A stretch of 50,786 bases of DNA from Corallococcus terminator (GTDB lineage: Bacteria; Myxococcota; Myxococcia; Myxococcales; Myxococcaceae), in assembly GCF_003611635.1 (NCBI RefSeq), contig NZ_RAVZ01000021.1, forward strand, positions 1 through 50,786, read 5' to 3'. The position numbers and the translations under genes are program-made. A model generated the notes under the pieces. The model had not been told where the DNA came from. It did not search any database and was given only the letters and a program-made list of their open reading frames with translations. Positions 1 to 50,786 of the stretch are shown in pieces; position 1 is the stretch's first letter; every line of letters starts with the position of its first letter.

Positions 1-61
1 GGGCGGGACTCCGGGCAGGGTAGGCTCCCGCGTCCTCGCGCCACCCCAAGGCTCCCCTCCC

Positions 62-1336
62 ATGACATTCGCTTCGCTCGGCCTGTCGGACGCGCTCACC
101 CGCGCCGTGGCCGAACTCGGATACGACGAACCCACGCCGGTGCAGCGCGCGACCATCCCCGTGGTGCTGCGTGGCGGCGACGTATGGGCTTCGGCGAAGA
201 CGGGCTCCGGGAAGACCGCCGCGTTCCTGCTCCCCATCCTGGAGGCCCTGAGGGCGCGCCCCGGAGGGTCGGTCCGGCCGGTGCGGGCCTTCATCCTGGT
301 GCCCACGCGGGAGCTGGCCGCGCAGATTGTCGAGTCCGTCCAGCAGTACGGCCGCTATTTGAAGAAGCCGCTGAAGACCTGCCTCGCGGTCGGCGGCGTC
401 TCCGCGAACCCGCAGATGATGGCGCTTCGGGGCGGCGCGGACGTCGTCGTGGCCACGCCCGGCCGCGCGCTGGACCTGGCGTCGCAGAACGCGCTCCGGC
501 TGGGCGAGGTGGAGACGCTGGTGCTCGACGAGGCCGACCGGCTGTTCTCGCTGGGCTTCGCCGACGAACTCAACGGCCTGCTCGCGCTGTTGCCCGCGCG
601 CCGCCAGAACCTGCTGTTCTCCGCCACCTTCCCGCCTGCGGTGCAGAAGTTCGCGGAGCAGTTGCTGCACGAGCCCACGCGCATCGACGTCGACGACGGG
701 GAGTTGCCCTCGACGGAGTTCATCGTCCAGCGGGCCCTCCAGGTGGATGTGCCCCGGCGCACGATGCTGCTGCGTCACCTGCTGGAGACGCATGCGTGGA
801 GCCACGTGCTCACGTTCGTGGCCAGTCGCTACGCGGCGGACCATGTCGCGCTGAAGCTGAACCGCGCCGGCATCGCCGCGACGTCACTGCATGGAGAGCT
901 CAGCCAGGGAGCCCGCACGCAGGCGCTCGCGGACTTCAAGGCGAAGCGCGTTCGCGTCCTGGTCGCCACGGACGTCGCCGCTCGCGGCCTGGACATCGCT
1001 CAACTGCCGGCGGTGGTGAACTACGACCTGCCCCGTTCGACCGTGGACTACGTGCACCGCATCGGCCGCACGGGGCGCGCAGGCGACAAGGGCGTGGCGA
1101 TCAGCTTCGTCAGCGCGGACACCGAAGCCCACTTCCGACTCATCGAGAAGCGCCACCAGCTCGACATCGCGCGCGAGCAGGTGCCGGGCTTCGAGCCGAC
1201 GGAAGAGGCCTCACCGACCGCGACGCCCCTGGATCCGAACGGCGGCGTGAAGGGCCGGCGCAAGAGCAAGAAGGACAAGCTGCGCGAAGCCGCCGCGGCT
1301 GCCGCTGCCGTGCGTCCCCCGAAACGCAAGCCGTAG
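62..1336 (+). CDS. DEAD-box ATP-dependent RNA helicase, RhlE-like
   Basis: RNA-dependent ATPase that remodels RNA duplexes in the cytoplasm, typically in ribosome assembly, mRNA decay or cold adaptation. The complete superfamily 2 motif set is visible: Q motif (YDEPTPVQ, ~21-28), motif I AKTGSGKT (45-52), Ia PTRELAAQ, Ib TPGR, II DEAD (~157), III SAT, V ARGLDIA and VI HRIGRTGRAG. The tail is short, basic and Ala/Lys-rich (KGRRKSKKDK, then poly-Ala, ending PPKRKP), as in RhlE-type enzymes, and probably adds non-specific RNA affinity. At 424 aa it has the usual length. The ATG lies about 9 nt after an AAGG. A convergent hairpin at 1348-1374 separates it from the next gene. The family call is firm; the RhlE subtype rests on size and tail. 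Confidence 0.93.
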   Translation: MTFASLGLSDALTRAVAELGYDEPTPVQRATIPVVLRGGDVWASAKTGSGKTAAFLLPILEALRARPGGSVRPVRAFILVPTRELAAQIVESVQQYGRYLKKPLKTCLAVGGVSANPQMMALRGGADVVVATPGRALDLASQNALRLGEVETLVLDEADRLFSLGFADELNGLLALLPARRQNLLFSATFPPAVQKFAEQLLHEPTRIDVDDGELPSTEFIVQRALQVDVPRRTMLLRHLLETHAWSHVLTFVASRYAADHVALKLNRAGIAATSLHGELSQGARTQALADFKAKRVRVLVATDVAARGLDIAQLPAVVNYDLPRSTVDYVHRIGRTGRAGDKGVAISFVSADTEAHFRLIEKRHQLDIAREQVPGFEPTEEASPTATPLDPNGGVKGRRKSKKDKLREAAAAAAAVRPPKRKP

Positions 1337-1347
1337 CGCATCCGCAT

Positions 1348-1374
1348 CACGGCGCCTGGGAAACCCGCGCCGTG
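1348..1374. terminator. Hairpin between convergent genes
   Basis: CACGGCGC (1348-1355) and GCGCCGTG (1367-1374) pair perfectly; inside them GGG-AAA-CCC extends the stem after a 2-nt bulge. It sits between the helicase stop and the stop of the convergent ferritin-like gene, so it probably ends both transcripts. There is no T tract, so intrinsic termination is not proven. Confidence 0.5.
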
Positions 1375-1389
1375 AGTGAGCGGATCCCC

Positions 1390-2712
1390 TCAGGCCCAGA
1401 GTTCCTGCTCCAGCGTGTCCAGCAGGGCCAGGGCGACCTCGGGCGTGGGCAGTCCCGCCTCAGTGACGAGCCCTGCGTCGAGTGGCGCCGCGACCTCTTC
1501 GCGCAGCAGGGCCACCGCGTGCCGCTGGGCCTCCCGCAGTGCGTCCCGCTCCTGGGCGGAGAGGCGCGGACGGACCCACCGGTCGATGTCCCAGGACAGC
1601 CCCGCGTGCCGCGTCTCGTCCTCGGCGATGCGAGCCATGGCCTCGCGCACTCCGGTGTCGCGCGCGTGCAGGGCCTGATGGTGGGCCACCAGCGCGCCGT
1701 ACGTCTCCCGCACGCAGCCCTCCACGGCGTTGTCCCGCGCGACCTCCGCGAGCGGACGCTCCGGCAGCTCTGTCACGGAGGGCGACGGCGGCGTGGCACC
1801 GAAGCGGCGCGCGAGCCTCCCCGTCACGTCGGCGTGCAGCACCTCGTCCACCGCGCTCGCGAGCGCCGCGGCCTGGAGGTCCGGACCCGCGCCGTGCAAG
1901 GCCAACTCCTTGCGCAGCCGCAGGAAGGCATGGATGGACGCCGCCTCCAGGTGCGCGACCTCCGCGAAGTAGCGCCCCAGCACGTCCGGACTCTCGCACG
2001 CCCCCGCGACCTGGAGCCCCACGGGCCGCCGTCCTACGGCGCAGCCTCCACTGCCCTTTTCCAGGACGTGCTGCTCCAGCTCTCGAACCTCACCGGAGGC
2101 GGACACCTCCAGCAGGTGCTGCGTCACCTGGGTGCCCTCGCCACAACTGTAGCCCCGGGTCCCGATGACGCTGAAGGTGCCCCCCGCGTTCTGCTTCACC
2201 GCGCCCCGCTCCAGTCGCCCGCAGCTCACCTGATAGCCGGCGGCGAAGGCCACCAGCGTCGCCTCCTGCGCGGTGTCGACGGTGCCCAACAACCCCTTGA
2301 GGGACTCCAGCGTCGAGTACGTCTTCACCTCGTCGCCCAAAGTCGTCGCCAGGAAGTAGTCCGCGCAGAGCTGGAAGCAGGTGTGATGGAAGCCCTCCTC
2401 CGGCAGCGTGGCGTCCAGGGCCGCCTGACACGCCGGGACATCCGACGCCGTCGAGCACGCGGCTCCTGAGGTGGCCGTGCCCTCGAAGGAAGGCGGCTCG
2501 GTGTAGGACTGGAGGAGGCGCAGTTGGAGGTAGTCCGGCTGCGGGGAGAGGGTCAGGTCGCTGACCGCGGGGGCGTTGTCGTCGCAGGCGATGGGCGCAT
2601 AGCCCTCCAGGTCCACGCCGGCATCGGAGCCGCAGCCCGCCAGCACCAGCGGGGTGGCGAGCGAAGCCCGCAGGGCCCGTGAGAAGAGGTGGCGCAGTCG
2701 ACGTGCATTCAA
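1390..2712 (-). CDS. Ferritin-like domain lipoprotein (paralog of 7396-8361)
   Basis: Predicted outer-surface or periplasmic lipoprotein with a C-terminal four-helix ferritin-like domain. I chose the TTG at 2712: GGGAG lies about 8 nt upstream and it gives a clean 26-residue lipoprotein signal ending VLAG|C27. The frame stays open to a GTG at 2766. Residues ~28-240 are Cys-rich and without a recognised fold. The ferritin-like part (~242-440) has four carboxylate/His ligand stretches: AHLEAAS, DEVLH, VEGCVRE and DETRH, the pattern of a di-iron or di-manganese site. The same arrangement is found in the lipoprotein at 7396-8361, including the NAVEGCVRET segment. Substrate and metal are unknown; an oxidase, metal-storage or peroxide-scavenging role is inference. 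GC content and codon use match the neighbours. Confidence 0.8.
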   Translation of the reverse strand: MNARRLRHLFSRALRASLATPLVLAGCGSDAGVDLEGYAPIACDDNAPAVSDLTLSPQPDYLQLRLLQSYTEPPSFEGTATSGAACSTASDVPACQAALDATLPEEGFHHTCFQLCADYFLATTLGDEVKTYSTLESLKGLLGTVDTAQEATLVAFAAGYQVSCGRLERGAVKQNAGGTFSVIGTRGYSCGEGTQVTQHLLEVSASGEVRELEQHVLEKGSGGCAVGRRPVGLQVAGACESPDVLGRYFAEVAHLEAASIHAFLRLRKELALHGAGPDLQAAALASAVDEVLHADVTGRLARRFGATPPSPSVTELPERPLAEVARDNAVEGCVRETYGALVAHHQALHARDTGVREAMARIAEDETRHAGLSWDIDRWVRPRLSAQERDALREAQRHAVALLREEVAAPLDAGLVTEAGLPTPEVALALLDTLEQELWA

Positions 2713-2914
2713 GGAACGACTCCCAGGGATGAAGTGCCCCGGACGCAGGAGCAATGAGGATGCCACCCTTCCCTCCCAGGGCGCTCCCGTTGGAAAGCGC
2801 GCGTCGCCTGCGCGGAAAACCGAGGAGGGATCAGAAACCTGAGGGCGAAGCCGCTAGCGTGTCCGGAATCCCACGAGGCCCCTGCCCCGTGACCCTGGAC
2901 CGGAGGAACACCCC

Positions 2915-3823
2915 GTGCGTCGTGATGTCGCCGTGCTGTTGGAGAACGCCCCATCGCGGCGCCGGGCCCTGTCCGAAGCGGCGTTCGTGTTCCTCGCCGT
3001 CCTCGGGCCTTCGACGGTGGGCACCGCGGGCCGGGCCGCCCTGGCCGTCGTCGCGGTCGCGCTGCTCGCCTGGGGGCTGGCCCTGCTGCGCCCCTGGGAG
3101 GCCACGCGCCGGGGCGCCTGGCTGGGCGTCCTGGGGCTCCTGGTGGCGCTGGGCGGCACGGGCGCGGGCGCCTGGGTCGCCACCGCAGCGGAGCAGGAGA
3201 AGGGCTTCTCCATGTCCATGGCGCCCCTGTGCATCCGCGCCCTGGGGATGATTTTGCTGGTGGCCGTGCTGGTGTGGCGCGACGGCCAGGGGCCCGCGCA
3301 GATGGGGCTGGTGCGCGAGGGCTGGGGCAAGGAGCTGCTCCTCGGCGTGCCGGTGCTCGCCGCCACCTACGCGGTGCACATCGCCGCGTCGGTGCCCATG
3401 GCGGCCGTCGCCGTGGCGTTGAAGCTGGCCGGCAAGGAGATGCTGGCGCGCAAGGGCATGGCCACCGCGCTCATGGACACCGGCCTGGGCGTGCCCGCCT
3501 TCGCGGCCATCATGGTGGTGGTGACGGGCTTCGAGGAGTTCGTCTTCCGAGGCTTCCTCGTGCCCCGTCTGCGCGTGGTGCTGGGCCGCTGGGTGCCCGC
3601 GGTGCTGGTCGCGGCCCTGCTCTTCTGCGTGGGCCACTTCTACGAAGGCATCCTCGCCGTCTTCCAGACCTTCGTCATCGGGGCCTGGTTCGGGTTCGTC
3701 TTCTGGTTCCGGGGACGGCTCTTGCCCCTGATTGTCGCGCACGCGGCCTTCAACACCATCAGCTTCGCGTTGGTGATGTGGCTGTCGAAGTCAGGCTTCC
3801 TGGACAAGCTGCCGCCACTTTGA
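2915..3823 (+). CDS. CPBP family intramembrane metalloprotease
   Basis: Polytopic membrane protein of the CPBP (CAAX protease and bacteriocin-processing, Abi) family. These are glutamate/histidine metalloproteases that cleave within the membrane. Family motifs in order: EEFVFRG (E207, E208, R212), HFYEG (H241) and HAAFN (H276), each in or beside a hydrophobic helix. Hydrophobic stretches at ~22-40, 42-58, 68-90, 108-122, 143-172, 190-205, 226-245, 250-265 and 270-292 suggest about eight membrane segments. The start is GTG at 2915, with GGAGGA 7 nt upstream. It stands alone, convergent with the Vps62-like gene. Substrate unknown: family members process prenylated proteins or bacteriocin leaders, or give self-immunity, and nothing nearby chooses between these. 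Confidence 0.88.
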   Translation: MRRDVAVLLENAPSRRRALSEAAFVFLAVLGPSTVGTAGRAALAVVAVALLAWGLALLRPWEATRRGAWLGVLGLLVALGGTGAGAWVATAAEQEKGFSMSMAPLCIRALGMILLVAVLVWRDGQGPAQMGLVREGWGKELLLGVPVLAATYAVHIAASVPMAAVAVALKLAGKEMLARKGMATALMDTGLGVPAFAAIMVVVTGFEEFVFRGFLVPRLRVVLGRWVPAVLVAALLFCVGHFYEGILAVFQTFVIGAWFGFVFWFRGRLLPLIVAHAAFNTISFALVMWLSKSGFLDKLPPL

Positions 3824-3844
3824 CGGCAGCCCGGGCCCCGGGGG

Positions 3845-5638
3845 CTACTCCAGCGTCATGTACTCCGGCTGATACACCGACCGGTTCCGCAGCGACGATG
3901 GGCCGCCGCTGTTCACGCAGTAGCCCGTCGGGTTGTCACAGCCACCCTCCGGGTTGCCCCAGTACGCGGTGAGGTTCATCCAGGCGAGGGAGCCCGTGTA
4001 CGTCCCCGCCGGCTGCCAGGGGATGGCCACCACGTTGTTCCAGGTGTCCCACGCGAGCCCGGCCCCGGTGTCGTCGGCCAGGAAGTCGCCGTTGAAGATG
4101 GTTTCGTAGATGTGCCGGGCCGCGTCCGGGTAGAGCCCGTGCGAGCCATTGGCGGAGAAGACCTCCGGGTGCCAGCCGGCGAGGAACACGGCCTTGTCGC
4201 CGAAGGTGAAGAGCTGTCCGTTCGCGTGCTGGCTCAGGTAGACCTGCGAGGGGCGCCCGTCGACGAAGCGCACGGTGAGGTGTTCCCAGTCGCCCACGTG
4301 GTTGCCGAAGGTGGAATAGCCACCCACGCAGCCCCAGGGCGAATACCAACCAATGCACACCCGCTTGCCATTGTTGTAGGGGTAGAAATTCCAATACAGC
4401 ACGTCCGTCACATTCGTCGGCTGGCCGCCCTGGGTGCGCGGGATGACCTGCGCGTAGACGGGCACCGACGTCTGATTGGGGCGCTGGCCGTCCAGGAACT
4501 GCGGATCCGTGCAGGAGTCACAGCCCAGCGCCTGGTTCGTCACCAGGTGGCCGTTCTCCTCGTGGACGTTGGCCAGATGGAACTGCGTGGAGGACGGAAA
4601 GTAGAGCTCCTCCGGGTGCAGCCAGACGCGGGGCGCGAACGTGGCCACTGCCTGCGCGTCCACTGGCAGGCCGCGCAGCTCCGGGTTGGACGTGGCGCTC
4701 TTGTTGAGGACCCAGTAGCGGCTGCCGCCCGTGTCGCCGTGGCTGGGACGGGAGACGAAGGTGGACGCGGGCAGGCCGCGGTGGTCGCGCGCCACCGCCT
4801 GCCACACGCCGATGTCGTCGTTCGCGCCGGAGCCCTTGTCGTCCCAGACCCACGCCGGGTTGGCGGGCAGCACGTATTCGCTGCGCACGCAGCGGATGAG
4901 GTCCGTGGAGGGCTTGGAATAGCCCAGCACCGCGACGTGGCCCAGGCAGGTGTAGCCTGCCGGCGCGACGGGCTCCCAGAAGGAGGCGTCGTGCGTTCCA
5001 CCGGAGCCGGAGTCGCTCCAGATCCAGTTGTAGTTGGACGGACGCGCCAGCAGGTCGCCCTCGCCGCGCACCAGGAACGTCGTCGCGGGGGCCTGTCCCC
5101 GGTTGGACATGGCGACGTCGCCCAGCGAGAAGAAGCCGGGGGACTGGGACAGGTCCGGGCGCCAGACGGAGATGTCATTCGTCGCGCCGGTGCCATGGTC
5201 ATCGTAGATCCAGGCGAAGCGGCTCGTGGGCTTGAGCTCCAGTGACTTCGGATAGCGCAGCGCCACCGTGTCCGCGCTCAAGGTGAACTCCGCGCTCTGC
5301 CCCGCCAGCGCGGTCGCCGCGACCAGCTTGTAGCTGCCCGGGGACAACGTGACGGACAGTCGCGAGTTCGTTCCGCCCCCGCCGTTGTTGTCCTGCGCGA
5401 GGATGGTGCCATTCGCATCCAGCAGGTACAGCCACGCATCCGCCGACGACGTCAGCGTGAACGTCACGGGGGTGTTGGAGGTCTGCGAATCCAGCAGGAA
5501 CACCCGGTTGCCAGGACTGGAGGAGCTCTGGCCTCCCGAGCCCTGCCAGACGCCGTAGACGGTATTGGCCTGGGCTGTGTTCGCCAGGAGTGAAGTCGTC
5601 GCGAGCACGACGAGGGAGAGGAATCGCCTTGGGAGCAT
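3845..5638 (-). CDS. Secreted Vps62-family (DUF946-like) protein
   Basis: Exported protein of about 597 aa related to the eukaryotic Vps62/DUF946 family; function unknown. I place the start at the ATG at 5638 because it opens directly into a signal peptide (MLPRRFLSLVVLATT, cleavage after AQA); the frame stays open upstream to 5743 but that extension has no signal-like order, and no strong ribosome site marks either start. Residues ~30-120 resemble a pre-peptidase C-terminal β-sandwich. Next come three repeats, each with a W-x-D-x-G-[ST]-G core and a conserved later Trp, typical of the Vps62 N-terminal half. The C-terminal half has the characteristic FAPRVWLHPEE start and the GNHVGDWEHLTVRF core (about 4290-4310). 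Bacterial and fungal members are often secreted; a carbohydrate- or membrane-binding role is speculation. Confidence 0.82.
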   Translation of the reverse strand: MLPRRFLSLVVLATTSLLANTAQANTVYGVWQGSGGQSSSSPGNRVFLLDSQTSNTPVTFTLTSSADAWLYLLDANGTILAQDNNGGGGTNSRLSVTLSPGSYKLVAATALAGQSAEFTLSADTVALRYPKSLELKPTSRFAWIYDDHGTGATNDISVWRPDLSQSPGFFSLGDVAMSNRGQAPATTFLVRGEGDLLARPSNYNWIWSDSGSGGTHDASFWEPVAPAGYTCLGHVAVLGYSKPSTDLIRCVRSEYVLPANPAWVWDDKGSGANDDIGVWQAVARDHRGLPASTFVSRPSHGDTGGSRYWVLNKSATSNPELRGLPVDAQAVATFAPRVWLHPEELYFPSSTQFHLANVHEENGHLVTNQALGCDSCTDPQFLDGQRPNQTSVPVYAQVIPRTQGGQPTNVTDVLYWNFYPYNNGKRVCIGWYSPWGCVGGYSTFGNHVGDWEHLTVRFVDGRPSQVYLSQHANGQLFTFGDKAVFLAGWHPEVFSANGSHGLYPDAARHIYETIFNGDFLADDTGAGLAWDTWNNVVAIPWQPAGTYTGSLAWMNLTAYWGNPEGGCDNPTGYCVNSGGPSSLRNRSVYQPEYMTLE

Positions 5639-5687
5639 GGGAACCCGGGTGAAGGGGGAGCCCGAGACCATACCCTGGGTGCGACTT

Positions 5688-6950
5688 TCAACCCCGAAGG
5701 TCGGAGCCGTATTCGAAGCCCTCGTAGTCGAAGGCTCGCTCAATGGAACTCACGTCCGCATCAGAGCCCCCACAGCTTCGGACGGCGTCACGCCACCGGA
5801 GTGACACGCGCTGCTTCATCGTGTCGATGATGCGGGTGGCGTCTTCTTTCGACAGTCGGAAGCGTACGCATTCACTCAAGAGGTTGCGGCGATTGGCTCG
5901 GCGATGCTGCGCGCTTCCCACCTCCATCGCCAGATCGCGCTCGGTGCTGGCCTGCGGTGCCGGCGTCAGATCGTAGGCAGGCGACAGACTCCAGTGGGCT
6001 CCGGCTGCGATGAGTGCATGATTCCTGGGATGGTCATCAATGTTTGAAACAAGCGCGTTGAACACCATCCGGCGGAACAACTCTCGCAGGTCCTCCGCCG
6101 GCTCGCTGACCCAGCGTTTCAGCTCATCCGCCAGCAAGATGTATGACCAGGGCTTGCGCTCATTCGGACCCGCGCGTGGATTCTCATCGGCGCGGAGCAC
6201 CGTCAGGGCACTGACCATCCGGTGTCGCAGATAGCCGTGCTCGGTGCGTTCCCGATCGAACCGACGGACGAGGAGCACATCCTGCCCGGCGATACGGACC
6301 CTCTTCGCGGAAGCAGCGCGAAGGCCACATTCGTCGGCGAGCTTCAGCATCGCGAGTTCGACCGCGGCGTTGTTCCATCGGTCACCTCGCGACGGGAACT
6401 TGGCGATCCACAAGCCCTCGTCATCCTCGACGACATTCTTGGGACGAGCTCCGCCCATGGAGCTTCCTGGATTCACCAGATCATCGACCTGGGGGGAGGG
6501 CGGAAGTCCCTGCTCGAACCGGCTGGCTTCTTCCAACAGCAAAGGCAGTGAGAGCACCTTGTTGAACTGATGAACCTGGGCTGGCGGTGTGCTGCCCATG
6601 CCAAAGGACAGCGCCCCGGCTCGATCTTCCGGCGAATTGAGGAGGAAGCCGACCTCGGTCAGCTCTCCGCGGCCCAACTGGCGTTCAATGACCCTGCGAC
6701 CCCAGGCATCGGGCGAAGCGTCTCGCAAGGAGCCGAAGATACCTCCAAGCCGGGTCGTCCTGAAGGTGCCTGGTTGCAGCGGAAGCTCGAAGAGTTCCAA
6801 CTCGACGGCGCGGGGATTCTCCAGATAGCTCCTGCCGTAGACGAACTGCCCCACTCCCTCTTGCTGGACGTAGAGCCCACAAGTCACGACGTCGAGAGAG
6901 TTCGGGAGCTGGATGTACACGTAGCATCGGGACGCGTCAGAAGTCGGCAT
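5688..6950 (-). CDS. hipA: HipA-family serine/threonine kinase toxin
   Basis: Type II toxin kinase. HipA of E. coli phosphorylates glutamyl-tRNA synthetase and causes growth arrest; the target here is not known. About 420 aa, the usual full length, with the N-subdomain (1-110) and kinase core in one chain. Kinase features: SSMGGARPK P-loop-like segment (163-171), Lys in WIAKFPS (~184), catalytic loop NIDDHPRN (303-310) and metal-binding Asp in SPAYDLTP (D327). I chose the ATG at 6950 since AAGGA is 8-9 nt upstream; an ATG at 6959 is the alternative. Either start overlaps hipB, implying translational coupling. Base composition is a little lower in GC than the flanks, consistent with a mobile toxin-antitoxin module. 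All active-site residues look intact, so the toxin is probably functional. Confidence 0.9.
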   Translation of the reverse strand: MPTSDASRCYVYIQLPNSLDVVTCGLYVQQEGVGQFVYGRSYLENPRAVELELFELPLQPGTFRTTRLGGIFGSLRDASPDAWGRRVIERQLGRGELTEVGFLLNSPEDRAGALSFGMGSTPPAQVHQFNKVLSLPLLLEEASRFEQGLPPSPQVDDLVNPGSSMGGARPKNVVEDDEGLWIAKFPSRGDRWNNAAVELAMLKLADECGLRAASAKRVRIAGQDVLLVRRFDRERTEHGYLRHRMVSALTVLRADENPRAGPNERKPWSYILLADELKRWVSEPAEDLRELFRRMVFNALVSNIDDHPRNHALIAAGAHWSLSPAYDLTPAPQASTERDLAMEVGSAQHRRANRRNLLSECVRFRLSKEDATRIIDTMKQRVSLRWRDAVRSCGGSDADVSSIERAFDYEGFEYGSDLRG

Positions 6951-7284
6951 CGAGCTCATCCTTGCGATGGACGTCCACGCGCTCCGGCTGGCGAGCCAGC
7001 TCCAACGTCTTTCCTTCCTCGTCGCGATCCGGCGAGGCGAGGTCGGCGAACTCGCGTTCGAGCCCAAGCGCCCACAAGACGGTGAAGTAGGCACTGAGCG
7101 CGGTGGTGGGACTCCCCTCCTCGATGCGCCGGAGCGTCCCGAGCGCCAGCCCCGTCTTCTTCGCGAGGTCCACCTGACGCAGGCCACGTCGGATGCGGGC
7201 CCGCGCGATGTTCTGTCCCAAGGCCGAGATGGCCCGGCCTACGGCGAAGGGCGTCGTCTCACTCGTCAGATTCTGTCGAGGCAT
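6937..7284 (-). CDS. hipB: HipB-like XRE-family antitoxin
   Basis: DNA-binding antitoxin that neutralises HipA and represses its own operon. About 115 aa with a Cro/C1-type helix-turn-helix at ~20-75: QNIARARIRRGLRQVDLAKK, then GLALGTLRRIEEG. A long acidic/basic tail follows, reaching into the hipA start. The ATG at 7284 is preferred; the frame continues to an ATG at 7344, but that codon lies inside the operator-bearing leader. The ribosome site at 7284 is weak. The gene is followed directly by hipA with a 14-nt overlap. Two matching palindromic operators lie just upstream (7316-7366), the arrangement expected for autoregulation. Confidence 0.88.
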   Translation of the reverse strand: MPRQNLTSETTPFAVGRAISALGQNIARARIRRGLRQVDLAKKTGLALGTLRRIEEGSPTTALSAYFTVLWALGLEREFADLASPDRDEEGKTLELARQPERVDVHRKDELDADF

Positions 7285-7315
7285 GCACGCCCATGGTGAC
7301 CCAGGGATGACCCAA

Positions 7316-7366
7316 AAATCCAATCTATTGATTCCATCCTCCATTTAGAACCAATAGATTGATTCC
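7316..7366 (-). promoter_or_regulatory. Twin palindromic operator upstream of hipBA
   Basis: Two copies of CAAT-NN-ATTG followed by ATTCCA on the plus strand: CAATCTATTG at 7321-7330 and CAATAGATTG at 7352-7361. Their starts are 31 bp apart, about three helical turns, so both face the same side of the DNA. On the minus strand the shared element reads TGGAATCAATNNATTGG. It lies between the upstream lipoprotein gene and hipB and is much more AT-rich than its surroundings. HipB proteins bind repeated short palindromes near their promoter; that these are HipB sites is inferred from position and symmetry. Confidence 0.72.
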
Positions 7367-7395
7367 AAAAACCGAGGGCTCGTAAGCCCGCCAGT

Positions 7396-8361
7396 TCAGG
7401 CCAGGGCCGTCGTCGCGGGCGAACACGTCCGCGCCAGCTCCCGCACCAACCGCCGTGCCATCTCCGGCGAAGGCAGCCCGGACTGACGGGCCACGTCCTC
7501 TGGCAGGAGGCTGTCCGCGGCGTCGCGCTCCAACGCGGACCACGCTTCACGCCGGGCCGCTTCGACCCGCGCCCGAGCGTCCTCGGACAGCCGCGCCAGC
7601 GCCCAGGCATCGATGTCCCAGGACAACTCCGAGTGGCGCAGCTCGTCCGGCGCGATGGCCGACAGCGTCTCGCGCACCGACACATCCTCCGAGCACCGCG
7701 CCTGCCACCCCGCGAGCAATGCGCCGAAGGTCTCCCGCACGCAGCCTTCCACCGCGTTCTCGATGGCGAGCGCCTCCAGCGACCGGGCTCCGAACGGCGC
7801 CACGTTCACCTCCGGCATCGTGGCCCCGTGACGCACCGCGAGGGACGCCATCGCGTGCGCGTGCCGCACCTCCTCCTTCGCTGAACGACGCGCCGCCCGC
7901 ACCAGCCGCTCCGGCGCTCCGTGCGCGGCCAGCTCGTCCGCGAGCCGCTCGAACGCCGGGACGGACGCGGCCTCCAGGTGCGCCATCTTCGCGAAGAGCA
8001 CGCCCAGCGCGGGCACCCGCCCCTCCACCGAACCATCACTGCACAGCCCCTCCGGCCGGCGCCCCTCGCAGAGGGTCCCCACCTGGCAGCTCACTTCGTC
8101 GGGTTCGGCCAGCTCCTGGGAGGAACGCGTGAACGAGCACGGCGCGTGGGCCCCCAACTGCGCGCACACCTCCGAACAAGGCGTTTGCGCCGTGGCCACG
8201 CCCCCATCCGTCAACTCGATGGTGGCGACGCGGAACGTCTCCTGGCGGGAATCCGAATCGCAGCCCCACGTGGAGGAACACCCCACCCCCAGCGTGGTGA
8301 CGGGCGCCAGCAGCCACAGGCGGGAGAAGGCACGGCGCAGCTTCGAGCGGGACATGGACAT
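7396..8361 (-). CDS. Ferritin-like domain lipoprotein (paralog of 1390-2712)
   Basis: Predicted lipoprotein of about 321 aa. The start at 8361 has GAGGG about 7-8 nt upstream; the lipoprotein signal ends LGVG|C28. Residues ~35-110 contain about ten Cys and no recognised fold. A ferritin-like four-helix domain covers ~118-300 with the ligand stretches AHLEAAS (E130), EEVRH, VEGCVRE and DELRH. This is the same ligand set and spacing as the lipoprotein at 1390-2712, which has a longer Cys-rich front. The two genes are about 4.7 kb apart with unrelated genes between, so they are dispersed paralogs rather than a fresh tandem copy. hipBA follows on the same strand, but the operator between them suggests separate transcription. 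Biochemical role unknown. Confidence 0.8.
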   Translation of the reverse strand: MSMSRSKLRRAFSRLWLLAPVTTLGVGCSSTWGCDSDSRQETFRVATIELTDGGVATAQTPCSEVCAQLGAHAPCSFTRSSQELAEPDEVSCQVGTLCEGRRPEGLCSDGSVEGRVPALGVLFAKMAHLEAASVPAFERLADELAAHGAPERLVRAARRSAKEEVRHAHAMASLAVRHGATMPEVNVAPFGARSLEALAIENAVEGCVRETFGALLAGWQARCSEDVSVRETLSAIAPDELRHSELSWDIDAWALARLSEDARARVEAARREAWSALERDAADSLLPEDVARQSGLPSPEMARRLVRELARTCSPATTALA

Positions 8362-8572
8362 GGGAACACCCTCTTCGGTCACACCCCCGCCGGCCTCGGG
8401 GCCCCGGAGCCTGCCACGACACGCCGCATCCCGGACAGCCCGGTTCCTGATGACAAACATGTAATTTTCAAGGAATACATGAATAACCATTTTCAAAGCA
8501 ACTCATTCACAGGTCGCGAGAAAACCCTGTCGACACATCCTCACCCGTTGTTTCCCCCTCCCGTGGAGCGAG
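8362..8572. other. Divergent intergenic region, partly AT-rich
   Basis: About 210 bp between two divergent genes for exported proteins. The half next to the plus-strand gene (8450-8520) is strikingly AT-rich for this genome and holds a CATGTA / TACATG inverted repeat (8458-8463, 8476-8481) and two copies of ATTTTCAA about 25 bp apart. It must carry both promoters; I could not assign -10/-35 boxes with confidence. Confidence 0.4.
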
Positions 8573-9439
8573 ATGCGAAAGCAATTCCTGACACTCACCG
8601 TGTTGACGCTGGCGGCCACCAGCGCCCTGGCGGCGGACCGCCTGAATCCGGCGGATCTGCGCCGTGTCACCAAGGCGCGTGAGTCCCTGGTCCCCGCCGT
8701 CGCGAAGGAGTTCGGCCCCAAGGCCCGGTTCATCCACCTCTTCGGCCAGGGCCGGGGAATGCTGGCGGGCGTCGTCGCGGAGATTCCGACGGAGCCGCTG
8801 GGCACGGACGAGCTGCCGCTGCTGGCCATCGTCCGCTACGACGAAGCCACCGGCGCGGTGCGCGTGGTGGACCGCGAGTTCAAGTACCGCGAAGCCCGCT
8901 CGGTGGGGACGGACGTGGCGCTGCTGGAGGGTGACGGCACCCTGCGCATGCGCGACGCCAATGGCCGGGACCGGGTGCTCGCGCGAGGCGTGGGCGGGGA
9001 CCTGTTCCCTACGGCGAAGGGAGACGCGCTCGTCGCCACGCTCCTGATGAACAGCGAGGGGCCGCATGAAACCGCCGTGGGCATCATCGACCTCCAGGGC
9101 CGCGTGAAGGTCCTCGCGGACGGCCCCGGCGTGGACGCGACGCCCAGCATCTCCCCGGATGGCAGGACCGTGGTGTTCGTGTCCGGCCGCACCAGCGTGG
9201 CGTCGTTCTACGTGACGAACGTGGAGGGCGCTCCGGCCCGGCAACTCACCAACGTCGGCCTGGAGAACTGGATGCTGTTTGGAGGCCCGCCCAAGGAGTT
9301 CGTGCCCCCGCCCGTCTCCACCCACCACATGGAATGGCTGAACGAGGACGTGCTTCGCTACAACGCTGGCGGCGGTGCGTTCTGGAAGCTCAACGTGCGC
9401 ACGGGCCACGCGGCTCCGGATGTGGGAGGTGAGCCGTGA
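8573..9439 (+). CDS. Secreted PD40/WD40-like propeller protein
   Basis: Exported protein of 288 aa. Signal peptide MRKQFLTLTVLTLAATSALA, with cleavage after ALA. The mature part has TolB-like β-propeller features: strand-rich repeats and a PSISPDGRTVVFVS blade (around 9143-9184), where the SPDG turn is diagnostic for PD40 repeats. Too short for a full six-blade propeller with an extra domain, so probably a partial or small one. GGAG lies about 7 nt before the ATG. It overlaps the M23-type gene by 4 nt (GTGA), so the two are translationally coupled and probably act together outside the cytoplasm. No enzymatic motif seen. Confidence 0.72.
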   Translation: MRKQFLTLTVLTLAATSALAADRLNPADLRRVTKARESLVPAVAKEFGPKARFIHLFGQGRGMLAGVVAEIPTEPLGTDELPLLAIVRYDEATGAVRVVDREFKYREARSVGTDVALLEGDGTLRMRDANGRDRVLARGVGGDLFPTAKGDALVATLLMNSEGPHETAVGIIDLQGRVKVLADGPGVDATPSISPDGRTVVFVSGRTSVASFYVTNVEGAPARQLTNVGLENWMLFGGPPKEFVPPPVSTHHMEWLNEDVLRYNAGGGAFWKLNVRTGHAAPDVGGEP

Positions 9440-10074
9440 AGACCCTGACCCTCGCGCTGGCCTTCGCGCTGCTGGCCTTCCCGGCGGTGTCCTCCGCCCA
9501 GACGATGTTCCGCTTTCCCGCCTCACAGCTCGCCGACCAGTGTGGCAACGGCGGCTGCGTGGTGAGCGCCTACAAGGACTACGGCGGCCGGGACTACGCC
9601 TGCGGTGGCGTGCGCTACAGCGGCCACACGGGCATCGACTACGCCCTGGTCGGCGGGTTCAGCAAGATGGACTACGGCGTCTGGGCCATGAACGCCGCCC
9701 GGGGCTACGTCGAGGCGTCCGTGGATGGCTATTTCGACCGGTGCAACTATTGGGACCAGGCCAACCCCTACGCGGCATGCGGCCTCTACACGGCCAACTA
9801 CATCATCATGCGGCACCCGGACAACACGCAGACCAAATACTGGCACCTGAAGGCATACACCCAGCAGTTCGCGCGGGGCACGACCCTCGCCTGCGGAAAC
9901 TGGATCGCCCGGGTGGGCTCGTCTGGCGCCTCCACGGGGCCACACCTGCACTTCGAATACTGGGTCCCCGGCTACGGCACGGATGACCCGTACGCGGGCT
10001 CCTGCGGAACGCCCTACACGCGGTGGACCGCGCAGGGTGCCTACCGGGGCCTCCCCGGCATCACCTGCCAGTAG
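9436..10074 (+). CDS. Secreted M23-family metallopeptidase-like protein
   Basis: Putative peptidoglycan endopeptidase (LytM/lysostaphin fold), 212 aa. GTG start at 9436 with GGGAGG 6 nt upstream; signal peptide to about residue 22 (VSSA|Q). Zinc-ligand motifs: HTGID (HxxxD, about residue 57) and GPHLHFE (HxH, about residue 172). A WHL segment (YWHLKAYTQ) matches the third conserved His region. Six or more Cys in the mature part suggest disulfides and a periplasmic or extracellular location. Coupled to the preceding propeller gene. Myxobacteria use such enzymes in prey lysis or in their own wall remodelling; which applies is not shown here. Confidence 0.85.
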   Translation: MKTLTLALAFALLAFPAVSSAQTMFRFPASQLADQCGNGGCVVSAYKDYGGRDYACGGVRYSGHTGIDYALVGGFSKMDYGVWAMNAARGYVEASVDGYFDRCNYWDQANPYAACGLYTANYIIMRHPDNTQTKYWHLKAYTQQFARGTTLACGNWIARVGSSGASTGPHLHFEYWVPGYGTDDPYAGSCGTPYTRWTAQGAYRGLPGITCQ

Positions 10075-10110
10075 ACCGCCACTGTCGTCCCCTCGGGAAG
10101 CCTTCCCGGG

Positions 10111-10141
10111 CCCAGTGGGTATACACTGTATACCCACTGGG
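10111..10141 (+). promoter_or_regulatory. 31-bp near-perfect palindrome, candidate TetR operator
   Basis: Left arm CCCAGTGGGTATACA (10111-10125), one central C, right arm TGTATACCCACTGGG (10127-10141): 15 of 15 positions pair. It ends 20 bp before the ATG of the amidohydrolase and is not followed by a T tract. A one-base loop makes an RNA hairpin less likely than a protein-binding site. A TetR-family gene lies convergently just beyond the amidohydrolase. Operator function is inferred from symmetry, length and position. Confidence 0.72.
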
Positions 10142-10161
10142 CCTGTCAGGAGGAGCACCGC

Positions 10162-11559
10162 ATGGGCGACCGATGGCTGCTGCGTGGGGCGGAGATCATC
10201 ACCTGCGACCCCGAACAGGCGGACCTGCCGCGAGGTGACGTCCTGGTGGAGGACGGGCGCATCGTCGCGATGGGTCCCCAACTGCACGCGGGGGACTGTC
10301 GCATCGTGGACCTGAGCGGGAAGCTGCTCCTGCCGGGCCTCATCGATGCGCACCGGCACACGTGGCAGACGCCGCTGCGCGCCCTGGGCGCGGACTGGAC
10401 GGTGATGGACTACCTGGCGGCGGTGCGCGTGAAGCTGTCTCCCGCGTTCCAGCCGGAAGACCTGCATGCCGCCAACCTGGCCGGGGCGCTGGAGGCCCTG
10501 GACGCGGGCATCACCACGCTCGTGGACTATTCGCACTGCGTGGAGTCACCCGCGCACGCGGACGCCGCGCTCACGGCGCTGGAAGACTCCGGCATCCGGG
10601 CCCTCTTCGCCTACGGCTACGCGGCGGGTCCCCAACAGAGCACCGCGCTGCCGACTCCCGCGAGCCGGCTCCAGGACGCCCGACGCCTGCGCTCCACCCG
10701 GCTGGCCTCCGACAGCGGGCGTGTCCGCATGGGCATCGCGCTGACGGAGATGCAGGTCCCCTGGGAGCAGAGCCGGGCGGAGATCCTCTCCGCGCGCGAG
10801 CTGGGCGTCCCCATCACCGCCCACTGTTCCGCGTGGCCCGTGTCGGGCCCGAGCGAAGTGCAGCGGATGGCGGCCGAAGGCCTGCTCGGTCCGGACGTGC
10901 TCTTCGTCCATTGCACATGGAGCTCCGACGAGGACCTGCGGCGCATCGCCGACAGCGGCGGCGCCGTCGCGGTGACGCCGGAGACGGAGCTGCAGATGGG
11001 CATGGGCTTCCCCGTCACCGGACGCGCGCTGCGCGCGGGGGTCCGGACCACGCTCGGATGCGACGTCGTCTCCAGCAACGGCGGGGACCTGTTCACCGCG
11101 ATGCGGCTGGCCCTCCAGGTGGAGCGGGCCCGGGCCCATGAGAAGGACGGGCTGTCCCGGGTCCTCGCGCTCAAGGCCGCGCGCATGCTGCCCATGGTGA
11201 CGCTCGACGCCGCGGAGGCCCTGGGGCTGGGACGCGTCACGGGCTCGCTGCGGCCGGGGAAGGACGCGGACCTCATCGTCCTCGCCGCCGATGCGTTGAA
11301 CCTGACGCCGCTCAACCGCCCCCGCGACGCGGTGGTGCTCCAGGCGCATGCGGGCAACGTCGAATCGGTGATGGTGCGCGGACGGTGGGCGAAGTTCCAG
11401 GGCGCCCTGGTGGACGTGGACCTCGCCACGGTCCGGCGCCGGGTCATCGAAGCCCGCGACGCGGTGCTGGCCCGCGTGGGAGGACCGGACGCGCTCCTGC
11501 GCGGACGGGCGGACCTCTCCGCCCACTGGGACATGGGAGGCGGCGCGAAGGACGCGTGA
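10162..11559 (+). CDS. Amidohydrolase family protein (TrzA/AtzA-like deaminase)
   Basis: Cytoplasmic metal-dependent hydrolase of 465 aa from the cytosine-deaminase/chlorohydrolase branch. Features: N-terminal β-sandwich with DVLVEDGRIVAMG; LPGLIDAHRHTW (HxH metal ligands, about 57-68); AHCSAWPV (metal His); FVHCTWSS (His, about 250); TLGCDVVSSNG (metal Asp, about 298); and the late VTGSLRPGKDADLIVL that closes the β-sandwich. GGAGGA lies 7 nt before the ATG. Relatives deaminate guanine, 8-oxoguanine, S-adenosylhomocysteine or triazines; the exact substrate cannot be read from sequence. The 31-bp palindrome just upstream and the adjacent TetR gene suggest inducible expression, perhaps by the substrate. 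Confidence 0.86.
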   Translation: MGDRWLLRGAEIITCDPEQADLPRGDVLVEDGRIVAMGPQLHAGDCRIVDLSGKLLLPGLIDAHRHTWQTPLRALGADWTVMDYLAAVRVKLSPAFQPEDLHAANLAGALEALDAGITTLVDYSHCVESPAHADAALTALEDSGIRALFAYGYAAGPQQSTALPTPASRLQDARRLRSTRLASDSGRVRMGIALTEMQVPWEQSRAEILSARELGVPITAHCSAWPVSGPSEVQRMAAEGLLGPDVLFVHCTWSSDEDLRRIADSGGAVAVTPETELQMGMGFPVTGRALRAGVRTTLGCDVVSSNGGDLFTAMRLALQVERARAHEKDGLSRVLALKAARMLPMVTLDAAEALGLGRVTGSLRPGKDADLIVLAADALNLTPLNRPRDAVVLQAHAGNVESVMVRGRWAKFQGALVDVDLATVRRRVIEARDAVLARVGGPDALLRGRADLSAHWDMGGGAKDA

Positions 11560-11572
11560 CGCGAAGCCAGCC

Positions 11573-12343
11573 TCAGCGCTGGCGACGAGGGGGCCGCTTC
11601 CGCGCGGGGGCCTGTCGTGCGTCGATGCGCCGCTGGATGCCCTCCAGCATGAAGCCGAGGCTCGCCTCGAACTCCCGCTCCACGTCGGTGGCCCGCATGT
11701 GCGGCACGCTGTGGGCAAGCCCCGGGTAGTCCCTGGCGGGGAGCGCCTGGGCCGCCGCGAAGAACCGTTCGAACGGCGGGGGCGTCCCTGGGGGACCCAC
11801 GTCCCACGACTCCTGCCGACGGATGGCCCCGGCCAGCCAGGAGAAGAACGTGTTGTGCAGTGCCCCCGCCTCCTTCCACGGGATGCCGGCGGCGTGAAGT
11901 CCGCTCACGGTCCGGTCGAGGATGACGAGCGCGGTGTGGACGACGGGGCCTTGCTCCAACAGGAACTCCATCAGCCCCGGGTGCGCCAGCCCCACGGCGC
12001 GCAGACGGCCCGCGAGCTGCCGGAGCCACGCCACCGGATCCTGTTGCTCCGCGGGCAACACCAGACGTTGCCTCACAGGCAACACCAGACGTTGCTCCGC
12101 GGGCAACACCCGTGTCTGGAGGATGGCCTCCGCACACAGGAGCACGAGTGCGTCCCGGTTCGCGACGTGCTTGTATATGGCCATGGGCGTAACCCGGAGC
12201 CGTTCGGCCAGCGTCCGCATGGAGAGCTGTCGCAACCCCTGCTCCCGGACGAGCGTGACGGCGGTCTCCACCACGGCGTCCCGCGACAGCCGCCTACGCA
12301 CTCTTCGGGGACTGCTCTCACCAGAGGTCATGCGCCGGAGCAT
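11573..12343 (-). CDS. TetR/AcrR family transcriptional regulator
   Basis: Dimeric repressor of 256 aa. The N-terminal helix-turn-helix is clear: RDAVVETAVTLVREQGLRQL then SMRTLAERLRVTPMAIYKHV (about 20-60). The ligand domain follows and ends in the TetR C-terminal all-α type (WLAGAIRR, FEASLGFMLEGI). It is convergent with the amidohydrolase, 13 bp apart, and probably acts on the palindrome at 10111-10141. No copy of that palindrome lies at its own promoter, so autoregulation is not evident. Oddity: residues ~80-105 hold three tandem copies of an 8-residue unit (VLPAEQRL, VLPVRQRL, VLPAEQQD) encoded by a 24-bp DNA repeat, placed just after the DNA-binding domain. Confidence 0.87.
   Translation of the reverse strand: MLRRMTSGESSPRRVRRRLSRDAVVETAVTLVREQGLRQLSMRTLAERLRVTPMAIYKHVANRDALVLLCAEAILQTRVLPAEQRLVLPVRQRLVLPAEQQDPVAWLRQLAGRLRAVGLAHPGLMEFLLEQGPVVHTALVILDRTVSGLHAAGIPWKEAGALHNTFFSWLAGAIRRQESWDVGPPGTPPPFERFFAAAQALPARDYPGLAHSVPHMRATDVEREFEASLGFMLEGIQRRIDARQAPARKRPPRRQR
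12042..12110 (-). repeat. 24-bp tandem palindromic repeat inside the TetR gene
   Basis: Three consecutive copies with 24-bp period; the GGC of each GGCAACACC begins at 12054, 12078 and 12102. Each unit holds its own inverted repeat, GTTGC...GCAAC, once as GTTGCC-TCACA-GGCAAC. The period is a multiple of three, so the reading frame is kept and the protein gains an 8-residue repeat. The outer copies are nearly identical (CTCCGCGG loop) and the middle one differs. Confidence 0.8.
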
Positions 12344-12553
12344 ACCCCGCCCGCCAGAAGCGACTGTGATTCAAGAAACAGATGCAATGCCTCCTCGAAG
12401 CCCGCATCTGGAGAATTTCCTGAACGCACTGGATTAACCCGCTTTCGCTTCCAATACATCAGGCTTCGTGTCAGGATATGATTTGTCTCGTCCGGGGATG
12501 CGTGGGCCATACAGGCCCCGTCCGAGGAGCGGGCGGACGCAAGAGGGGACACC
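12344..12553. other. Intergenic region between TetR and metalloprotease genes
   Basis: About 210 bp carrying divergent promoters. It contains a CAGATGC / GCATCTG inverted repeat (12379-12385, 12404-12410) and a moderately AT-rich stretch (12410-12485). No gene and no copy of the 31-bp amidohydrolase palindrome was seen. Confidence 0.4.
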
Positions 12554-14056
12554 ATGTTCAAGGAAAGCACGCATCGCCCAGGGGGGGCGCTGCTCGTCGC
12601 GCTCGGGCTCGGAGCACTGGTTGGCTGTGGAAGCGCGCCGGAGGCATCCATGCCTTCCGAGCAGACGCCTCCAGGAGAGCTGCGGCACAGCGAGGCCGAA
12701 CTCTATGTGGCGTCCTCCACCCTGTGGTGGCCGCTGACCATCCCCGTGTGTTGGGAGAACCCGGCCGCTGGCAACGCCACCCAGCGACAGTGGGTGCGCG
12801 ACGCGGTGACGCGCACGTGGGAGGCGAATTCGAGCGTGCGCTTCTACGGCTGGGGGACGTGTCCGTTCTCGTCCAGCGGCGTCCGCATCAACATCAGCGA
12901 CGTGGGCCCGCACGTGAAGGCGCTGGGCAACGGCCTCAACGGCAGGGCCCAGGGCATGGTGCTCAACTTCACGTTCGCCAACTGGGGCCAGTCGTGCGCC
13001 AGCACCCTCAAGTACTGCATCGACGCCATCGCGGTGCATGAGTTCGGTCACGCGCTGGGCTACGCCCACGAGCAGAACCGTCCGGACCGGCCCTCCACCT
13101 GCACCGAGCCCGCGCAGGGCTCCTCGGGTGACTGGCTCATCGGGCCGTGGGACCTGGGCTCCGTGATGAACTACTGCAACCCGGCCTGGAACGGGGATGG
13201 CAACCTGAGCGCCACGGATGTCCAGGGCGCGAAGATCACCTACGGCGTCCCCTGGGAGTCGCTGGGCGGCGGCCTGGCCTCCAGCCCGGGAGCTTCGTCC
13301 TGGGGCGCGAACCGGCTGGACGTGTTCGTCCGGGGCCTGGACAGCCAGATGCACCACCAGTACTGGGCGGGCGCGGGCTGGAGCGGCTGGGGCCTCCACA
13401 CGGGCGTCATTACGTCCGACCCGGCGGCGGTGAGCTGGGGCTCCAATCGCATCGACGTGTTCGCGCGCGGCTCGGACAACTCCATGCTCCACAAGGCGTG
13501 GGATGGCACCGGCTGGAGCCCCTGGTACTCGCAGGGCGGCGCCTTCAACTCCGGCCCGGCCGTGGCGTCCTGGGGCACGAACCGGCTGGACGTGTTCGGC
13601 CAGGGCCTGGACAACCAGCTCTACCAACAGTCCTGGACGGGCTCGGGCTGGACGTCGTGGAACGTGATTCCGGGCGTCGTGACGTCGGACCCTGCCGCGG
13701 TGAGCTGGGGCCCCAACCGCATCGACCTGTTCGCCAGGGGCACCGACAACACCTTCCTCCACAAGTACTGGAATGGCACGGCCTGGAGCGCCTGGGGCTC
13801 GCTGGGCGGCACCTTCACCTCCGCTCCGGCGGTGGCCTCGCGCGGCGTGAACAAGCTGGACGTGTTCGGCCGGGGCGCGGACAACAGCCTCTGGGTGAAC
13901 TCGTGGACGGGCTCCGGCTGGAGCGGCTGGAACTGGCTCGGCGGTGAGATGACCTCCGCGCCCGATGTCGCGAGCTGGGGTCCCGGCCGGCTGGATGTCT
14001 TCTATCGCGGCACGGACAACACCCTGCGCCACTCCTGGTTCAACAACGGCTGGTAG
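12554..14056 (+). CDS. Secreted zinc metalloprotease with PLL-like lectin propeller
   Basis: Lipoprotein of 500 aa: signal ending ALVG|C25, ATG preceded by GAGGGG. The metzincin-type catalytic domain (~45-230) contains [11 protein letters not shown] (162-172; three His ligands and E163) and a likely Met-turn SVMNYC (about 208). From ~235 to the end there are six copies of a ~45-residue unit with core W-G-x-N-R-[LI]-D-V-F and an ending G-x-G-W-x-x-W, the signature of PLL/DUF346-type fucose-binding-lectin β-propellers. A seventh blade may form from the segment linking the two domains. Likely role: a surface protease targeted to glycans, for example in predation; this is inference from domain order. 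No partner genes. Confidence 0.87.
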
Positions 14057-14082
14057 TTCCCCGCCGACGCCCCGCCCCAGGC

Positions 14083-14877
14083 TCAGGCCTTGGGCGGGCG
14101 CTGTTCGGAGCGGCGCCGGAGCCAGTTGCGAAGGAAGGCCTTCACCTCCGGGTGCTGTGATTGCTTGAAGTGCTCCGGCGGGCCGTACTCGACAATCAGT
14201 CCCTCGTGCATCAGGGCCAGGTTGTCCGCGGTGCCGAAGGCGGACGCCACGTCCGGGGTGATGACCAGCGACGTGGCGCCCAACTGCTGCTTGCCCTTGG
14301 TGATGATCTCATTGACGGCCGCGGTGGTGAGCGGATCCAGACCGGCGGTGGGGTCGTCGTAGAGGAGGATTTTCGGCTGGAGGATGGTCGCGCGCGCGAA
14401 GCCCACGCGCTTCTGCATGCCGCCGGACAGCTCTCCCGGGAAGCGCGTGGCCGCATGCGACAGGCCCACCTTCTCCAGCGTCTGGTTCACCAGCTTGGTG
14501 ATTTCCGGCTCGGGCGTGTTGGTGCGCTCGCGCAGCGGGAACGCCACGTTGTCGAAGACGTTGAGCGAGTCGAAGAGCGCGTTGGCCTGGAAGAGGATGC
14601 CCAGCTTGCGGCGCATCTGGTTGAGCGCGGGCTCGTTCATCTTCGCCACCTCCTCGCCCTCCACCAGCACCACGCCCTTGTCGGGACGGATGAGCCCCAT
14701 GATGTGCTTCATCAGCACCGTCTTGCCGGAGCCGGAGACGCCCATCAGCACGCAGGTCGTGCCCTCCGGCACCACCAGGCTCACACCCCGGAGCGCCGGC
14801 TGGCCGCCGAAGGACTTGTAGAGGTCCTTCACCTCGATGGTCAGCTTCGGCGTCGTCTCACGGCTCGTGTCACTCAT
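14083..14877 (-). CDS. Mla-type ABC transporter ATP-binding protein with altered catalytic residues
   Basis: ATPase subunit of the MlaF/Mkl family, which powers phospholipid transport between the membranes together with MlaE permease and MlaD. 264 aa. Walker A GVSGSGKT (46-53), Q-loop LFQ (Q97), signature LSGGMQKR (150-157) and D-loop GLDP are intact. However, the catalytic Glu after Walker B is Asp (LLYDDPTAG, D175), and the switch-loop His is Pro (VITPDVAS, P208, where VTHD is normal). I read both from the DNA (GAC at the Glu position, CCG at the His position). No MlaE/MlaD gene adjoins; upstream on the same strand, 53 bp away, is a histidine kinase gene. Either ATP hydrolysis is slow or absent, or this subunit works as a heterodimer or regulator. 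Confidence 0.85.
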   Translation of the reverse strand: MSDTSRETTPKLTIEVKDLYKSFGGQPALRGVSLVVPEGTTCVLMGVSGSGKTVLMKHIMGLIRPDKGVVLVEGEEVAKMNEPALNQMRRKLGILFQANALFDSLNVFDNVAFPLRERTNTPEPEITKLVNQTLEKVGLSHAATRFPGELSGGMQKRVGFARATILQPKILLYDDPTAGLDPLTTAAVNEIITKGKQQLGATSLVITPDVASAFGTADNLALMHEGLIVEYGPPEHFKQSQHPEVKAFLRNWLRRRSEQRPPKA

Positions 14878-14930
14878 CGCTCCGGCACCCTAGTGCGCGG
14901 CCCCCTGACGCGCGAGGGCTCCCTGCCTGC

Positions 14931-16172
14931 CTACCTGGAGGTCGCCAGGTCTTCTGGCAGCGCCAACTCGAAGCGCGTGCCATCCCCCGGTCTCGACGTC
15001 ACCTCCAGGGTGCCTCCGTGGGCCTCGGCGATGCGACGCGCGAGGAACAGGCCGATTCCCAGCCCCGTGGAGCCAGGGCCCCTCGCGAAGCGTTCAAAAA
15101 GGGTGGGAAGCTGCTCGCCGGGGATTCCCGGCCCCTCGTCGATGACCGCGAGGCGGGCCCAGGGCCCCTCCAGACGCCGCTGCATCTGCACATCGACGAG
15201 CACGGGAAGCCCCGGCGGTGAGTGCTTCAGCGCGTTCGCCACCAGATTCTCCAGCGCCTGACGCAGGCGCTCGGGGTCCGCCAGCATCACCAGCTCCTCG
15301 GGGCCCCGGTAGTTCACCGGATGTCCGGGCGTGTTCGCGGTGGAGGCCACCTCCCGCGCGAGCCCCGCCACATCCACCGGCTGGGGGCGCAACGTGAAGA
15401 GCCCCTGGTCCAGGCGCCCCACGTCCAGCAGGTCCTGGATGAGCCGGGTGAGGGAGCGCAGGGACGCAGCCGCGCCATTCGCATCCCGCTGGTCCTCGAC
15501 GCTCTGGTTGCGCGTGGCCCGCCGCTGGATGAGCTGGATGCGAGCCTGGAGCGGCAGCAGGTAGTTGGCCATGTCGTGGGCCAGCACGGTGATGAGCTCC
15601 TCCGCCGCGGCCCGGCGGGCCTGCTTCACCGCCAGGTTCGTCAGCTCCTGCACCAGCTCCACCCGGTGGGCCACCAGGCCCACCCAGCGCGCCACCGCCT
15701 GGAGGAAGCGCAGGTCGCCCTGCGTGAAGAAGTCATTCCGGGCCGACGTCACGGCCAGCACGCCCCGGGTCTCCATGCCGATGGGCAGGGGCACCATCAC
15801 GGAGGAGCGGGCCCCCAGCCGGTGCTTGATGCCGGGAAGCTCCTCCGGATCCTCCTCGTGACGGCCCGTGATGAAGGGCGCTTCCGTTTCATACACCTGG
15901 ACGGCACGGCCCCCGTTGGCGAGCTGAAGCCGGTCCAGGCCCAACGACTTCTGGAGGCGGGCCATGGGCGTGTCGCTCGTCCCGACCGCGACCAGGCACT
16001 GGGTGCTCGTGTCGAGGAGGAAGACGTCCACCTTGTCCGCCTTCAGCAGCTCCGAGACAAGCTGGCCCACCGTGTTCAGGGTCGGTTGGAGTTCCGCGGC
16101 GGGAAGGGCCAGCAGGCCCTCCAGTGCCTGCAACCGTGCATCCGTCTCGGTCTCCGCCACCGGGTCGCTCAC
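14931..16172 (-). CDS. GAF-domain sensor histidine kinase
   Basis: Soluble-looking two-component sensor, about 413 aa. A GAF domain lies at ~15-175 (VDVFLLDTSTQCLVAVG ... VMVPLPIGMETRGVLAV). The dimerisation/phosphoacceptor helix has AEELITVLAHDMANYL with phosphoacceptor His at about 199. HATPase: N-box ENLVANALKH, G1 DEGPGIP, F-box LFERFARG and G2 GLGIGLFLARRI. I chose GTG at 16172; codons upstream, back to a GTG overlapping the CHAT stop (16265, GTGA), have clearly lower third-position GC, though that start would be coupled. No response regulator is adjacent. It is the fifth gene of the sigma/CHAT cluster. Signal unknown; GAF domains bind small molecules or redox cofactors. Confidence 0.85.
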   Translation of the reverse strand: MSDPVAETETDARLQALEGLLALPAAELQPTLNTVGQLVSELLKADKVDVFLLDTSTQCLVAVGTSDTPMARLQKSLGLDRLQLANGGRAVQVYETEAPFITGRHEEDPEELPGIKHRLGARSSVMVPLPIGMETRGVLAVTSARNDFFTQGDLRFLQAVARWVGLVAHRVELVQELTNLAVKQARRAAAEELITVLAHDMANYLLPLQARIQLIQRRATRNQSVEDQRDANGAAASLRSLTRLIQDLLDVGRLDQGLFTLRPQPVDVAGLAREVASTANTPGHPVNYRGPEELVMLADPERLRQALENLVANALKHSPPGLPVLVDVQMQRRLEGPWARLAVIDEGPGIPGEQLPTLFERFARGPGSTGLGIGLFLARRIAEAHGGTLEVTSRPGDGTRFELALPEDLATSR

Positions 16173-16261
16173 GAGCCAAGGGTGGGGATCACTCCCTTCC
16201 GGTGCCACCCGTGCCGTCGGCCCGCCCCCCGCACCTCGGGCGGCCAGGCGTCCCTGCCCGG

Positions 16262-19153
16262 TCACGCCTTCGCGCGAGACCTCCGCCACCACCAGAAGCC
16301 GCCCACGACCAGGGCGACGGCGCAGAGGAGCGCGAACAGGTTCCAGGCTCGTAACGAACCCGTGATGTGCGCGGCCTTCGCTTCGGGTGCAGGCACGGGG
16401 ACCAGCGCCGCATCCCCCATCACCACGAGCCCCGCCCAGGCGGCCGCGGGCTGACCGTCCTCCCAGGCCTCGCGCTGGGCGGAACGCAGGGCCAGGGACA
16501 CGCCCTGCCCCGACGCCAGATGTCTGTAATAGCGCTCCAGGAGCCACGCGGCCTCGGCGTCGCGCATGGGCCACAGGCTCGCCACCACGGCATGCGCTCC
16601 AGCTTCGAAGAAGGCCCTCGCGAGGCTCAGCACCCCTTCCCCCGCGAGCAGCGCGCCGGACGCGCCCTGACAACTGGAGAGCACCACCAGTGCGTCCCCC
16701 AGTTTCAACTCCGAGATCTCCCGGGGCTGGAGCAGGCCGTCCTCCTGCGCCGCGCCCGGGGCCAGCACCAGCGCGGACCGCTCGGGGGCCTCGACGTCGA
16801 CGACGGCGTGCGCGGCCAGGTGGAGGATGCGCACGTCGTCCAACGCGGTGGCCTTGAGGGCCTGCTCGGAGGCCTCCGCGCCCACCAGCAGGCGCGGCCT
16901 CACGGCGGTGTCCTCCAGCGACGCCTCCACGGTGTGCCCTTCGCGCCTGGCTTCTGGGAGCGCGCCCAGGCTCGCGGTCTCACCGAACACGCCGCCTCGC
17001 GCGGAGGCCACCACCGTCGCGCCCTCCGGGGCAGCACTCCGGTCCGGATCCGCCAGGACCAGGGCCTGGCCTCCCAGAGGCCTCGTGGACCGCTCCCTCC
17101 AGTGGTGCAGCAGGCTCGCGGAGGGCACCAGCGCGAGTTCGTACCGGGCGATCAACGGCGGACCGTCCACGCGCTCCCGCAACGCGGCGAAGGCCAGGTC
17201 ATGCAGCGGCCCGTCCGGCACGAGCAACAGGCGGGAGACGCGCTGCGGAAGCTCCCGCAGCGCGGGGCCGAGCAGTTGCGCATGCAGCGCGGCGGCGGCA
17301 CCCGCCTCCGAACCGTCACGCCGTTCGATGAGGCCCGACAGGAGCGCCACGGCGGGACGCAGCCGCGCACGCTCAGGGATGCGGTGCGCGCGCGTGCCCT
17401 CCCGGGTCACGGCCAGCACCCAGGCGCCTCCCGCGCGCTCCGCCTGGAGATCCTGGTCCGCGCCCACGAGGAAGACGAGCAGCGCCTCGTCGTCGCCCAG
17501 ACGCTGCTCCGTCTGCTCCAGCGAGGCGAACTGGACCGCGGCATGCCGGGGCGAGAGACGCAGCTCCTGCTCCCGGCGCTCCAGCTCCTGGAGTTCCCCC
17601 AGCAGGCGCGTGCGCTCGGGCGCGGAGAGCTCCTTTCCGAGCAGTCGCCGCTGGGTGGCGGACAGGTCGCGCAGCACGCCGGCCCGCTGCTCCCGGCGCT
17701 CCGGCGCGTCCTCCCCGGCGGCCAACGCACGGGAAGCCACGAGCGCTTCGAACAGGGTCCTCGCCCGCAGGCGCTCGCTCACGGTGAAGGCGCGCTCCAG
17801 GGCTTCCCGGGGTGGTACGACGGCAGCCTCACCGGCCTCCAGCGTACGGCCGGCGAGCCGGTGGTAGTCGCTCGCCCAACCGGAGAACAGCTCGGCCTGA
17901 CTGGAGGCGTCGCGCTGCAACTGGCGCAGCACCTCCACCGCGTCGAGCGCGCGCTCCGCCTGTCGCAGCGCCTCCGGCAAGGGCCGCGTGCGGAAGGCCA
18001 CCATCGAGTGCGCCCTCCACGCCGGGGCGAGGTAGAGCGGGTTGTCGTGTTCGGCGGCGAGGCGCAGGGCCTCGTCCGCGTCGTGCTCGGCGGCGACGGC
18101 GGCGGCGGCATCCCCCCTGGCGCGGCGCTCGGCGCGCGTCCACAGACAGGAGATGCGGCGCTCGGGCAACCCCGTCTTTCGTGCGATGTCGATGCAGCGC
18201 TCCAGGAACGCCTCCGCGTCGCGCCGCTCCTCCGGACCGTCGCCCAGCAGCTCCGCCACGAGGCGCAGGGACATCGCCTCGAAGGCCTTGCTGCCCGCGC
18301 GTTCGGCCGCCGCGAGCGCCTCCCGCGCGAGCCGCAGCAGTTCCGGACGGCCTCCCGGTTCGGGGCGTTCCTCGTGTCGCAGCAGCGCGAGGTTCGCCAC
18401 GGCCAGACGCACGCGCGCTTCCGTGCCCGCGTCCCGGGTGCGCCGCGCGAGCTCCGCGAGCCTCCCGTACGCGTCCAGCGCCTCGTCCAGGCGTCCCAGG
18501 TTCACGCTCACCGTGGCCAGGGGACTCAGCAGTTGCTTCTTCATGCCGTCGGTGCCCCCGGGAAAGGTGAGGGCCTCCGCGCGCTTGAGGAGCAGATAGG
18601 CGCGCCCCAGGTCCTGGCCCAGGTCGGAGAGTTCGGCCGCCTCCAGGATGAGCGCTCGCACCTGCAAGCGCGCGTCACCGGAGGCCCGGGCCACCTCGCC
18701 CACCCGCAGGACCCACTGGTGCGCTTCCTCTGCCCGCCCCAGCATCCCCAGCACGCTGCGCAGGTTGATGCCGGCCATCACTTCGCCCTCCGCGTCCCCC
18801 CGGCGCCGGAACGCGAGGGCCGCGTGACGGTAGGACGCTTCGGCCTGGCGGGGCTCGGACAGCAGCTCCAGATGGCCCAGGACCAGCGTGAGCCAGGGAC
18901 GATCCGGGTGACGCTCGATGAGCCCCTGGAGCCTGCGCCGGGCCTCGTCGCGCCCCTCCAGTCCCTGGGCCTCTCGGAAGAAGCACATCGCCGCTTCGGG
19001 GCCCTCCGGGTGGGCAAGGAAGCCCTCCTCGCACCGGGCCAGCGCGGGGGGCTCCGCGGGAGGGGCGGCCCCCGCGAGGCAACACAGGGTCAGCCCCACC
19101 ACGAAGGTGAGGAGCCCCGGTCGCCTCGCGTGCTGTCGCCGCCCTCCGGACAC
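16262..19153 (-). CDS. Exported, membrane-anchored TPR-CHAT domain protease
   Basis: About 963 aa. GTG at 19153 is chosen: GAGGAG lies 4-5 nt upstream and it gives a hydrophobic export signal at ~12-32 (LLTFVVGLTLCCLAGA). Residues ~40-440 are helical and TPR-like (AxYRHAALAFRRRGD and similar). The C-terminal CHAT caspase-like peptidase domain has the dyad HLAAH (H782) and VLSSCQG (C828), plus the GEGVLSLARAFFEAGA and VVASLWPM family motifs. A transmembrane helix (~936-957) ends in a basic tail. So the protease lies outside the cytoplasm, anchored at its C-terminus, unless the N-terminal helix remains. It follows a small exported protein by 1 nt and lies in the ECF sigma operon. CHAT proteases cleave partners in defence or stress pathways; the target here is unknown. 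Confidence 0.85.
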   Translation of the reverse strand: MSGGRRQHARRPGLLTFVVGLTLCCLAGAAPPAEPPALARCEEGFLAHPEGPEAAMCFFREAQGLEGRDEARRRLQGLIERHPDRPWLTLVLGHLELLSEPRQAEASYRHAALAFRRRGDAEGEVMAGINLRSVLGMLGRAEEAHQWVLRVGEVARASGDARLQVRALILEAAELSDLGQDLGRAYLLLKRAEALTFPGGTDGMKKQLLSPLATVSVNLGRLDEALDAYGRLAELARRTRDAGTEARVRLAVANLALLRHEERPEPGGRPELLRLAREALAAAERAGSKAFEAMSLRLVAELLGDGPEERRDAEAFLERCIDIARKTGLPERRISCLWTRAERRARGDAAAAVAAEHDADEALRLAAEHDNPLYLAPAWRAHSMVAFRTRPLPEALRQAERALDAVEVLRQLQRDASSQAELFSGWASDYHRLAGRTLEAGEAAVVPPREALERAFTVSERLRARTLFEALVASRALAAGEDAPERREQRAGVLRDLSATQRRLLGKELSAPERTRLLGELQELERREQELRLSPRHAAVQFASLEQTEQRLGDDEALLVFLVGADQDLQAERAGGAWVLAVTREGTRAHRIPERARLRPAVALLSGLIERRDGSEAGAAAALHAQLLGPALRELPQRVSRLLLVPDGPLHDLAFAALRERVDGPPLIARYELALVPSASLLHHWRERSTRPLGGQALVLADPDRSAAPEGATVVASARGGVFGETASLGALPEARREGHTVEASLEDTAVRPRLLVGAEASEQALKATALDDVRILHLAAHAVVDVEAPERSALVLAPGAAQEDGLLQPREISELKLGDALVVLSSCQGASGALLAGEGVLSLARAFFEAGAHAVVASLWPMRDAEAAWLLERYYRHLASGQGVSLALRSAQREAWEDGQPAAAWAGLVVMGDAALVPVPAPEAKAAHITGSLRAWNLFALLCAVALVVGGFWWWRRSRAKA

Positions 19154-19154
19154 G

Positions 19155-19658
19155 TCACTCCTCGACTTCCACCCAGCAGCCCTCCACCGTGACGGGCTCC
19201 GGCATGGTGGTGGTCGGGTCCTTGGCCGGCGCCAGGCAGACGGCCCTCTTCGGAGGCGGATCACTCGGATCTTCCCGTTCGAGGACCAGGACGCCGGCGG
19301 ACATCTGCAGGCGGCTTGGCAGCAGGACGAGCTGCGCGCGGACACCGGCGCTCGAGGGCGCCCGGGCCGTCAACCGCAGGGGGGACCCCGGCCCCACGGT
19401 TCCCGTGACGGTCGCGAGCACGACGCCCCGGTCACTCAGGATGCGCAAGGTCACCGGCACCGCGGGCCCCGTGCGCAGCACGCCCGCGTCCACGACGGAG
19501 GCCACCACCGTGTCGTTCGCGGAACCCACCAGGACATCCGTCGTCACCAGCACCGTGACCGGGGTGGGCGCGGCCTGTGCCGCCGCCGTGACACCCCACA
19601 AGAGCGCCACCACCGCCAACACCCGCCCCCATCGTCCCTGCGCATTGATTGTCTTCAT
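19155..19658 (-). CDS. Small exported protein of unknown function
   Basis: 167 aa from ATG at 19658, with GGGGA about 5-6 nt upstream. Signal peptide cleaved after AQA (residues ~14-33). The mature part is β-rich: LVGSANDTVVASVVDAG..., then alternating hydrophobic strands, resembling an Ig-like or carbohydrate-binding sandwich, with a Cys pair near the C-terminus (CLAPAK, GCWVEVEE). It is followed after 1 nt by the CHAT gene and preceded by the candidate anti-sigma gene, so it is probably a periplasmic partner or CHAT substrate. I recognise no family. Confidence 0.7.
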   Translation of the reverse strand: MKTINAQGRWGRVLAVVALLWGVTAAAQAAPTPVTVLVTTDVLVGSANDTVVASVVDAGVLRTGPAVPVTLRILSDRGVVLATVTGTVGPGSPLRLTARAPSSAGVRAQLVLLPSRLQMSAGVLVLEREDPSDPPPKRAVCLAPAKDPTTTMPEPVTVEGCWVEVEE

Positions 19659-19708
19659 CACATCCCCCTCTGCCTTGTCTTGGATTGGACGCGGCCCCTG
19701 CCGCGCGC

Positions 19709-20419
19709 TCACTGCAACCGGTTCACGAACGTGCTGCTTCGCCGGACGCTTCCATCCGGCAACCGTGCTTCGACCTGCCAGAGCACCCTCGCCCCCGAGG
19801 GCAGCTCCGCCAGCACCGGGGCCGGCACGGTGTATTCCCGCTGCTCCAGCCGCTCCACGCGGTGGAACACCTTCAAGTCCTCCGACGACACCTGCACGCT
19901 CCAGTGCGTCGCCTGGGGCACCCCACTCCAACGCAGCACGAAGCGGTCGCGGGCAAGCGCGGTGGCTTCCGGCACCCCGGAGGTGATGGCTTCCGCCTCG
20001 CCGCCCCGGATCCGCTCCGGGTCCTCGCGCTGCTGCTGCCGCCACACCAGGACCCCACCCACCAGGACCACCCACATCGCCGCCATCGCGGCCCATGCGG
20101 GACGGCCGCTCCAGGAGCGCTTGCCCTGCGCCGCCTTGCGGTCCGTCAGCGACAGCACCTTCGCCGGTGCATCCGCCTTCGCGGCCGCACGGGACATCTC
20201 CATCGCCAGCCGCCAGGCCTGGGCCCACGTAGGATCCGCCGCGACGCGCTCGATGACCGCCCGGCGCTCATCGGCCGGGAGTTCCTGCGTCACGGCGCGC
20301 CAGACGAGGTCCGCGTCCACCGGTTCTCCGGGCGTCGCCGCGTCGTCGCGCAGCGCCGTCCGCAGCCGCTCCACGCCCGCGTCGTCGATGGAGTCATCCT
20401 CGGGGCGGTGGTCGCTCAC
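19709..20419 (-). CDS. Membrane-anchored candidate anti-sigma factor
   Basis: 236 aa. GTG at 20419 overlaps the sigma-factor stop by 4 nt (GTGA), the classic coupling of sigma and anti-sigma genes. Cytoplasmic part ~1-105: acidic, helical, with a DLVWRAVTQELPADERRAVIERV core as in many anti-sigma domains, though no zinc-binding HxxxCxxC. One transmembrane helix at ~108-126. The outside part (~130-236) has a β-rich, FN3-like profile (RFVLRWSGVPQATHWSVQVS). Expected to hold the ECF factor until an envelope signal arrives. Function is inferred from position and topology, not from a family match. Confidence 0.68.
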   Translation of the reverse strand: MSDHRPEDDSIDDAGVERLRTALRDDAATPGEPVDADLVWRAVTQELPADERRAVIERVAADPTWAQAWRLAMEMSRAAAKADAPAKVLSLTDRKAAQGKRSWSGRPAWAAMAAMWVVLVGGVLVWRQQQREDPERIRGGEAEAITSGVPEATALARDRFVLRWSGVPQATHWSVQVSSEDLKVFHRVERLEQREYTVPAPVLAELPSGARVLWQVEARLPDGSVRRSSTFVNRLQ

Positions 20420-20967
20420 GGCGTGATTCCCTTCGTGGAGAGGCAGGCGCGCAGGGCGCTGAGTCCACGGTAGATGAGGTTTTCGGTGCGCTTGCTCTCC
20501 CAGCCCAGCAGCTCCGCGGCTTCGTGGAGGGTGTGTCCCTGCAGGTGCAGCGTCACGGCGAGGCGGCGGTCCTGCACGAGGCCCTGGAGACAGTCGCGCA
20601 CGGCCCGGGCAATCTGCGCGGCGCCGGCCGAACGCTCCGGGTCTCCCGGCGCCACGGGCTGCACGGGCGCCTGCTCCACTTCTTCCAGCGCCACCTCCTT
20701 GCGAGCGTTCACCCGGCGCAGCTCATCGATGAGCGCCGTGTAGGCCACCCGGTACAGGTACGCGGACGAGAGCGCCGCGCGTCCCGGGTCCCGCTTGCGC
20801 AGCTCCACCACGCGCATCATCGCCACCTGCAACAGGTCGTCCCGCCGGTCCGCGAGGGACGGGGGGCAGACGCTGGCGAGGGCCTTCTCCAGGTCGCGCC
20901 GGAGCGTTTCGAGCCCGGCGTCCGGCGAGGCCCCCGCGGAGTGGCCGTGTCGCAGCTCCAAGTGCAT
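20416..20967 (-). CDS. ECF-type RNA polymerase sigma factor
   Basis: About 183 aa from ATG at 20967; the frame is open further to 21039, but the extension lacks ordered sequence. Region 2: DDLLQVAMMRVVELRKRD ... AYLYRVAYTALIDELRR. Region 4: HTLHEAAELLGWESKRTENL followed by IYRGLSALRACL, the helix-turn-helix for the -35 box. No C-terminal extension. First gene of a minus-strand cluster with the candidate anti-sigma, a small exported protein, TPR-CHAT protease and histidine kinase. Probably switches on envelope or stress genes, including its own operon. A promoter search downstream of the released factor is not possible by eye. Confidence 0.85.
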   Translation of the reverse strand: MHLELRHGHSAGASPDAGLETLRRDLEKALASVCPPSLADRRDDLLQVAMMRVVELRKRDPGRAALSSAYLYRVAYTALIDELRRVNARKEVALEEVEQAPVQPVAPGDPERSAGAAQIARAVRDCLQGLVQDRRLAVTLHLQGHTLHEAAELLGWESKRTENLIYRGLSALRACLSTKGITP

Positions 20968-21064
20968 CCCCTCCGGGAAAGGGTGCCGATGGTCGTTGAA
21001 TCCCCCCCAGGCGGCAAGGCGGAGCCGCCAATCCCCCAAGACGGTGCTCGGGGGAGGACACCCG

Positions 21065-22972
21065 CTACGGAAGGTTCGCGTCCCAGGCGATCAACCGCAC
21101 GTCGCCACCCGAGGCCAGGCGCACCGCGGTGATGACGAAGCGTGCGCCCACATAGGTGGAGGTGACCGCCATGCCGTCCAGGATGTCGCCCGCCAGCTCC
21201 TGCCCGGTGCGGTGCACCTTGCTGTCCGAGTCCACGTCCCAGGTGAACACGCGCAGGTTGCCCGCCGAATCCCGCACCGGCGTCACCAGGTGCTGTCCCA
21301 CCACCCGCACCGCCTGTACGTCCGAGACGCCGCTCGCGTCCTCGTCGTCACGGCGCACGAGCTGTCCCGCCGTGGTGATGTCGAAGGAGATGTTGCGCAG
21401 CACGCCCGTGGGCAGCCGGGCGCTGACCACCACCAGGTCCCGCACGTTGGTGAAGGAGAGGCTGCTGATGGCCACGTCCGCAACGTCGCCGCCCAGGTAG
21501 GTGCCGCGCTTGTAGACGAGGCCCGTGGAGCCGATCTCCCAGGCCGTGACGCTCAGCTTGCCGGCCGGGGTGCGCACCGCGGTGATGACGCCCTTGAAGC
21601 TGCTGCCCGTGTCTCCCGCGACGCGGCCATTGGCGACGGCCGCGAGCGAGACATGGGTGGCATCCTCACCGAAGCCGTTGCCCCGGCGGGTGATGGCGTC
21701 CAGGCTGGAGGAGGTCTCCCAGGTGCTGACCTTCAAGCGGCCCGCCGAGTCGCGGACGGCGCTCACCACGCCCAGGCTGCCGCCCGGCATGGACGCGAGC
21801 GCCATCTGGCTGGAGATGGCATCCCCACCCGCCTCCGCCTGCCGGGTGAAGCTGCCGCCGGACGACACCCGCCAGGCGGTGAGCTTGAGCTTGCCGTCGG
21901 CGTCCCGCGCGGCCGTCACCACGTCGCGGCCCAGGCCGGGGTTCGCGATGGACACGTGGGTGGACGCGTCGGTCGTATTCGCGCCGAAGAGCTTCGTGAA
22001 GGTGCCATCCCCCGCGAGCCGCCAGGAGCCCATCACGAGCCGCCCGGAGATGTCGCGCGTGGCCGTCACCACCATGTCGCCCGAGGTCGCCATCGCCACC
22101 TCCATCGCCGCGTCGCCGGTGATGGAGCCCCGGCGCAGCAGCGGATCCGGGTGGATGGCGGAGGGGAACTGGTTCAGCGCTTCGGCGCGCAGCGGAACGA
22201 AGTCGAGCGACGAGTCGTACGTCACCGCCCCGTCCTTCTGCCACGCCTGAGAGAAGGTGATCGGGAGGGACACCCCCATCGTCGTCTCGCTGAGCATGGG
22301 CTTCAGGTGCACGTGCAGGTGCGGACCTGAAGAAGCACCGGAGCTGCCCACGCGGCCGATGAACTGGCCCCGCTTCACGAACGCCCGCTGCGCGGCGGGG
22401 ACCATCGTCTCGCGGGGAAGGTCGCCCACGCGGTCCTCGGCGTCCGCCACGTAGGTGGCGTTGAAGGGACACAGCGCCTCCGGGATGCTGCCCGGCTGAA
22501 GGTGCGCGTAGAGGATGACCTTCCCGTCGTTCGTGCGGATGTTCAGGTGGTTGCCCGAGCGCGGGATGATGAGCGGATCCGAGGTGCGGCCCGGATGGGG
22601 CACGTCGTCGCCCCCGTGCACGGCGGGCTTGAGGCCTTCCGGGGCGTTGCGCCAGCAGGTCACCACCTCGCCGTCCGCGATGGCGGAGACGGGCAGGCCG
22701 TAGATGACCCAGTCGGAGTTCTTGGGGTTCACGGCGTAGTCCGCGAAGGGAATCTTCACGCGGGTGAACCGGCTGACGGTGGCGTCGAAGCGCGCGGCGT
22801 TGAGGTCCCGGTTCTCCGTGCCGTCGTGGTCGCTGGAGATCCACCAGTGGCTGCCGTCGGGGAGGTCCGCGCTGCTGCCGGGAAAGGCGTAGGTCTGCGC
22901 GGAGGCGCCGACGCTGACGGTGGCGACGGCCACGGCGGTGAGCCGGATGGCGGAACGAAGGTGGGAGGGCAT
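21065..22972 (-). CDS. Secreted M23-like peptidase with C-terminal propeller repeats
   Basis: About 635 aa. ATG at 22972 has AAGGAG 9-10 nt upstream and starts a signal peptide ending GASA|Q (residue ~25). The LytM-like domain (~90-240) shows VHGGDD (possible HxxxD), LYAHLQPGSIP and GPHLHVHLKP (HxH). It is divergent from typical M23 domains, so activity is uncertain. From ~265 to the end, about eight repeats of ~45 residues with the pattern V-x-A-V-R-[DT]-x-[AS]-G-[RKN]-L-x-V-x-x-W form a β-propeller-like array, perhaps for wall or surface binding. It follows the sigma gene's upstream side but is transcribed on its own. Confidence 0.78.
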   Translation of the reverse strand: MPSHLRSAIRLTAVAVATVSVGASAQTYAFPGSSADLPDGSHWWISSDHDGTENRDLNAARFDATVSRFTRVKIPFADYAVNPKNSDWVIYGLPVSAIADGEVVTCWRNAPEGLKPAVHGGDDVPHPGRTSDPLIIPRSGNHLNIRTNDGKVILYAHLQPGSIPEALCPFNATYVADAEDRVGDLPRETMVPAAQRAFVKRGQFIGRVGSSGASSGPHLHVHLKPMLSETTMGVSLPITFSQAWQKDGAVTYDSSLDFVPLRAEALNQFPSAIHPDPLLRRGSITGDAAMEVAMATSGDMVVTATRDISGRLVMGSWRLAGDGTFTKLFGANTTDASTHVSIANPGLGRDVVTAARDADGKLKLTAWRVSSGGSFTRQAEAGGDAISSQMALASMPGGSLGVVSAVRDSAGRLKVSTWETSSSLDAITRRGNGFGEDATHVSLAAVANGRVAGDTGSSFKGVITAVRTPAGKLSVTAWEIGSTGLVYKRGTYLGGDVADVAISSLSFTNVRDLVVVSARLPTGVLRNISFDITTAGQLVRRDDEDASGVSDVQAVRVVGQHLVTPVRDSAGNLRVFTWDVDSDSKVHRTGQELAGDILDGMAVTSTYVGARFVITAVRLASGGDVRLIAWDANLP

Positions 22973-23069
22973 GGGTGCTGCTCCTTTGGAAGGGGGCGCC
23001 GGTTTCGCGCCTGCCTCCACCCAACGAAATGGCCCCTTGTTTCTCCTCACCTCCTCCGGGAGAAAAGCC

Positions 23070-23825
23070 TCAGACCATGCCGCCGTTGGCGCGCAGCACC
23101 TGGCCGTTGATCCACCCGCCGTCGGGGCCGACGAGGAAGGAGACGGACGCGGCGATGTCCTCGGGGGTGCCCAGGCGCTCCAGCGGGTTCATCTTCGCCA
23201 TGCGGTCGACGAGTTCCTGCGACTTGCCATCGAGGAACAGGTCGGTGGCGGTGGGGCCGGGGGCGACAGCGTTGACGGTGATGGAGCGGCCACGCAGCTC
23301 CTTGGACAGGATGGCGGTCATGGTCTCCACGGCGGCCTTGGTGGCGGCGTAGACGCCGTACGTTTCGAGCTTCAGCCCGACCACGCTGGTGGAGAAGCTG
23401 ACGATGCGGCCCCCGTCGCGCAGGCGCCGCGAGGCTTCGCGCAGGCCGTTGAAGGTGCCCTTCAAGTTGATGGCGATCTGCCGGTCGAACAGCGCGTCGT
23501 CGCTGTCCGCGAAGCGCTTGAGCATCATCACGCCCGCGTTGTTCACCAGCACGTCGACGCCGCCGAACACGGTCTCGGCGGAGTCGAACATCCGCGCGAC
23601 GGCGGCGGGGTCGGACACGTCCGCCTGGGCACTGAGGGCGCGGCCCCCGGCCGCTTCAATCTTCCGCACCAGGGCTTCGGCGGAGTCCTTGCTGCCCGCG
23701 TAGTTGACGATGACGTTGAAGCCATCGCGGGCGAGCCGCTCCGCCACGGCGGCCCCGATGCCGCGCGAGGCGCCGGTCACGATGGCGGTCTTCTTGGAGG
23801 ACGGGGTCGGGGTCGGGGCGGTCAT
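23070..23825 (-). CDS. Short-chain dehydrogenase/reductase
   Basis: Classical SDR of 251 aa, NAD(P)H-dependent. ATG at 23825 has GGAGAGAG about 5 nt upstream. Motifs: TGASRGIG (17-24), NNAG (about 96), catalytic Ser in FSTSVVG, YAATK (YxxxK, about 158) and the PG motif VAPGPTATDLF. The ADVSDP segment closes the cofactor domain. Cofactor preference is not certain; an Arg in the TGASRGIG loop is compatible with NADP. Divergent from a LysR regulator 104 bp away, which most likely controls it. Substrate unknown. Confidence 0.9.
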   Translation of the reverse strand: MTAPTPTPSSKKTAIVTGASRGIGAAVAERLARDGFNVIVNYAGSKDSAEALVRKIEAAGGRALSAQADVSDPAAVARMFDSAETVFGGVDVLVNNAGVMMLKRFADSDDALFDRQIAINLKGTFNGLREASRRLRDGGRIVSFSTSVVGLKLETYGVYAATKAAVETMTAILSKELRGRSITVNAVAPGPTATDLFLDGKSQELVDRMAKMNPLERLGTPEDIAASVSFLVGPDGGWINGQVLRANGGMV

Positions 23826-23929
23826 GGTCTCTCTCCGGGTTCGCTGCTGCGTGGATGAGAGGAAGATGGACCTTTCTGGTCTGCGGATAATCGGGCACGG
23901 TTCGTCATCACTGTTCGACAGGGCGGACA
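23826..23929. promoter_or_regulatory. Divergent SDR/LysR promoter region
   Basis: 104 bp shared by the SDR (minus) and LysR (plus) genes. It holds a small interrupted palindrome CTGT-TCG-ACAG (23911-23921), only 9 bp before the LysR ATG. I see no clear T-N11-A LysR box, so the exact binding site is not assigned. Confidence 0.4.
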
Positions 23930-24844
23930 ATGGACCGGTTCGATGCACTACGGGTCTTCACCCGCATCGTGGAGCGGAGGAGTTTCACGCAGGCGGCCCA
24001 GGACCTGGGGTTGCCCCGGTCGTCGGTGACGGACGCGGTGAAGCAGTTGGAGGAGCGGCTGGGCGTGCGCCTGCTCCAGCGCACGACGCGGCACGTGAGC
24101 CCCACGCTGGACGGGGAGGCGTACTACCAGCGCTGCGTGTCGCTGCTGGCGGACCTGGAGGAAGCCGACGCGGCGTTCGTGGGGGCGCAGCCGAAGGGAC
24201 TGCTGCGCGTGGACGTGCACGGGACGCTGGCGCGCAGGTTCGTGCTGCCCCGACTGCCGGAGTTCCTGGAGCGGTACCCGGGCATCGAGCTCTACATGAG
24301 CGAAGGGGACCGGCTGGTGGACCTGGTCCGGGAGGGAATCGACTGCGTGCTGCGCGTGGGGGACCTCCACGACAGCGACATGGTGGCGAGAAGGGTCGCG
24401 ATGCTGGAGGAGGTGACGTGCGCGTCACCGACGTATCTGGCGCGGCATGGCGTGCCGGAGAGCATCGAAGCGCTCCAGCAGGGGCACCGGATGGTGGGCT
24501 TCCGTTCCTCCGCGACGGGGACCCTGTTGCCGCTGGAGTTCACGGTGGGCGGCGAGGTGCGCCACGTGGTGCTTCCGGCCACCGTGTCCGTGAACGGGGC
24601 GGAGAGTCTGGTGGCCTCCGCGCGGCTGGGATTCGGAATCATGCAGGCCCCTCGCTACCACCTGGAGGAGGACCTGGCGCGAGGCACGCTGGTGTTGGTG
24701 CTGCCAGCGAATCCGCCCACGCCGACGCCGGTGTCGTTGCTCTATCCGCGCAGCCGGCAGCTTTCGCCTCGCGTGCGTGTGTTCATGGATTGGCTGGCGC
24801 GTGGGTTCGCGGCGCCGGCAGGGGAAGACACGGGGCGCGCTTGA
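23930..24844 (+). CDS. LysR-family transcriptional regulator
   Basis: 304 aa. N-terminal winged helix: MDRFDALRVFTRIVERRSFT, then QAAQDLGLPRSSVTDAVKQL (helix-turn-helix ~20-45), of the CrgA-like subgroup. The effector domain (~90-290) has GLLRVDVHGTLARRFVLPRL and a periplasmic-binding-protein-like core. Start ATG at 23930. Divergent from the SDR, the classical arrangement for a LysR regulator activating its neighbour in response to a small molecule. Inducer unknown. Confidence 0.9.
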   Translation: MDRFDALRVFTRIVERRSFTQAAQDLGLPRSSVTDAVKQLEERLGVRLLQRTTRHVSPTLDGEAYYQRCVSLLADLEEADAAFVGAQPKGLLRVDVHGTLARRFVLPRLPEFLERYPGIELYMSEGDRLVDLVREGIDCVLRVGDLHDSDMVARRVAMLEEVTCASPTYLARHGVPESIEALQQGHRMVGFRSSATGTLLPLEFTVGGEVRHVVLPATVSVNGAESLVASARLGFGIMQAPRYHLEEDLARGTLVLVLPANPPTPTPVSLLYPRSRQLSPRVRVFMDWLARGFAAPAGEDTGRA

Positions 24845-24866
24845 GACAGGGCGCGCCCCGGAGGCC

Positions 24867-25439
24867 TCAGCCCATCTTCATGCCCTTGGGACGGGCCAGC
24901 AGCCGGTCCACATAGGCATCGATCTTCGGACGGCCCGACTTGGAGCCGAACATGCGCTGCCAGATGAACATCGAGCCGATCATCACGTCGGCTGCGGTGA
25001 ACCAGTCGCCGAACAGGTAGGGCCCTTCGCCCAACTCCCTCTCGATGGCGTTCAGGGCACCCTCGAAGTCCGTCCAACCACGCGAGGGCGCCGTCGGAGC
25101 CTTCAGCAGGAAGTCGCCCATGGAGGGCTCCAACTGGGACGTCGAGTACACCATCAGGGACAGGAACCGGCCGCGCTCCGGTGAGCCCACCTTCGGCGCG
25201 AGGTTGGCCTGGGGATACTTCTCGGCCAGGTACATACAGATGGCCGCACCCTCGAACACCCGGGTAGCTCCGTCCACCAGCGCGGGCAGCTTGCCGGCCG
25301 GGTTGATCTTCAGGAACTCGGGCGCCTTGTGCTCGCCCTTCTCGAAGCTGATGGGGACGATTTCATACTCGGCGCCGCACTCATCGAGCATCCACTTGGC
25401 GATCACCGCGCGACTCTTCGGATTGAAATAGAGCTTCAT
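24867..25439 (-). CDS. Glutathione S-transferase family protein
   Basis: 190 aa; ATG has GGAGG 8 nt upstream. Thioredoxin-like N-terminal domain: MKLYFNPKSRAVIAKWMLDE with Ser9 as the likely catalytic Ser/Cys position, then NPAGKLPALVDG (cis-Pro loop) and EGAAICMYLAEKYP (the Ser-64-type glutathione site region). The C-terminal helical domain includes YLFGDWFTAADVMIGSMF. Slightly shorter than usual (about 200-220 aa) yet both domains are complete. Convergent with the LysR gene. Likely detoxification; substrate unknown. Confidence 0.88.
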   Translation of the reverse strand: MKLYFNPKSRAVIAKWMLDECGAEYEIVPISFEKGEHKAPEFLKINPAGKLPALVDGATRVFEGAAICMYLAEKYPQANLAPKVGSPERGRFLSLMVYSTSQLEPSMGDFLLKAPTAPSRGWTDFEGALNAIERELGEGPYLFGDWFTAADVMIGSMFIWQRMFGSKSGRPKIDAYVDRLLARPKGMKMG

Positions 25440-25526
25440 CCAGGCACCTCCGGAAGGGACGAACGTCGGACATTCACCTAGCAGAACGCCCCGGGGAACG
25501 GGTCCATTCGTTCCCCGGGATGTCCT

Positions 25527-27011
25527 TCAGGGAATGGCCTTCGATGCAGGCGCCACCGCCGGCGTCCCCATCCCCCTGAGCGCCGCCTCCGCGCTCGGCA
25601 TCCCCGGCTCCAGCTCCAGCGCCTTGCGGTAGTTCACCCGGGCCTGTTCCTTGTCGCCGTGGGCCAGGTACGCCTCGCCCAGGCTGTCGTAGAGGTTCGC
25701 GTCCTTCGGGAACATCTCCACGTTCAGCTTGAAGATTTCAATGGCGTCCGTGACCCGCCCCGTACGGAGAAACTCGTAGCCCAGTCCGTTGAGCTGCCCC
25801 TCGGAGAAGTCATACGCGTCCGCCTTCTTCGCCTTCAGGTCGCGGTACCGGGCGATGACCTCCGCCACGGGCGCCTTGTCGAGCGTCGCGCTCAAGGTCT
25901 CCCGGATGCCCGGCCGGGGCGCCCTGGGCGTGATGCCATGCAGGGCGCTGAACAACCCGCTGGCGAGCTCCTTGAGCTTGTCGCCGCGCGACGTGTTGTC
26001 CAGGAGGATGACGACCTCCCGGCTCGCGGGCACGCGGTAGATGCGGGTGCTGAACCCGTTGATGCCGCCGCTGTGCGTCACCGTGGCCAGCTCCGTCTTG
26101 TCGTCCTGGAGCTTCATCGGTTCGATGGTCCACCCGAAGCCGTACTTCTCCAGGCCGGGCGTGAACATCTTCTGCTTGAGCGCCGCGGGCAGCAGCGCGT
26201 CCGTGTAGAGCGCGCGGTCCCAGAGGTAGAGGTCCTCCACCGTGGAGTACAGCGAGCCGGCCGCGTACGGAGTGGACATGTCCACGTAGGGGGCGTTCAT
26301 GTACCCCTCCGGCTTGAGCTCGTAGCCGCTCGCACGCTTGGGGAGCACCGTGGCGTACACGTCGTAGCCGGAGTTCTTCATCCCCAGCGTGTCGAAGATG
26401 CGCTCCTGGACTGCCTGCGCGTACGTCTTCCCGGTGGTGCGTTCGATGATGGCGCCGAGCAGGAAGTAGCCGGAGTTGTTGTAGGCGAACTTCGAGCCGG
26501 GCTCGAACTCCAGGTCGCCGCTGGCGAACTGCTTCACGAAGTCCGCGACCTTGTAGGGATTGCGCGACACCTTCGGAAAGAAGTCCGGCGCGGACGTGTA
26601 GCTGGGAATGCCCGAGGTGTGGTTCAGCAGGTGCGTGAGGGTGACGCGCGAGCCCGTGTCCTTGCGGTAGTCCGGCAGCAGCTTCACGAGCGGGTCGTCC
26701 AGTTGGAGCTTTCCCTCCGCGACGAGCTGCAGGATGACCATCGCGGTGAACTGCTTCGTGACGGAGGCCAGACGGAACTTCGTGTCCGTCGTGTTCGGCG
26801 CCTGCCATTCGAAGTTGGCGAAGCCGTAACCCTTCTTGAAGAGCACCCCTTTCTCGTTGGCGACGAGCACGGCGCCGTTGAACTGGCGCAGTTGGTGGTA
26901 CTGCGTGACCAGTCGGTCCAGCTCCTGTGCCTTCGGGGCGGCGCCCGCGACGGGCACGAACAGCAGGAGGGCAGCAAGGACACTCAAGAGGCGCACAGGG
27001 ATCCAGTTCAT
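25527..27011 (-). CDS. Secreted class C β-lactamase-fold serine hydrolase with TPR tail
   Basis: About 494 aa. ATG at 27011 has GGAGCGA upstream and begins a signal peptide (cleavage after AGA, ~24). The penicillin-binding/β-lactamase class C fold has SVTK (S83-K86, catalytic Ser/Lys), YNNSG (Tyr motif, about 175) and THSGG (KTG-equivalent, about 304). Residues ~380-480 form one or two TPR-like helical hairpins (DANLYDSLGEAYLAHGDKEQ). Members include D-aminopeptidases, esterases and LACTB-like peptidases; a β-lactamase function cannot be assumed. Divergent from the toxin-immunity cluster with a 183-bp spacer. Confidence 0.85.
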   Translation of the reverse strand: MNWIPVRLLSVLAALLLFVPVAGAAPKAQELDRLVTQYHQLRQFNGAVLVANEKGVLFKKGYGFANFEWQAPNTTDTKFRLASVTKQFTAMVILQLVAEGKLQLDDPLVKLLPDYRKDTGSRVTLTHLLNHTSGIPSYTSAPDFFPKVSRNPYKVADFVKQFASGDLEFEPGSKFAYNNSGYFLLGAIIERTTGKTYAQAVQERIFDTLGMKNSGYDVYATVLPKRASGYELKPEGYMNAPYVDMSTPYAAGSLYSTVEDLYLWDRALYTDALLPAALKQKMFTPGLEKYGFGWTIEPMKLQDDKTELATVTHSGGINGFSTRIYRVPASREVVILLDNTSRGDKLKELASGLFSALHGITPRAPRPGIRETLSATLDKAPVAEVIARYRDLKAKKADAYDFSEGQLNGLGYEFLRTGRVTDAIEIFKLNVEMFPKDANLYDSLGEAYLAHGDKEQARVNYRKALELEPGMPSAEAALRGMGTPAVAPASKAIP

Positions 27012-27194
27012 GGGGTCGCTCCGCTCATGAGCCTCCACACGCTTCAGCGGGCCGGCGATTGCATGGACGGCGCGAAGAAGAACGCAGACCGCGCCAGAAG
27101 CCTCTTCACCCAGAGTGGATTCCATCCAGTCCATCTGCGAAAGTCCATGGACCGGGCATCAGCGCTGTCGGCGAAGCATCTTGGGAGTTCCTCC

Positions 27195-28298
27195 ATGAGT
27201 CTCGTGATTCAGGCGCTTGGGATGGCAAGCCCCCTCGGAGCGCTGATCCAAGGCTGCGCCGCGCTTCGGGCAGGCATCTCCCGAACCCGTCCGTCCCCCT
27301 ATCTGCCCCATGCATGCGAACGAGAGAGCCTCGGGCAATCCGTCATGACATGCGAAGTGCCTGTCATCACACTGGGGTTCTCGAATGTCGGAAGGCTGGT
27401 AGCCCTGGTCGCCGCGGCGCTGGAGGACCTCTGCACTCGGGTCAACCTGTCCAGCCTGCCAGGGGACACCCTCGTCGTTCTGGCATTGCCAGACCCCTTG
27501 GAGCGCGGGTTTCCCCTCACACCCGAGCTTGAAGAGGATGAGCCCCGGCGACATGAAGCACTCGGCCGGCGCGTGCTGGAGCGTGCGTTCGAGGTGGCAG
27601 GAGTCTCCTGGAAGGCCAAGACCTGGCACATCGCAAGTGGCGGGCACGCGGCCTTCCCCAAGGCATTGAAGGCCGCGATGGACGCACTCGTCGAACGCCG
27701 CCATGGGCACTGCCTCATCATCGCGGTCGACAGCCTCTGCGGCCCTGATGTGCTCCCAGGGCTCCTCGAACAGCGCAGGATCAAGACGGCCGACACTCCG
27801 ACAGGCTTCATCCCGGGGGAGGGCAGTGTCGCGCTCTGGCTGTCTCCGGAGCAGGAGGCGCCCCTGGTCTCAAAGGGAAAAGAACCGCGCGTCGCCTTCC
27901 GGGCCGTCGTCTTGGGAGACGATGAGAGAATCCGGGGAGGCGACCTGCCTCCTGACGGTCGAATGCTTGCGCAATGCGTGACCTCCGCGCTCCACACTGC
28001 CGAGGCGGATGGTGCGTGTCTCCTGCTCATCGGAGATCACAACGGCGAAGAATTTCGAGCCCGTGAGTGGGGCATGCTGATGCTCCACCTTCGAGCCGCA
28101 GGGCTGGGGCACGAACGGCTTGCATCATGGCTCCCAGCGATTGGCTTCGGAGACACGGGTGCGGCATCGGGGGCGCTCGGATTGTGTGCGGCCGTCAGAG
28201 GTCTTCAGCGCGGCTACAGCCCCACCCCAACGCCAGTCATCCTCTCCAGCTCCGATGAGGGAATGCGCGCAGCCATCGTGGTCTCGCCGCTCCGATAG
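27195..28298 (+). CDS. Inactive ketosynthase-like (thiolase-fold) protein
   Basis: 367 aa with the overall order of a β-ketoacyl synthase but without its chemistry. Start: SLVIQALGMASPLG matches the usual GMVSPLG opening. The catalytic Cys position (normally in ACASG) is Ile: WHIASGGHA, I146. Next comes AVDSLC...GFIPGEGSVALWL, where synthases have FxxxRDGxxxGEGA. GDHNGEE (H282) may keep the first His, but the second His site (GHTxGAAG) reads GFGDTGAASG, with Asp320. So the fold is kept while Cys and one His are lost. ATG at 27195 with GGGAG 6-8 nt upstream. It leads the toxin-immunity cluster and is lower in GC than the flanks. Possible role: chaperone or adaptor for the toxin; unproven. Confidence 0.72.
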   Translation: MSLVIQALGMASPLGALIQGCAALRAGISRTRPSPYLPHACERESLGQSVMTCEVPVITLGFSNVGRLVALVAAALEDLCTRVNLSSLPGDTLVVLALPDPLERGFPLTPELEEDEPRRHEALGRRVLERAFEVAGVSWKAKTWHIASGGHAAFPKALKAAMDALVERRHGHCLIIAVDSLCGPDVLPGLLEQRRIKTADTPTGFIPGEGSVALWLSPEQEAPLVSKGKEPRVAFRAVVLGDDERIRGGDLPPDGRMLAQCVTSALHTAEADGACLLLIGDHNGEEFRAREWGMLMLHLRAAGLGHERLASWLPAIGFGDTGAASGALGLCAAVRGLQRGYSPTPTPVILSSSDEGMRAAIVVSPLR

Positions 28299-28317
28299 AG
28301 CATCTGGAGGAACGCCC

Positions 28318-29274
28318 ATGCCCGCAGGAAAAAAGAGTGCGATCAAACAAGCGCGAAAAGCCAACCTCAGGGCGCGCAATCCGCCCAAGGACAGCAAGTT
28401 TCCAGAGCTGAAGAAAGGCTATCCCGACAGCTACATCCAGGAACTGTCTGACTCCGATGCGTTCCATGCGGACCCAAATCAGCCAGAGACTTCGCTGCTC
28501 ACGAATGGTGACCACTACGCATATCGGGGGCCTCGATTCATCTTCCAGGACGAGCCACGGATGAAGATCTACAACGACTTCAGCCGCTCGGTTTTCAGCA
28601 CGGCGAGTGTCCTCTTCTATCTCAAAAGGGGCCGTCGTGTCGCGGATGAGCCGCCCCTGTATGTCACCGCCAGCCGGGAGAAGTGGATGCGTGTGGCTGC
28701 GTTCCCCGAACAGGGCAGTACATTTCCGGGAGAACGCGGCAACTTCTCCAACCTATCACCCAATGGCCAGAGACATCCCTATCCGTGGCAGGCACACCAC
28801 CTCATCCCCCAGTCGGTTTTCTTCGAGAAGAACTCCCCATTTGACGCCGACATGATGATGGTGTTGAAGCGTTCTTTCTACAATATCAACAATGGGCATA
28901 ACATCATCATGCTGCCCGCGGATCCAAAGTACAGCCCCGTCCATCGGCTCATCGCCCACTTCTCTGATCACCCAGTCTATACCCTCCAGCTCAAGGCCCG
29001 AATGAAGGAGGTCGCTACGGCGCTCAAGAAGATCTTCAACGAGGCCAAGAGAACCAAGAAACATCTCGCGCTTTTCAAGGCCATCCTGAAGGTGTTTCAC
29101 ACGCTCGAGGACGAGTTCTGGTCCCTCGTCGTCCTTCTGAGCAATGCCGCAGCGGCCGTGGCCTTCGGCGTAATCAAGGAAGAAGACCTGCATGCCTACG
29201 GTGGACTAATCAAATTCTGGACCACCAATGCCAAGGGCATGAAAACCCGGCACCTCTTCGGTGTCATTGGCTGA
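28318..29274 (+). CDS. AHH-domain nuclease toxin
   Basis: 318 aa. Very clear start: TGGAGG, then ATG 8 nt later. N-terminal ~45 residues are basic (KSAIKQARKANLRAR) with no signal peptide. The C-terminal toxin domain carries AHH (159-161) in QAHHLIPQSVF, the eponymous motif of the AHH branch of the HNH/ENDO VII nuclease superfamily, followed by NNGHNIIML and SPVHRLIAHFSDHPVYT with the expected extra His residues. Predicted role: DNA- or RNA-cutting toxin used in competition or kin discrimination. No VgrG, PAAR, RHS or secretion gene is near, so the delivery route is unclear. The next gene is of the MXAN_0049 immunity family, known to partner such toxins. Confidence 0.82.
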   Translation: MPAGKKSAIKQARKANLRARNPPKDSKFPELKKGYPDSYIQELSDSDAFHADPNQPETSLLTNGDHYAYRGPRFIFQDEPRMKIYNDFSRSVFSTASVLFYLKRGRRVADEPPLYVTASREKWMRVAAFPEQGSTFPGERGNFSNLSPNGQRHPYPWQAHHLIPQSVFFEKNSPFDADMMMVLKRSFYNINNGHNIIMLPADPKYSPVHRLIAHFSDHPVYTLQLKARMKEVATALKKIFNEAKRTKKHLALFKAILKVFHTLEDEFWSLVVLLSNAAAAVAFGVIKEEDLHAYGGLIKFWTTNAKGMKTRHLFGVIG

Positions 29275-29286
29275 AAGCCATCTCGC

Positions 29287-29874
29287 ATGAGCTACTGGGT
29301 CTTGACTCCTGCCAGCGTGAACGATGGGGCCGTGCTCGAGGCGTTGCCCGTCGGCAGCCCTGACGATCCCGACTTCTTCGAAGCCATGCCCCTGGGAGAT
29401 CGTTTCCCTCGGGGTGGCGCCATGGGCTTTTCCAACGACTATCCGGACCTCATCAACGTCTTCGACTTCGTCACCAACACCCTGGGACTCCCCATTGTCT
29501 CGGCCAAGATGGTGGATGTACTCGTCCAGCTCGGAGCCAATCGCTTCGAGACCCTCCCCGTCACGCTGCTGGACCACAAAGGACGCGTCGCCTCCACGGA
29601 GCATTCCATCCTCAATGTCCTGGACGTCCAGGACATCATCGACATGGAGCGGTCGGACTACGTCCCCAGCCCATTCGACCCGAGTCAGATCTTCCGCATC
29701 AAACGGTTGGCGGTGAAGGCGGAGGACGTCGAGTCCGGGGCACTGCTCTTCCGCGCCCGGACTCGCATGCGCGAAATCTTCCTCCACGCATCGCTCCATG
29801 AAGCATTCCTCTCTGCCGGAGTGACGGGCCTCAAGGCCTTCCCAGCAGAGGGTTGGAATGGATTCGCCTTGTGA
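29287..29874 (+). CDS. Imm11 (MXAN_0049-type) immunity protein
   Basis: 195 aa. Shows the DUF1629/Imm11 pattern: short N-terminal strand YWVLTPAS, a central DLINVFDFVTNTLGLPIVSAKMV, VLVQLGAN, a LNVLDVQDIIDMERSDY stretch and a late RIKRLAVKAEDV...LFRARTRMREIFLHASL. Lies 12 bp after the AHH toxin gene and ends in a 1-nt overlap (TGATG) with the next gene, so the operon is tight. Expected to bind and block the toxin in the producer cell. The family is assigned by pattern and context; a profile search would confirm it. Confidence 0.72.
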   Translation: MSYWVLTPASVNDGAVLEALPVGSPDDPDFFEAMPLGDRFPRGGAMGFSNDYPDLINVFDFVTNTLGLPIVSAKMVDVLVQLGANRFETLPVTLLDHKGRVASTEHSILNVLDVQDIIDMERSDYVPSPFDPSQIFRIKRLAVKAEDVESGALLFRARTRMREIFLHASLHEAFLSAGVTGLKAFPAEGWNGFAL

Positions 29875-30674
29875 TGCGGATCGACCTGCTCTCTCTTTGC
29901 CAGCGTTCGGAGGAAGCCCTCCCCTGGCTTCTCTCCCGCCTGGACCTGACGGGCAGCCGGCAGGAGACCCTCCAGGGTTTCGAAGAGGTGTCTCTGCATT
30001 TCCACACCCTGGCCGCAGGTGCCTTGTTGGTCGAGGGGAATCCATCGAGGTTTCGCGAGGAACTCCACAACGCCGCCAGTCACTGGCTCCGTTTCCTGAA
30101 GCATCAAAGGGCCCGGCAGTGGGCCGCTCCTGCAGTCAGTCGAAACAAGCCACTTCTCGGCGCCATCCTCGCCAGCCATTGGGAACTCGCGCACCCTCTT
30201 GCGGAGACCTCACCGGACCACTGGCAAGAGAAGGAGGAGTACGAGGACGATGCGTGCTGGGCCCTGCTCCTCCAGCAACTCGTGCTCACGCGCGGCGGTA
30301 GGAGTCCTCGACTCGATACCTTGCTTGCACGACTCGGAGCGCTGGGGGGCGAGCTGAACGAGCACCGACAATCATGGGTTCGCGGCCTCGTCGGGCGAGA
30401 GGGCCTCGCACTCAACGATGCTTTCGCCGCGCTCTGCGTCCTGCATCAGGAGGACATTCAGCGCCAGGTGCAGGCCGTGACGGCCTCGGAGCCCAAGCTC
30501 GCTCCCTATCGGTTCCTCTGGTTCGAGGGGCTTGCCCTGCTTCGCATCTGGGAACGCACGGGCCTCCCAGGGCCTTGCGAGGCCCATCCCTACTGTCCGC
30601 CCATGGCCAGGCTCCCCTTGGAGACCCAGGCCTCGAAGTCCCCTGCGGCCGAAGCTCACGACGCGGAGCGATAG
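29874..30674 (+). CDS. Imm49-like immunity protein candidate
   Basis: 266 aa, largely helical. ATG at 29874 overlaps the preceding stop by 1 nt. Visible features: acidic/hydrophobic helices; WLRFLKHQRA; HWQEKEEYEDDACWALLLQQL; and near the end FLWFEGLALLRIWERTG. These resemble Imm49 immunity proteins, but the match is by eye. Last gene of the low-GC cluster. It could protect against the same AHH toxin, against a toxin lost from this locus, or against rival strains. No signal peptide or membrane helix. Confidence 0.58.
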   Translation: MRIDLLSLCQRSEEALPWLLSRLDLTGSRQETLQGFEEVSLHFHTLAAGALLVEGNPSRFREELHNAASHWLRFLKHQRARQWAAPAVSRNKPLLGAILASHWELAHPLAETSPDHWQEKEEYEDDACWALLLQQLVLTRGGRSPRLDTLLARLGALGGELNEHRQSWVRGLVGREGLALNDAFAALCVLHQEDIQRQVQAVTASEPKLAPYRFLWFEGLALLRIWERTGLPGPCEAHPYCPPMARLPLETQASKSPAAEAHDAER

Positions 30675-30737
30675 CCTTTTGCTACCGTGAAGCGCATCGA
30701 CTGAGCCGCCTCACGCGACAACCCACTGCCTTGACGC

Positions 30738-32621
30738 TCAGCGCGCCGCCGCATCCAGTGCCTGGAGAAAGCGCGCAGCGATGGGAACGGCGACACGGCC
30801 TCCCACTCCGCCTCCCTCCACGAACACCGCGAAGCCCATGCCTCCGCGCAGGCCGATGAACCAGGCGTGGGTTTCGGGCGGCAGCGCCGTGCCGAACTCC
30901 GCAGTCCCTGTCTTGCCCATGAGCCCCTGGAGGCTCACCGCGGACTTCGCCGTTCCTTCCGTCACCACCGCGCGCATGAGGTTGCGGAGGCCCGCCGGGG
31001 TGCCCGCGCTCAGCCGTGCCTCCGGGCCCGCCTCCGCATCCGCCAGCAAGCGCGGTGCGTGCCAGACGCCGGTGTCCACCGCCGCCGCGACCGTGGCCAT
31101 GTGCAGTGGCGTGGCCAGCACGCGTCCCTGTCCCATCGCGGCCGCCGCGCGGTCGGCATCGTCCCCGGGCGCCGGGAAGGAGGCACCGGGCGAGGGCAGC
31201 CCCACGTCGTAGCGGACCCCGAAGCCGAAACGCCGGGCCGCGTCCTCCAGCGCGTTGCGCCCCAACCTCGCGGCGAGCTGGATGAACGCGGTGTTGCACG
31301 AGAGCGCGAACACCTGCCGGAAGCTCGACTCCCCAAAGGCCTCCGCTTCGAAGTTGCGAAAGCGCCTGCGACCCGCCGTCACCTCCACGGGACAGTCGAC
31401 GCGGGTGTCTGGCTTCACACCGCTCGCGAGCAGCGCTTCGGCCGTCACGACCTTGAACGTGGAGCCCGGGGGGTAGCGCCCCGTCAGCGCTCGGTGCAGC
31501 GCCTCGCCCAGGGGACGGCTGGCCACCGCCAGCACTTCGCCCGTGGCCGAGTCCACCGCCACCAGCGCGGCGGGCCTCGTGACATCCGCGAGCGCTGCCT
31601 CCGCCGCGGCCTGCACGTCCCTTCTCAACGTGGTGCGCACCGGCGTCCCCGCCGCGCCTTCGAAGCGGTAGAGCACCACGGCCTCTCCCGAACGGCGCAG
31701 CAGTCGCACCTCTCCGGCGGGGCTTCCGGCCAGCATCCTCTCCTGCGCCCGCTCCAGGCCCGACAGGCCCACGAGGTCTCCCGCCTGATAGGGATGGCCC
31801 AGGACCTGGAGCGCCTCCGCCGTCACCTCGCCCACCCGGCCCAGCGTGTGCGCGGCGAAGCCTTCCGCCGGGGTGAGGCGCGCGGCCTTCTTGCGAAAGA
31901 AGATGCCGGGCACCGGCGCCAGCACGGCGCGCACCTGCTGGTAGCGCTCCGGGCGCACGTCGATGAACGCCACGAACTGTTCGGGCTGAGAGGCCGCGGA
32001 CTTCAGGAGGGCCTGGACCCTGGCGGGGTCCATTCCGAGCTGTGATTGGAGCGCGCTGGCCACGGCCGCGCCGTCCCTCACCCTCCCCGGATACGCACCG
32101 ATGCTGATGACCTCTCCGGGCACGGTGAGCAGCGCTCCGCTGGCATCGAGCAGCGCGGCGCGCGGGCCCCACGTTCGCAGCCGTCCGAAGCTGTCTCCGG
32201 CGCGCGCCTCCGGATGGAACACCTCCGGCGTCCAGCGCAAGAGCCAGCGCTGACCCTTGCGCTCGAAGCGCAGCCGCGACTCCACCGCCCAGTCACCGAG
32301 CCCCCGCAGCGTGTGCACGCCGCGAAAGACCACCACCGCGACGCTGTCATCCTCGGCTTCGAGGTCCAGCCCCTCGAAGCGCGAGGCCACCACGCCCAGG
32401 CCCTGTCTCCACCGCGCGTGCTGCGCGTCGAAGTCCTCGGGCACCTGCACGAGCGCTTGTCGCTGGGCACCGGGGTCGTTGCGCGCCCAGGCCTCCAGGT
32501 ACACGCGGGCCACGTCCTCCGGCCCACCCGGCACGCCCTTCTTCACGGCGCGCGGCAGACAGGAGGGAAGCAGAAGAAGGAGGCAGAGCCCCACCCACGT
32601 GATGACCGCCCGTCCGTGCAC
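30738..32621 (-). CDS. Lipid-anchored class B penicillin-binding protein
   Basis: Peptidoglycan transpeptidase, about 627 aa. GTG at 32621 gives a lipoprotein signal ending LLPS|C21; the frame is open to a GTG at 32702. Residues ~35-145 form an NTF2-like MecA N-terminal domain, ~150-310 the dimerisation/pedestal region, and ~350 to the end the transpeptidase: STFK (S387), SCN (S441) and KTGT (K570). This order matches PBP2a/PBP3-type enzymes; the MecA-like front is associated with low-affinity PBPs. Lipid anchoring in place of a transmembrane helix is unusual. Convergent with the immunity gene. Whether it lowers β-lactam susceptibility cannot be told from sequence. Confidence 0.85.
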   Translation of the reverse strand: MHGRAVITWVGLCLLLLLPSCLPRAVKKGVPGGPEDVARVYLEAWARNDPGAQRQALVQVPEDFDAQHARWRQGLGVVASRFEGLDLEAEDDSVAVVVFRGVHTLRGLGDWAVESRLRFERKGQRWLLRWTPEVFHPEARAGDSFGRLRTWGPRAALLDASGALLTVPGEVISIGAYPGRVRDGAAVASALQSQLGMDPARVQALLKSAASQPEQFVAFIDVRPERYQQVRAVLAPVPGIFFRKKAARLTPAEGFAAHTLGRVGEVTAEALQVLGHPYQAGDLVGLSGLERAQERMLAGSPAGEVRLLRRSGEAVVLYRFEGAAGTPVRTTLRRDVQAAAEAALADVTRPAALVAVDSATGEVLAVASRPLGEALHRALTGRYPPGSTFKVVTAEALLASGVKPDTRVDCPVEVTAGRRRFRNFEAEAFGESSFRQVFALSCNTAFIQLAARLGRNALEDAARRFGFGVRYDVGLPSPGASFPAPGDDADRAAAAMGQGRVLATPLHMATVAAAVDTGVWHAPRLLADAEAGPEARLSAGTPAGLRNLMRAVVTEGTAKSAVSLQGLMGKTGTAEFGTALPPETHAWFIGLRGGMGFAVFVEGGGVGGRVAVPIAARFLQALDAAAR

Positions 32622-32750
32622 GCGCCCCGTGTACCGCGCCGTGGCTTCCGAGGCGACTACGATGTGCCGTCCCCGGTCCCTCCCGGACCGTCCGTCGCGC
32701 ACCCTCGCGCGCCACGCACACGCGGAGCATGGGGCGCGCCCCGCTCCGGA

Positions 32751-35366
32751 TCAGCGGACGGTCAGGTCCTGCGTCACGCTCACGCCGTCGCCGGTCGCCG
32801 TGACCGTCACCACGCCCGCCGCTCCGGCCCGGACGTAGAAGACCGCTTCGCGCTGCGCACCCGCGAGCTCCACCGACGCCACAGACGCATCCGAGCAATC
32901 TGGTTGCAGGTGGAACGCCGTTCCGCCTTCCGACGCGGTCAGCTCCACTGTCGGATCCACCAGCGAGGCGAGGTTGTCCGCGACATCCCGCCCCTGCACC
33001 ACCAGCGCTTCGGAGCAGGTCCCTCCCTCCACCGACCGTGCTGGCGTGGCGAAGGCCACCTCGCGTTCCCCGCTCACCGTCACCACGTCCACGGAGAACG
33101 CCTCGTCTGGATGCGCCACGGGGTCGTAGCCATCCCCGCTGATCCTGTTGAGGCTGATGAGGTTTCCGGTCCCGGAGTCCGAGATGGCCGCCTGATAGAC
33201 GTACCCGTTGGTCAGCGCGTCATTGCTCAGCACGTTCTCCAGCACCTGGATGCGGGTGGGCTCCGAAGGAGCGCTGAACTCGGCCCCCTCGGCCTGCGCC
33301 AGATTGACGCCCACGTCGTTTCCCGTCAGCTCGTTGCCCTGGATGAACAGGTCGTGGCACAGCGCACGCCCCGCGCCGTAGTACGAACCTCCCACCACCA
33401 GGATGCCGGACCCCGTGTCCTCGCCCGTGTACGCGTGGCCCGTCACCTGGTTGCCCTCCACCCGGCCCGAAACCCCGTAAGCCAGTTGGAGGCCGTTGCG
33501 CGCGATGTGGTCCACCAGCCCTCCACCCTCCAGGATGTTGGCCTCCACCGTCGCCACCACCTGCCCCACCACCACCACGCCCCCCTTCTGGTAGCCCGTC
33601 ACCCGGTTGCGCAGCACGTCCACCTTCACCGGCGTGGCGCCGACCACGTCATTGCGCACCTCGATGGCGACACCCTCCTGGCACCCGCTCAGGTTTCCCT
33701 TCTGGTGCAGGTCCGTCACCACCGTGTCCACCACCACGCCGCTCGCCCCCTCCAGGAAGATGCCGCGCAGCCGGGCCGCGCCCGCGTCACACACATCCGA
33801 CAGGTTGCGCGCCGTCACCGTCACGTTGCGCACGCTCGCCACCGGCCCCCGGTTGCGCAGCACCGCGCCCTGGAAGTGCTCCCCCGCGTCCACGTCCTCC
33901 ACGGCCGTCACCGTGTGCGCCGCCCCGTCGAACGTGAAGCCGTCCGGGATGAACACCGGTCCCTGCGTCACGCAGTCCGCGGACAGCGTCACCTGCGTCT
34001 GCGCCATCGTGAACGCGCACGCTCCGGCCAGCGCGCCGCAGCGCCGGTCCGTCCACTCCACCGTGAAGGTGTGCCGCGCGCTCGAACCTGACGCGTTCGT
34101 CACCGTCACCTCCACCGTAGGCGCCACGTCCGTCGGCACGCAGGACAGCTCCGTCCAGTCCACCGTGCTCGTCGTGCCGTCGCCCACCGCCGTGCCCACC
34201 GCACCCGCGCTCGTCTTCCAGGTGAAGGTCAGCGGCTCGCTCCGGGGGTCCGTCGCCGTCACGGTGAAGGTCACGCGCTCGCCCGCGCGGGCGCTCGGGG
34301 CGGACTGCGTCGGGGGGCCGATGACGGGCGGTTCGCTGCGCCGCACGCACAGCTTCGCGACGATCGCCGTGTCCGCGCCCGTGAAGGCATCCTCCACCCG
34401 GGCTTCCACCTGACAACCACACTCCGCGGGATCCTCCGTGGGGGTGAAGATGACGCTGGACGTGTTGCCACCCTCGAAGCTGCCCGTGCAGGTGGCGCTC
34501 CACGTGTAGGTCAGCGCATCCCCGTCCTCATCCGTGGCCTTCGCTTCCATTGCGATGGGCAGCCCCACGCCCACCTGCTGGGTGTCCACGGCCGCCTCCA
34601 GGAAGGGCGCGCGGTTGAACTGGATGTCCTTGTTCGAAGCCACCGCGCCCACCTCACCCAGCGCGAACCGGAAGCTGAGCGAGGACACTCCGCCTCGCGG
34701 ATCCGAGACGCTGAGCCCCAGCACCACGTCAGTTTTTCTCTCGGGGTTCTCGGGAACCGTCCACGTGCACGTGGGCTGCGTGGGGTCCTCCGGGCACTCC
34801 AGCGAATCGCCGGGAGCACTCCACGCGTAGGCCAGCACCTCACCGGCATCCAGGTCGTGCGCCCACGCCCGCAGCTCCACGCGGTCGCCCGGAACCCCCC
34901 GAAACACCGAGGCCACCACCGCGTCGATGCGCGGGGCCGTGTTGCCGCCCGCTTCTCCCGGCGCGGCCTCCGGCTGCGGCACCGCGACCACCAGCGCATC
35001 GCCATACGGTGGCAGCGCCACCGTCGGCACGCTCACCGTGGCCACCACCGCGCCCGTGGCATCCCGGGCATCCACGCGCAGGCCCACGGTTTCGCCCGCC
35101 ACCGTCACCGGCCCCATCTCGCCGACCCACAGGTTGGCGTTGGCGTTGTCTTCCAGAGCCAGACTCGACGACGCCTCCTTCCCCGAGCCATTCGTCGCCG
35201 TGGACGTGACTTCCGCCACGCTCGTCGCCACCAGGGAACGGGGCAGCGCGACCACCAGCCGCGCACCACCGGACGGCGCCACATCGAAGGAGGGCTCCTC
35301 CTGCACGCAGCCGAACGTGGTCAGCAGCAGGGCTCCCGCCAGGTGCACCGCATGGATTCGTCGCAT
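32751..35366 (-). CDS. Large lipoprotein with PKD-like and β-helix domains
   Basis: About 871 aa. ATG at 35366 starts a lipoprotein signal ending TTFG|C19; GAGGACGG lies upstream. Residues ~30-420 hold several Ig/PKD-like sandwiches (DEDGDALTYTWSATCTG; VTFTVTATDPRSEPLTFTW; TVEVTVTNASG). Residues ~440-760 carry right-handed β-helix repeats (short NxI/NxV-rich coils: RNVTVTARNLSDVCD; RVEGNQVTGHAYTGEDTGSG). The C-terminal ~90 residues look like another Ig domain. Probably surface-exposed with polysaccharide-binding or lyase-like potential; no catalytic set is evident. Typical of myxobacterial lipoproteins. Confidence 0.78.
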   Translation of the reverse strand: MRRIHAVHLAGALLLTTFGCVQEEPSFDVAPSGGARLVVALPRSLVATSVAEVTSTATNGSGKEASSSLALEDNANANLWVGEMGPVTVAGETVGLRVDARDATGAVVATVSVPTVALPPYGDALVVAVPQPEAAPGEAGGNTAPRIDAVVASVFRGVPGDRVELRAWAHDLDAGEVLAYAWSAPGDSLECPEDPTQPTCTWTVPENPERKTDVVLGLSVSDPRGGVSSLSFRFALGEVGAVASNKDIQFNRAPFLEAAVDTQQVGVGLPIAMEAKATDEDGDALTYTWSATCTGSFEGGNTSSVIFTPTEDPAECGCQVEARVEDAFTGADTAIVAKLCVRRSEPPVIGPPTQSAPSARAGERVTFTVTATDPRSEPLTFTWKTSAGAVGTAVGDGTTSTVDWTELSCVPTDVAPTVEVTVTNASGSSARHTFTVEWTDRRCGALAGACAFTMAQTQVTLSADCVTQGPVFIPDGFTFDGAAHTVTAVEDVDAGEHFQGAVLRNRGPVASVRNVTVTARNLSDVCDAGAARLRGIFLEGASGVVVDTVVTDLHQKGNLSGCQEGVAIEVRNDVVGATPVKVDVLRNRVTGYQKGGVVVVGQVVATVEANILEGGGLVDHIARNGLQLAYGVSGRVEGNQVTGHAYTGEDTGSGILVVGGSYYGAGRALCHDLFIQGNELTGNDVGVNLAQAEGAEFSAPSEPTRIQVLENVLSNDALTNGYVYQAAISDSGTGNLISLNRISGDGYDPVAHPDEAFSVDVVTVSGEREVAFATPARSVEGGTCSEALVVQGRDVADNLASLVDPTVELTASEGGTAFHLQPDCSDASVASVELAGAQREAVFYVRAGAAGVVTVTATGDGVSVTQDLTVR

Positions 35367-35686
35367 GGTCGCACCGTCCTCGGAAGACGCTTGGGCAAAG
35401 GGAGACGATACCGGGTCGCCCTGCCACGTCCAATTCGCCGGGCTCCTCCGAGTCGTCTCGCGCGGCGCGTCGTCCAGTGTCCGCCACTCGCCCGCGACTT
35501 CTGGGCGGGCGCGACTTCTCCGCAAGCCCTCGCTCGCTCGCATACTGCTCGCTCCACCGCGCGCACAGGGCAATCCCTACCCCCGCGCGCACGTCCGCCA
35601 TCCACTGGCCGACGAAATCCCCCAGCGACGTTCTCCAACGCGCAGCCGTCACCGTCCCGCGTGGCCGCGCCCCGGGCCCCGGTGCT
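35367..35686. other. Intergenic region upstream of cytochrome b gene
   Basis: About 320 bp between the divergent lipoprotein and cytochrome b genes. The cytochrome frame stays open to a GTG at 35477, but translated residues there are Arg/Pro/Ser-rich and look non-coding. It must hold both promoters; I see no palindrome or strong -10/-35 pair. Confidence 0.4.
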
Positions 35687-36358
35687 GTGCTCCACCGCGT
35701 GCACCCGCCTGAACAGCGCCGTCCCCAACCGTGGCCCATCCGCCTCATGCACTGGGCCAACGTGCCGCTGCTCGCCATCCTCGCCGCCAGTGGATTGCAG
35801 ATCCTCGCGGCGTATCCGCGCATGGGTCCTCGCGGTCACGCCTACGCGCTCTATCCCTTCCAGGGCGCCATGCCTCCTTCGTGGCTGCGATTGGGAGACT
35901 GGCTCGCGGGGGCACGGGCCTGGCACTTCGCCTTTGGCTGGTTCCTCGCCCTCAATGGCGTCGCGTACGTGCTCTACCTCGCCTTCAGTGGCGAGTGGCG
36001 CCGCCGCCTGTTCCTTCCCCACCGCGACACGCGCGATGCCGTGGCCACGCTCGCGTACTACCTGCGGATCCGCCCCGCGCCCGCGCAGGTCGGCCTCTAC
36101 AACGGACTCCAGCGGCTGGCGTACACGTCCGCGCTCGTCCTGGGCGCGCTGTCCGTCCTGTCCGGCCTCGCCCTCCACAAGCCCGTGCAGTTGCGCTGGC
36201 TCACCTCGCTCTTCGGTGGCTACGACCCGGCGCGCGCGGTGCACCTGCTGCTGCTCGCGCTGCTCGCCTTCTTCACCGTGGGCCACGTGGTGCTCGTCGC
36301 CCTGCACCCGCGCACCCTCGGGGAGATGGTGACCGGCGGGAGGAAGCCCCATGTCTGA
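35687..36358 (+). CDS. Membrane cytochrome b subunit (thiosulfate reductase/YedZ-like)
   Basis: Integral membrane haem protein, about 223 aa from the GTG at 35687 (start uncertain; see the preceding gap). Conserved pieces: RLMHWANVPLLAILAASGLQI with a haem-ligand His; WHFAFGWFLALNGVAYVLYLAF; AYTSALVLGALSVLSGLALHKP; and ARAVHLLLLALLAFFTVGHVVLVALH. These form four hydrophobic helices with His residues facing one another. It ends 8 nt inside the start of the molybdopterin gene (ATGTCTGA). The pair resembles MsrPQ or sulfite-oxidase-type systems, passing electrons from quinol to the periplasmic oxidoreductase. Confidence 0.75.
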   Translation: MLHRVHPPEQRRPQPWPIRLMHWANVPLLAILAASGLQILAAYPRMGPRGHAYALYPFQGAMPPSWLRLGDWLAGARAWHFAFGWFLALNGVAYVLYLAFSGEWRRRLFLPHRDTRDAVATLAYYLRIRPAPAQVGLYNGLQRLAYTSALVLGALSVLSGLALHKPVQLRWLTSLFGGYDPARAVHLLLLALLAFFTVGHVVLVALHPRTLGEMVTGGRKPHV

Positions 36359-37055
36359 GGCCGGGCCCCGAATCCTCACCCGCCGCCGCGTGCTGCTGGG
36401 CGCCGCCGCGCTCGCCACCAGCGCCTGTGATTCCAGCCGCCCGCGCGAAGGGTTCCTCGGCGCGATGGAGCGCTTCAACCAGCGCGCGCAGACCGCCCTC
36501 TTCAGCCCCACCCGGCTCGCGCCCGAAGAGCCCGTCGAGCAACTCACCCCGCCCAGGGACTTCCCCCACTACTTCATCTCCGACACCGTGCCCCTGGCCC
36601 CGGCCGGCTGGCGTCTGGAGGTGGGCGGACTCGTGTCCCAGCCTCGCTCCTTCTCGCTGGAGGAGTTGCAGCGGCTGCCGCGCACCGACTACCGGATCCG
36701 CCACCACTGCGTGGAGGGCTGGAGCGCGGTGGCGTCATGGCACGGCGTGCGCGTGAGCGACCTGGCGCGGGCGGTGGGCGCCGACCCTCGCGCGGGCTTC
36801 GTGGAGTTCCGCTCGTTCGACAGCGGCTACTACTCCTCATGGGACGCGCCTGGCGCCCTGCATGCCCAGACAATCCTCGCGTACGGCATGAACGGCCAGC
36901 CGCTGGAGCCCGGCCACGGCGCGCCCCTGCGGCTCTATTCGGGCGTGAAGCTGGGCTACAAGATGGTGAAGTACCTCACCACCGTCCGGTTCCTCCCAGC
37001 GGCCAGCGGCGGCTACTGGGAGGACCGGGGCTACGAGTGGTTCGCCGGCGTGTAG
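36351..37055 (+). CDS. Molybdopterin-dependent oxidoreductase, sulfite oxidase family
   Basis: 234 aa. Tat-type signal LTRRRVLLGAAALATSA|C (twin Arg, then a lipobox-like Cys at 26), so it may be a Tat-exported lipoprotein. The sulfite-oxidase/YedY fold has the molybdenum-ligating Cys in RHHCVEGWSAVASW (C120), followed by GVRVSDL and SFDSGYYSSWDAP substrate/cofactor loops and APLRLYSGVKLGYKMVKYLT. Overlaps the cytochrome b gene by 8 nt. At this size it is the minimal catalytic domain, as in MsrP. Natural substrate (methionine sulfoxide, sulfite or other) is unknown. Confidence 0.86.
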   Translation: MSEAGPRILTRRRVLLGAAALATSACDSSRPREGFLGAMERFNQRAQTALFSPTRLAPEEPVEQLTPPRDFPHYFISDTVPLAPAGWRLEVGGLVSQPRSFSLEELQRLPRTDYRIRHHCVEGWSAVASWHGVRVSDLARAVGADPRAGFVEFRSFDSGYYSSWDAPGALHAQTILAYGMNGQPLEPGHGAPLRLYSGVKLGYKMVKYLTTVRFLPAASGGYWEDRGYEWFAGV

Positions 37056-37056
37056 C

Positions 37057-37428
37057 TCACGGCCCCGCGTCGGCCTCCATGCCCGCGTCCCGCTCCACAC
37101 CCGCGTCGTCGGGTACGGGCACGCAGTCCCCCGCGTCCACGTCCCCCGCATCCACATCGCCTCCATCCGCCTCCGCCCGCACGTCGCAGTTGCCCGCGTC
37201 CGGCGGTTCGACGCAATCGAAGGTCCCGTCCTCGCAGGGCGGCATTCCGTAGCAGGCCATCAACGTGAGCGCCGTCGCGCTGGCCCCCGTGAGCGTCCAC
37301 AGCGTGGCCACCCACGACGCCCTGCGAGGCGGACGCCCCGGGCCCAACGGGCGCTGACAGTGGAGGCACGCGCGGGCGGCGGCGGGATTGAAGCCCTGGC
37401 AGGACGGGCAGCTCGACAGCGGGGACAT
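37057..37428 (-). CDS. Zinc-ribbon membrane protein with Asp-rich tail
   Basis: 123 aa. ATG at 37428 has AAGGA 8 nt upstream; an ATG at 37437 is possible. N-terminus: zinc ribbon CPSCQGF...ACLHC (two CxxC). One hydrophobic segment follows (~44-62, VATLWTLTGASATALTL) and then a Cys- and Asp-rich tail with repeats of D-[AV]-D-A-G-D. So the N-terminus is in the cytoplasm and the acidic tail outside, or the tail is cleaved. Convergent with the molybdopterin gene and divergent from the radical SAM gene 169 bp away. No known family recognised; a metal-binding or modified peptide is possible. Confidence 0.6.
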   Translation of the reverse strand: MSPLSSCPSCQGFNPAAARACLHCQRPLGPGRPPRRASWVATLWTLTGASATALTLMACYGMPPCEDGTFDCVEPPDAGNCDVRAEADGGDVDAGDVDAGDCVPVPDDAGVERDAGMEADAGP

Positions 37429-37597
37429 GCAGGACATCCTTGTCGGAGTGGGGGTTGAAGCCGGCCGGCTCAAAGCAAGCAGGGTGCCAGGACCCACCCC
37501 TGAGAGTCCGCAGCAGAACGGCCCCGGAGGCCGCTCCCCCCAGGACATGGATGTCACGGGTGCACCCGACAGGAGTGTCCCGCTAGGCTGCGCGCCC

Positions 37598-38839
37598 ATG
37601 GTGAAACGTCGCCTCGATGTGGGCCGCGCCGACTACCACCCCGCCTACGTGGTGTGGGAGCTGACGCTGGCGTGTGATCAACCCTGCACGCACTGCGGTT
37701 CGCGGGCGGGCACCGCGCGTCCGGGCGAGCTGAGCACCGAGGAGGCGCTGGGGGTGGTGACGCAGCTTTCGGCCATGCGCGCCCGGGAGGTGGTGCTGAT
37801 TGGCGGCGAGGCGTACCTGCACCCGGGGTTCCTCGACATCATCCAGGCGCTGAAGGCCGCGGGCATCCGTCCGGGCCTGACGACGGGGGGACGCGGCATC
37901 ACCGCGGAGCTGGCGTCGCGGATGGCGCAGGCGGGGCTGTACGCGGCGTCGGTCAGCATCGACGGACTGGAGCCCACACACGACCTCATGCGCGCGGCCA
38001 AGGGCAGCTTCGCTTCCGCGACGGCGGCGCTCGGCTTCCTGAAGACGGCGGGCGTGCGAACCGCCGCCAACACCAACCTCAACCGGCTCAACCAGGGCGA
38101 CCTGGAGGGCCTCTATGCGCACCTGCGCACGCAGGGCATCGGGGCGTGGCAGGTGCAGATCACCGCGCCGCTCGGACGCGCGGCGGACCGTCCGGACCTG
38201 CTGCTGCAACCGTGGGACCTGATGGACCTGATGCCGCGCATCGACCGGCTGAAGCTGCACGCGCGCCAGGACCGCATCACCGTCATGCCGGGCAACAACC
38301 TGGGCTACTTCGGGCCGGAGGAGGCGCGGCTGCGCTCCGTGCATTCCGAAGGCCGGGACCACTGGCAGGGCTGTCAGGCGGGCAAATACGTGATGGGCAT
38401 CGAGTCCAACGGCGCCGTGAAGGGCTGCCCTTCCCTCCAGAGCGCCCACTACGTGGGAGGCAACCTGCGTGAGCAGCCGTTGGAGCGCATCTGGAACGAC
38501 ACGCCCCAGCTTGCCTTCACGCGGACGCGCACGGTGGAGGATTTGTGGGGCTTCTGCCGCACGTGTCCGTTCGCGGAAACGTGCATGGCCGGGTGCAGCT
38601 TCACCGCGCACGCGCTGTTCGGCCGGCCGGGCAACAACCCCTACTGCCACTACCGCGCGAAGGCCCGCGCCGCGGAAGGCGTGCGGGAGCGGCTGCTGCC
38701 CAAGGCCCCGGCTCCCGGCAGGCCCTTCGACCACGGCCTCTTCGAAATCGTGGAGGAGCCGGTGGACGCGCCCGACCCGAAGCCGGAGCTGAAGCGCGAA
38801 TACGTCAAGACGAAGCGCTGGCCCCGGCCCGCCGCCTGA
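37598..38839 (+). CDS. Radical SAM/SPASM domain enzyme
   Basis: 413 aa. [4Fe-4S]-SAM motif CDQPCTHC (C26, C30, C33, CxxxCxxC), GGEAYLHP (GGE motif) and SIDGLEPTHD (late SAM contact). C-terminal SPASM region with many Cys: QGCQAGKYVMGI, KGCP, FCRTCPF, ETCMAGCS and YCHY, enough for two auxiliary clusters. Family members mature peptides (thioether or C-C bonds), make PQQ or haem d1/AhbD products. ATG at 37598; ORF space upstream is non-coding. The only small open neighbour is the Asp/Cys-rich zinc-ribbon gene, so it is an obvious candidate partner, but this is inference. Confidence 0.88.
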   Translation: MVKRRLDVGRADYHPAYVVWELTLACDQPCTHCGSRAGTARPGELSTEEALGVVTQLSAMRAREVVLIGGEAYLHPGFLDIIQALKAAGIRPGLTTGGRGITAELASRMAQAGLYAASVSIDGLEPTHDLMRAAKGSFASATAALGFLKTAGVRTAANTNLNRLNQGDLEGLYAHLRTQGIGAWQVQITAPLGRAADRPDLLLQPWDLMDLMPRIDRLKLHARQDRITVMPGNNLGYFGPEEARLRSVHSEGRDHWQGCQAGKYVMGIESNGAVKGCPSLQSAHYVGGNLREQPLERIWNDTPQLAFTRTRTVEDLWGFCRTCPFAETCMAGCSFTAHALFGRPGNNPYCHYRAKARAAEGVRERLLPKAPAPGRPFDHGLFEIVEEPVDAPDPKPELKREYVKTKRWPRPAA

Positions 38840-38842
38840 GCC

Positions 38843-39277
38843 TCAGAGCTTGGTGCTGCGGTAGTTGGACACGAAGGGCATGAAGCCGCCCTTGCGCAGG
38901 GCGTCCCGCTCCGCCAGCAGCGCTTTCAGGGCGGCCTCGCGCGTGGGGTAGTGGTTCACCGCCGCGCCGTTGATGGCGCCGCTGGTGGCGATGAACACGC
39001 GCGTCGTCTCATCGCCGCCGTAGCGGAACGAGCGGTGCGTGTTGCGCTCCAGCACCTCGCGGCGCTCCTTGCCGAAGGTGCGCCCCGCGGTGTGGCGCAC
39101 CACCAGCCCATCCAGGTTGATGAGCAGATCCACCCGGCCGTTGAACTTCGCGAACTGCTCCTCCACCTCGCGCCGCCAGCGATACACGTCCTCGTCCGAC
39201 ACGAGGATGCAGTCGGTGAAGTTCGCCGTCACCACGTCGTGTTCGGCGTCGTGTTCGAAGGACATGCTCCAGGCCAT
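38843..39277 (-). CDS. Small cytoplasmic protein of unknown function (STAS-like)
   Basis: 144 aa; ATG at 39277 has AGGAG about 8 nt upstream. Sequence: β-strand VVTANFTDC, helix VYRWRREVEEQFAKFNGRV, strand DLLINLDGLVVRH, then helix and strand TTRVFIATSG. The α/β alternation resembles a STAS/SpoIIAA-like fold. No signal peptide. Convergent with the radical SAM gene, 3 bp apart, and codirectional with the following α/β hydrolase on its left. No function assigned. Confidence 0.65.
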   Translation of the reverse strand: MAWSMSFEHDAEHDVVTANFTDCILVSDEDVYRWRREVEEQFAKFNGRVDLLINLDGLVVRHTAGRTFGKERREVLERNTHRSFRYGGDETTRVFIATSGAINGAAVNHYPTREAALKALLAERDALRKGGFMPFVSNYRSTKL

Positions 39278-39323
39278 CGCGTTCGCTCCTGCTTCCCGGT
39301 CCAACCGACTGGAGGATGCTGCT

Positions 39324-40112
39324 TCAGGCCTGGGCGGAGCTGCCCGCGAGGAACGAACCCAACAACGCCGCCGTCTCCGCCGGACGCTCCACCTGCGGGT
39401 AGTGCCCCGGCCCCGGCAGGTGCGTCAGGCGCGCGTTCTGGATGAGCGCCACCACCGCCTGCTTCAGGAACACCGGCGGCAGGAACGGATCATCCGTGGC
39501 CACCACCAGCGTGGGCGCCGTGATGGACGCCAACCGGTGCGCGAAGCCGCCCGCCGTCCAGGCGTCGAAGCACTGCTCGATGGCGTCCTTCGACACGTCA
39601 CCGGAGTCCTTCAGCAGGTTCTCCAGCGACTCCGGCGACAACTGCTTGCAGGCCAGGCCGAGGATGGTCTTCTGCTTCTCCCGGTCCCCCGCCGACGTGC
39701 GGAACAGGCCCGCCGCGTCCGGAGGCAAAGGCAGCCCCGAAGCGGGCACCGAGTTGAGCAGCACCAGCCCCGACACGCGCTCGGGCGCTTCGGACGCGAC
39801 CCACTTGGCGATCTGCCCGCCCATGCTGTGGCCAACGAGCGCAAAGCGCTTCGCCTCCGAGTGGTCCGCCACCGCGAGCACGTCCTTCGCGTACTGCTCC
39901 AGCGAATAGCCAGACGTCGGACGTCCAGACTTGCCGGTGCCCCGGTGGTCCGGCACCACCAGCCGGAGCCCCGTCAGGTCCAGCTTCTCGATCATCGCGT
40001 CCCACACCGAGCCCGACACCATCCACCCATGCACCAGCACCACGGTGCGGGGTCCGTCGCCCAGCACGCGGTAATGCAAGAGGGTGCCATCCGTCGCGGT
40101 CGTCGTGGCCAT
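39324..40112 (-). CDS. α/β-hydrolase
   Basis: 262 aa. Complete fold: oxyanion-hole HGWMVSG, GHSMGG nucleophile elbow (Ser ~104), acid Asp in VVATDDPFLPP, and catalytic His in GPGHYPQVE (~245). Cytoplasmic: no signal. AAGGA lies 9-10 nt before the ATG. Related enzymes include esterases, haloperoxidase-like and meta-cleavage hydrolases; the sequence does not pick one. It runs leftward behind the STAS-like gene, same strand, 46-nt gap, possibly cotranscribed. Confidence 0.88.
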   Translation of the reverse strand: MATTTATDGTLLHYRVLGDGPRTVVLVHGWMVSGSVWDAMIEKLDLTGLRLVVPDHRGTGKSGRPTSGYSLEQYAKDVLAVADHSEAKRFALVGHSMGGQIAKWVASEAPERVSGLVLLNSVPASGLPLPPDAAGLFRTSAGDREKQKTILGLACKQLSPESLENLLKDSGDVSKDAIEQCFDAWTAGGFAHRLASITAPTLVVATDDPFLPPVFLKQAVVALIQNARLTHLPGPGHYPQVERPAETAALLGSFLAGSSAQA

Positions 40113-40305
40113 GAGGGGGAATCCTTACTCCGGGGGGAGTGGGTCAAGCAGGGTTAGACGGAAAGTGTAGCAAGCCACGACGAGGCAGGGGCGTCCATAT
40201 GCTCGGGGGTTGCCTGTTCCCTGGAAGGACGGGCTTCCCCAGCAGGTAGGGCTCGATGGGAATGAAGGGTGGGAGCGGGTGCGCTCTGGCAGACTGCGTC
40301 GCGTC

Positions 40306-41049
40306 ATGACGGACGACGAGCGAAGCGGAGCGGCGGGGCCCAAGCGCACGGTGTACTGCGAGGACGCGTTGGCGTGGCTGGACGCACGCCCGGTGTTGGC
40401 GGGGTGCTCGGTGGTGGCGTCCATGCCGGACGTGTCGGAGTTCCCGTCGCTCACGGTGCCCCAGTGGAAGGACTGGTTCGTGGGGGCGGCGGCGCGGGTG
40501 TTGTCGCGGGTGCCGGAGGACGGGGTGGCGGTGTTCTACCAGTCCGACGTGAAGAAGGACGGGGCCTGGGTGGACAAGGGCTACCTGGTGTCCAAGGCGG
40601 CGGACGCGGCGGGCTTCGAGACGCTCTGGCACAAGGTGGTGTGTCGCCGAACGCCGGGCACGGTGACGTTCGGGCGGCCCGCGTATTCGCACCTGCTGTG
40701 CTTCTCCAAGGGGCTGAAGGCGGACGCGGGAAAGTCCACCGCGGACGTGCTGCCGGAGGCCGGCGAGGTGACGTGGACGCGCGGCATGGGGCTGTCCGCA
40801 TGTCTGGTGGCGTGCCGCTTCATCCTGGAGCAGACGCGCACGCGCACGGTGGTGGATCCGTTCTGCGGCCATGGCACGGCGCTCGCGGTGGCCAACGCGC
40901 TGGGCATGGACGCGGTGGGCGTGGAGCTCAGCCGCAAGAGAGCCCGCCGGGCCCGCAACCTCCAGGCCACGTGGAATGGCTCCAAGCTGGTGCTGTTGTC
41001 CGGCGCGGGCGGGGGCGAGGATTCGCCGGACGCGCCGGACGAGGCGTGA
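40306..41049 (+). CDS. DNA-methylase-like SAM methyltransferase with atypical motif IV
   Basis: 247 aa from ATG at 40306. SAM-binding motif near the C-terminus: VVDPFCGHGTALAVANALGMD (FxGxG type) then GVELS, the order of β-class N6/N4 DNA methylases, so the fold is circularly permuted. The catalytic motif IV, normally [DNS]PP[YFW], reads SMPDVSE near residue 42, so base-flipping chemistry as in known enzymes is doubtful. VFYQSDVK and SHLLCFSKG match methylase segments. No restriction enzyme or vsr gene adjoins. Could act on RNA or protein instead. Confidence 0.72.
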   Translation: MTDDERSGAAGPKRTVYCEDALAWLDARPVLAGCSVVASMPDVSEFPSLTVPQWKDWFVGAAARVLSRVPEDGVAVFYQSDVKKDGAWVDKGYLVSKAADAAGFETLWHKVVCRRTPGTVTFGRPAYSHLLCFSKGLKADAGKSTADVLPEAGEVTWTRGMGLSACLVACRFILEQTRTRTVVDPFCGHGTALAVANALGMDAVGVELSRKRARRARNLQATWNGSKLVLLSGAGGGEDSPDAPDEA

Positions 41050-41053
41050 GGCT

Positions 41054-41623
41054 TCAGGCGTCGTCCTCGAAAGACGCGCGCAGGTGGCTCGCGGGCAGGA
41101 ACAGCCTCCGGGGCCATTCCGGCGCGTCGGGCGAGGAAGACAGCAGCGGTCGGTAGCCGAAGCGCGTGTAGAAGCGCGCCGCCGGAGCATCCTTCGCATC
41201 CACGATGACGAGCACGACGCCCGCGTTCTCACCGATGGCCAACGCCCGGCGATGCGCGTCGTCCAGCAACTGCTCACCCACTCCCGCGCCGCGGACGCGC
41301 GAGTCCCTCGCGAGCCTTCCGATGACGACCGCCGGCAGGGGATAGCGCGGCAGGCGCTTGATGACGTCCTCGGGCGCTTCGGACCGGGACACCTGTCCCA
41401 CGGTGAGGGTGTAGTAGCCGAGCACCCGGGGCCAGTCAGGACGGGTGTCCGGACGGTGAAGCACCCAGGTGCGACTGACATCCCTCCGCTGGTTCTGGCC
41501 AGCGTCCTGCTGGAAGAAGCGGTTGAGCGCTTCGTGCTCGCACTGGAAGCCACTGGCCGCGTCCTCGCGGCTCAGGGCCTCGGTGTACGGCGCGGGGATG
41601 ACGGGGGGCTTCGGTTTGTTCAA
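41054..41623 (-). CDS. TacT-like GNAT acetyltransferase toxin
   Basis: 189 aa. TTG start at 41623 overlaps the antitoxin stop by 3 nt (TTGA), with GGAG 8 nt upstream. TacT-type order: FQCEHEALNRFFQQDAGQ; TWVLH; VLGYYTLTVGQVSRSE; VVIGRLARDSRVRGAGVGEQLL (pyrophosphate-binding R/Q-x-x-G-x-G); VVLVIVDAKDAPAARFYTRFGY. Known relatives acetylate the amino group of charged tRNA and stop translation. Active Tyr in the FY-x-R-F-GY segment is kept, so activity is likely. Paired with a DUF1778-like antitoxin. Confidence 0.9.
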   Translation of the reverse strand: MNKPKPPVIPAPYTEALSREDAASGFQCEHEALNRFFQQDAGQNQRRDVSRTWVLHRPDTRPDWPRVLGYYTLTVGQVSRSEAPEDVIKRLPRYPLPAVVIGRLARDSRVRGAGVGEQLLDDAHRRALAIGENAGVVLVIVDAKDAPAARFYTRFGYRPLLSSSPDAPEWPRRLFLPASHLRASFEDDA

Positions 41624-41982
41624 GGACGCTCTCGCCGACGTCGGCGGGAGAGCTCACGCAATGCGCGTGCCGGCTTCGCTGGGGATTCCACCGCGGCGGC
41701 GACCCGGTCGAAGTCCTTCGCGGGCAGGACGATGGACTGCTCCTCCAGCGCCCTCCACTCCAGGCGGGTCAGCGCCGGGGAGCTGTACTCGCGCACCGGC
41801 TGCCCGGGCTGGAGGGGCACGAACGTGAGCCGCGCGCCTCGCCTCGCCTCCAGCACCACCTTGTCCAACAGGCTGATGGCCTCGGTGATGACCTCCGAGA
41901 TGTCCCCACCCAGCTCGCGTCGCAGCCGCTGGACCTGCTCCATGACGGGGTCCGAAACAGTGGGCTGCAGGCGGTGGGACAT
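41620..41982 (-). CDS. TacA-like antitoxin with RHH-like front and DUF1778-like tail
   Basis: 120 aa. N-terminal half looks like a ribbon-helix-helix: short strand HRLQPTV then helices PVMEQVQRLRREL and ISEVITEAISLLDKVVLEAR. C-terminal half has the antitoxin-type toxin-binding sequence LPAKDFDRVAAAVESPAKPA, like DUF1778 (xxLPxxDFxxF...PPxPNxAL). Between them is an extra linker. Longer than a normal DUF1778 antitoxin (~90 aa). Overlaps the toxin start, and a 12-bp perfect inverted repeat lies 26 bp upstream, consistent with autorepression. Confidence 0.78.
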   Translation of the reverse strand: MSHRLQPTVSDPVMEQVQRLRRELGGDISEVITEAISLLDKVVLEARRGARLTFVPLQPGQPVREYSSPALTRLEWRALEEQSIVLPAKDFDRVAAAVESPAKPARALRELSRRRRRERP

Positions 41983-42007
41983 GGCGGGCGCTCCCTGGCG
42001 GGCACTT

Positions 42008-42038
42008 TTGATTCACTTCTGAGGCGGAAGTGAATCAA
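42008..42038 (-). promoter_or_regulatory. Perfect 12-bp inverted repeat, TacAT operator
   Basis: Left arm TTGATTCACTTC (42008-42019), 7-bp spacer, right arm GAAGTGAATCAA (42027-42038); all 12 positions pair. Located 26 bp before the antitoxin start in an AT-rich patch, between it and the stop of the convergent ferritin-like gene. Position and symmetry fit the binding site of a ribbon-helix-helix antitoxin. Confidence 0.75.
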
Positions 42039-42073
42039 TTAGTCCCCGTGCCAGGGTTTTGCAATCCGCCCCT

Positions 42074-42694
42074 TCAGGCCGCCCGGGACCCTTCGAGCGC
42101 TGTCGCCACGTCCTTTTCCAGCACGCCCAGGAACGTTTCGAACAGGCGTGCCTCCAGCGCGAGCGCGGGCTCCAGCGTCGCGCCCACCATCGCCAGCCGC
42201 TGCGCGCAGGCGTCCTCGATGGTGCGCCGGTGGCCCTGCTCCTCCACCACCACGCGGCCCAACTCCTCGCGCACCACCGCGTGCCGCGTCGCCGCCTTGT
42301 AGAGCGGGTAGAGCACCATCGCCCGGCGCTCCACCACCGCCGTGGTGAGCAGATAGTGCAGGTGCACGTCCGTCTGCCCCGTCAGTTGCATCGCCCACGT
42401 CGCCAGCTCGCGGTCCAGCGACTGGAACCACGTGGACGCCGCGCCCACGCTCAGGAACTCCGTCACGTCCTCGCGGCCCGCGACCTCGCACGCCAGTCGC
42501 TTGAAGGTGAAGGCGTGGCGCGTCTCGTCCGCCAGGTGCCCCAACACCTCCAACGTCGGATGCCGGTCCGCCACCGTGCGCGAAATCTTCCGCGCCCCGA
42601 TGAACTCCAGCAACGACAACGTATGCAGCCACCGCACCTCCAACTCGGAGGACTGGACCAGTTGCCGCAACACCGTCTGGATTCTGTCACGCAT
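42074..42694 (-). CDS. Ferritin-like superfamily protein
   Basis: 206 aa, no signal, all-helical. Ligand-like stretches in order: SLLEFIGARKI (E29-type), LADETRHAF (ExxH), AVVERRAMV and VEEQGHRRTIED (ExxH), matching a di-iron ferritin-like/MiaE-type helical bundle. ATG at 42694 with GAGGGGG 8 nt upstream. It is divergent from the histidine kinase at 42869. A tRNA hydroxylase, N-oxygenase or rubrerythrin-like role is possible. It is distinct from the two ferritin-like lipoproteins at 1.4 and 7.4 kb, which carry lipoprotein signals. Confidence 0.72.
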   Translation of the reverse strand: MRDRIQTVLRQLVQSSELEVRWLHTLSLLEFIGARKISRTVADRHPTLEVLGHLADETRHAFTFKRLACEVAGREDVTEFLSVGAASTWFQSLDRELATWAMQLTGQTDVHLHYLLTTAVVERRAMVLYPLYKAATRHAVVREELGRVVVEEQGHRRTIEDACAQRLAMVGATLEPALALEARLFETFLGVLEKDVATALEGSRAA

Positions 42695-42868
42695 GGGCGC
42701 CCCCTCTACTCCGCCCCACACGCGCACCCAAGCGCGTAACGCATCGGGACGACAGACCAGCACGGCGGACTGGCCAACAGTGCCCCTCCCTCCGGTTTGA
42801 CCGGGCACCCGGGTTCGCCTTTGCTTCGCGACGCAGAAGGCTGTGCTTGGTGCAGGGGGGTGACCAGC

Positions 42869-44332
42869 ATGAGGCCGCAACAGGACCACAGCCATCCGTC
42901 CGGGCACGCCCATGGCCGGCCTCGCGCGGGCGATGCCACGCCGCGGATTGCCCCCCGCATGCCTCGCGGTCCGCGCAGGAGCACCCCGCCAGAATCGTCC
43001 TCCTGGGTGGTGACGGCATTCCGCCGCTGGATGCGCGCCCAGGACGCGGCCCACATCCTCGCCTCCGAACGCGTGGGCTCCTGCGTGGGCACCGTCCTCG
43101 CGGGCACCGCGCTGCTCGCCGCCATCGCGTGGGCCCCCGGCGCGCGCACGTTCTTCGCCATCCCCTTCTCCACCGCGTTCGCGTGCTTCGTGCCCGGCAT
43201 CGTCAACGGGCTGGCCTTCTCCTTCGTGCACTCGCGCCGGACGCGGCTGGCCACCTGGGGCTGGCTTTGGCGGCTGCCCTGCATGGCCACGCTGCACTTC
43301 TTCCTCGCGAGCCTCATGGCGCTGGCCGCGATGCCGGGGGCCTTCGTCTTCGCCCTGGTGCTCGTCTTCACCACCGCCGTGCATGGCCGCCAGTACCGCG
43401 TGACGTGGCGCCAGCCCTTCCTCGCGGTGGGCACGCTCGTGGGCATGCTGTGCGCCCTGCCCCTGCGCGTCAGCCCCGACCACGCGGTGCTCTTCGCCGT
43501 CGTGATTCCCTCGGTCCTGTTCGCCCAGGTGTACCTGGGCGCCTTCGCCGTGCGCCATGACCAGGCCCGCGCCGACGCGGAGCGCCTTCGCGCCGCCGTG
43601 CACGCGCAGCTCATCGAGCAGCAGGAGCGCGACGTAGGCCAGCTCACCCAGGCCATGGCGGAGATGCTGCGCCACCACCACGACATGGAGCAGGCCCTGC
43701 TCCACGCGGGCAGCGCGGCGGACATGATGAAGGCCATCGGCGGACAGCGCGGCCTGCTGGCGCGCTCCGAGTTCGAGGACCAGGCCCGCCAGCTCCAGGA
43801 CAGCCTCCGGCAAATCGAGGAGATGGTGAAGGAGGTGCGCGCCAAGGGCCGCCGCTTCGCCGGCACCGAACCCGAGCCCGTGGAGCTGGGGCCCGTGCTG
43901 GAGGCCGTGCAGGCCCAGGTCTCCTTGCGCTTCCCGGACGTGGACATCCACGTGGAGCTGGAGCCGCCCCGTCCCCAGCTCGCGCTCTTGCGCGGAGGCC
44001 CCATCACGCTGCGCCGGGTGGTGGAGAACCTGGTGGTCAACGCATGCGAGGGCAATGGCGAACAGGGCGCCTCCCAGGTCTTCATCCGCGCGCGCACCGA
44101 ACCGCTCAGCGGACGGCTGGAGGTCGAAATCGAGGACGACGGACCCGGCTTCCCCCCCGAGCGACTCACCGCGCCCGCGGAAGAGCTCCACACGACCAAA
44201 CCCCAGGGCACGGGCCTGGGCCTCTACACCAGTGAGTGCCTGCTGCGCGCCAGCGGGGGCCTGCTGCATCGCCACAACGCGCCGGGCGGCGGTGCCCTGC
44301 TTCGCATCCTGCTTCCCCGGGAGTACCGATGA
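42869..44332 (+). CDS. Membrane sensor histidine kinase
   Basis: 487 aa. ATG at 42869 with GGGGGGTGA upstream. The N-terminus (1-60) is His/Pro/Arg-rich. Six hydrophobic helices at ~85-235 form a membrane sensor without a large loop. Phosphoacceptor region: MAEMLRHHHDMEQALL, unusual in having three His in a row before Asp, so the acceptor His cannot be chosen. HATPase: ENLVVNACEG (N-box), DDGPGFPPERL (G1), GTGLGLYTS (G2). Overlaps the next gene by 4 nt (ATGA). No response regulator nearby. Predicted activity is cautious because the dimerisation helix is atypical. Confidence 0.83.
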   Translation: MRPQQDHSHPSGHAHGRPRAGDATPRIAPRMPRGPRRSTPPESSSWVVTAFRRWMRAQDAAHILASERVGSCVGTVLAGTALLAAIAWAPGARTFFAIPFSTAFACFVPGIVNGLAFSFVHSRRTRLATWGWLWRLPCMATLHFFLASLMALAAMPGAFVFALVLVFTTAVHGRQYRVTWRQPFLAVGTLVGMLCALPLRVSPDHAVLFAVVIPSVLFAQVYLGAFAVRHDQARADAERLRAAVHAQLIEQQERDVGQLTQAMAEMLRHHHDMEQALLHAGSAADMMKAIGGQRGLLARSEFEDQARQLQDSLRQIEEMVKEVRAKGRRFAGTEPEPVELGPVLEAVQAQVSLRFPDVDIHVELEPPRPQLALLRGGPITLRRVVENLVVNACEGNGEQGASQVFIRARTEPLSGRLEVEIEDDGPGFPPERLTAPAEELHTTKPQGTGLGLYTSECLLRASGGLLHRHNAPGGGALLRILLPREYR

Positions 44333-45291
44333 AGCCCCTGAGAGCCTTCCACAAGACGCACCCCGCCCCGGGAGAACCGGGCCGGGGCGGCGCCAGCGAA
44401 TCGCTCCCGGCCAGCGGCGGCTCGCGCCCGCACGCGCTCCCGAACGAGCTGCGCGCCTACCACGAAGCCCTCGCCACGCGGGGACTCGCCCGCTATGGCC
44501 CCGGCCCCCGGGTGCACTGCCACATGGGACTGGTGGACCGGCTGCCCACGCCCGGCACGCCGGCCACGGAGCTGCGCGAACGGCTGCGGGCCTCACAGGA
44601 GGCGCTGCTCGCGGAGCTGGCGCGCGCCATGGGCCCCTTCCCGGACGGCGGCGACGTGATGGACGTGGGCAGTGGCCTGGGCGGCAGCGCGCTGTACTGG
44701 GCCCAGGAACACCGCGCGTCCGTGACGGCGATGGTGAACGTGCCTGAACACGTGGAGCAGGTGCGCCGGTTCGCGCACGAGGCGGGCGTAGGGCACCGCG
44801 TGCAGGCCCGGATGACCTCCGCGGAGGAGTCGCGGGGCCGCGCGCGCTTCGACGCCATCATCGCCGTGGAGAACGCGTGCGACCTGCCCCGCGCGGACTG
44901 GCTGAGGGTCGCGAGCAGCCGGCTCAAGCCCGGCGGGCTGCTGGCCATCGCGGACTGCTTCTGGGTGCGTCCCGGCGCGGTGCACCCGTCCGGCGACGCG
45001 TGGCGCACGCACCTGGGCCGCGTGAACGAATTCCTCGCCGCCGCGCAGCAGGCGGGCCTGGAGCTGGAGGTGCATGACGACGTGTCCGCGCGCACGGTGG
45101 GCTTCTGGACGCTGACGTCGGAGCTGCTCGTCCACGAGCACATGGCGCACGCGCCCGCGAACGCCCGAAACCTGCGCGCCGCGCTCAACGCCGTGCGGAT
45201 GGAGTCGCAGCGCGACCACCTGTGGCTGCAACAGGGCCTGATGGATGGCGGGCTGGAGTACGCGCTGCTCGTGCTGCGTCGCGAACCCTGA
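44329..45291 (+). CDS. Class I SAM-dependent methyltransferase
   Basis: 320 aa. SAM motif I VMDVGSGLGGSALYWA (about 109-124), followed by an acidic/charged motif II region and LKPGGLLAIADCFWV (motif III, about 205). RVHCHMGLVD near residue 62 resembles the N-terminal cap of small-molecule C- or O-methyltransferases (for example the geranyl diphosphate methyltransferase type). Its ATG is within the kinase stop codon overlap, so the two are translationally coupled. Substrate unknown; the coupling to a sensor kinase is unusual. Confidence 0.83.
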   Translation: MKPLRAFHKTHPAPGEPGRGGASESLPASGGSRPHALPNELRAYHEALATRGLARYGPGPRVHCHMGLVDRLPTPGTPATELRERLRASQEALLAELARAMGPFPDGGDVMDVGSGLGGSALYWAQEHRASVTAMVNVPEHVEQVRRFAHEAGVGHRVQARMTSAEESRGRARFDAIIAVENACDLPRADWLRVASSRLKPGGLLAIADCFWVRPGAVHPSGDAWRTHLGRVNEFLAAAQQAGLELEVHDDVSARTVGFWTLTSELLVHEHMAHAPANARNLRAALNAVRMESQRDHLWLQQGLMDGGLEYALLVLRREP

Positions 45292-45321
45292 CGCCTGCCC
45301 TGGAGTGGACGACCCGGCGAG

Positions 45322-45350
45322 CGCCCACCCCACGGCAGGCAGGGTGGGCG
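45322..45350 (+). terminator. Hairpin after methyltransferase gene
   Basis: CGCCCACCC (45322-45330) and GGGTGGGCG (45342-45350) pair perfectly around an 11-nt loop, 30 bp after the methyltransferase stop. No T tract follows, so it may terminate weakly or act as a regulatory hairpin for the next gene. Confidence 0.45.
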
Positions 45351-45439
45351 AACCGACGGCTTTGGCCAGCCAGGACGATGCCGCCACGCGCCATCACTCC
45401 CAGCCTTGGGTTCGTCACATCCAATGGGAGGTAGCGCGA

Positions 45440-45895
45440 ATGACGGGTTACACGCGATGGCTGGTGATGGGGGCGGTGGCGGGCGCGATGGCCCTCTCCG
45501 GGTGTCAGGATCGGGACCGCTCGTCGGAGAGCATGGCGCCGCAAGAGGGCACGGGTGGCTCCGGCAGCACCCAGGGCACCGGGGGCACGATGCAGTCCCC
45601 CACCCAGACGGAGCCCGCACCGAGCCCCCAGACGGAGCCCCCGCCTGACACGGGCACCATGGAGACCTCACCTACGGAAGAGGGCATGGGCGGCTCCGGC
45701 ATGATGGACGCGGGCACGGGAGGTTCCGGCATGGGCATGGACTCCGGCACCGGAGGCTCCGGAATGATGCAGGACCCGATGGACTCCCCGGGTAGCTCCG
45801 GCGCCACCGGCAACGACATGGACACGTCCGGCGGCAACAACACCACCGGGACCGGCGGCAACATGGGCGGCTCGGGCAACGAAACGACGCGCTAG
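45440..45895 (+). CDS. Gly/Met/Ser/Thr-rich lipoprotein
   Basis: 151 aa. ATG at 45440 with GGGAGG 8 nt upstream; lipoprotein signal ending MALSG|C22. The mature part is low-complexity: repeats of GTGGSGMM and similar with Met, Ser, Thr, Gly, Asp and no other Cys. Such Met-rich regions can bind copper; a flexible surface spacer is equally possible. No homologous domain seen. It is separated from both neighbours and likely has its own promoter. Confidence 0.75.
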   Translation: MTGYTRWLVMGAVAGAMALSGCQDRDRSSESMAPQEGTGGSGSTQGTGGTMQSPTQTEPAPSPQTEPPPDTGTMETSPTEEGMGGSGMMDAGTGGSGMGMDSGTGGSGMMQDPMDSPGSSGATGNDMDTSGGNNTTGTGGNMGGSGNETTR

Positions 45896-46134
45896 TCGCA
45901 GGGGCATCGTTCTGGAAGACGAGGGGCGCGGGCATGGCAGGGTGGACTGCCGGCCCGCGCCTCCCGCTTGCGTGCGAGCGCGCGACGCGAGGCCTTGGGC
46001 GCGGGACGACGTGGCGGGTTTCCGAAGTCGGACGCTCGGTGCGACTCCAGGACATCCCGTGTGTCCACCGGTGCATCACCCTCCGGGGAGGGAAAGTCGG
46101 GCGTGCGGGGAGACTCGGGTACGTTGCCCACACG
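45896..46134. other. Intergenic region before Mre11-like gene
   Basis: About 240 bp. The Mre11 frame is open back to 45934, but residues there are Arg/Gly-rich with no signal or domain. Nothing else recognisable. Promoter of the nuclease/ATPase pair is expected here; no clear boxes found. Confidence 0.35.
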
Positions 46135-47385
46135 ATGCGCTTCTCGTTCGTCCATGCCGCGGATCTGCACCTGGACACGCCATTTCGGGGGGTCGCCACG
46201 CACGGGCCCCTCCTGGAGCGTTTCCAGCAATCCACCTTCCTGGCGCTCGCGCGCATCGTGGACGTGTGTCTGCGAGAGCGCGTGACGTTCCTGCTGCTGG
46301 CCGGGGACCTGTTCGACGTGAAGGACCGGTCCGTGCGCGCTCGGCTGGCGCTGCGCTCGGAGCTGGCGCGGCTGGACCGGGCGGGCATCCAGACCTTCAT
46401 CGTCCACGGCAACCATGATCCGTTGAGCGGGGACACCGGCACGCTGGGGCTGCCCTCTTCGGTGAAGGTGTTCGGGCCGGAGTGGGAGGACGTGGAGGTG
46501 CGGCGCGAGGGCCGGCGCCTGTGCCACGTGCAGGGCGTGTCCTATCCGGACGTGGAGGTGCGCGAGAACCTGTCCGCGAGATTCCGCCGCACCGGCACGC
46601 ACTTCAGCGTGGGCCTCTTGCACGCGAACCTGGGCGGCGACGCGGGGCACGCGAACTACGCGCCCTGCACCGCCGCGGACCTGGCGGCGGGCGGGCTGGA
46701 CTACTGGGCCCTGGGCCACGTGCATACGCGCGCGGAGCACCTGCTGCCCGGTGGCGGCGTGGCGGTGTACCCGGGCAATCCGCAGGGGCGGCACATCCAC
46801 GAGACGGGCGAGCGCGGCTGCGTGGTGGTGGACGTGGAGGACGGCGTCGCGCGCAGGCGCTTCGTGCCGGTGGACCGGGTGCGCTGGCACCGGCTGGACG
46901 TGCCCCTGGCCGGCGTGGGTTCGCTGGACGCGCTCCAGGCGGTGGCGACGGAGGTGGTGGAGGCGCGGTGCGCGGAGGACTTCGACGGGCACGCGGTGCG
47001 CCTCACGCTGGCCGGACGCGGGCCGCTGCACCGGGAGCTGTCGCGGCCGGGGGCTCGGGCGCAGCTTGAGGCGGACCTGCGGGAGCGGCTGTCGCGCGCG
47101 CATCCTCCGGTGCTGCTGGAGTCGCTCCGGGATGGCAGCCGCCCGGAGGTGGACCTGGAGGCGGTGCGGGCCGGTGGCGGCTTCATGGGCACGCTGCTGG
47201 AGGAAGCCCGGAGCCTGGAGCAGGACGACGCGGCGCTCGCGGCGCTGTGGGACGACGAGGAACTGACGACGCTGGGCCAGCGCTTGAAGCGGCTGGGCGT
47301 GGACGCGCTGGAGGCGCCCCGTCCGGAGCTGGTGGCGCAGGCGGGACAGCGCGGCGTGGAGCAACTCCACGAGGAGACGTCATGA
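46135..47385 (+). CDS. Mre11/SbcD-like metallophosphoesterase (YhaO type)
   Basis: DNA repair nuclease subunit, 416 aa from ATG at 46135. Metal-binding motifs: HAADLHLD (D10, H12), AGDLFD (~58-63), HGNHD (~95) and GHVHT (~201). The C-terminal ~200 residues act as capping and ATPase-binding domain. It ends 4 nt inside the next gene (ATGA), which encodes the partner ATPase. With that partner it should process DNA ends, as SbcCD or YhaO/YhaN do. The start has no strong ribosome site; longer forms to 45934 are unlikely. Confidence 0.88.
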   Translation: MRFSFVHAADLHLDTPFRGVATHGPLLERFQQSTFLALARIVDVCLRERVTFLLLAGDLFDVKDRSVRARLALRSELARLDRAGIQTFIVHGNHDPLSGDTGTLGLPSSVKVFGPEWEDVEVRREGRRLCHVQGVSYPDVEVRENLSARFRRTGTHFSVGLLHANLGGDAGHANYAPCTAADLAAGGLDYWALGHVHTRAEHLLPGGGVAVYPGNPQGRHIHETGERGCVVVDVEDGVARRRFVPVDRVRWHRLDVPLAGVGSLDALQAVATEVVEARCAEDFDGHAVRLTLAGRGPLHRELSRPGARAQLEADLRERLSRAHPPVLLESLRDGSRPEVDLEAVRAGGGFMGTLLEEARSLEQDDAALAALWDDEELTTLGQRLKRLGVDALEAPRPELVAQAGQRGVEQLHEETS

Positions 47386-50300
47386 AGCCAGGACTGCGCA
47401 TCAACCGCTTCCAGGTGGATGGGTTCGGGCACTTCTCGGGCTACTCGGGGGCGCCGGCCCCGGGGCTCACGCTGCTGTATGGCCCCAACGAAGCGGGCAA
47501 GAGCACGCTGCTGGCCTTCCTGCGCGGCGTGCTGTTCGGCTTCGAGAAGCGCGGCCAGCCGGAGCGCTACGAACCCGAGGGCGCGCTCTTCGGCGGCGAG
47601 CTGTGGTTGGACACGGAGGCGGGGCCGCTGGTGGTGCGCCGCCGCGTGGGAAAGCGCGCGTCGGAGGGCACGCTCACGGTGCAGACGCCGGAGGGGCAGC
47701 CGCTGCCGGAGACGCTGCTCGCGCAGGCGCTGGCGGACGTGCCCCGCGACCTGTTCTTCGAGGTGTTCGCCTTCCGGCTGGATGAGCTGTCGTCCTTCCA
47801 GCGGCTGGCGCAGCAACGCGGCGTGTCCGAAGCGCTGTTCGCCGCCGGCATGCAGGGCGCGCGGCGGCTGCCCGAAGCGCTGGAGCGGCTGCGCAAGGAC
47901 GCGGAAGGGCTGTACGCGCCGCGAGGGCAGAAGCCCGAACTGAACAAGGTGATGAAGGACCTGGAGGACGTGCAGCAGGCGCTGCGCGAGGCGGGGGATC
48001 GGCCCGCGCTCTACTTCTCCACGCGCGACCGGCTGACGGGGCGCATCGCGGAGGGCCACGCGCTGGAGGTGGCGCAGAAGGAGGCCGCTCGCGAACTGGA
48101 CCACGCGGTGCGGCTGGAGTCCGCGCTGGGGGATTTGTCGGTGCTCGCGCGCGACCGCGCGGAGCTGTCCGAGCTGCCGGTGCTGGACACCTTCCCCGCG
48201 GGCGGTGAGACGCGGCTGGAGGATGTCCTTCAGCGACGCAAGACGTACCGGGCCCAGCAGGCGCAGCTTCATGAGCGGCTGGCGCCCATCGACGAGGCGC
48301 GGGAACGGCACGCCGCGCCCTGGCCCGTGCGCGAGCGCTCCGAGACCCTGCGCACGGCGCTGGCCGCCTTCGCGGGACATTCGGAACAGCTTCGCGCCCT
48401 GCCCGCGCGCAGGGCGTCGCTCGCCTCGCGGCGGCGACAACTGGAGCAGGCGCTGGGAGAGCTGGGGCTCGCGGTGGACGCGGGCGGGTTGCTCGCGCTG
48501 GACCTGGGGGCCCGGGCGCGCGGGGAGATGGAGGCGCTGGCGGGCCGGCTGGACGCTTCGGACGGCGCGGTCGGCGCGGCGGAGACGGAGCAGGCGCGGA
48601 CGCGCGAGGAGCGGACGCGGCTGGAGACGTCGCTGGCGCGGCTCCAGGTGGAGTTGGAGTCACTGCCCGACGAGCGGCCCGCGCAGGTGCGCCAGCGGCA
48701 GGCGGCAGTGGGCCGGATGCGCGCGGTGCGCGGAGACCTGGAGCGGCTGGCCGAGCAGCGCCTGGAGCAGCGCCGACAGATGGACGGCGTGCGGGCGCCC
48801 ACGGACGCGGTGCCCCTGCATTCGCTGCTGCCGCTGTCGTGGGTGGTGGCGGCGGGAGGCGTGGCGCTGGGCTTCGCGGTGATCGCGGCGGTGCTCGCGG
48901 GTGTTTCGGTGGGCGTGCTGTGCGCGGTGGGTGGTGCATTGCTCGTGGGGTTGTTGCTGCTCGTGCGTCACCGTGTGGAGACGGCGCGGCATGCGAGCCT
49001 GGAGGCGCAGGCGGCTCGGCACCGCTGGCGGAAGCAGGAGGAGGACCGCTTCCGCGCGGCGCAGGCGACGATGGCCGCGCGCGAGGAGCTGCTCCAGCGG
49101 GAGCTCCTGCATGCCTCCGGCGCGGCGGGCATGTCCCCAGGCGCTTCGCTGTCCGACCTGGCCGCGCAGGAGTCCCTGCTCGCGGAGCGGCTGACGCAGG
49201 CCGAGCGGCGTGAACTGCTCGTGCGCGAGGAGGACTCGCAGCGCACGGCGTGGGACGGGGCGGTGCGCGAGGAGCAGCGCGTGGAGGAGCTGCGACTGCG
49301 CGCGGAGCAACGCGCGGACGCGCTGCGCGAGGAGTGGGCTGCGTTCCTGGTGGCGCGGCGTTTCCCGGTGGCCCTGGCCCCGGCGTCGGCGCTGACGTTG
49401 TGGCGTGATGCTTCCGCGCTGCGACAGCGGCTGTTGGACCTGCGCACGGACGAGGAGGAGTTCACCGTGGCGGAGGCCGCGTGTGGCGCGACGACGTCCC
49501 GGCTGTTGGCGGAGGCCCAGGCGGCGCACCTGCCCCAGGGGCCGGCGGAGACGGTGGCGGCGCGGGTGTCCCTGGCGTTGGAGGAGGTCCGCGCGAGGGC
49601 GGCGGATCAACGCCAGTTGGATGGACAGCGCGGGGAGCTGCTGGCGGAGAAGGCCCGGTTGGATCAGTTGGTGCTGGATGAGGACCAGACGCTGGATGCG
49701 CTGCTCGCGGAAGGCGGGTGCCAGGACGAGGCCACCTTCCGCCGCCGCGCGGTGCAGGCGCGACGGTACGCGGAGCTGGTCCTCCGGGTGCGCGAGCACG
49801 GCCAGCGGGTGCAGGCGCTCACGGGCCTCAAGGAGGACGTGGCGCGCGCGCAGGTGCACGCGGCGGGCGCGGAGGCGGGCCTGAAGGAGCGGCTGTCCGG
49901 CCTGCGCGAGCGCTACCGCACCGAGGGCGAGCGGCTCAAGGCGGTGCTCACCGAGCAGGGCAGCCTGAAGACGCAACTGTCCCAGTGGGAGAACGACGAC
50001 CGGGTGTTCCGGCTGCGCATCCAGGAAGAGACGCTGAAAGCGAAGGCGTCGGAGCTGGCCACGCGCTACGCGGCGGACCGGCTGACGCTGGCGCTGCTGG
50101 GACGGGCGCGGCGGCGCTTCGAGGAGGAGCAGCAGCCGCGCGTCATCCAGCTCGCGAGCGAGTCCTTCCTGGAGATGACGGGAGGCCGCTACCGCCGCGT
50201 CTACATCCCGGCGGGGGATGCGCGGGAGCTGCGGGTGAGCGACGGGGCCCGGGACTGGAGCGCGGAGCAGTTGTCCCGAGGCACGCGCGAGCAGCTCTTC

Positions 50301-50585
50301 CTGGCGTTCCGGCTGGCCGTCATCCGCTACTTCGGGGAGACGCGCGGCGCGCTGCCGCTCATCGCGGACGACGTGCTGGTGAACTTCGATCCAGAGCGGG
50401 CCCGCGGCGCGGTACGCCTCCTCGCGCGGATGGCCGAACACCATCAGGTCATCGCCTTCACCTGCCACCCCTGGCTGCGCGCGCACTTCGAGGCCGAAGG
50501 CGCGCATGTGCTGGAGCTGGCCGGGGCCACGAGGCTGCCGACGCGCGAAGGCACCCAGCCGCTGCGCGTCGTCTCCGGGGGGTAG
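47382..50585 (+). CDS. YhaN-like SMC-family ATPase
   Basis: 1067 aa, partner of the nuclease gene just upstream. N-terminal ATPase half: YGPNEAGKST Walker A (34-42) and FGFEKRG. Long coiled coil on both sides of a hydrophobic hairpin at ~484-530 (VVAAGGVALGFAVIAAVLAG and more), the two membrane helices that mark YhaN against SbcC. C-terminal half: LSRGTREQLFLAFRLA signature, LPLIADDVLVNFDP Walker B (~990-1003) and FTCHPWL H-loop. No zinc-hook CxxC is seen in the middle. Likely membrane-attached DNA-end processing or repair ATPase. Overlaps the nuclease by 4 nt. Confidence 0.9.
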   Translation: MKPGLRINRFQVDGFGHFSGYSGAPAPGLTLLYGPNEAGKSTLLAFLRGVLFGFEKRGQPERYEPEGALFGGELWLDTEAGPLVVRRRVGKRASEGTLTVQTPEGQPLPETLLAQALADVPRDLFFEVFAFRLDELSSFQRLAQQRGVSEALFAAGMQGARRLPEALERLRKDAEGLYAPRGQKPELNKVMKDLEDVQQALREAGDRPALYFSTRDRLTGRIAEGHALEVAQKEAARELDHAVRLESALGDLSVLARDRAELSELPVLDTFPAGGETRLEDVLQRRKTYRAQQAQLHERLAPIDEARERHAAPWPVRERSETLRTALAAFAGHSEQLRALPARRASLASRRRQLEQALGELGLAVDAGGLLALDLGARARGEMEALAGRLDASDGAVGAAETEQARTREERTRLETSLARLQVELESLPDERPAQVRQRQAAVGRMRAVRGDLERLAEQRLEQRRQMDGVRAPTDAVPLHSLLPLSWVVAAGGVALGFAVIAAVLAGVSVGVLCAVGGALLVGLLLLVRHRVETARHASLEAQAARHRWRKQEEDRFRAAQATMAAREELLQRELLHASGAAGMSPGASLSDLAAQESLLAERLTQAERRELLVREEDSQRTAWDGAVREEQRVEELRLRAEQRADALREEWAAFLVARRFPVALAPASALTLWRDASALRQRLLDLRTDEEEFTVAEAACGATTSRLLAEAQAAHLPQGPAETVAARVSLALEEVRARAADQRQLDGQRGELLAEKARLDQLVLDEDQTLDALLAEGGCQDEATFRRRAVQARRYAELVLRVREHGQRVQALTGLKEDVARAQVHAAGAEAGLKERLSGLRERYRTEGERLKAVLTEQGSLKTQLSQWENDDRVFRLRIQEETLKAKASELATRYAADRLTLALLGRARRRFEEEQQPRVIQLASESFLEMTGGRYRRVYIPAGDARELRVSDGARDWSAEQLSRGTREQLFLAFRLAVIRYFGETRGALPLIADDVLVNFDPERARGAVRLLARMAEHHQVIAFTCHPWLRAHFEAEGAHVLELAGATRLPTREGTQPLRVVSGG

Positions 50586-50682
50586 GCGGGAAGTGCCTTC
50601 CCCACCGTCTTCTCCCTCCAGAAATGAAACGGGCCAGCCGACCCAGCGCCCCCGCGCGGATCCAGGCCGACCCCTGAAAAAA

Positions 50683-50717
50683 CACTGGGAGCGCGCCCCC
50701 TCGACGCGCTCCCAGTG
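50683..50717 (-). terminator. Intrinsic terminator reading leftwards
   Basis: Arms CACTGGGAGCGCG (50683-50695) and CGCGCTCCCAGTG (50705-50717) pair at all 13 positions around a 9-nt loop. AAAAAA (50677-50682) lies left of the hairpin, so on the minus strand the stem is followed by six T: a standard Rho-independent terminator for a minus-strand gene beyond the right edge. It also blocks read-through from the ATPase gene, without a T tract in that direction. Confidence 0.8.
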
Positions 50718-50786
50718 ACTCAACCCCTCCCCCGAGGGGTCCCCCTCATCGAAAGCGGCCCCCAAAGACCCGCTTCCGTCCTGCTT

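Follow-up and report, generated by a model that had tools for sequence, protein, structure and literature searches.

The window, that is, the whole stretch of 50,786 nucleotides that was analysed (bases 1-50786 of contig C133, in a genome of 10.35 Mb and 863 contigs), encodes on its minus strand an MlaF/Mkl-type orphan ABC ATPase (14083..14877; 264 aa, ATG start, open reading frame running from 14877 to 14083), in which an Asp stands at the position of the catalytic Glu and a Pro at that of the switch His. This D/P pair is more than chance. The pattern of kept and exchanged motifs suggests that the protein still grips ATP and serves as a slow or regulatory part, not as a motor.

The window protein and its catalytic positions

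The window protein matches the Pfam family ABC_tran (2.9e-31), and its best NCBIfam model is MlaF, with a score of 190.6 bits that lies below the cut-off of 441 for the equivalog NF008809. The AlphaFold monomer model of the protein (mean pLDDT 88.5) has the MlaF chain 6xbd_I as its top fold match in the PDB (TM-score 0.89/0.90, 37% identity), and by sequence alone the ATPase of the mycobacterial Mce1 complex (8fed_G) is the top PDB chain. The protein is 50% identical to the operonic MlaF of its own genome and 93% identical to its match in Corallococcus praedator (L060). In trees it groups with myxobacterial MlaFs. It lies within the Mkl/MlaF sequence family, yet by its operon, catalytic-residue and model-score features it is no MlaF.

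The side chains of the catalytic Glu and the switch His take part in ATP hydrolysis in ABC ATPases. The earlier note had read D175 (GAC) after Walker B and P208 (CCG) at the switch-His position, with Walker A and the signature intact, and the minus-strand open reading frame bears out both statements. Asp175 is encoded by GAC at 14353..14355 and Pro208 by CCG at 14254..14256 (both on the minus strand), and each of these residues is found in 71/71 distinct rows of clades A and B, the two groups of closely related genes described below. Walker A (GVSGSGKT, residues 46-53; 14719..14742, minus strand) is intact, with K52 in 71/71 of the same rows, and sequence alignment shows that the Q-loop residue Gln97 (14587..14589, minus strand) and the ABC signature LSGGM (residues 150-154; 14416..14430, minus strand) are also retained. 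The Walker B Asp is D174, and the D-loop Asp is intact. The sequence match with 6xbd_I pairs residues 14-250 of the query with 9-245 of the chain; the two segments are of equal length, and with the match taken as ungapped and an offset of 5, K52 corresponds to Lys47 of MlaF, D175 to Glu170 and P208 to residue 203, which we take to be the switch His. In E. coli, the MlaF mutants Lys47Ala and Glu170Gln gave no complementation (PMC7367683).

Conservation and branching of the orphan lineage

Relatives of the window gene were searched for in 145 genomes of the order. A gene with 69-100% identity (clade A) is present in 54/145 genomes and one with 61-64% identity (clade B) in 18/145; clade A is absent from 2 of the 18 clade B genomes, and 56 genomes carry at least one D/P gene. 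All 72 genes of at least 61% identity in the 145 genomes have D175 together with P208 (clade A, 54/54; clade B, 18/18). Below these two clades, the further matches among those listed for the 145 genomes have at most 56% identity, and no match fell into this identity gap when 195 genomes of the phylum, including many of the 145, were searched. For the homologue rows overall, E is present at position 175 in 89/112 and H at position 208 in 81/112. Synonymous variation is seen at both sites (GAC/GAT at 175; CCG/CCC/CCA at 208), and the Walker A Lys, the Q-loop Gln, the signature residues SGGM, the Walker B Asp and the D-loop Asp are identical in 71/71 distinct D/P rows. When 59 D/P rows were compared with 19 canonical rows of the order, nine positions were fixed differently, positions 175 and 208 included, and these are the two of the nine whose side chains have an established role in hydrolysis.

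The median dN/dS is 0.166 in 16 Corallococcus rows (highest pair 0.28), 0.262 in 48 clade A rows (highest pair 0.62) and 0.288 in 11 clade B rows (highest pair 0.54), and for the canonical paralogue three pairs gave values of 0.24-0.35. Because the pair is carried by 72/72 genes and the median dN/dS is 0.17-0.29, the D/P residues are neither an error nor a sign of decay. Sequencing error or a decaying gene, for which no point in favour was found, is thus rejected as an explanation of vanishingly small probability: the same residues recur in separately assembled genomes, the frames are open and the median dN/dS is low. The earlier note had named a re-sequencing result with Glu and His as grounds for giving up its claim; the equivalent test, in which the same pair was found in 72/72 orthologues and close paralogues, left the claim standing. 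Its other ground was a homologue with these residues that is proven active, and none with the D/P pair was found in the open-licence papers covered.

In careful trees of the MlaF paralogs, from which sites 175 and 208 were left out, the D/P genes and second copies of other Myxococcaceae form one clade (support 100/100), referred to here as the orphan lineage. In clade C, from one Myxococcaceae genus (genes L214, L248, L253, L255, L256 and L257), four genomes show D/N, a fifth D/Q and a sixth N/N (L257), so that Asp or Asn replaces the catalytic Glu, and Asn or Gln the switch His. The six genes of clade D, from two genera, keep E/H, and one further gene of the orphan lineage carries E/Y. Clades C and D are sisters (support 100/99 and 98/96 in two trees). 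In an initial tree from which clades C and D were absent, the D/P rows came out as one clade (support 100). After these clades were added, A and B stood apart in the best trees, and a single D/P clade was set aside, though the union of A and B was not rejected (p-AU 0.24). Because of this latter result, it is possible that the D/P pair arose either once or twice. On these trees, the window gene represents a single branch of a lineage in which the catalytic residues have changed in several ways.

Gene neighbourhoods, permeases and orphan status

Profile searches, using models built from tblastn hits, were employed to detect MlaE and MlaD, as tblastn alone missed at least one MlaD (L117). Four MlaE and three MlaD matches were found in the genome, all on contigs C15, C264 and C73 and none on the contig of the window, in agreement with the earlier note, which had reported no MlaE/MlaD neighbours. 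The canonical partner for which that note had proposed a search is also present, as E/H copies lie beside MlaE and MlaD on C15 and C264. Neither MlaE nor MlaD was detected in the flanks of 71/71 distinct D/P rows, 36 of which have at least 2.5 kb on both sides, or in the available flanks of clades A-D and the E/Y row (at least 2.5 kb on both sides in 25/53 distinct rows of clade A, 11/18 of B, 3/6 of C, 3/6 of D and the E/Y row). Outside the orphan lineage, E and H are both present in 34/34 distinct myxobacterial rows (C264-type rows and an E/A gene being counted apart), and MlaE or MlaD lies within 4 kb in 29/34 of them, the flanks being too short in the other 5.

By position, each of the four MlaE genes of this genome is adjoined by an ATPase, and in 8 single-contig genomes an MlaF-type ATPase adjoins 30/30 fetched MlaE loci (of 32 MlaE matches; the remaining two are fragments of split genes). 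A dedicated spare MlaE was accordingly rejected, as there is none in the genome itself (by position) and none among the 30 loci of the 8 genomes. Since every MlaE examined already has its own ATPase, the orphan ATPase must either share a permease or work without one.

Upstream of the ATPase gene and on the same strand lies a gene for a histidine-kinase-like protein with GAF and HATPase_c domains (14931..16673, minus strand; Pfam matches on 14931-16352, start codon uncertain), whose open reading frame ends 53 bases before the ATPase start. As this protein adjoins the ATPase gene in only 5/16 genomes of the genus (most of them with 1.5-kb flanks), it was not retained as a functional partner. The window also holds a 1,027-aa open reading frame with a CHAT domain at its C-terminus (16262-19345, minus strand) and, convergent to the ATPase gene, one of 500 aa with a short Astacin (M12A) match and a DUF346 repeat (12554-14056, plus strand). 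For clade A, no neighbour family occurs in more than 4 of the 20 loci clustered, and no conserved link to lipid transport was found among them. In clade B, a protein of ~1,030-1,080 aa is encoded directly upstream of the ATPase in 9/11 loci with flanks, and a same-strand ~330-aa protein followed by one of ~460 aa lies downstream in 11/11; this gene run was seen at L190 (3539-11009) and at similar loci among L181-L191. In L190, the only clade B locus profiled, the upstream protein has an aminotransferase domain and a weak methyltransferase match, the ~330-aa protein has methyltransferase matches below the Pfam cut-offs and the ~460-aa protein is a WS/DGAT acyltransferase. Because of these neighbours, the context of clade B hints at lipid metabolism.

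On contig C73 of this genome, a single run of genes (L194, 3910-7938) encodes an ATPase domain NBD1, two MlaE, a second ATPase domain NBD2 and MlaD. NBD1 has the Walker B sequence ADDP (Asp for Glu), no switch His and an intact LSGGM, and NBD2 has Glu and His intact and LGPGA instead of LSGGM. These motifs recur in 13/13 NBD1 and 13/13 NBD2 rows, which represent seven genes of each, most of them seen from two loci, and C73-type motifs are present in 7/8 complete genomes, the eighth being without such an MlaE pair. To judge from its motifs, the C73 run is arranged like a degenerate heterodimer within an operon of MCE type and apparently encodes an asymmetric MCE transporter; an asymmetric MCE motor is thus likely in these bacteria. 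NBD1 is ~41% identical to the window protein over part of the domain, and both have an Asp-Asp Walker B, no switch His and an intact LSGGM. However, NBD1 is encoded together with two MlaE, MlaD and a partner ATPase bearing LGPGA.

Orphan ATPases with changed catalytic residues are also seen beyond Myxococcaceae. In nine alphaproteobacterial rows the switch His is replaced by Ser, and no MlaE/MlaD was found near them (2.5 kb on both sides in six). Whole searches of six alphaproteobacterial genomes gave, in 6/6, one E/S copy without MlaE adjoining (judged from 1.5-kb flanks) and one E/H copy with it; the E/S orphans that have a canonical copy beside MlaE in the same genome are L092, L096, L107, L110, L120 and L079. 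One of the five MlaE-contact positions considered below is changed in the E/S rows (Q in 8/9, N in 1/9). A Spirochaete gene (L124, 5989-6741) is an orphan Mla-type ATPase with D/H, i.e. Asp for the catalytic Glu and the His kept; the E/H copy of the same genome (L264) has no MlaE/MlaD in its 1.5-kb flanks and was not counted. A myxobacterial gene of another family (L216) has E/A and stands alone.

Where each side offered a flank of at least 2.5 kb (107 distinct rows), 48/48 non-canonical rows are orphans and 55/59 canonical rows have MlaE/MlaD within 4 kb. Under a laxer rule, in which rows with a neighbour were kept at any flank and rows without a neighbour only with 2.5 kb, 152 rows gave 48/48 and 100/104, respectively. 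However, the pattern goes back to only 4 to 5 independent changes, of which ~3 agree with it, none is against it and one is a tie (pairs test, p 0.25). The rows had been chosen for their similarity to the window protein, and those with <38% identity or fewer than ~200 aligned residues were dropped from the 107-row table and partly from the 152-row count and the pairs test. Of the four canonical genes that are orphans, one (L070) comes from a Spirochaete and the other three belong to the E/H branch of the myxobacterial orphan lineage. A counterexample outside the table is C73 NBD1, which is degenerate yet lies beside MlaE and MlaD, and mycobacterial MceG, alone yet canonical, also speaks against a simple orphan rule (PMC9947336). 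In view of the p value, the few origins, the manner of sampling and these two cases, orphan status was rejected as a proven driver of residue loss, and the association is to be regarded as a lead. A wider reading, which we consider doubtful, is that bacteria repeatedly spin off orphan copies of Mla/MCE motors that would lose fast hydrolysis and keep ATP binding and permease docking, as exchangeable regulatory subunits. Such pseudo-ATPase subunits would make a symmetric MCE transporter asymmetric or braked. Within this repeated-spin-off reading, the alphaproteobacterial Ser-for-His change might, with the same reserve, represent an origin separate from the D/P pair of Myxococcaceae.

Possible roles of the orphan protein

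Residues R52, L96, Y108, E112 and R157 of MlaF are reported as touching the coupling helix of MlaE (PMC7784689). Their counterparts in the window protein are K57, L101, F113, E117 and R162, where K57 corresponds to R52 in E. coli. The same five residues are found in the 34 myxobacterial rows outside the orphan lineage (E117 replaced by Q/H in 3/34), and four of the five positions are invariant in the 71 distinct D/P rows, E117 being replaced by Q in 3/53 clade A rows. Further, much of the MlaF-type segment after the Q-loop is fixed in clades A and B. The positions that contact MlaB are not kept in the window protein, which may reflect only the absence of MlaB here, and the MlaE-contact positions, being largely kept in other Mkl ATPases, may be held by the fold as well as by MlaE.

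In comparison with MlaF of the MlaFEDB phospholipid transporter, the window protein has the same fold, LSGGM, Q-loop and MlaE-contact positions, but it differs in having Asp and Pro at the catalytic sites and in lacking both MlaE/MlaD neighbours and MlaB contacts. By analogy, it would most likely work like the degenerate half of an asymmetric ABC transporter (TAP, TM287/288), that is, like TAP1, TM287 and NBD1 of ABCC proteins, which we take to be the degenerate NBDs of heterodimeric ABC exporters. It shares with such NBDs an Asp for Glu together with a changed H-loop (PMC7756269) and an intact signature of its own. In human degenerate sites, the exchange of Glu for Asp ranks second in frequency, an altered Walker B Glu is often accompanied by H-loop changes, and such sites seem to hydrolyse still, at a rate much slower than transport (PMC7756269). 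However, the window protein belongs to the MCE family and not to the exporters, no partner gene adjoins it, and no partner with a degraded signature was found for it; the signature of C73 NBD2 is degraded, but NBD2 sits with its own NBD1. With MceG/Mkl (Rv0655) the window protein shares its family and the property of being encoded apart from its permeases (PMC1810536). The canonical motifs are conserved in MceG, which appears common to Mce1 and Mce4 and, in apparently serving both, provides a precedent for permease sharing (PMC9947336). However, no linked ATPase competes with MceG, whereas each MlaE examined here has its own ATPase; thus, of the features of an MceG-like shared ATPase, the separation from the permeases is found here and permeases without a linked ATPase are not. 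Isolated Mkl paralogues as such are already in print, one of them being nfa20200 of Nocardia farcinica, and the passages on it make no mention of catalytic loss (PMC1810536). Among the open-licence papers listed, no account of degenerate Mla ATPases was recognised.

Our leading explanation, which is put forward tentatively and with less than even confidence, is that the window protein is an ATP-binding subunit, slowly hydrolysing or non-hydrolysing, that joins an MlaE permease encoded elsewhere, most plausibly paired with a canonical MlaF. The motifs for ATP binding and for the ATP-sandwich dimer would be kept in it, with the two residues that drive hydrolysis exchanged. The orphan protein and a canonical MlaF together on MlaE would make the transporter asymmetric, one ATP site being degenerate and the other working; the orphan subunit would then modulate or restrain transport, not supply its power. 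The parts of this explanation differ in strength: slow hydrolysis is quite probable, docking on MlaE is a matter of about equal chances either way, and pairing with a canonical MlaF is rather doubtful. The C73 layout makes the proposed role less far-fetched, though it is no proof of it. Against pairing, the canonical MlaFs of C15 and C264 keep intact signatures, unlike the partners in classic degenerate heterodimers, whose signature is degraded. The genomes G110 and G007, taken up below, also count against it, and the leading explanation as a whole gains nothing from the clade A neighbourhoods, where no conserved link to lipid transport was seen.

Ranked next after permease sharing by pairing with MlaF, and like it possible rather than probable, is an ATP-locked homodimer outside the Mla system, in which the protein would have two slow sites and no MlaF partner, acting either as a soluble ATP-sensing switch or by competing for MlaE and blocking it. 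Such a dimer is possible because the signature and the D-loop are intact, and the absence of a spare MlaE and of MlaE/MlaD from every available flank of the D/P genes is in keeping with it. The same holds for the clade B loci, where no permease was detected and the neighbours, as profiled in L190, are of methyltransferase/aminotransferase type upstream (9/11) and of WS/DGAT type downstream (11/11). It is also favoured by the complete genome G110, which has both D/P clades: in the record, both its C15-type MlaF and its C15-type MlaE (L296) are broken up between frames, through either assembly error or decay, and both D/P genes are kept open. One other genome with a D/P gene (G007, 93% complete) gave no C15-type match, and in the other 54/56 a further match reached an E value of 1e-70 or better (these were read in part). 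However, the MlaE-contact positions and much of the segment after the Q-loop are fixed in clades A and B, and this speaks against the homodimer because a protein working without a permease would not need those contacts.

An unlikely alternative to both is that the protein is a working, slower motor, in which Asp would act as the general base and which would energise one or several permeases of the Mla/MCE type in trans, like MceG in mycobacteria. MceG provides a precedent for an unlinked Mkl ATPase (PMC1810536, PMC9947336), Asp sites can hydrolyse slowly (PMC7756269), and the D/P genes are under purifying selection. However, both catalytic positions are changed and no D/P gene has H at position 208, a related clade has N/N in L257 and Asn or Gln at 208 in its other members, and every MlaE locus examined has an ATPase of its own.

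MlaB is described as a cytoplasmic regulator of the Mla ATPase (PMC7367683). A conserved, degraded paralogue of the motor that retains the permease-contact positions would point to a second possible route of regulation, by exchange of subunits. The catalytic positions of the orphan paralogue offer directly testable mutants. In addition, as the orphan D/P protein and the C73 operon occur in the same genome, both forms of asymmetry could be studied in one laboratory organism that is non-pathogenic.
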